From: Ferroacidibacillus organovorans
Lineage (GTDB): Bacteria > Bacillota > Bacilli > Alicyclobacillales > SLC66
Assembly: GCF_001642725.1 (NCBI RefSeq)
Contig: NZ_LSUQ01000031.1
Location: forward strand, 1-32,855
Length of the DNA stretch: 32,855 bases
Direction: 5' to 3'
Shown: positions 1 to 32,855 of the stretch, piece after piece
How the letters are laid out: every line of letters begins with the position of its first letter
Position numbering within the stretch: the stretch's first letter is position 1
Notes under the pieces: generated by a model
What the model was told of the DNA's origin: nothing
What the model saw: the letters and a program-made list of their open reading frames with translations, nothing else
Databases searched by the model: none
Position numbers and translations under genes: made by a program

Positions 1-72
1 GAGATGGCACTTTTCATATTATGTCACCCAGTGCGTCCACTGAATTTACACCAATTATACGGACTCAACTGG
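1..72. repeat. Left copy of the terminal inverted repeat (probable IS end)
   Basis: Bases 1-72 match the reverse complement of 32784-32854 with only a few substitutions and one indel near the outer edge. The shared core includes TGAATTTACACCAATTATAC and ends at GGACTCAACTGG, where similarity stops abruptly. Both copies read outward from the window. The GTGTAAATTC-like motif near the tip recalls IS256-family ends, but that family assignment is from memory and uncertain. No transposase is visible in the window. Confidence 0.8.
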
Positions 73-97
73 ATTCGTCACCCACTCATCGAATGGT

Positions 98-340
98 TTA
101 TGAAGTTGATTGGTTAAAATTTCTACGTACAAGATTGATAACGGTACTCATTGACACGACACCTAAAAGGATGGAAATCGATATACCATATATCCATAGA
201 TGTTCCTGTTCTATGGAGTATTCAGGTCCACCCATGGTCTTACCAAGCAATGGATAATAAATAAACCAAAATAATCTGGAACCGAAATGCCATGTCGCGA
301 TTACAGAACAAACGAATACAATGATGGATAACCAAATCAA
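98..340 (-). CDS. Small two-helix membrane protein, function unknown
   Basis: This 80-residue frame begins at a TTG codon. It has a hydrophobic segment at about residues 2-17, a short aromatic stretch (FWFIYYPLL) at about 24-32, and a second clear helix at about 48-68, ending in a basic tail (NLVRRNFNQ). I do not recognise a family. An AGGAG motif lies about 21 bases before the TTG, which is too far for an ideal ribosome site, so the start is uncertain. The gene ends about 25 bases inside the edge repeat. Its position next to an IS end and its AT-rich composition suggest a recently acquired or remnant gene. A small membrane immunity protein is one possibility, but nothing in the sequence proves it. 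Confidence 0.4.
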   Translation of the reverse strand: MIWLSIIVFVCSVIATWHFGSRLFWFIYYPLLGKTMGGPEYSIEQEHLWIYGISISILLGVVSMSTVINLVRRNFNQSTS

Positions 341-443
341 CTTGGATTTCGTTTTTAATCACTCCTTAAACGATATCTTTACACCACACCACCCGCATGT
401 CAGACGGAAACTGTCCGTCCCTGTTCGACAAATGATATAGATA

Positions 444-467
444 AATGCGCCTCACTCGGGGCGCATT
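444..467 (-). terminator. Hairpin terminator downstream of the LysE-type gene
   Basis: A perfect 8-bp stem (AATGCGCC / GGCGCATT) encloses an 8-base loop. On the minus strand it is followed by a T-rich but interrupted tail (TATCTATATCATTT). It lies about 30 bases beyond the stop codon of the exporter gene, where a terminator would be expected. Confidence 0.55.
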
Positions 468-497
468 GAATGGATGATCATGAGGGATTTTATTGCG

Positions 498-1166
498 CTA
501 TTGGCTTGATTTCAATCGTAAACGATGAGGAAATAGGGGGTAGAGTGTGCTGTGAATGAACGTCCATAACATTTCCAGTGCAAAATAGGCCATAGCCAAA
601 CTCGAAATTGTAAAAATTCCACGTAGCAACTTTGCACCGACATATTTGCGTGACCATGCTACCAACGCGGAAATACCAATGCACCAAGCAAATGCGCCAA
701 CCGAAAAACCAAGGAATAACAGTAAAAGTTTATCAATCAACGGCATGCCTGCAATATGACTCGCAAAACCACCACCGATGCCACCCCAGAAAGCGATGCC
801 AAAGGGATTGGCTAACGAAAAAACGACTCCTGTAATGAAATCTCGTTGTTCCTTTTTATCGTGATTCAAGGTCAAATCGAGTGGTTTTCGAGCGTCTAAA
901 AAGGATAACCATGCCATTCGCAGTAAAAAGGTGATTCCTGCGATGCCCAAAATGATACGGATAGACAAAAAATGAAATACAAGCGCAACCCCTGTTAGAC
1001 CAATTATTGCCCAGACCAAATCGCCTAAAAGAGCACCAATTTGAACCAAAAAGGAAGCAGCAAAACCCCTCTGCAAACCTCTACGCAGCGCTTCGGTATT
1101 TACAGCACCTGGAGCCGCACTGTAAACAAAACCGAGTATGCATGCCGTGATCAATAAAACACTCAT
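498..1166 (-). CDS. LysE/RhtB-family amino-acid/metabolite exporter
   Basis: The protein has 222 residues, close to the usual 200-220 of the LysE/RhtB translocator family, with about six hydrophobic helices. The N-terminal helix carries the family-like small-residue/Pro-Gly motif (SAAPGAVNTEALRRGLQRG), and the middle has the ANPFGIAFWGG motif typical of these exporters. Such proteins export amino acids or related small molecules through the cytoplasmic membrane; the substrate cannot be read from sequence. The ATG is preceded by a strong AGAGGGGGG ribosome site. The gene is divergent from a MerR-type regulator, which makes that regulator a candidate controller, but no operator for this promoter was identified. 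Confidence 0.85.
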   Translation of the reverse strand: MSVLLITACILGFVYSAAPGAVNTEALRRGLQRGFAASFLVQIGALLGDLVWAIIGLTGVALVFHFLSIRIILGIAGITFLLRMAWLSFLDARKPLDLTLNHDKKEQRDFITGVVFSLANPFGIAFWGGIGGGFASHIAGMPLIDKLLLLFLGFSVGAFAWCIGISALVAWSRKYVGAKLLRGIFTISSLAMAYFALEMLWTFIHSTLYPLFPHRLRLKSSQ

Positions 1167-1250
1167 TTATTCGCCCCCCTCTGAGTTATGATAGTTGATA
1201 AGCGCGGCCACCGTCTAGTTGCTTCAGCTATGTTGACGATTCCAACAAAT

Positions 1251-1281
1251 TTGACTCTCCCGTCGGGGGAGAATGTAGTCT
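1251..1281 (+). promoter_or_regulatory. MerR-type promoter with a long spacer and internal palindrome
   Basis: TTGACT (1251-1256) and TAGTCT (1276-1281) are separated by 19 bp, the over-long spacer typical of promoters remodelled by MerR-family activators. The spacer holds an imperfect palindrome, CTCCC-GTCG-GGGGAG, flanked by GACT and AGTC. It sits about 20 bases before the likely start of the MerR-type gene, suggesting autoregulation. Confidence 0.6.
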
Positions 1282-1300
1282 TTGACTGAAGGTGATGCAG

Positions 1301-2254
1301 ATGATAAACGGGTATTACTCCATTGGTGAAACAGCTTCCCTAACGGGGCTTACGGTCAAAACCATCCGCCACTATGCAAACGAGAATGTGGTCGCTCCAT
1401 CCGTCCTCTCAGAGAAAGGGTATCGCTTGTATGCTCCGAGCGACATTTGGAGGTTGGCGTTGGTACGTCTTTTGCGGAATATGGAGTTTAATTTGCCGCA
1501 AGTTCGAAGCATTCTCAACCAATCCGCTGACATCCCATCCGTGATTCGGTGGCAAAAAGATATCTTGGACTTGCAGATAAGACACCTGACCGATGTGCGT
1601 TCACGATTGGAACAAATCCCGTTTAGTACCTTAAGCGATGCATCGCTTACACACCTTCATATGATTCTGGAGGCGATGAACATGAGTAAAGAAGACAAGC
1701 AGGCGTGGTTGACAGATCGATGGTCCGAGGTAATGATCCCAGAGGATGCTTCGGAAGATTGGAAAATAGCATTTTTACAGCAGTTAAAGGATTCCCTTCC
1801 TACGGAATGGAACGCCGAGCAAATAAGGGCGTGGACTGAATTACAAGAGTTTCTCGAAGCTCCCATGTATCGTGATCAGTTACGGGAAACTGTACGCCCA
1901 TTCTGGCAGTTGCTTGAAAAACGAACCATTGAACCCGACGATTGGCGAACTTTGATGGGTAAAGTAATGGATCGAGCCATTGTAGCGAGTCAAGCATCAC
2001 TAACGGTTGACGACTCAGAAGTTCAGTCGATCGTGGAAGAATGGATCAACGTATTCTCAACCGTTTTTCATCTTCCCGTCGATGAGACGTTCATTGCAAG
2101 GTTCTCGTACTATGCGGAATTGGTGGTGTGTGAACCGAACAAGCGGCTTTGGGAGATCATGATTCGACTTAATCCAGAGAAAATGGAGTCTCCCTTTCGT
2201 GCGCAAGTATTGATGCTTGAAGGATTACGTTGGAAATTAAAACAGATGAAATAG
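1301..2254 (+). CDS. MerR-family transcriptional regulator
   Basis: The first ~70 residues form a MerR winged helix-turn-helix: YSIGETASLTGLTVKTIRHY, then a wing around EKGYRLY, then LVRLLRNMEFNLPQVRSIL, which fits the dimerisation-helix entry. The remaining ~240 residues are a long, mostly helical and acidic effector region with no recognised ligand motif. It resembles the large regulators that sense drugs or small hydrophobic molecules, but the ligand is unknown. Three in-frame starts exist (GTG 1292, ATG 1295, ATG 1301). The last is chosen because GAAGGTG lies 7 bases upstream. The gene is divergent from the LysE-type exporter, and the pair may form a sensor/export unit (inference). Confidence 0.85.
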   Translation: MINGYYSIGETASLTGLTVKTIRHYANENVVAPSVLSEKGYRLYAPSDIWRLALVRLLRNMEFNLPQVRSILNQSADIPSVIRWQKDILDLQIRHLTDVRSRLEQIPFSTLSDASLTHLHMILEAMNMSKEDKQAWLTDRWSEVMIPEDASEDWKIAFLQQLKDSLPTEWNAEQIRAWTELQEFLEAPMYRDQLRETVRPFWQLLEKRTIEPDDWRTLMGKVMDRAIVASQASLTVDDSEVQSIVEEWINVFSTVFHLPVDETFIARFSYYAELVVCEPNKRLWEIMIRLNPEKMESPFRAQVLMLEGLRWKLKQMK

Positions 2255-2271
2255 ACGACCATGCATGCTTA

Positions 2272-2305
2272 GTGAGCAGATTCCTAATTTGTGGAATCTG
2301 CTCAC
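2272..2305 (+). terminator. Strong hairpin after the MerR-type gene
   Basis: A perfect 13-bp stem (GTGAGCAGATTCC and its complement) with an 8-base loop begins 17 bases after the stop codon. There is no T-tract on either strand, so intrinsic termination is not certain; it could protect or punctuate the transcript instead. Confidence 0.5.
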
Positions 2306-2316
2306 GTAGTAATGAT

Positions 2317-2342
2317 AGTGTGGAATGAACTTGTACCACACT
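2317..2342. repeat. Second hairpin in the same intergenic region
   Basis: AGTGTGG at 2317-2323 pairs with CCACACT at 2336-2342 around a 12-base loop, directly after the 13-bp hairpin. Its role is unknown. Confidence 0.35.
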
Positions 2343-2554
2343 CTTCCAATTCGGATCATCGGCACCTGTTTCCCTCATGTAACAAGACCTTCGGTCTTTT
2401 GCCGAAAACGGGGCCCTTATGTGAAGTGCACGTGGACTCCTGTCTTGGGACTTTAGACGCTGTGGATGTTTTTTTGCTGCTGAGGTGAGGATCGCTTTCG
2501 CTGATACTCGGATCGGCACTATGCAATTCACCCCTATAAGGATTCTGGATATGA
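2343..2554. other. Intergenic stretch with no supported gene
   Basis: Open frames here and on the opposite strand lack convincing ribosome sites and protein-like composition. A weak TTCGG/CCGAA hairpin is present near 2390. I see no RNA gene in this stretch. Confidence 0.4.
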
Positions 2555-2582
2555 AAATAAAGCAGCCTCCAGAAAGCTGCTG
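2555..2582 (-). terminator. Terminator of the tRNA-Arg gene
   Basis: On the minus strand AGCAGC and GCTGCT form a stem around a 9-base loop, followed by TTTATTTTC. It starts about 9 bases after the 3' end of the tRNA. Confidence 0.7.
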
Positions 2583-2590
2583 TTTTAGTG

Positions 2591-2665
2591 TGGTGCGCCC
2601 GAAGGGAATCGAACCCCTACCTCAGGCTCCGGAGGCCTACGTCCTATCCATTGGACCACGGGCGC
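2591..2665 (-). tRNA. tRNA-Arg, anticodon CCG
   Basis: The 75-base cloverleaf folds fully. The acceptor stem is GCGCCCG/CGGGCGC. The D arm is GTCC/GGAC. The anticodon stem TAGGC/GCCTG carries loop CTCCGGA (anticodon CCG, reading CGG), and the T arm is GGGG-TTCGATT-CCCT. The discriminator is A and the 3' CCA is encoded. It has its own promoter and terminator, so it is a single-gene unit. Confidence 0.95.
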
Positions 2666-2687
2666 ATGATTTTGATGCAACAAATGA

Positions 2688-2716
2688 AGTATACAGGGAT
2701 GATGGGGGCAACGCAA
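2688..2716 (-). promoter_or_regulatory. Promoter of tRNA-Arg
   Basis: On the minus strand TTGCGT (2711-2716) and TATACT (2688-2693) are separated by exactly 17 bp, with the tRNA beginning 22 bases after the -10 box. The -35 hexamer is identical to that of the glycolytic operon promoter in this window. Confidence 0.8.
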
Positions 2717-2865
2717 CTAAAGGCGAAATGGACTGAAAATCGGTAGGGAACGAATTGAGTTGTGAATTCGTGATTTGTTGACGGTGTGGTGGTGTTTGGG
2801 ATGTGGTTCACTTTACGAAGTGAGGGATTTGGCGTAGCATGGGGTTGGGAGGGATTGGCTTGAGA

Positions 2866-3675
2866 ATGCGATCCATTGTTGCAGGATTGGCGACTGTGGT
2901 TGTGCTTGGAACTGTGGCCGGGGTCGCTTTGAAGAATTCGGCGGTTGTCAGCGTGGGAACATCTGCGATCGGGAGTGCACTCGGAAAACTGACCGGGCAC
3001 GCGTCGCACGGGTTATCGGGGGTTCGCGCGCTGTCGCATGGGAAAACGGCTTCTGCGAAAAATCTTGTATCGACGAACAATGCACCGCCGCCGACACCTG
3101 TTGTTATCGACGGTGTGAGCATGCGCTATAACCCCTATAAACCTTCTGATGGTGCATACCCTAGCCTGGCTTTGGTTAAGCATCTATGGATTGACGTGAG
3201 CGTCGATCAACAACTCGTGTATATCATGAATGGCAATCATGTCTTATATACGATGGTGACATCGACCGGACTCGATACGGTGCCAGGGAATAGTACGCCG
3301 CTAGGGGTCTATCACGTACAGGCGGAGCGGGGAACATGGTTTTACGCGCCGCAGTATCAGATGGGTGCCCAGTACTGGGTTTCTTGGCTCGGGCATGGTG
3401 TCTTTCTCTTTCACTCGGTGACGGAGACGATCCATCATAAATTGATTCCGACTGTCGCCGCCAAGCTCCTGAGCAAAGCGTCGCACGGATGTTTCCATCT
3501 CACAATTCCTGATGCACAGTGGGTGTACAACCACATTCCTTACCACACGACGGTCGTCGTAGAACAGGCGCCTGTCCGCTTGTTGAAGCACCAAATCTAC
3601 AAACCGTCCAGCGAGCAAAAGGCGGCCGCATTGACGAATCCGCCAGGTGGCGCAAACTCGATGCAGTCATCCTGA
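2866..3675 (+). CDS. L,D-transpeptidase (YkuD domain), membrane-anchored or secreted
   Basis: An N-terminal hydrophobic segment (MRSIVAGLATVVVLGTVAGV) acts as signal or anchor, followed by a ~60-residue Ser/Ala/Pro-rich linker. The catalytic YkuD domain begins at about LWIDVSVDQQLVYIM. Its hallmark is visible: HGVFLFH, then a spacer, then SHGCFHL with the nucleophilic cysteine. These enzymes make 3-3 cross-links or attach groups in peptidoglycan outside the membrane. The ATG at 2866 follows GGGAGGG by 12 bases; TTG 2860 (6 bases) and ATG 2839 are alternatives in the same frame. A terminator directly follows, so it is probably monocistronic. The C-terminal ~30 residues are low-complexity. Confidence 0.85.
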   Translation: MRSIVAGLATVVVLGTVAGVALKNSAVVSVGTSAIGSALGKLTGHASHGLSGVRALSHGKTASAKNLVSTNNAPPPTPVVIDGVSMRYNPYKPSDGAYPSLALVKHLWIDVSVDQQLVYIMNGNHVLYTMVTSTGLDTVPGNSTPLGVYHVQAERGTWFYAPQYQMGAQYWVSWLGHGVFLFHSVTETIHHKLIPTVAAKLLSKASHGCFHLTIPDAQWVYNHIPYHTTVVVEQAPVRLLKHQIYKPSSEQKAAALTNPPGGANSMQSS

Positions 3676-3703
3676 ACTTGATTTGTAAAATTTACGAATA
3701 GAA

Positions 3704-3746
3704 AACACCAGCTGCTGGATCGCCCCAGAAGGCTGGTGTTTTTTTC
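3704..3746. terminator. Bidirectional terminator between the transpeptidase gene and comER
   Basis: AACACCAGC (3704-3712) pairs with GCTGGTGTT (3732-3740), followed on the plus strand by seven T residues. The complementary strand also ends in a T-rich tail, so it can serve the converging comER gene. Confidence 0.85.
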
Positions 3747-3791
3747 GCTTCGACAGTTTGTTTGATGTTTATGTTGATCAGTTTCTGTTAA

Positions 3792-4595
3792 TCAGTGTTG
3801 TCCACCGTCAAGGATCTCGCGTTGTCGCCGTGCGGTGGCGTCAAGTACGCGATCAAAAAGAGACTCATCCATTTTCATCAGTTCTGTAAGTCCGGCCTCC
3901 GTCACACCGCCAGGCACGGCAACCCGTTCGATGACCGTTGTAAAGTTATAGATTTCAGACGCGACGAGGGCGCCAAGCCCCTCCATCATGTGGGCAATTA
4001 GCATCTGGGCGGTCGCCATGTCCACGCCTTTTTGACAGGCGGCCTTTTGAAACAAGAACGCCAGGTGAGAAAAAAAGGCGGGTGCGCAACTGGTCAGGTC
4101 TGAGTAGATGCGCACGTCCTCTTCGGCAATCGTGTGAATTCTTCCAATGCAAGACAGCGTGTCGACAAACGCACTCCTGTCATGTGCGCGCCAGCGTTCG
4201 CTGAACATGACGAGCGCGACGCCCGCATTTGCGCGCTGCGTGACGGAGGGAATCAGCTTGCAGACGAGACTGTTGCAAAAGGTTTCAAGCTCGCACAGAG
4301 AGATTGAACTACACGTAGAGATCACCCATTGATCTTTGCGCAGTGAATTCCCAATTTCATGCATCACGGTGCGCAGATCATTTGGGCGAAGGCAGAGAAA
4401 AATCTGATCCGCGCGATCGATCGCCTCATCTAACGTGCGCACGGCTCGAATGGTTTCAGGAAACGCATTTGCGAGTGTTTCAGCCTTGTCCCAGGTGCGG
4501 TTGTAGACCGTCAACGCAGCATTTGGCGCGGCGACTGCAAGGGCGGTGGCAAGCATGCTGCCGATGCGACCGGTGCCAATCACGCCTAGGCTCAC
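3792..4595 (-). CDS. comER: ComER-like protein (pyrroline-5-carboxylate reductase family)
   Basis: About 267 residues begin with a Rossmann dinucleotide-binding motif (LGVIGTGRIGSML). The pyrroline-5-carboxylate reductase fold follows, including FLCLRPNDL, KLIPSVT and the C-terminal helical region with VPGGVTEAGL, a version of the family's PGGTT-type signature. Its divergence from biosynthetic ProC and its place beside sigL suggest ComER, the reductase-like protein found at competence loci in Bacilli whose biochemical role is unclear. The GTG start at 4593-4595 follows GGAGG by 7 bases, which is better than the more upstream frame opening. It is divergent from sigL. ProC proper is the main alternative. 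Confidence 0.7.
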   Translation of the reverse strand: MSLGVIGTGRIGSMLATALAVAAPNAALTVYNRTWDKAETLANAFPETIRAVRTLDEAIDRADQIFLCLRPNDLRTVMHEIGNSLRKDQWVISTCSSISLCELETFCNSLVCKLIPSVTQRANAGVALVMFSERWRAHDRSAFVDTLSCIGRIHTIAEEDVRIYSDLTSCAPAFFSHLAFLFQKAACQKGVDMATAQMLIAHMMEGLGALVASEIYNFTTVIERVAVPGGVTEAGLTELMKMDESLFDRVLDATARRQREILDGGQH

Positions 4596-4737
4596 AAGGA
4601 TCCCTCCACTCCTACACGATGTCATCTACAAGAGAATATGCTGACTAGAGGGTGAATACGCCTTATAGGCTCGGCAGGACTTTTTACCTTTGTCGCGAAA
4701 TATAAATCGAGGAACCATGCGCTTAGGGGGAAGGCTG

Positions 4738-6087
4738 ATGCGGCAACACGTGGAGCTTGTACTCGCCCAGCAACAGCGGCTTGCGATGACGCACACCATG
4801 CAGCAAGCGGTGGCTATCCTGCAAATGGGAACGATTGAACTGTGGAACTTTACGGAAACTGCACTTCTCGAAAATCCTCTGCTAGAGCGGGCGCAGGATG
4901 ATTTGCGCGCGCAATTTGAACAATCCCTTGCGACAACCAAACGCGAGTGGCGAGAGCGTCAGCGGCTGCGCGGTTTGGGGCAGCGCGAAGACGCCGCGTC
5001 CCTCATGAAAGATGAGCGCGTGACATCGCTTTCTGGTGCGCTTCGCGAACAAGTGGGGTTCCTCGCGATTCACGAGCGGACGGCGCGCATCCTGCGCGGG
5101 CTTATCGATTGTCTGGATGAGCGAGGATATTTGGAGCTTACGACGGCAGAATTGGCGTCCGCCTTTCATGTATCTGAGCTTGAGATTGACTCGGCGCGTT
5201 CGATTTTGCAAGGCTTTGAACCACGCGGTGTCGGTGCGCGTGATTTAAACGAATGCCTCACGCTGCAATTACTGGATCGAGCGCCGTCGGATGTTCGCTC
5301 ACTCGCGATTGAAATCGTGAACGAGCACCTCGTAGCGCTCGCAGAACCGGGCTATGCGAGACACCTCGCGCGACAACTGCGCACAACGTCAGAACGCGTG
5401 GAGGAGGCCGTTGCGCTGATCCGCGCCACCGATCCGCGACCGGGACTGCGATACACACAGAATGAAACCGAATACATCGTGCCTGATGTGAGTGTGATCC
5501 AGGTCGGTGCGCACTATGTCACAGTCGTCAATGATTGGTCTGTACCTTCACTGCGTATTTCACAACTCTATGAGTCGTGTTTAAAACGGGGATCGCGTGA
5601 AGACCAAGCGTATCTTCAGCGCCAGTGGGTAGAGGCAAAAACACTGATCCGAAGCATTGATGCAAGGCAGCGGACACTCCAGCGCGTGTGTGATCTGATG
5701 GTCGAGTATCAGGAGGATTTTTTTCATCAAGGGCCGTCTGGACTTCGTCCACTCACGATGAAGGCCGTGGCGGATGCGCTTCATCTGCACGTGTCGACGG
5801 TCAGTAGGACAGTTGCCGGAAAGTATGTGCAGACGCCGCAGGGAACAGTGGAATTGCGGAGATTCTTTGTGAATGGACTGCCTTCGGCGCAAGGTGAGGA
5901 CATCTCGTCGACCCAACTGCAAGGGATGATTCGCCGAATGATCGAGCAAGAGCGTGGCGCGCATCCGCTGTCTGATCGGGAAATCGCGGAGCGCCTTTTT
6001 GCGATGGGCAATCGGGTTTCCCGGCGCACGGTCGCCAAGTACCGTGAGGAGATGGGTTTTAAAGCGTCTTCGCGTCGGAAACGGTAG
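4738..6087 (+). CDS. sigL: RNA polymerase sigma-54 factor
   Basis: 449 residues with the three regions of RpoN/SigL. Residues 1-50 are the Gln/Leu-rich activator-interacting region (LAQQQRLAMTHTMQQAVAIL...ALLENPLLE). A core-binding region follows (PRGVGARDLNECL..., ATDPRPGLRY). The DNA-binding part ends with the helix-turn-helix LHLHVSTVSRTVAGKYVQTP and the RpoN box SRRTVAKYREEMGF near the C-terminus. It directs transcription from -24/-12 promoters with AAA+ enhancer-binding partners, none of which is encoded here. The ATG follows AGGGGGAAGG; a TATAAA at 4701-4706 may be its -10 box. A terminator separates it from cggR, so it is not part of the glycolytic operon. Confidence 0.95.
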   Translation: MRQHVELVLAQQQRLAMTHTMQQAVAILQMGTIELWNFTETALLENPLLERAQDDLRAQFEQSLATTKREWRERQRLRGLGQREDAASLMKDERVTSLSGALREQVGFLAIHERTARILRGLIDCLDERGYLELTTAELASAFHVSELEIDSARSILQGFEPRGVGARDLNECLTLQLLDRAPSDVRSLAIEIVNEHLVALAEPGYARHLARQLRTTSERVEEAVALIRATDPRPGLRYTQNETEYIVPDVSVIQVGAHYVTVVNDWSVPSLRISQLYESCLKRGSREDQAYLQRQWVEAKTLIRSIDARQRTLQRVCDLMVEYQEDFFHQGPSGLRPLTMKAVADALHLHVSTVSRTVAGKYVQTPQGTVELRRFFVNGLPSAQGEDISSTQLQGMIRRMIEQERGAHPLSDREIAERLFAMGNRVSRRTVAKYREEMGFKASSRRKR

Positions 6088-6136
6088 CACGCTCGCAAAA
6101 AGACGCTTGAACGTGCGGGCGGTGATACGTTTTTTG

Positions 6137-6164
6137 AGGATCCGCCACATCGCGGGTCCTTTTT
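6137..6164 (+). terminator. sigL terminator
   Basis: AGGATCCGC (6137-6145) and GCGGGTCCT (6152-6160) form a 9-bp stem with one wobble pair and a 6-base loop, running into TTTTT. It lies just before the cggR promoter. Confidence 0.85.
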
Positions 6165-6167
6165 GGC

Positions 6168-6196
6168 TTGCGTCAATAGACAAGGAAACGTATAGT
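6168..6196 (+). promoter_or_regulatory. Promoter of the cggR-gap glycolytic operon
   Basis: TTGCGT (6168-6173) and TATAGT (6191-6196) have a 17-bp spacer, a good vegetative promoter. It lies between the sigL terminator and the CggR operator. Confidence 0.8.
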
Positions 6197-6206
6197 AAGG
6201 GTGATC

Positions 6207-6225
6207 CGGGACTCTTTTTGTCTCT

Positions 6226-6242
<17 letters not shown>
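6207..6242 (+). promoter_or_regulatory. CggR operator with two half-sites
   Basis: The sequence reads CGGGAC-N6-TGTC-N4-TGGGAC-N6-TGTC, which matches the known CggR operator pattern of Bacillus subtilis (two CGGGAC-N6-TGTC units separated by four bases) with a single base change. It begins 10 bases after the -10 box, where bound repressor would block elongation. Fructose-1,6-bisphosphate relieves CggR binding in the known system. Confidence 0.9.
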
Positions 6243-8305
<2,063 letters not shown>

Positions 8306-8309
8306 TTTC

Positions 8310-9509
8310 ATGAGTGAAAACAGTTCATTTCAGACGCTTAGCGATGTGTCTCCAAAAGGGCTGCGCCTATTTGTGCGCGCCGATTTCAACGTGCCGATGG
8401 AGCACGGCGTCATCACGGATGACACGCGGATTCGCGCGGCACTTCCGACGATCAGGGAGCTTGTCGAGCGTGGCGGGCGTGTCATTCTGGCATCGCATCT
8501 CGGACGTCCAAAAGGAAGGGAAGACGCTGCGTACTCCCTCGCCCCAGTTGCCGCGCGACTCGCAGAATACCTGAAACAGCCTGTATCCTTTTGCCCGCAA
8601 AGTGTGGGGGCAGAGGCGCAAGCGGCAGTCGGCGATCTGCGCGACGGAGAGGTGCTTCTTCTTGAAAACGTGCGCTTTCACGCGGGCGAAGAGAAGAATG
8701 ACCCGGAACTCGCCAGGCGCTTTGCGGAACTCGCTGATCTCTATGTTAATGACGCGTTTGGCGCGGCACATCGCGCGCATGCGAGCACAGCCGGGATTGC
8801 CAACCACCTGCGGGCGGTTGCGGGACGGCTGATGGAGCGCGAACTTAACATCATGGGTGCGGCACTGCAAAACCCGGAGCGACCGTTTACGGCGATCATC
8901 GGGGGTGCCAAAGTCAGCGACAAAATCAAGGTGATTGAAAATCTGCTTGAAAAGGTCGACCGCCTCTTGATTGGCGGCGGCATGGCGAACACCTTCTTGC
9001 TCGCGCAGGGCTATCCTGTCGGCAAGTCACTTGTTGAAGCCGAACTCGTTGAAACGGCGCGCGCGCTGATTCGTCAGGCAGCGTCTGCAGGGAAGACGTT
9101 GCTGCTCCCGACGGACCTGATCGTCGCGACACGCTTTGCCGCAGACGCTGATCACCGCGTCGCAGCGCTTGACGCAGTGGGGGAAGAAGAGATGGCGCTT
9201 GACATCGGACCTGACTCGATCAATCGCTATCGCGCGGCGGTTGCGACGTCGCGCACGGTCATCTGGAATGGGCCGATGGGCGTTTTTGAAATGGCGGCGT
9301 TCTCGCACGGAACGCTTGCGGTTGCTCAGGCAGTGGCAGATGTCACAGGGACGACGATCATCGGCGGCGGCGACTCGGTGGCGGCGATTGAGAAAGCAGG
9401 GCTTGCGGACCGCATGACGCACATCTCGACAGGCGGCGGGGCATCTCTTGAGTTCTTGGAAGGTCGCGCGTTACCAGGGGTCGAATCGCTCGCAAGGAGG
9501 AGTCACTGA
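8310..9509 (+). CDS. pgk: Phosphoglycerate kinase
   Basis: 399 residues, normal for the family. Visible motifs are RADFNVPM (N-domain substrate loop), [49 protein letters not shown] and the nucleotide-binding [11 protein letters not shown]. It converts 1,3-bisphosphoglycerate and ADP to 3-phosphoglycerate and ATP. The ATG at 8310 follows GAGGTG by 5 bases; an upstream extension of the open frame only overlaps gap and is not used. Its TGA stop shares one base with the tpiA ATG, implying translational coupling. Confidence 0.98.
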
Positions 9510-10302
9510 TGCGCACACCGCTGATTGCGGGAAACTGGAAGATGTACAAGACGCGGAAAGAGGCGTTCGCGTTTGTTGACGCGCTAAAAGATTTGCTTGC
9601 GACGTTTGATCCAAAGCGCGTCGAAGGTTGGATTTGTGCGCCTTATCTCGCGCTGGTCGGGTTGCCCGAAGCGCTCGCGGGGACAAGTGTTCGCGTTGGT
9701 GCGCAGAATGTGCATCAGGACAAAGAAGGCGCACACACAGGCGAGGTTTCACTCGCGATGCTAAGCGAAGTGGGCGTCGAGGCGGTCATTCTCGGGCACT
9801 CCGAGCGGCGCGCCGACTGTGGTGAAACGGATCGGGCGGTAGCTGAAAAAACAGAGGCCGTCTTGCTTGCGGGGCTCACGCCGATCGTCTGTGTCGGCGA
9901 GACGCTCGAACAGCGCGAGGGAGGACAAACGGCGGCGCTCATTGCGGCGCAAGTGAGCGCGGTGGTCGAGCATCTGACGCGCGCGGACGCACCGGAAGAA
10001 CTCGCCTCAAAGCTTGCGCGCCTGGTGTTTGCGTATGAGCCGATCTGGGCGATCGGGACGGGCAAAACGGCGTCGGTAGCCGACGCCTCCACAGTCATCA
10101 CGGGAATTCGCGCAACGCTCACGCGCGGCCTTGGCAGTCGCGCAGAGGCGGTGCGCATCTTGTATGGCGGCAGCGTCAAACCGGATAACCTCGGCGCCTT
10201 TCTCGCTGAGCGGGATATCGACGGGGCGCTGGTCGGCGGCGCGAGTCTCGCGCCTGACTCGTTTGCGGCACTGTTAACCGTCGCGGTGGAGGCGAGCGCG
10301 TC

Positions 10303-10306
<4 letters not shown>
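9509..10306 (+). CDS. tpiA: Triosephosphate isomerase
   Basis: 265 residues of TIM barrel, slightly longer than the usual 250. It starts with [14 protein letters not shown] (the catalytic Lys motif), contains ILGHSERR (catalytic His) and [15 protein letters not shown] (catalytic Glu and mobile loop), and ends with YGGSVKPDN and the phosphate-binding GALVGGASL. It interconverts dihydroxyacetone phosphate and glyceraldehyde-3-phosphate. A strong AGGAGGAG within pgk precedes the ATG. It overlaps pgk by 1 base and gpmI by 4 bases (GTGA). Confidence 0.98.
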
Positions 10307-13171
<2,865 letters not shown>

Positions 13172-13172
13172 G

Positions 13173-14390
13173 ATGAACCATCGCAAACCGTTCATGGTGG
13201 CACTCGCCACCATGACACTCTTTGGCGCGCTCGACATGATCCGCGGTGTCGTCGCGCCCTCTTTGCGTGTGGATTATGCGCTGAGTGACGCGCATCTCGG
13301 CATGCTCCTCTCCGTCTCGGCGGTCGGCTACCTTGTGGCGAGCCTGATCAGTGGCTGGGTGACCGAACGCGTTGGCATCAAGCGCGGTGTCACCGCAGGT
13401 CTTTTCATCATGGTCGTCGGCGTCGGACTGACCGCCTTCGCGCCGTCACTCGCTGCGCTCGTCGTTGGCTATGCGCTTAGCGGCCTCGGTTCTGGCGCTA
13501 TGGAAATTGGGACGAACGCCCTGATACCGCTTGTGGCAGAACAGCAACAGGCGCGCTATTTCAACGCGCTTCACGCGTGCTATGGACTCGGCGCCACGCT
13601 CTCGCCGTTTCTCGCCGCGTGGTCCCTGCACGCGCTGCACAGCTGGCAGGTGCCGTACATGGTAGAGTTTTTCGGGTTACTTGCCCTGCTGATTCTCGTG
13701 CTCCCCATGCGCTATCCGCGCGTGCAGCATGTTGTCGCGCGCCCTCTCCCACCGCCGCTTGAGGAAGCGGCGCTCTCCGGCATTGTGGCAGAAGGCAGCA
13801 CGCAGGCGAGTGTTCGCATGGCGGAGGTGTATCGCTCCCCGGTGTTTTACGCGCTGCTCGTCGCAATCACCCTGAACGTCGTCGCGGAGACGGGCGTTGC
13901 CAACTGGATGCCGACGCTTTTGCGCCATCTCGGAAGTACGCCTGCACAAAGTGCGCTCGCCTTATCCGGGTTTTACGCGCTGTACACACTCGGCAGGCTT
14001 TTCATCGGACCGCATGTCGCGCGCATCGGCCTCGTTCGCTCCGTGGTTTACGCGTGCCTCCTATCGGCCGTAAGCATGCTCATCGGGCAGTTTGGCGCGC
14101 ATTCCCTGACTTTTTTTATGATCCTCTCCGGGGCGTCATTCGGCATCATCTTCCCGACGATCTCCGCGCTTGCCTCTGAAAAGTTTCCCGGTCGCACGGC
14201 GAGTGTGCTTGGCCTGCTCTTTACGAGCGCCGGACTCGGCGCCGCATTTGGCGCCTCGATGATCGGGTGGATCACACAGATCGCGGGTCTCATGATCGGC
14301 TTTTCGCTCGTGTCAGCCGCCCTCTTTTTAAGCGCGCTCGCCATCGCCTTTGCCCGGCGCCAGCCGCCGGAGCGTGATTCCTTGTCCTAG
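13173..14390 (+). CDS. MFS transporter, sugar-permease-like, at the end of the glycolytic operon
   Basis: 405 residues with twelve predicted helices and MFS signatures: GWVTERVGIKRGV in the first cytoplasmic loop, ALSGLGSGAMEIGTNALIP in helix 5, and LGRLFIGPHVARIG in the second half. The pattern resembles the FucP/sugar-MFS branch, but the substrate is not determined. The ATG lies one base after the enolase stop. No good ribosome site is visible, so translation probably depends on re-initiation after eno. Expression should therefore follow CggR and glycolytic flux (inference). A role in sugar or organic-acid transport fits the context. Confidence 0.85.
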   Translation: MNHRKPFMVALATMTLFGALDMIRGVVAPSLRVDYALSDAHLGMLLSVSAVGYLVASLISGWVTERVGIKRGVTAGLFIMVVGVGLTAFAPSLAALVVGYALSGLGSGAMEIGTNALIPLVAEQQQARYFNALHACYGLGATLSPFLAAWSLHALHSWQVPYMVEFFGLLALLILVLPMRYPRVQHVVARPLPPPLEEAALSGIVAEGSTQASVRMAEVYRSPVFYALLVAITLNVVAETGVANWMPTLLRHLGSTPAQSALALSGFYALYTLGRLFIGPHVARIGLVRSVVYACLLSAVSMLIGQFGAHSLTFFMILSGASFGIIFPTISALASEKFPGRTASVLGLLFTSAGLGAAFGASMIGWITQIAGLMIGFSLVSAALFLSALAIAFARRQPPERDSLS

Positions 14391-14446
14391 CGACTCTTCT
14401 CGCCATTTCAGACATAGGCTAAGAATGGAGTGAGGAGTTGGGATCT

Positions 14447-15781
14447 GTGAAATTTCGCATCCTTGCGTACAGCCTGGGCAATCTCGGCATCAACCTATAC
14501 ACCCAGGCGTTTGCGACGTATGCGGTGTTTTACTACGTCGATCGACTGCGCGTGAGTGCGGCGCTGATCGGCCTCGCCATGGCTATTCACGGTTTGGCGA
14601 ACGCCCTTTTTAACCCGCTGATCGGCTATCTCTCCGATCGCACACAGTCGCGCTTTGGGCGACGCATGCCGTTCATGGTGATCGGCATCCTGCCCTTCGC
14701 GCTCGCCTTTTTTCTCGTCTTTCATCCGCAGTGGGCGGTTTCGTTTCACGCGAACGGTCCGCAGTCGCAAAGCGCGGCCTTCTTCTATTTTTTATTCTCT
14801 GTACTCACGCTTGACATGCTGTTTGTGATCGTCGCGCTCAACTGGACAGCGCTTTTTCCTGAAATGTACACCACGCTGAAGGAGCGCGCGCAGGCGTCAT
14901 CGTGGCGACAGTTCTTTGGACTGCTCGGCATGATCCTCGGTGTGGCGATGCCGCCTGTGATCGATAGCACGCTCGGTTATGAAGCGATGGCCGCGCTGTT
15001 TGCGGGACTCGGTTTTGTGACGTTTACCGTGTCACTGCTCGGCGTTCGCGAATCGCCACAGGCGCAAAGTTCGGCAAACGTGCCACTTTTGCGCGCACTG
15101 CGACTGACGTTTTGGAATCGCGCGTTTCTCACGTATGTAGGCGCCAGTTTTTTCGTGCAACTGGCGTTTGTTTTCATCATCTCCATCATGCCGTTTTACA
15201 CGGCGTATGTACTTCACGCGACAAGTGCGCAGACAACCCTGCTACTCTCCACATTCTTTCTCATCGCGATTCCTTGCGTGTACGTTTGGGGAACGATCGC
15301 TCGGCGGATCGGGGCGTACCGCAGCATGCTCGCGTCACTCTTCCTCTTTGCGGCAGCTCTGCTCCCATTTTTGTTCATCCGCAGTTACAGTGCGGCGCTC
15401 ATCGCGATTCTTCCGCTTGGCGCAGGTGTCGCCGGCGTTCTCATTTTGCTTGATGTGTTGCTCTCCGACGTGATCGACGACGATGAAAAGCGCTCTGGAG
15501 CGCGCCGCGAGGGGATGTATTACGGAGTGCAGGGATTCGTCGTGCGCTTTGGGATCACGATCCAGGCGCTTGTGTTGACCCAGGTGCTCGCGCACACCGG
15601 TTACGTCCCGCAGCGCATGGACCAGGTTCCACACGCTGTGCTCGCGATGAAGCTGCTGCTTAGCGTTACGCCGCTTTGCGCAATTCTCATCGGGTTGCTT
15701 TTTCTCTGGCGCTATCCACTTCACGGGACGTTTCAACGGGTTCCGGCAAACGGGCGAGCAGGAATGCACACAGGATGCTGA
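14447..15781 (+). CDS. MFS transporter of the GPH (MelB-like sugar:cation symporter) type
   Basis: 444 residues, twelve helices. The N-terminus (ILAYSLGNLGINLYTQAFATYAVFYYVDRL) and the loop LIGYLSDRTQSRFGRRMPFMVIG match the GPH/MelB family. So does the loop after helix 10, with SDVIDDDEKRSGARREGMYYG, a hallmark of this branch. Family members co-transport glycosides, pentosides or hexuronides with cations; the substrate is unknown. The GTG start follows GAGGAG by 9 bases. About 56 bases separate it from the upstream MFS gene, so it may be read from the same transcript. Its last 95 bases overlap the 3' end of the opposing MFS gene. Confidence 0.85.
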   Translation: MKFRILAYSLGNLGINLYTQAFATYAVFYYVDRLRVSAALIGLAMAIHGLANALFNPLIGYLSDRTQSRFGRRMPFMVIGILPFALAFFLVFHPQWAVSFHANGPQSQSAAFFYFLFSVLTLDMLFVIVALNWTALFPEMYTTLKERAQASSWRQFFGLLGMILGVAMPPVIDSTLGYEAMAALFAGLGFVTFTVSLLGVRESPQAQSSANVPLLRALRLTFWNRAFLTYVGASFFVQLAFVFIISIMPFYTAYVLHATSAQTTLLLSTFFLIAIPCVYVWGTIARRIGAYRSMLASLFLFAAALLPFLFIRSYSAALIAILPLGAGVAGVLILLDVLLSDVIDDDEKRSGARREGMYYGVQGFVVRFGITIQALVLTQVLAHTGYVPQRMDQVPHAVLAMKLLLSVTPLCAILIGLLFLWRYPLHGTFQRVPANGRAGMHTGC

Positions 15782-16949
15782 CGAGTGCAAAGAGAAGGCT
15801 GGCAGGTGACGCGATGCCGTGCCACGGATGACCCATCGTGTGCATCAGGAGGCCGCCGCCGCTCGCGCCAACGGATGCGCCAACGGCCATGGAGAGCGAG
15901 GCGACGCCAAAGTAGGTGGCGAGATGGCTCGCGTCGGCGAGCGCAGCCGTGTAGGTTTGGCGGCTGGGAAGCGCGATGACCGAGCCGATGGAAAGGCCGA
16001 CGACGGGGGCGAGCAGCGTGGCGATGTTGACAGTAAAGACGAGCGGGAGCCAACTGACGCCCATGATCAGGAGCCCAAGCCCCATCACGCGCGGCGCCGA
16101 ACGCATGCGCGCAGAGCGATTCATCCAAGCGATGACTGGATAGGAGACGGCGATCTCAAGGATGGCTTCGAGGCTGAACAGTTCGCCCAGCGCGGCGCGC
16201 GGAGGGTGCAGTGTCACGAGAATGTCCGGGATCGCGATGTACATTTGCTGATAGATGAGGTAATAGCCCATAAAATAGATGACAAAGCGCAAGAAGACGC
16301 GATTTTTGGCGATGGTCTTCACACCGGACCAAAGCGTCGTCGGCTGCTCGGAACTTTTTTGATTCGGGAGAATCCACATGCCCGCGACGCCGACGAGCGC
16401 AAAGATCAGGCCCGCGACGACGCAGATGAGAACGAAGTGATCGGTGACGAGAAACGCGCCGAGCACGGGGCCGACGGTCGTGCCAATGTTGCTTGTCGCT
16501 TGCCGGATCGTAAACGCGCGGGCGCGTGAAGACTCGGGCACAAGCGCTGCGAGCGCTGCGTTTCCGGCAGGGCCAAACAGCGCGCCGCCGATGCCAAACA
16601 GACAAGCGGCAGCGTAGAGTAGAGGTCCGCGCTCAACCACGGCGAACATGGCGAATCCAGCGGCGCGGATGATGCTGCCAAGGAGAATGACCAGACGGTA
16701 TGGCAGGCGATCGGAGATGGCGCCGCCAAACAGTTGGAGACCCTGTTGTGACAAGATGCGCACCGCGTAGAGATTACCGACAAAAAGCGCGGTTAACCCG
16801 AGACTCAGATAGTGGATGGAGAGCAGCGGGATGAGCATAAAAAAGCCGAGGTTCATAAAGAAGGATTCGGCAAATAAAAAATAGACGGGAAAGCGAAAGC
16901 GTGTCTGAATTGGTGCGGGCTGGTTTGGTTCAAAGATCATCTGGTTCAT
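15687..16949 (-). CDS. MFS transporter, drug-efflux-like
   Basis: About 420 residues with twelve helices. It begins MNQMIFEPNQPAPIQTRFRF. The first loop has LQLFGGAISDRLPYRLVIL, helix 4 has LFGIGGALFGPAGNAALAALV, and helix 5 has the antiporter-like ATSNIGTTVGPVLGAFL. This pattern suits multidrug exporters of the MFS. No strong ribosome site is visible before ATG 16949; ATG 16940 is an alternative. The open frame continues upstream to 17468, but that part runs across secG and is not protein-like. It converges on the GPH symporter gene, overlapping it by 95 bases. Confidence 0.85.
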   Translation of the reverse strand: MNQMIFEPNQPAPIQTRFRFPVYFLFAESFFMNLGFFMLIPLLSIHYLSLGLTALFVGNLYAVRILSQQGLQLFGGAISDRLPYRLVILLGSIIRAAGFAMFAVVERGPLLYAAACLFGIGGALFGPAGNAALAALVPESSRARAFTIRQATSNIGTTVGPVLGAFLVTDHFVLICVVAGLIFALVGVAGMWILPNQKSSEQPTTLWSGVKTIAKNRVFLRFVIYFMGYYLIYQQMYIAIPDILVTLHPPRAALGELFSLEAILEIAVSYPVIAWMNRSARMRSAPRVMGLGLLIMGVSWLPLVFTVNIATLLAPVVGLSIGSVIALPSRQTYTAALADASHLATYFGVASLSMAVGASVGASGGGLLMHTMGHPWHGIASPASLLFALVSILCAFLLARLPEPVETSREVDSAREKATR

Positions 16950-16994
16950 AGAGACAAGATTACCACGATTGGGATCAGAATGAGACGTGTTTTC

Positions 16995-17023
16995 TTGTCC
17001 AAGGCATGCGACTGTGATATGCT
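16995..17023 (+). promoter_or_regulatory. secG promoter
   Basis: TTGTCC (16995-17000) and TATGCT (17018-17023) are 17 bp apart and lie 25 bases before the secG ATG. Confidence 0.65.
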
Positions 17024-17048
17024 GACCACGTACAAGACGTGGAGGTGA

Positions 17049-17288
17049 ATGGGATTGTTGACATTTGCGAAGGTGCTGCTCGCACTCTCGAGCATCCTTC
17101 TCGTCACGGTGATTCTCCTTCAGTCCGGACGCAGCGCGGGACTTGGCGCAATTACGGGTGGCGGAAACGAGGGCGGCGCATCCAGGCGCGGCAAGGGAAC
17201 CGATCCGATGCTGGCGCGCACGACGTCGATTGTTGCGGTGATCTTTTTCGCCGCGTCGATCTGGATTGCCTGGCTTGTTACTCACTAA
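17049..17288 (+). CDS. secG: Preprotein translocase subunit SecG
   Basis: 79 residues with two helices (about 5-23 and 56-76), separated by the Gly/Ser-rich cytoplasmic loop LQSGRSAGLGAITGGGNEGG that marks SecG. It is the small accessory subunit of the SecYEG channel in the membrane. GGAGGTGA directly precedes the ATG. In Bacillus secG lies just upstream of rnr, smpB and ssrA, and the same order is kept here with extra genes between them. A promoter and a long terminator make it a single-gene unit. Confidence 0.95.
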   Translation: MGLLTFAKVLLALSSILLVTVILLQSGRSAGLGAITGGGNEGGASRRGKGTDPMLARTTSIVAVIFFAASIWIAWLVTH

Positions 17289-17295
17289 ACGGGAC

Positions 17296-17339
17296 AGAGC
17301 GCATTGAGGTGAGAAGGTACACCTCGATGCGCTCTTTTT
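17296..17339 (+). terminator. secG terminator
   Basis: A 16-bp stem with one wobble (AGAGCGCATTGAGGTG and its partner) closes an 8-base loop and is followed by TTTTTA. The stop codon of the opposing gene lies at the end of this tail. Confidence 0.9.
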
Positions 17340-18063
17340 ATACGGTGTTTTCAAAAAAGACTTCCGCAGAAGGTGCGCACAGGATGGCGCCTTGACGCAC
17401 CACCGTATCGTCGGGGATCGACACGTTGACAAGAACCGAAAACGGTTCGATTGTGCAACGCCTTCCAATTTTTACATTCTCTAGATAGGAGGATGCTCCG
17501 ACGATCGTTTCTGCGTGAATCTCGACGGGTCCATGGAGTTGGCAGCCTGTCTCAACGGTGACATGCTCTTCAAGAAGAATCGGCGTTACGCGATTTTCAC
17601 CAGCGTGCAGGGTGTCGAGTGTCGTGAGCGCGCCGATGGTCACGCCAGGCCCCAGTCTCACGTCGGACGGGTCGGCGAGAAAGCGCGTGACGGTAGGATG
17701 AACCTGTGGCAAAAGCGTGCGCATCGCGTAGAATTCTCGGTTGGCTACGGGTGGTTCGGGTTGCGTCGTCGAAGCAACCGCGGGTGAAGCGGTCGCAGGC
17801 GTTGGTGTTGGCTCGCACTCGATGGGCTCAATCGACGAATGCATAGGTTCAATCGGCGAATGCGCGGAAAACGGTGCGCGGAGGTTCACGGGTGCTACAA
17901 ATTCGGGCTTACGCACAGGATGCACGCGCTTTTTCCGAGGGTTGAGCAGAGTGTGCTCGATTTCCGTGTCGATGTCCCAATCGCGGATATACTGTGTAAG
18001 AAGAAGCGCGGCTAAGGCGCCTGTCATGAGCACCACGAAAAAAGGGGCTCCTCGCTGTCGCAT
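17338..18063 (-). CDS. Membrane-anchored left-handed beta-helix (hexapeptide-repeat) protein, function unknown
   Basis: 241 residues. A single N-terminal helix (FFVVLMTGALAALLLTQYI) is followed by a charged and then Pro/Ala/Thr-rich linker (about residues 35-105). The C-terminal ~115 residues show hexapeptide-like periodicity ([LIV]-G-x-x-x-x), for example VRLGPGVTIGALTTLD, VTVETGCQLHGPVEIHAETIVG and VKIGRRCTIEPFSVLVNVSI. That repeat forms left-handed beta-helices in GlmU-type acyltransferases and gamma carbonic anhydrases. No acyltransferase catalytic His or metal triad stands out, so a structural or binding role is possible. AGGAGG lies 8 bases before the ATG. It is divergent from rnr. I know of no named family with this architecture. 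Confidence 0.65.
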   Translation of the reverse strand: MRQRGAPFFVVLMTGALAALLLTQYIRDWDIDTEIEHTLLNPRKKRVHPVRKPEFVAPVNLRAPFSAHSPIEPMHSSIEPIECEPTPTPATASPAVASTTQPEPPVANREFYAMRTLLPQVHPTVTRFLADPSDVRLGPGVTIGALTTLDTLHAGENRVTPILLEEHVTVETGCQLHGPVEIHAETIVGASSYLENVKIGRRCTIEPFSVLVNVSIPDDTVVRQGAILCAPSAEVFFENTV

Positions 18064-18227
18064 GGTTGAATCCTCCTGCGCGGTGATTCAATTTACAATG
18101 CAATGTTGAACATGCGCGCATTTGGTAGGATGTGCCACGGATTGAACTTTCATGCTGATAGGCAAAAAAATCGGATCAGTGAGTGGGCTTGCGCGTATTT
18201 TGACGTATGCAGAGAGGATGAAAAACG

Positions 18228-20807
18228 ATGATTGATCGAGAGCAAATTCTTGTCCTGATGAGGGATGAGGCGTATCGACCTTTATTGATGGAAGAGTTGG
18301 AGATGGCACTTGGCGTTTTGGGCGAGGATCCTGACGCGCGCGCAGAACTGCACGCGCTCTGCGAAGAGATGGTGCAGGAGGGATATATGATTCGCACGCG
18401 CACGAAGCGCTATGGCGTGCCGGAGCGTATGGATCTCGTCGTGGGAAAGCTGCAAGTCAAACAAAAGGGGTTCGGGTTTCTCGTACCCCTGCATACGGCG
18501 GAGTCGGATGTGTACATCGGCGCGGTAGATCTTGGTGGCGCGATGGATGGCGATCGTGTTGTTGCGCGGCTGAAAAAAAACGTGGGCACGGGGCGGCGCG
18601 AGGGGGAAATCTTTCGCGTCCTGAAGCGCGCGCACACGCAGATTGTCGGGGTTATCCACACGACGGGGAGCCTCGGCTTTGTGCGCTCGGATGATAAGCG
18701 GTTGCCGCGCGAGATCGTCATTCCTGTAGACCAGCTAAACGGCGCTGTGGACGGGCACAAAGTGGTGGTGGAGATCACCGAGTTTCCGACCGATGTGTTT
18801 CAGAGTCCGGCGGGCGTCGTGCGCGAGGTACTTGGGTTTCCGCATGACCCGGGTGTGGACATCCTCTCGGTGATTCGCAAATTCGGAATCCCGGAACATT
18901 TTCCGGATGAGGTGTTGCAGGCGGCCGAAACGATTTCTTACGATCTGACAGACGCTGATCTTGTGGGACGACGGGATTTGCGCGACGAGGTCATTGTGAC
19001 GATCGACGGGGCGGATGCGAAGGATCTTGACGACGCGGTTTCGGTGAAGCGACTGGAACACGGCTATGTTTTGTCTGTACATATTGCGGATGTCACTTAC
19101 TATGTGAAGGAAAACAGCCTGCTTGATCGCGAGGCGTATGCGCGCGGGACGAGCGTATATCTGGTGGATCGTGTGATTCCGATGCTCCCGCCGCGGCTCT
19201 CAAACGGTATATGCTCGCTTCATCCACAGGTGGACCGCTTGACACTCACATGCGAGATGGAGTGGGACGATGCGATGCATCTTGTGCGCCACGACATCTA
19301 TCCGTCTGTCATCCGCACGACGGAGCGGATGACGTATGACGCGGTGCGCGATCTCTTACAAGGCGATCAGGCGACGCGAGAACGCTATGACGCACTCGTG
19401 CCGTTTTTTGAGGGGATGAAGGAGCTCGCGTTAAAACTGCGCCATCGTCGCATGGAGCGCGGCGCAGTGGACTTTGACTTTGCCGAGACGAAGATTCGCG
19501 TTGACGAAGAGGGGCGGCCACTCGATCTTGTGCGTCGCGAACGCAGCATCGCTGAGATGATTATTGAGGAGTTCATGCTGGCGGCGAATGAAACGGTGGC
19601 GGAGCACGCGTACTGGATGGAACTCCCGTTTCTCTATCGCGTGCATGAACCACCAACACTTGAGAAGATGACCGCGCTCAATGAATTTGTTCATCTGTTC
19701 GGTCATCACCTCAAGGCGGCGGGCAACATTCATCCGCGCGCGCTGCAGGATTTGCTCGCGGCGGTGCGGCAGACACCGGAAGAAGTGGTGATCAGCCACG
19801 TGATGCTGCGCTCGATGAAGCAGGCACGCTATGCGGCGGTGAGCCTTGGGCACTTTGGGCTCGCGGCGGAGTATTATTCGCATTTCACATCGCCGATTCG
19901 CCGCTATCCGGATCTGATGATCCATCGCATTTTGCGCGAGACGATTGTGAATGGAAGTTTGTCTGAGGGGCGCGTCGCGCATTTGACGGCGAAGATGCCG
20001 GAGATCGCCGCACACACGTCGGATCGTGAGCGGGTGGCGGTAGATGCGGAGCGGGAGACGGACCTGATCAAGAAGATCGAGTTCATGCGGGATCACGTTG
20101 GCGAGTCGTTTGAAGGCATGGTGTCGGGGGTCACCGGGTTTGGTCTGTTTGTGCAGTTGGACAACTCGGTTGAAGGATTGATCCACGTCAGTCAGTTGGC
20201 GGATGACTACTATCACTATGACGATAAGCAGCATGCGTTGATCGGCGAGCGCACGAAGAAGCGCTATCGAATCGGGGATCGCGTGGAGGTGCTGGTGCAG
20301 GCGGCCAGCAAGGAGCAGATGCAGATTGAGTTTCAACTGCTCTCGGCAGTGGCGGGCGACGAGGTGCGTGAGTACCGGCGGCAGGGTGCTTCAAAGAAGC
20401 CAGGCATGCCGTTTTCCGGTGGCCCGCGCGGAAAGAAGACGGATGGTGAGCGCCGTGGGAAGAGTGAGCGGCAGCGGGGTAGCGCAGAAGGTAGGAGGCC
20501 GGGTGGCGAGCGCGTTGTTGCAAACGGGCAGGGGTTTGGTGATGGGCGGAGTGGACGTAACGGAAGGCCTGCCGTGGCGGAGTATGGTCGCCGCGATCCG
20601 GAATCGCCGGATGTTCGCTATGGCGAGCGGGGGCTTTTGCCGCGCAAGGGTGGGTATGATGTGAGTAAGCGCGCACCAGATGAACAAATGCGTGAGGAGC
20701 GCACGCGGGATAAGGAATTGCTTCTTCAGGTGGAGAATTTGTACGGTGTGCCAGTCAAGGATAAGGTGAGGCGGCGCAGAAGAAAGAAGACGCCGGACAA
20801 GGTCTGA
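18228..20807 (+). CDS. rnr: Ribonuclease R (3'-5' exoribonuclease, RNB family)
   Basis: 859 residues, longer than the ~780 of Bacillus RNase R. Order: N-terminal helix-turn-helix-like region (1-65), two cold-shock domains (about 70-225), and the RNB catalytic domain. The RNB motif DGADAKDLDDAVSV places the metal-binding Asp cluster at about residues 260-269. An S1 domain follows (ESFEGMVSGVTGFGLFVQL). The last ~140 residues are a Gly/Arg/Lys-rich low-complexity tail ending VRRRRRKKTPDKV. RNase R digests structured RNA and, with SmpB-tmRNA, degrades non-stop mRNA, which fits its conserved linkage to smpB-ssrA. The ATG is preceded by AGAGGATG. Confidence 0.95.
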   Translation: MIDREQILVLMRDEAYRPLLMEELEMALGVLGEDPDARAELHALCEEMVQEGYMIRTRTKRYGVPERMDLVVGKLQVKQKGFGFLVPLHTAESDVYIGAVDLGGAMDGDRVVARLKKNVGTGRREGEIFRVLKRAHTQIVGVIHTTGSLGFVRSDDKRLPREIVIPVDQLNGAVDGHKVVVEITEFPTDVFQSPAGVVREVLGFPHDPGVDILSVIRKFGIPEHFPDEVLQAAETISYDLTDADLVGRRDLRDEVIVTIDGADAKDLDDAVSVKRLEHGYVLSVHIADVTYYVKENSLLDREAYARGTSVYLVDRVIPMLPPRLSNGICSLHPQVDRLTLTCEMEWDDAMHLVRHDIYPSVIRTTERMTYDAVRDLLQGDQATRERYDALVPFFEGMKELALKLRHRRMERGAVDFDFAETKIRVDEEGRPLDLVRRERSIAEMIIEEFMLAANETVAEHAYWMELPFLYRVHEPPTLEKMTALNEFVHLFGHHLKAAGNIHPRALQDLLAAVRQTPEEVVISHVMLRSMKQARYAAVSLGHFGLAAEYYSHFTSPIRRYPDLMIHRILRETIVNGSLSEGRVAHLTAKMPEIAAHTSDRERVAVDAERETDLIKKIEFMRDHVGESFEGMVSGVTGFGLFVQLDNSVEGLIHVSQLADDYYHYDDKQHALIGERTKKRYRIGDRVEVLVQAASKEQMQIEFQLLSAVAGDEVREYRRQGASKKPGMPFSGGPRGKKTDGERRGKSERQRGSAEGRRPGGERVVANGQGFGDGRSGRNGRPAVAEYGRRDPESPDVRYGERGLLPRKGGYDVSKRAPDEQMREERTRDKELLLQVENLYGVPVKDKVRRRRRKKTPDKV

Positions 20808-20892
20808 CGGGGTGAAGGATATCCCGGGGATAGAAGCTACGCATGGATGGAAGGGGATTCGCAATTTGTAAGCGGAGTGTCGGGGAGGGGGA

Positions 20893-21876
20893 ATGGGTTT
20901 GCGTCGGGTGATCGCGTTGGGTGAGGCGCTGATTGACTTTTCTGCGCTGGAGGATAATGTGCCGCTAAGAGAGGTGGCTGGATTCGCGCGCAATCCGGGC
21001 GGAGCTCCGGCAAACGTTGCGGTGGGTGTGGCGCGCATGGGCGTTGCGTCGCAGTTTGTGGGGTGCGTGGGGGATGATCCGTTTGGCCACTCTTTGATTG
21101 AGGCGATGCGCGTGTATGGTGTTGATGGGACGCACACGCACACGGTGGCAGAACAGACGTCTCTCGCTTTTGTGGCGCGAAATGAAGGGGATCCGGACTT
21201 TTTCTTTGTGCGGCATCCGGGGGCGGACGTGATGCTGCGGGATGAGCACGTGGCGGAACTTGCGCTCGATGAGGAAGCTTGTCTTCATTTTGGCACGAAC
21301 TCACTGGCGGAAGACCCGATTGCCTCGACGCTGCGAAGGCTTGTCACGCGCGCGCGGGAGGCGGGTGCGCTTGTGAGCTTTGACGTGAACTTGCGTCCGG
21401 TGTTTTGGCGTGATCTGCGCGCAGCGCTTGCCGCTGCACGTGAGATGATGGCCCAGGCAGATCTGTTGAAGGTGAACCGCGCTGAACTGTTGTGGCTGAC
21501 GGGGGAGCAGGATGTGGAGCGAGCGCTTTCGGCGCTTGTCGCACAAGTGCCGGGGACGGTGCTCTGCACGCTTGGTGAGGGCGGCGTGTGGGCGCGGCGC
21601 GCGGACGGGCTTGATGTGCGTGTCACGGCGAACCGCGTGGCGTGCGTCGATGCGACGGGCGCGGGAGATTCGCTGATCGCGGCGGTTCTTTCGGTGCTTG
21701 CGCGCCGGGGCGTGGGGCGTACAGGGCTTGGGGAGCTTTCACGCGGTGAATGGGAGGAAGTGCTGCGGTTTGCCTCGGCGGCGGCGGCGATCAACATTGG
21801 GCGGCTTGGCGCGATGAACGCGATGGCGACGTATGCAGAGACGGAGGCGTTTTTGCAGGCGGCGGGTAAACCGTAG
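20893..21876 (+). CDS. PfkB-family sugar kinase, probable fructokinase
   Basis: 327 residues of the ribokinase fold. The N-terminal signature is IALGEALIDF. The substrate loop NPGGAPANVAVGVARMG carries the PGGAPANVA motif typical of fructokinases. The C-terminal ATP/anion-hole motif DATGAGDSLIAAVLS contains the catalytic Asp. It would phosphorylate fructose (or a related sugar) to the 6-phosphate, feeding the glycolytic operon nearby. GGGAGGGGGA precedes the ATG immediately. It follows rnr by 85 bases with no clear terminator, so it may be partly co-transcribed. A terminator closes the unit. 2-keto-3-deoxygluconate kinase is the main alternative. Confidence 0.85.
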   Translation: MGLRRVIALGEALIDFSALEDNVPLREVAGFARNPGGAPANVAVGVARMGVASQFVGCVGDDPFGHSLIEAMRVYGVDGTHTHTVAEQTSLAFVARNEGDPDFFFVRHPGADVMLRDEHVAELALDEEACLHFGTNSLAEDPIASTLRRLVTRAREAGALVSFDVNLRPVFWRDLRAALAAAREMMAQADLLKVNRAELLWLTGEQDVERALSALVAQVPGTVLCTLGEGGVWARRADGLDVRVTANRVACVDATGAGDSLIAAVLSVLARRGVGRTGLGELSRGEWEEVLRFASAAAAINIGRLGAMNAMATYAETEAFLQAAGKP

Positions 21877-21903
21877 GGCACGCATAGACTGTAGGCGTGC
21901 GCA

Positions 21904-21933
21904 AAAAGCGCGGATGTTGGCACCCGCGCTTTT
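21904..21933 (+). terminator. Terminator of the sugar-kinase gene
   Basis: AAAAGCGCGG pairs with CCGCGCTTTT around a 10-base loop; the descending arm supplies the T-run. Confidence 0.8.
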
Positions 21934-22064
21934 ACTTCTCTTTATGCATATAAGCTCTCTCTTGGCAGTGGGCTGCGGCGTAGGTTTGGCAATAATATGC
22001 CTCACAATGACCAATGCAACACTCAGGCAATCTCTTCACTCAAGAGGATGCGCAAGGGCGATGT

Positions 22065-22086
22065 GCTACGCGCGATTGCGCGTAGC
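22065..22086 (-). terminator. Hairpin spanning the pckA stop codon
   Basis: GCTACGCGC (22065-22073) and GCGCGTAGC (22078-22086) form a perfect 9-bp stem with a GATT loop. It contains the last codons and stop of pckA. It has no T-tract, so it may stabilise the 3' end rather than terminate. Confidence 0.45.
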
Positions 22087-23667
22087 GACGGGGCCGCCTA
22101 GCAGGATCGAAGGATCAATGCCTTGCTCGGTGAATTTTTTGAAGTTCGCTTCAAATTGCGCGGCGAGTTCGCGCGCGGCGGCGTCATACGCGACGGGATC
22201 GGACCACGTTTGGCGCGGTTGCAATAGCCCACTTGGAATGCCGTCGATTTCGGTTGGAATGGCGAGGCCGAACACGGGATCTGTTGCAAATTCGGCGTGG
22301 TCGAGTTCGCCGCGCAGCGCCGCATTGACCATCGCGCGCGTATACGCGAGTTTCATGCGCGATCCGACACCGTACGGACCACCGCTCCATCCCGTGTTTA
22401 CGAGGAAAACGGAGGTTTGGTGTTGTACGATGCGCTCTCCGAGCATGGTTGCATACGTTTTCGGGTGGAGCGGTAAAAAGGGACCGCCAAAGCACGCGGA
22501 GAAGGTCGGCTCAGGCTGTGTCACGCCGCGCTCGGTTCCGGCGAGCTTGCTTGTGTAGCCGGAGAGAAAGTGGTACATCGCCTGTTCCTTGGTGAGCTTT
22601 GCGATCGGCGGCAGAACGCCTGACGCATCGGCGGTCAGAAAGACGATCGTGCGCGGGTGGTTGCCGACGCCTTCTAAATGAGCGCCCGGGATGTACTCGA
22701 CGGGATACGCGGCGCGGGTATTCTCGGTAAGCTCTGACGAATCATAATCGGGCTCGCGCGTTTGCGGATCGACCACCACGTTTTCGAGTACGGTGCCAAA
22801 GCGGATGGCGCTGAAGATCTGCGGTTCAAGCTGTGGGTTTAGGTTGATGCATTTTGCATAGCAGCCGCCCTCAAAGTTGAAGACGCCGCGTGCGGACCAG
22901 CCATGTTCGTCATCGCCGATGAGCAGGCGCTCGGGGTCTGCCGAGAGGGTGGTTTTTCCGGTGCCGGAGAGGCCGAAGAAAAGGGCGACGCGGCCGTCTT
23001 CTGTGGTATTTGCGGAACAGTGCATCGGCAAGATGTTTTGCGCTGGCAGCGTGAAATTGAGTGCGGTGAAGATCGACTTTTTCATTTCACCCGCGTATTC
23101 GGTGCCGAGAATGAGCACGATGCGGTGTTTGAAGGAGATTGCCACGCACGTCTCGGAATTTGTACCGTCGCGTGTTGGATCCGCTTTCAATGTGGGGATG
23201 TCAATGACGGTGAAACCGGGTGTGTGCGTGCTCGCTTCATCGGCGGATGGGCGGATAAAGAGCTGTTTTGCAAACAAATTGTGCCAAGCGTATTCGGTCA
23301 CGACGCGAATCGGCATCCGCACGGCCGGATCGGCTCCGGCAAAGCCGTCGAAGACGTAGGACGGGTTTGTGGCGAGAAAGCTTAGCGCTTGGTTGTAGAG
23401 GCGCAAGAAGGTAGACTCGGACAGTCTCTGATTGACAGCGCCCCAGTGCACGATTTTCTCCGTGGTTTCATCGACGACGACATACTTGTCTTTGGGGGAG
23501 CGTCCGGTAAATTTTCCAGTCGTCGCGCGAAGTGCGCCATCTTTTGTTACAATCGCTTCATTGCGGCGAATCGCGTGTTCGGTAAGTTCGGCGACGGACA
23601 GATTGAAGTAGGATAGAGAGGCGTTGAGGGTTGACGTGAGTCGATCGGTGATCAGAGAATCGATCAT
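22066..23667 (-). CDS. pckA: Phosphoenolpyruvate carboxykinase (ATP)
   Basis: 533 residues, as usual for ATP-dependent PckA. Visible are the substrate loop [11 protein letters not shown], the metal/oxaloacetate region [31 protein letters not shown] (P-loop GLSGTGKTT) and the kinase-2 motif [23 protein letters not shown] and the adenine region [15 protein letters not shown] complete the signature. It converts oxaloacetate and ATP to PEP and CO2, the gateway of gluconeogenesis, opposing the glycolytic operon in the same window. AAAGGAGG lies close before the ATG. It is divergent from smpB. Catabolite control would be expected, but I cannot point to a certain operator. Confidence 0.98.
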
Positions 23668-23838
23668 GGTGAACCTCCTTTAAGGATGCAAGGGTGGGAT
23701 AACTAGAGATACCAAGCGTGGACTGTGCTGTGCGTTTTGTTCAAGGAGTTTCGGAAGGATAAAAGACGCATGGGTATTTCATGGTTTGATGGTCGTCCAT
23801 GCATAGGCGGTGCTTGATGGATGTTCTCTTGTGGCTAT

Positions 23839-23902
23839 AACGTATACTAAAACGCGTTATTGTGCAACATATTTGGCCGAAATGACGCAAATATGACATA
23901 CT
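23839..23902. promoter_or_regulatory. Divergent pckA/smpB promoter region
   Basis: For pckA (minus strand), TTGCAC at 23862-23867 faces a TATACGTTATA-like -10 area at about 23839-23846. For smpB, TTGGCC (23873-23878) and CATACT (23897-23902) are 18 bp apart. An ATAACG/CGTTAT pair lies within the pckA promoter. Matches to consensus are moderate. The rest of 23668-23838 holds nothing I recognise. Confidence 0.4.
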
Positions 23903-23918
23903 AATGGTGGTGATTACG

Positions 23919-24410
23919 ATGGCATCCTTACATGATACAGGAAAAGAACGTGGTGGAGAAAAGGTGGTCGCCCAGAATAAAAAGGCGACGCACGATTATT
24001 TTATTGAAGATACGTTTGAGGCGGGGATCGCGCTGACCGGCACGGAGATCAAATCCATCCGCGCCGGAAAAGCAAATTTGCGCGACAGTTATGCGCGCGT
24101 CGAACACGGGGAAGTCTATCTTCATAACCTGCACATCAGTCCCTATGAGGCGGGCAATCGCTTCAACCACGACCCGATGAGGACGCGCAAGCTTTTGCTG
24201 CGGCGGGCGGAGATTCGCAAGCTGATTGGCGCGACGCGCGAGTCCGGATACTCATTAGTGCCGCTCAAGATGTACCTGCGCGGCGGGTTCTGCAAGGTGC
24301 ATCTGGCGCTTGCGAAGGGCAAGAAAAACTATGACAAGCGGCACGCGATCGCGGAGCGAGACGCGAAGCGCGACTTGGCGCGGGAGTTTCGCGAGCGGCA
24401 GAAGGGTTGA
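23919..24410 (+). CDS. smpB: SsrA-binding protein SmpB
   Basis: 163 residues. Family motifs are clear: [59 protein letters not shown] and [23 protein letters not shown]. It ends with the positively charged tail ([17 protein letters not shown]) that enters the mRNA channel of stalled ribosomes. It delivers tmRNA for trans-translation. ATG 23919 is favoured over ATG 23904, because GGTGGTG lies just before it while 23904 would sit directly on the promoter -10 region. The tmRNA gene follows about 250 bases downstream, as in Bacillus. Confidence 0.95.
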
Positions 24411-24442
24411 GCGAGCGGCAGAAGGGTTGAGCGAGCGGCAGA
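24391..24442 (+). repeat. 20-bp tandem repeat across the smpB stop codon
   Basis: GCGAGCGGCAGAAGGGTTGA occurs twice in direct succession (24391-24410 and 24411-24430), and its first 12 bases appear a third time. Unit 1 encodes the last residues and TGA stop of SmpB, so the duplication lies downstream of an intact gene. Confidence 0.95.
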
Positions 24443-24590
24443 GCGCGGATCTACACAGAGCAGCATGACAATTGGCGTTGGACTTGGAAGGTGCGCATCT
24501 TTTGAAAATCACGTTTGCATGCGATGATGATGCGGAGCATGTAGGTTGAAATCATGCGCACGTTGCTGAAGTCATGAAAAAATTGGTTCT

Positions 24591-24621
24591 TTGCTTGCTG
24601 TTCCGTGTGTGGTAGTATAAA
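24591..24621 (+). promoter_or_regulatory. ssrA promoter (candidate)
   Basis: TATAAA at 24616-24621, within TAGTATAAA, lies about 38 bases before the mature tmRNA 5' end. TTGCTT (24591-24596) or TTGCTG (24595-24600) could be the -35 box, though spacing is 19 or 15 bp. Confidence 0.5.
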
Positions 24622-24659
24622 TGATGCGCTCAAAACGCGAATTGATGAAACACTCCCAT

Positions 24660-25037
24660 GGGGGCGTTCTGGATTCGACGGGGATTGTTCGAGCATGAGC
24701 GGCGGGTCGTGGGGCTGCGGCCACGTTAATCACGCGGACCTAAATACAAACGCAAAAACACAACGCAACACCTTCACAAGCAGTAACCTCGCTCTCGCTG
24801 CCTAATAAGCCTTGAGTGACGTCTTTATTTCCTTCTCCCATGGGGATGTAGAGGCGCTACCTTAGTGGGATAGTCGGGGCGGTTGCTCGTGCGCCACCGA
24901 TGAATCAAAACGCGAGCTAGCCGTCACGTGAGCGCGTCGCTGCGCGCATGCGACGGTGAATCTTAAATCGGCGACTACACCCGTAGATGTGATTGTAGCG
25001 AGGTCTTCGGACAGGGGTTCGACTCCCCTCGCCTCCA
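24660..25037 (+). ncRNA. ssrA: Transfer-messenger RNA (tmRNA)
   Basis: The 5' end (GGGGGCGTTCTGGATTCGAC) and 3' end (GGGGTTCGACTCCCC then TCGCCTCCA) pair as a tRNA-like acceptor and T arm; the 7-bp acceptor has one G-T pair. The internal reading frame starts at GCA 24752 and encodes AKTQRNTFTSSNLALAA, ending in tandem TAA codons (24803-24808). The LALAA end is the expected proteolysis degron. The 3' CCA is not encoded (TTA follows the discriminator A), so it must be added enzymatically. It works with SmpB to rescue stalled ribosomes. Confidence 0.95.
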
Positions 25038-25064
25038 TTAAAAAACCCGCGAAAAACCATCGTG

Positions 25065-25103
25065 ACGAAACCCAGCTTGCCTTGCGGCGGCTGGGTTTTT
25101 CGT
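25065..25103 (+). terminator. ssrA terminator
   Basis: AAACCCAGC and GCTGGGTTT form a 9-bp stem around a 13-base loop with a TTTTTCGT tail, about 30 bases after the tmRNA. Confidence 0.85.
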
Positions 25104-25758
25104 CGTGCTGGCGGGCATAGACGCAAGCTGGAAGTCTGGGTATAGTTGGGAGTGAGCGATTTCCAGTTGCTTGTTGCCGTTTCGGGCAGTTATTCGACAG
25201 AAGTCATCGGTTCTAACCGCTTGAGAGTAACAAGGATCGGGTAGAGTATCGAAAGTCTACGAAAGTGTCCCGTATTGTGAAGGAGCCCTTATCCGGTTCC
25301 CGCGTGTACGGCGAAAGCGATCGTGAGTGAGGTGGTCCTCAACTTCTGTAAAGGTGAGTTCCGATTTCTCGACTTCTCTGGATTATCAACCCCAAACGTC
25401 GTCACCGTATTGAAGTGACTCTGCCCCCTCATGGTTCTCTGTTTATACCCTGTTGAGAAATAAATTCGCCGACTCGATTTCCCTGGATCCATGTTAGTAC
25501 GAAAACCCAGTATATTTTTTGAATGGCATCCGGAACGAGAAACCTTTTTATATTTATTAGCAGTCTCCATGTATCTTTTCCTTGGAAACTCTTAATCGGT
25601 AGATGGCTACAGGGGCCGCGAGAGCGTGGGATCTCTTAAATTATAGTAATTGTACTATATTACTAAGCATTCTTCCATAAACTGATTCATGACATCGGAT
25701 GCGGCAGTCTATATGATCAGTTCCTGGGTATATACGTTTCCTTAAAGGGGCTAGATCA
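25104..25758. other. Gene-poor stretch between ssrA and the RHS gene
   Basis: No convincing gene is seen. A 93-codon minus-strand frame (25289-25570) has AAGGA about 8 bases before its ATG, but its product is basic, unrecognised and lacks domain character. The composition is less GC-rich than the core. The left part could be degenerate coding or mobile-element DNA, and the right part holds the RHS promoter region with nested palindromes. ssrA 3' ends are common island insertion points, but no repeated tmRNA end or integrase is present. Confidence 0.4.
25642..25665. promoter_or_regulatory. Nested palindromes upstream of the RHS gene
   Basis: Two mutually exclusive perfect 7-bp hairpins share bases: TATAGTA-ATTG-TACTATA (25642-25659) and TAGTAAT-TGTACTAT-ATTACTA (25644-25665). 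They lie about 95 bases before the RHS start in an AT-rich stretch that also offers -10-like TACTAT. They may be an operator, a promoter or an RNA switch. Confidence 0.4.
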
Positions 25759-28700
25759 TTGAAATCCTCAGTTGTAAAGTTTTCAAAGCACACGAAGGGC
25801 TTTAGGCGCTATCTTCTCGCCATAGCCAGCGCCGTCTTGTTCTTGTCACCGACCGCGTCTGCTTTGGCTGCTACTGTACCCATTGTGGGTCACGATTGGC
25901 AAGCCAATCTACGTGCAGGTCCTCCGTCTGCCTCGGTCGAACTGATGCAGTACCGCACGTCTCGATCCCAGACGTTTCTGAATCCCAACGATAGTTTTAC
26001 AACCAAATTATATCCCATACCTGTCTTCTATCGCGATGCGTCCGGTCACTGGCAGCCCATCAACAATTCGTTAACACCGAACAATGCGTCCAAATTCACC
26101 AATCAAGCAGGTCCCTTGCATGCCACGTTTCCGCAGACGTTGGCCAACGGCGCCGCGATTGCGGTGTCACCGGGTGGCAACCCGAACGAATTCGAAATGT
26201 CCCTGATCGGGGAGACCGAGACGGCGCCCGCAACGGTCAAGGGGAACTCGATATCCTATCCGAATGTGCACCCCGGCGTTGATCTCTCTTACGCGATGCA
26301 AGCAGACCATGTGAAGGAATCAATCATCCTGCACAGTGCCACGGCACCCACCACATTCTCCTTTCTTCTGCACGCGCCAGGCATCACATTCAGCCAGTTG
26401 CAGGACGGCTCCATCGTGGGCAAGAACGCACAAGGCAACAGCCTGTACACGATCCCGGCGCCCTTTATGACCGACGCCCATGGCGCGATGTCGAAGGCCG
26501 TCACATCTGCGCTGTCGACCAACAGCCGGGGAGACACCGTACTGACCGTGTCTGCGAATGCCACGTGGCTGGCAGATCCCGCGCGCGCCTATCCCGTGAC
26601 GATCGATCCGTCCGTCAGTGTCACTCCGATCGGTTCGAACGTCATGAACTCCTCCATCGCCTCTGGGTATCCAACCGCCTCGTATGACTCAGACTCCCAT
26701 CTCTACGTCGGTTATGCATTCGGCTATGACATCCTGCGCGGACTGGTTGAGTTTCAGGATCTGCCGAATCTCCTCGCTGGCGGTACGTCTGCCACGATCA
26801 CCAACGCGTCGCTCTATCTGTATCAGGATTCGGCCAGTACGGGCGGATTGGCGGTGCAAGTCTTGCCGATCACGCAATCGTGGCAGCCAAGTTCCGTGTC
26901 GTACAACCAACAACCCAGCGTCGGCAGTGTTCTGGATACCGAGTCGCAGGCGACATCAGACGTGAGTTCCTCATCTCCGTATGTAGGTGATTGGGTCTTC
27001 AATGTCACCTCTGCGATCCAAAGCGAGTATGCGGATCAAAGCCCGAACTTCGGTTTGGAACTGCGCGCGCAAAATGAATCGAGCGCCACAACGGACGCCT
27101 GGTTCGCCTCTGGATACAACGCCACGGAGCCGTTACCTTCTCTGAACATCACCTATACGGTCAACCCCGTCGGCAGCGATGCGGCCTGGATGCATTCGTC
27201 CGACGGCGTGAACTATGCCGGTGGGAACCTTTCGCTTCCCTTTGTCGATCTGAATACGCCAGGCCGCGGTCCCGAGGTGAGCATCACCCGGACGTTTAAC
27301 TCGAAGAATCTCAGTGTCAATGAGGGGTTTGGCAACGGCTGGTCAAGCAACGTTCTGATGCACCTCAACGTCAGTTCCCTTCCGGGTCCGATTCTCTTTA
27401 CCGACGCGACCGGCGCGGTGCATGTGCTCGCACCTACAGGCGTCAATACCTGGGCGGATGCAGGTTCCGAGCATGAAACACTGACCCAAAACAGCAATGG
27501 CACGTTTACACTGTCTCAGCTCGACGGCATGACGCTGCAGTTCACGAGCATGGGTCAACTGTCGGCGATACAGCAAGAAGAACAAAACGGCTCCACACAG
27601 TCCGTCACATTCGGGTACACCGGGAATCAGTTGTCAACGATCACGGACGCATCCGGACGGATTTGGCACGTCACGTACAACAGTAGTGGCCTGATCAGTC
27701 AGATCACCGATCCTAGCTCACGGACGGCCACATACAGCTACGATGCAAGCGGCAATCTGACGAGCGCCGTGACATCTCCCGCGAGCGGCACCACCGGAGA
27801 TGTCACGTCGACCACGAGTTATGCCTACAGTTCCACCAATCCCGAACTGACCGTCACAGACCCGGACGGCAATCAGACGACCTACGACTGGAACAGCAGC
27901 GGCGTCGTGTCGTCCGTCTCCCGCACGGTGGAAGGCACGACGGCCACAACCTCCTACGCTTGGGGCACGGTGCCGAGCGGCCAAACCGACGCTGGTGACG
28001 AGGAGGTTACCGTGACGGATCCCGTGGGCCATACGTCAGAATACGTGACCAACGCCGATGGCAACGTCGTGGAGACGATCGTCAATCCGGGCGGGTCCCC
28101 ATCGTACACGACGTCCTACACCTGGGATGGGAATAACGATCACACCGGAATCACCGACCCAAACGGCCACTCCGTCCAGGCGCTTTACAACAGCAACGGT
28201 GACCTCACGCAGTTCACGGATGCGCGAGGCGTCACGTCCAATTACGCGTATGGTAGCCTGGACAACGCCAAAGGCGCAAACAACAGTAACGGCGCGACGA
28301 CGCACGCGGCGTACAATGGCACCTTGGTGACCGACGGCATCGACGCGGCTGGTAATGACACGATGGTGACCTATGGCCAAAATGGCAACCCGACGGCCGT
28401 AACTGCCCCGGAAGGTCTGGGCAACAACCTGATCCCCAACAGCGACTTCGCCTTGGTCGATCCCACCACGAGTTTGCCGATGGACTGGGAGAACGCCACA
28501 TCGGGCGTGACGGTGGACACGAATGCGGCGGACGCCATTCGCGGATCCACGAGCCTCGAGATCAACGCGACGACGGCGGCATCGGACCGGATGAGCCAAT
28601 CCATCGCGGTCACGGCCGGCGAGACGTACAATCTGTCTGCGTACATTCGCACGAGCGGCGTCACGAATGACCAAAGCGGCTACGGGGCGGGCATTAGCGC

Positions 28701-31700
28701 GTTTTGGCTCAACAGTTCCGGCGCGCTCGTCTCCGCCCAGTACGCGATCATGAACAACACCGGCACGGTCGACTGGACGCGAAAATACGCCGAGCTCACA
28801 GCGCCCGCCGGGGCGACACAGCTTCAACTTTCCGGCGCCCTCTATGGGGCGGGGATCGTATGGTTTGATGGGATGCAGCTCGAACCGGTCGCGTCTTCGC
28901 CGAATCTCCTGCTCAACACATCCTTTGTAGACAACCCGAGCGGATCTGTTATGCCAGAAAACTGGGATACGAGTACACTACGAGCCAGCAGCGACGGTCT
29001 GGATCTTTCGAATGAGGATAACGGCTTCCCATCACTTTTGGTCAACGGCGATGGCGCCGCCAAGTCGTTTTCGCAAACCATCAACGCGCCACAGTACGCG
29101 ATCGGCGGATTCTTGCTTTCCGGCTCATCGAAGCAAAGCGGCGCTACGGCCAATTACACGGTCACGGCGACGGTGACGTATACGGATACCACCACCTCGT
29201 CGATGTCCTTGACATTCTCAGATACGGCCAGCGGTTGGCAGACGCAGTCCGTCCCCGTGCCGGTCACGAGCGGTAAGACCATCCAGAGTGTCACGGTCAC
29301 CGGAGATTTCAGCAATGAAAGTACCGGTAGTCAGGCGTGGTTTAACGACATAAAGCTACGCGTTTTGCCCCAATTGTCTTCGTTCAGCGCCTATAACTTC
29401 GTGCAAAATCCGGGCTTTGCATTCAATTATCAGGGCGGGACGCTTCCGGACGATTGGAAGGATCTACAGACAGGAACCGGCACGCCGTCCTGGTCGCAAA
29501 CGGAGTCCTATGATGCACAAGGCCATTCGCTTGAAATCCACCCAGGTACCAGTGGCTCGACGGAGGAAGTAGCCAACGACGGGCTCGCACCGTATAAATC
29601 CTACGCGCACTATGCCGCAGATGGCTATATCCACACGGAGGGGCTCGCTTCCGACTCGGCGTATATCGCCCTTCAGGCGCTCAGCAGTAGCGGGGGCGTG
29701 CTGGCGACGTATCCCTCGGGCAAAGTGGGCCACTCGCAGGCCAACAGCCAGGGGAATGTTCCCTGGACGCACGTGATCGTGGACGTTCCCGCTGCGCAGT
29801 TGCCAAATGGGACGGTAAGTGTTCGCGTGGTGCTCTGCCAGGATGCGGACGTGAGCGGCGGATCGGGCAATGGCAACAGCTATTTTGATGACATTCGGCT
29901 CTCGTCGTGGGATTTGAGCACGCACTACGCCTACGACAGCGCGGATAACTACGTCACGTCTGTCACGGACCCAAATGGCAACACGACGACGTTCACGCCA
30001 AACGCCAACACCGGCTTTGATACATCGGTCACGGACCCACTGGGCAACCAGACGACGTACACGAGCAACAAATTTGACGAGACGACCGGCACCACATTAC
30101 CGACGGGTGCCACCTTCTCGTACGGCTACGACGCGAATGGCAACCTGACGAGCGTGAGCGACCCGAACGGGCATGCCGTGCAGTACGGGTACAACGCGCT
30201 CAGCCAGGTGACCCAGTACACGGAGACGGTGGGTGGCACCGCGCTGACGACGGGCTTCCATCACAACGGCGACGGCCAGATGACGGAGATCGACAACCCG
30301 AACACGACGTCGACCACCTTTGGCTACAACGCGGCAGGCCAACTGGACAGCACGTCGTACTACAATTCGGCGGGGCTGGCGGATCAGTGGGGCTTTTCCT
30401 ACGACGGGGTGGGCAACCTGACGCAGATGCAGGAGAACACGGCCACTTCTCCAACGACGTATGGCTATGATCCGAACAACCACTTGACGAGCGTCAGCGA
30501 ACCGGTGAGCGGAGGCGGCGCTGATACGCAGCAGTGGACACTCGACCCAAGCGGGAACCCGACGAGTATCCATTACCAACTCGGTTCCAGTACGGGGCCT
30601 AGCTGGACGCTCAGCAACGCGTACGACATCGCGAGTCGCCTGACCAGCCTGCAGGACGGAAATAGAACGCAGAGCTTCGAGTACGATGATCATGGCAATG
30701 TGGTCAAGATCACGGATGAGCCGACGGGTGAGGCGCAGTACGCGCAATCCGAGTCCTTCACGTACGATCCGGCAGATCACATTTCGCACGTCGTGTCTCT
30801 GGTCAGCAACACGGATCTGTCGTACACGGATGACGCTGATGGCCGCGTGACGAAGATCACGAACAACCTCACGGGAGCCTCGGTCACCTTCACCTACAAT
30901 GCCATCGGTGAGTTGACGCAGGAGACGACATGGGATGGGCGGACCATTACCTATGGCTATGACAGCGATGGGAACCGGACGTCCATGTCGGTTACGCAAA
31001 ATGGAACGACCACCACAACGAACTACGGCTATGATCCTGAGCAAAACCGGCTGACCTCGATCACCACAGGCAGCAACGCGGCGCAGTCCGTCACGTATGA
31101 CAATGCAGGCAACACGTTGTCCGACGGGACGAACACCTACACGTGGAATGCGGCCAACGAACTGGCGAGTGTTACACATGCCGCAACAACGTATAATTAT
31201 ACGTACGATGGCTTGGGCCGCCGCGTGACGGCTTATGGGTACACGTATCACTACAACGGGCTGTCTGATCAGATCGCGTACATCACGGACGCAAACAACA
31301 ACCTGGTGGCTCGATTCTCGTATGGGGCCAATGGCCTCCCAGCCTACATGACGATGGTCAGCGGCGGTTCGACCTACGTGTATCGGTATATCTACGATGG
31401 CCAGGGCGATGTGATCGGGCTGGTGGACGTTACGACGGGAAGCGCTACGGTGGGGCAAGAGGTTGTGACTTACGGCTACGACGCCTGGGGCAACGAGATC
31501 CCGTCGCTGACCACCGACACGTCGGGGACCAACGCGGGGACAATCAACCCGTTTACGTACCGGGGCTATGTGTACGACTCGCAGACGGGGTTATACTACC
31601 TGAATGCGCGGTATTATAATCCTGTGACAGGGCGGTTTTTGAGCGAGGATCCGATTGGGCCAAATGCGTCTGCAGTCTTGAGTTACAATGAATACGTGTA

Positions 31701-32070
31701 TGCTGGGAACAATCCTATCAGTAATGTGGATCCCACCGGGATGTTAACATGGCAGCAAGCCGAGACAGCAGTTAGAGAAGCCACAGGGGGTATTTCAAAG
31801 GCGTTTCGCTCGCAAGAAACTAACGCTGTGCGGATCGTTGATAGCTATACTGAGGGTGTTGCTTACGAAGTTAAGACTGGCTACACCGTGGCATCGAAAT
31901 TCGTAAGGAAACAAGTTGCGAAAGATGTTCAACTTATGAAGGAGGATGTTGTAAAATCAGTTAAATGGGTATTCACACGGAGCGATAGAACCGGAAAAAT
32001 TGGGCCTAACGATCCTTTAAAAAAGATTCTTGATGAAGGTGGCATTGAGACGGAGTTTCTTGATGGATAG
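25759..32070 (+). CDS. Secreted RHS/YD-repeat polymorphic toxin with PD-(D/E)xK nuclease-like tip
   Basis: 2103 residues from TTG (AAAGGGG 8 bases upstream). Order: signal peptide (1-38, cleaving near SALAA); DNRLRE/carbohydrate-binding-like domain (about 285-469); RHS entry domain (about 474-570); YD repeats (about 614-888). Three related beta-sandwich-like modules follow (starting near 890, 1049 and 1213, each with an N-x-[NG]-x-x-F...DW/NW pattern). Then a second YD block (about 1386-1930) and the RHS core motif (YYLNARYYNPVTGRFLSEDP...NPISNVDPTG, about 1937-1994). The last 109 residues are the variable tip: D2028, E2037 and K2039 (VDSYTEGVAYEVKTGY), then RKQVAKDVQLM and RSDRTGKIGPNDPL. 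This matches the restriction-endonuclease-fold toxin pattern. The core encapsulates the tip, which probably acts on DNA in competitor cells. Confidence 0.85.
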   Translation: MKSSVVKFSKHTKGFRRYLLAIASAVLFLSPTASALAATVPIVGHDWQANLRAGPPSASVELMQYRTSRSQTFLNPNDSFTTKLYPIPVFYRDASGHWQPINNSLTPNNASKFTNQAGPLHATFPQTLANGAAIAVSPGGNPNEFEMSLIGETETAPATVKGNSISYPNVHPGVDLSYAMQADHVKESIILHSATAPTTFSFLLHAPGITFSQLQDGSIVGKNAQGNSLYTIPAPFMTDAHGAMSKAVTSALSTNSRGDTVLTVSANATWLADPARAYPVTIDPSVSVTPIGSNVMNSSIASGYPTASYDSDSHLYVGYAFGYDILRGLVEFQDLPNLLAGGTSATITNASLYLYQDSASTGGLAVQVLPITQSWQPSSVSYNQQPSVGSVLDTESQATSDVSSSSPYVGDWVFNVTSAIQSEYADQSPNFGLELRAQNESSATTDAWFASGYNATEPLPSLNITYTVNPVGSDAAWMHSSDGVNYAGGNLSLPFVDLNTPGRGPEVSITRTFNSKNLSVNEGFGNGWSSNVLMHLNVSSLPGPILFTDATGAVHVLAPTGVNTWADAGSEHETLTQNSNGTFTLSQLDGMTLQFTSMGQLSAIQQEEQNGSTQSVTFGYTGNQLSTITDASGRIWHVTYNSSGLISQITDPSSRTATYSYDASGNLTSAVTSPASGTTGDVTSTTSYAYSSTNPELTVTDPDGNQTTYDWNSSGVVSSVSRTVEGTTATTSYAWGTVPSGQTDAGDEEVTVTDPVGHTSEYVTNADGNVVETIVNPGGSPSYTTSYTWDGNNDHTGITDPNGHSVQALYNSNGDLTQFTDARGVTSNYAYGSLDNAKGANNSNGATTHAAYNGTLVTDGIDAAGNDTMVTYGQNGNPTAVTAPEGLGNNLIPNSDFALVDPTTSLPMDWENATSGVTVDTNAADAIRGSTSLEINATTAASDRMSQSIAVTAGETYNLSAYIRTSGVTNDQSGYGAGISAFWLNSSGALVSAQYAIMNNTGTVDWTRKYAELTAPAGATQLQLSGALYGAGIVWFDGMQLEPVASSPNLLLNTSFVDNPSGSVMPENWDTSTLRASSDGLDLSNEDNGFPSLLVNGDGAAKSFSQTINAPQYAIGGFLLSGSSKQSGATANYTVTATVTYTDTTTSSMSLTFSDTASGWQTQSVPVPVTSGKTIQSVTVTGDFSNESTGSQAWFNDIKLRVLPQLSSFSAYNFVQNPGFAFNYQGGTLPDDWKDLQTGTGTPSWSQTESYDAQGHSLEIHPGTSGSTEEVANDGLAPYKSYAHYAADGYIHTEGLASDSAYIALQALSSSGGVLATYPSGKVGHSQANSQGNVPWTHVIVDVPAAQLPNGTVSVRVVLCQDADVSGGSGNGNSYFDDIRLSSWDLSTHYAYDSADNYVTSVTDPNGNTTTFTPNANTGFDTSVTDPLGNQTTYTSNKFDETTGTTLPTGATFSYGYDANGNLTSVSDPNGHAVQYGYNALSQVTQYTETVGGTALTTGFHHNGDGQMTEIDNPNTTSTTFGYNAAGQLDSTSYYNSAGLADQWGFSYDGVGNLTQMQENTATSPTTYGYDPNNHLTSVSEPVSGGGADTQQWTLDPSGNPTSIHYQLGSSTGPSWTLSNAYDIASRLTSLQDGNRTQSFEYDDHGNVVKITDEPTGEAQYAQSESFTYDPADHISHVVSLVSNTDLSYTDDADGRVTKITNNLTGASVTFTYNAIGELTQETTWDGRTITYGYDSDGNRTSMSVTQNGTTTTTNYGYDPEQNRLTSITTGSNAAQSVTYDNAGNTLSDGTNTYTWNAANELASVTHAATTYNYTYDGLGRRVTAYGYTYHYNGLSDQIAYITDANNNLVARFSYGANGLPAYMTMVSGGSTYVYRYIYDGQGDVIGLVDVTTGSATVGQEVVTYGYDAWGNEIPSLTTDTSGTNAGTINPFTYRGYVYDSQTGLYYLNARYYNPVTGRFLSEDPIGPNASAVLSYNEYVYAGNNPISNVDPTGMLTWQQAETAVREATGGISKAFRSQETNAVRIVDSYTEGVAYEVKTGYTVASKFVRKQVAKDVQLMKEDVVKSVKWVFTRSDRTGKIGPNDPLKKILDEGGIETEFLDG

Positions 32071-32089
32071 GTTTTAAGGAGTGGGGAAT

Positions 32090-32728
32090 TTGAATGAGAA
32101 AAATAATGGTTCGCGTTTCTATCTACCGTTGAAACCTCCAACAGATAAGAATCTTTTGGAGGTTTCAAAAAAAGGATACGAGGACATGACAAACCAGGAA
32201 GCGAAGAATCTTTCTAGGTGGAAGGTTGACCATCTCTTTCCGGAGCGACTCTCTGTACTGATCGAGGTATGCGAATTCGACGATATTAAATTAGACTTCT
32301 CCATTAGATCTCTTGTTTACGTTTGGGAATGGTTCCTAAAGAATATGAGTTATGCGAATCGTACAGAAGAGGAAATCGGCGATGAAATACGTGTGCTTCC
32401 TGATCCCTTAAGGTCGGTAGTGAATATTGATCGCGTAAAGTTTGACGAAAAAACTTTCACCATGATCTACGATATATCAATTTACTACGGAGAGGTTGTC
32501 ATTCGGCATCATCCAGAGATTTATTGGGGTGTTCTCCTAAAGCGAAAGAGAGATTTCAACTATCACAAGACTGTTTTAATGAGTTCCAAACGTGACTTGA
32601 GTTTTAATACAATTAACATGGTGAATGTACTTGCAGGGAAGGCAAAAGATGGGAACCTAAACCGATTTGCCCTTTTGGATCACTACACTATGTACAGAGA
32701 AACGGGAGTATATGCGAAACTGGATTGA
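32090..32728 (+). CDS. Probable immunity protein for the RHS toxin tip
   Basis: 212 residues, soluble and charged, with no signal peptide. It starts 19 bases after the toxin stop, where immunity genes of polymorphic toxins sit. TTG 32090 is chosen because AAGGAG ends 8 bases before it; GTG 32081 overlaps that site. Visible features include a Trp/Phe-rich helix (FSIRSLVYVWEWFLKNM) and an alternating segment (FTMIYDISIYYGEVVIRHHPEIYWGVLL). I do not recognise the family, so the role rests on position. Composition is clearly AT-rich compared with the RHS body, like the toxin tip, suggesting both were gained together. Its stop overlaps a short frame that encodes a second tip remnant. Confidence 0.6.
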   Translation: MNEKNNGSRFYLPLKPPTDKNLLEVSKKGYEDMTNQEAKNLSRWKVDHLFPERLSVLIEVCEFDDIKLDFSIRSLVYVWEWFLKNMSYANRTEEEIGDEIRVLPDPLRSVVNIDRVKFDEKTFTMIYDISIYYGEVVIRHHPEIYWGVLLKRKRDFNYHKTVLMSSKRDLSFNTINMVNVLAGKAKDGNLNRFALLDHYTMYRETGVYAKLD

Positions 32729-32801
32729 CAATCCGACAATGCGGGTTAGCAGAGCTGCAAACGGCTTAATTGGCCCGAATACGCCAGTTGAGTCCGTATA
32801 A
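32712..32801 (+). pseudogene. Remnant of a second RHS toxin tip, cut by the edge repeat
   Basis: The frame from 32712 runs through DNPTMRVSRAANGLIGPNTP and stops at TAA 32799-32801. SRAANGLIGPNTPV parallels SDRTGKIGPNDPLK near the end of the RHS toxin (shared S, G, IGPN and P). The codons after ACG belong to the repeat, because the same bases occur in the left copy. This looks like the tail of an orphan toxin tip interrupted by a mobile-element end. The match is short, so it is only suggestive. Confidence 0.4.
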
Positions 32802-32854
32802 TTGGTGTAAATTCAGTAAACGCACTGGGTGACATAATGTAGAAGTGCCACCTC
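32784..32854. repeat. Right copy of the terminal inverted repeat (probable IS end)
   Basis: The reverse complement of the left-edge repeat (1-72). It starts at CCAGTTGAGTCC and reads outward as in the left copy. Differences include TT versus CC in the middle and an indel near the outer end, so these are two diverged copies, not one duplicated read. The sequence between them is unrelated on the inner side. Confidence 0.8.
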
Positions 32855-32855
32855 G

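What the first reader, a model, noticed from the sequence alone, without database searches (positions are those of the whole stretch)
25759..32728. RHS polymorphic toxin with REase-like tip and adjacent putative immunity gene
A secreted RHS shell ends in DPTG followed by a 109-residue tip with D-x8-E-x-K (D2028, E2037, K2039) and a conserved-looking RSDRTGKIGPNDPL segment, typical of PD-(D/E)xK toxins of RHS/YD proteins. The following gene has the position expected for a cognate immunity protein, but I do not recognise its family, so this pair may be undescribed.
Basis: partly seen in the sequence, partly recalled or inferred. Interest (0 to 1): 0.65.

Follow-up and report, generated by a model that had tools for sequence, protein, structure and literature searches.

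The report
Widespread nuclease toxin and immunity pair
A bacterium carries a large, probably secreted protein tipped with a small domain that looks like a DNA- or RNA-cutting toxin and, right behind it, the gene of a protein that probably protects the producer; the same pair turns up in many distant bacteria but matched no named family in the libraries searched here.

Summary
Confirmed and extended. The 2103-residue RHS protein (25759-32070) ends in a 109-residue tip with D2028-x8-E2037-x-K2039, and a 212-residue gene (TTG 32090, stop 32728) follows 19 bases later behind AAGGAG. In 33 aligned tips these D, E and K never vary. AlphaFold2 models the tip confidently (pLDDT 92.4); VIA-align matches it to restriction-endonuclease-like nucleases, Foldseek only weakly. 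Tip homologues lie in 42 genome loci of 11 phyla and 2 viral contigs, on RHS, haemagglutinin (CDI) and other carriers. An immunity profile built without those 44 loci finds a homologous gene within 330 bases downstream in 36 of 44, and in 0 of 44 after shuffling. The eight misses include all six Actinomycetota. No convincing match for either family in Pfam, NCBIfam or PDB sequences; PADLOC was searched with the tips only. Of five related RHS shells read, two carry other tips and one almost none. Best reading: an antibacterial PD-(D/E)xK nuclease toxin with cognate immunity, a new family of a well-known kind. Toxicity, substrate and neutralisation are untested.

The parts
25759..32070 (+). RHS/YD-repeat protein, 2103 aa, TTG start, probably secreted
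   Evidence: ORF; Pfam RHS_repeat E 2.6e-58, DUF6531 E 2.9e-11; Rhs_assc_core E 2e-21, DNRLRE E 7.1e-21. Signal-peptide-like N-terminus read by eye only (basic stretch, hydrophobic core, ALAA).
26656..27153 (+). DNRLRE domain of the RHS protein (residues 300-465)
   Evidence: NCBIfam NF033679, E 7.1e-21
31477..31743 (+). RHS-associated core, end of the shell (residues 1907-1995), with DPIGP (1964) and DPTGM (1991)
   Evidence: TIGR03696; motif positions
31741..32067 (+). C-terminal toxin tip, residues 1995-2103, PD-(D/E)xK-type fold; E2002, D2028, E2037, K2039, Q2052
   Evidence: alignment A4, residue counts, AlphaFold2 pLDDT 92.4 pTM 0.84, VIA-align matches
31840..31875 (+). D2028-x8-E2037-x-K2039 active-site-like motif
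   Evidence: 33 of 33 aligned tips keep D, E and K; invariant columns in the 43-sequence alignment A5
32076..32081 (+). Ribosome-binding-site-like AAGGAG, 8 bases before TTG 32090
   Evidence: sequence
32090..32728 (+). Putative cognate immunity protein, 212 aa (215 aa if GTG 32081 is used)
   Evidence: ORF; homologues downstream of tip homologues; AlphaFold2 of the 215-aa form pLDDT 91.7 pTM 0.87

Best explanation
The locus is a polymorphic-toxin system. A secreted RHS protein forms a shell that carries, after the DPTGM end of its core, a small PD-(D/E)xK nuclease; the tip is released and enters neighbouring bacteria, where a metal-dependent active site (D2028, E2037, K2039, helped by E2002 and Q2052) cuts nucleic acid, more likely DNA than RNA. 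The 212-residue product of the next gene stays in the producer's cytoplasm, binds the tip and blocks it, so that kin survive. The tip-immunity pair is an exchangeable cassette that moves between unrelated delivery proteins. Shown here: the ORFs, the motif, the predicted fold, the family, the genetic linkage, the carrier diversity and different tips on related shells. Inferred: secretion, release, entry, toxicity, substrate, binding and protection.
For: Motif and fold. VIA-align: AF1548 Z 10.9 (96 residues, 2.4 A; listed as of unknown function), EndoMS-DNA complex Z 9.0 (93, 2.3 A), SfsA 8.8, a Pyrococcus repair endonuclease 8.7, a CdiA toxin-immunity complex 7.1. Linkage: a profile from 5 immunity sequences (window plus plasmid loci) finds 40 homologous ORFs among 3549 in 44 other loci, all on the toxin strand; 36 of 44 loci have one, the nearest opening between 63 bases before and 330 bases after the toxin end; shuffled ORFs 0 of 44. 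Toxin and partner divergence correlate over 25 pairs (Spearman 0.47; 0 of 2000 permutations as high). Window partner vs Rhizobium and Burkholderia partners E 7e-12 and 1e-10. Carriers: RHS_repeat in 10 of 43 toxin ORFs, haemagglutinin repeats in 2, PT-TG and PT-HINT in 1 each. Cassette: tip plus partner 41.2% G+C against 56.5-62.4% for equal-length pieces of the shell. Related shells: relatives in 6 other genomes of 59, five read: one ~150-residue other tip, one ~200-residue other tip, one about 25 residues, two not readable to the end; none of their 541 ORFs matches either profile.
Against: No assay, no complex model. Foldseek gives no match at E <= 0.001 (best 2.3e-3) and lists many Ras-type GTPases; VIA-align's lower rows include PRPP synthetases and RNA polymerase subunits. 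Partners are only 19-31% identical to the window's. Eight of 44 loci lack the partner by the blind profile: all six Actinomycetota, L027, and L052, where a transposase-like ORF intervenes (its partner homologue lies further on). Two genomes of the window's phylum have a partner homologue and no tip found, though not every candidate of the first look was scored. The mirror correlation can also come from shared descent. The window's tip lacks the terminal His that 24 of 33 tips have.
Confidence: 0.85

Rival explanations
1. Same system, but the tip is an RNase (for instance a tRNase) and not a DNase.
For: A CdiA-CT/CdiI complex is among the structural matches (4zqu, Z 7.1; what that toxin cuts comes from no call). 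WapA, an RHS toxin of B. subtilis (RHS nature recalled), is called a tRNase in an abstract start seen in a listing (PMC5566331).
Against: Several higher-ranked matches are DNA enzymes by their titles (EndoMS with DNA Z 9.0, repair endonuclease Z 8.7). The related-in-kind PoNe family is a magnesium-dependent DNase (passages of PMC6688995). None of this fixes the substrate.
Confidence: 0.3
2. The tip is a decayed or silent remnant and the following gene is an orphan.
For: The window's tip lacks the terminal His of 24 of 33 tips; broken toxins beside intact partners occur elsewhere (L010/L011, L052/L064, L053).
Against: The frame is open and all seven residues invariant in A5 are kept; the partner gene has a good ribosome-binding site.
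Confidence: 0.08
3. The downstream gene is a hitch-hiking cassette gene with another role, not an immunity protein.
For: No binding evidence; the model's one standout match is a Bacteroides protein (3hlz, BT_1490, Z 11.2 over 128 residues, 3.5 A) whose name occurs in papers on B12-binding proteins (listing), below the level the tool calls safe for helical proteins.
Against: 36 of 44 loci, with record titles of 10 phyla, keep it behind the toxin; extra tandem copies in L012, L028 and L050 and survival beside broken toxins fit an immunity gene.
Confidence: 0.08

Closest known systems
PoNe/PoNi (PD-(D/E)xK DNase toxin with DUF1910/DUF1911 immunity)
   Same: Small PD-(D/E)xK C-terminal toxin shared by several delivery systems and followed by a dedicated immunity gene (passages of PMC6688995).
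   Different: PoNe motif Kx3GExnGIDx2YxnYx3ExK in a 167-residue domain (residues 283-449); here about 105 residues with GE..RxxD..AxExKxGY..QxxKD, and no DUF1910/1911 match in any of 28 partner sequences at E <= 0.1.
Tox-REase-7 (Pfam PF15649)
   Same: Published motif list GxxxE, IxD, ExK, Q resembles E8, D34, E43xK45, Q58 of this family (passages of PMC3482391).
   Different: None of 33 tips matches PF15649 at E <= 0.1. Published partners are ImmHEAT, Imm23 and Imm54; no Pfam family of such a name was among the matches of 28 partner sequences.
WapA/WapI of Bacillus subtilis
   Same: RHS protein with a C-terminal nuclease toxin (tRNase, abstract start in listing; architecture and WapI recalled).
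   Different: WapA and WapI sequences were not compared here, so relation of tip and partner is untested.
CdiA-CT/CdiI-type loci of Burkholderia and Rhizobium
   Same: L006, L008 and L009 carry this tip and partner family, in L006 and L009 at the end of annotated haemagglutinin-type proteins; L007 has the pair without annotation.
   Different: Delivered by haemagglutinin-type proteins instead of an RHS shell.

Membership tests
Polymorphic toxin-immunity systems | Variable C-terminal tip after a conserved delivery shell | tested here: met
   Of 5 related shells read, 2 carry other tips, 1 about 25 residues, 2 not readable; no A4 or A3 hit in 541 ORFs of L076-L080
Polymorphic toxin-immunity systems | Same tip on different carriers | tested here: met
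   RHS, haemagglutinin, PT-HINT and PT-TG carriers, 247-codon ORFs with a signal-peptide-like start
Polymorphic toxin-immunity systems | Cognate gene directly downstream | tested here: met
   36 of 44 loci, blind profile
Polymorphic toxin-immunity systems | Downstream protein neutralises the tip | not testable with these tools
   needs co-expression
PD-(D/E)xK (restriction-endonuclease-like) superfamily | Core fold with D and E-x-K on adjacent strands | tested here: met
   Model strands 30-37 (D34) and 40-46 (E43, K45), pLDDT 92.4; VIA-align matches. Foldseek alone is weak
PD-(D/E)xK (restriction-endonuclease-like) superfamily | Metal-dependent nuclease activity | not testable with these tools
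   needs assay
Tox-REase-7 (PF15649) | Match to the curated profile | tested here: not met
   0 of 33 tips at E <= 0.1
Tox-REase-7 (PF15649) | Profile-to-profile relation to Tox-REase-7 | not tested
   No PF15649 member was found to align: 0 of 200 and 0 of 249 genomes, controls silent too
PoNe/PoNi | PoNe motif Kx3GExnGIDx2YxnYx3ExK | tested here: not met
   Compared by eye with alignment A4: the E-x-K stands in A-x-E-x-K-x-G-Y, without the Y three residues before it
PoNe/PoNi | DUF1910/DUF1911 immunity | tested here: not met
   0 of 28 partner sequences match at E <= 0.1

The most novel reading that the evidence does not exclude
An unnamed, pan-bacterial PD-(D/E)xK toxin family with its own immunity family, spread over at least 11 phyla and several delivery systems, one branch of which (Actinomycetota, TSP3-repeat proteins with an apparent membrane anchor, 6 of 6 without an immunity homologue in the fetched flanks) has settled into a fixed architecture and works without this immunity protein, perhaps against targets that leave the producer unharmed.
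Probability: 0.4. Interest if true: 0.55.

Novelty: new member of a known kind. Interest (0 to 1): 0.45.

Why it matters
A likely nuclease toxin and its protector recur across distant phyla without a profile in the curated libraries searched; where partners were annotated in the plasmid records read, they are called 'hypothetical protein'. The alignments give a ready profile for both genes, a definite active-site prediction and a simple co-expression test. The actinobacterial branch without this partner asks how a producer avoids its own nuclease.

Tried and rejected
Tried without result: scans of genome contigs and viral contigs with the tip alone; tip and partner in 18 family genomes (only the own genome). 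The tip alone against 398 phylum genomes gave three weak hits besides its own (L003-L005, E 0.003-0.007, one genus); rejected because in the two that I read the hit lies in a lipoprotein-like ORF; L005 was not read. Phage records: no match. PDB by sequence: the tip alone gave two designed repeat proteins (whole-sequence E 2.6e-10 and 2.8e-5, no single stretch passing), other searches nothing better than E 0.1. Weak one- or two-member matches in Pfam (best E 0.0069), NCBIfam (best 0.003), PADLOC (best 0.0057) and PHROGs (best 0.03) are taken as chance. DPIGP and DPTGM in the shell are 22 residues apart, not the 18 that I recall for self-cleaving RHS proteins, so self-cleavage is not claimed. 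Membership in Tox-REase-7 and PoNe was tested and dropped. A second copy of the tmRNA end was sought in the window and not found. A complex of tip and partner could not be modelled. Literature: no mention of the family found (five short peptide words, 0 papers); only titles, abstract starts and passages were seen and the library is open-access only, so this is weak. The name of the window's phylum is told by no call; I take it for a Bacillota, class Bacilli, by inference only.

Row handling: the 44 loci are not fully independent (L022 and L055 nearly identical, L020 and L021 close); all were counted. L010 and L011 (two strains, same region) are not among the 44. A3 and A4 hold 28 and 33 chosen members, not all loci. 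A5 leaves out L050 and L053 because their toxin frames are broken or very short. L047's genome was not held. One of six related-shell genomes (G879) was not read.

Full report
What is there. The RHS gene 25759-32070 encodes 2103 residues with RHS repeats, DUF6531, a DNRLRE domain and an RHS-associated core that ends at residue 1995. It is the only RHS core found in the genome. The N-terminus looks like a signal peptide (read by eye). The tip of 109 residues follows the end of the core, from the M of DPTGM. Nineteen bases after its stop, and 8 bases behind AAGGAG, starts a 212-residue gene.

The tip. Alone it has no convincing Pfam or NCBIfam match. A six-frame search of 72,556 plasmid records found it in Burkholderia (2 records) and Rhizobium (3 records), 39-42% identical, E 5e-10 to 2e-9, in three of the five under an annotated haemagglutinin-type gene. 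An alignment of the window's tip with three of these (A1), used as query, gave 42 loci in the genome collection, whose record titles name members of Bacillota, Chloroflexota, Pseudomonadota, Bacteroidota, Eremiobacterota, Verrucomicrobiota, Peregrinibacteria, Planctomycetota, Actinomycetota, Acidobacteriota and Armatimonadota (many are MAGs, whose assignment can err; the phylum of each named genus is general knowledge), and 2 viral contigs. In 33 aligned tips R31, D34, A41, E43, K45, G47, D62, L65, F78, S81, G88 and L97 never vary, Q58 is kept in 32 and E8 in 30. In the 43-sequence alignment of longer toxin ORFs, R2025, D2028, A2035, E2037, K2039, G2041 and D2056 never vary.

Fold. AlphaFold2 with these 33 sequences gives pLDDT 92.4 and pTM 0.84, helix 4-15, strands 18-23, 30-37, 40-46, helix 53-67, strand 73-79, helix 91-99, strand 103-107. 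D34 and E43/K45 fall on two successive strands, Q58 on the next helix. VIA-align ranks AF1548 (unknown function; Z 10.9, 96 residues, 2.4 A), EndoMS with DNA (9.0, 93, 2.3), SfsA (8.8, 101, 2.9), a Pyrococcus repair endonuclease (8.7, 94, 2.7) and CRISPR-associated and restriction nucleases, with a CdiA-CT/CdiI complex at 7.1; further down also PRPP synthetases and an RNA polymerase subunit. Foldseek is weaker, best E 2.3e-3 (EndoMS), with many Ras-type GTPases. Motif, strand order and VIA-align together make me take the PD-(D/E)xK fold as well supported.

The partner. The 212-residue protein has no Pfam, NCBIfam or PDB-sequence match, and 28 members of its family show only scattered weak ones (best E 0.0049). 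PADLOC was not searched with it (cap). It aligns with the genes behind the Rhizobium (22% identity, E 7e-12) and Burkholderia (26%, E 1e-10) tips. A profile from 5 such proteins (window and plasmid loci, A2) was run over all 3549 ORFs of at least 40 codons in the 44 loci: 40 ORFs hit, none on the other strand; 36 of 44 loci have one, the nearest opening from 63 bases before to 330 bases after the toxin end; shuffled ORFs 0 of 44. These 36 loci cover all named phyla but Actinomycetota. Misses: L035, L039, L040, L044, L048, L049 (all six Actinomycetota), L027 (only a weak match to the larger profile) and L052. In L052's genome the toxin homology is interrupted by a transposase-like ORF, and the partner homologue follows the second toxin piece (L064). 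Over 25 pairs the pairwise identities of toxin and partner correlate (Spearman 0.47, 0 of 2000 permutations as high), which shared descent could also give. Extra copies lie in tandem in L012, L028 and L050. In 348 phylum genomes the tip profile rings only in the window's own genome, the partner profile in 3, so two genomes hold a partner without a tip found (in one search not all first-look candidates were scored); the copy in G236 is split over several frames. The partner's model (pLDDT 91.7, pTM 0.87) is mostly helical with a C-terminal beta part; one solved chain stands out, 3hlz (Z 11.2, 128 residues, 3.5 A), a Bacteroides protein whose name occurs in papers on B12-binding proteins (listing only). 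The tool warns that Z under about 13 can be chance for helical models, so I draw nothing from it.

Cassette character. Tip plus partner have 41.2% G+C; pieces of the same length inside the shell have 56.5-62.4%, and only 1 of 638 pieces of the window is lower, itself overlapping the cassette. The RHS gene starts about 720 bases after the tmRNA gene (24660-25037), which follows smpB, a usual island site (general knowledge), but no second copy of the tmRNA end was found in the window. The N-terminal part of the shell has relatives in 6 other genomes of 59 of its order. I read five: L077 has a ~150-residue different tip, L079 a ~200-residue different tip, L076 only about 25 residues from DPSGM on, and L078 and L080 could not be read to the end of the shell. 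None of their 541 ORFs matches either profile.

Mechanism. Secreted RHS shell, tip delivered to neighbours, metal-dependent cleavage of nucleic acid by D2028/E2037/K2039, protection of kin by the 212-residue protein. The steps after sequence and fold are inferred. DNA is favoured over RNA because several of the top structural matches are DNA enzymes, but WapA of B. subtilis is called a tRNase in an abstract start seen in the listing (PMC5566331).

Known relatives. Passages of the 2012 survey of polymorphic toxins (PMC3482391) list ten Tox-REase clades; Tox-REase-7 has a similar motif list, yet no tip of 33 matches its Pfam profile, and a profile comparison could not be made because no PF15649 member was found to align. 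Passages of the PoNe paper (PMC6688995) describe a toxin of the same kind with another motif and another immunity family. The passages seen of PMC9291907 and PMC4725963 treat CDI toxins of Burkholderia and Pseudomonas and do not name such a family. Text searches found no mention, in an open-access library only.

Verdict. This is a new, widespread family of a well-known kind of system.

Noticed in passing
L035, L039, L040, L044, L048, L049 (toxin ORFs at about 2228-4333): Actinomycetota relatives are alike over most of their length (best pairwise alignments 40-59% identity) with an apparent membrane anchor (by eye) and an intact active-site motif, and 6 of 6 have no immunity homologue in the fetched flanks; Pfam's TSP3 repeat matches 6 of the 43 toxin ORFs scanned, by sequence these six.
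   Followed up: partly
window 23904-24410 and 24660-25037: smpB and the tmRNA gene (tag AKTQRNTFTSSNLALAA) lie upstream of the RHS gene; a common insertion site of mobile DNA.
   Followed up: partly
L054 and L055 (about 3500-4895); L022: In two viral contigs and in B. safensis the toxin sits in a 247-codon ORF of its own with a signal-peptide-like start, followed by the immunity gene; possibly prophage-borne.
   Followed up: no
L064, L053, L010/L011, L050: Toxin frames interrupted or shortened while an immunity homologue persists beside them.
   Followed up: partly
L012, L028, L050: Two or more immunity homologues in tandem behind one toxin.
   Followed up: no
window 31741-32728: Tip and immunity gene are 41% G+C in a shell of 58% G+C.
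   Followed up: yes
L077 (minus-strand ORF end): A related shell ends in a different tip with an HNH-like look (SHEPIP..GG..H), read by eye only.
   Followed up: no
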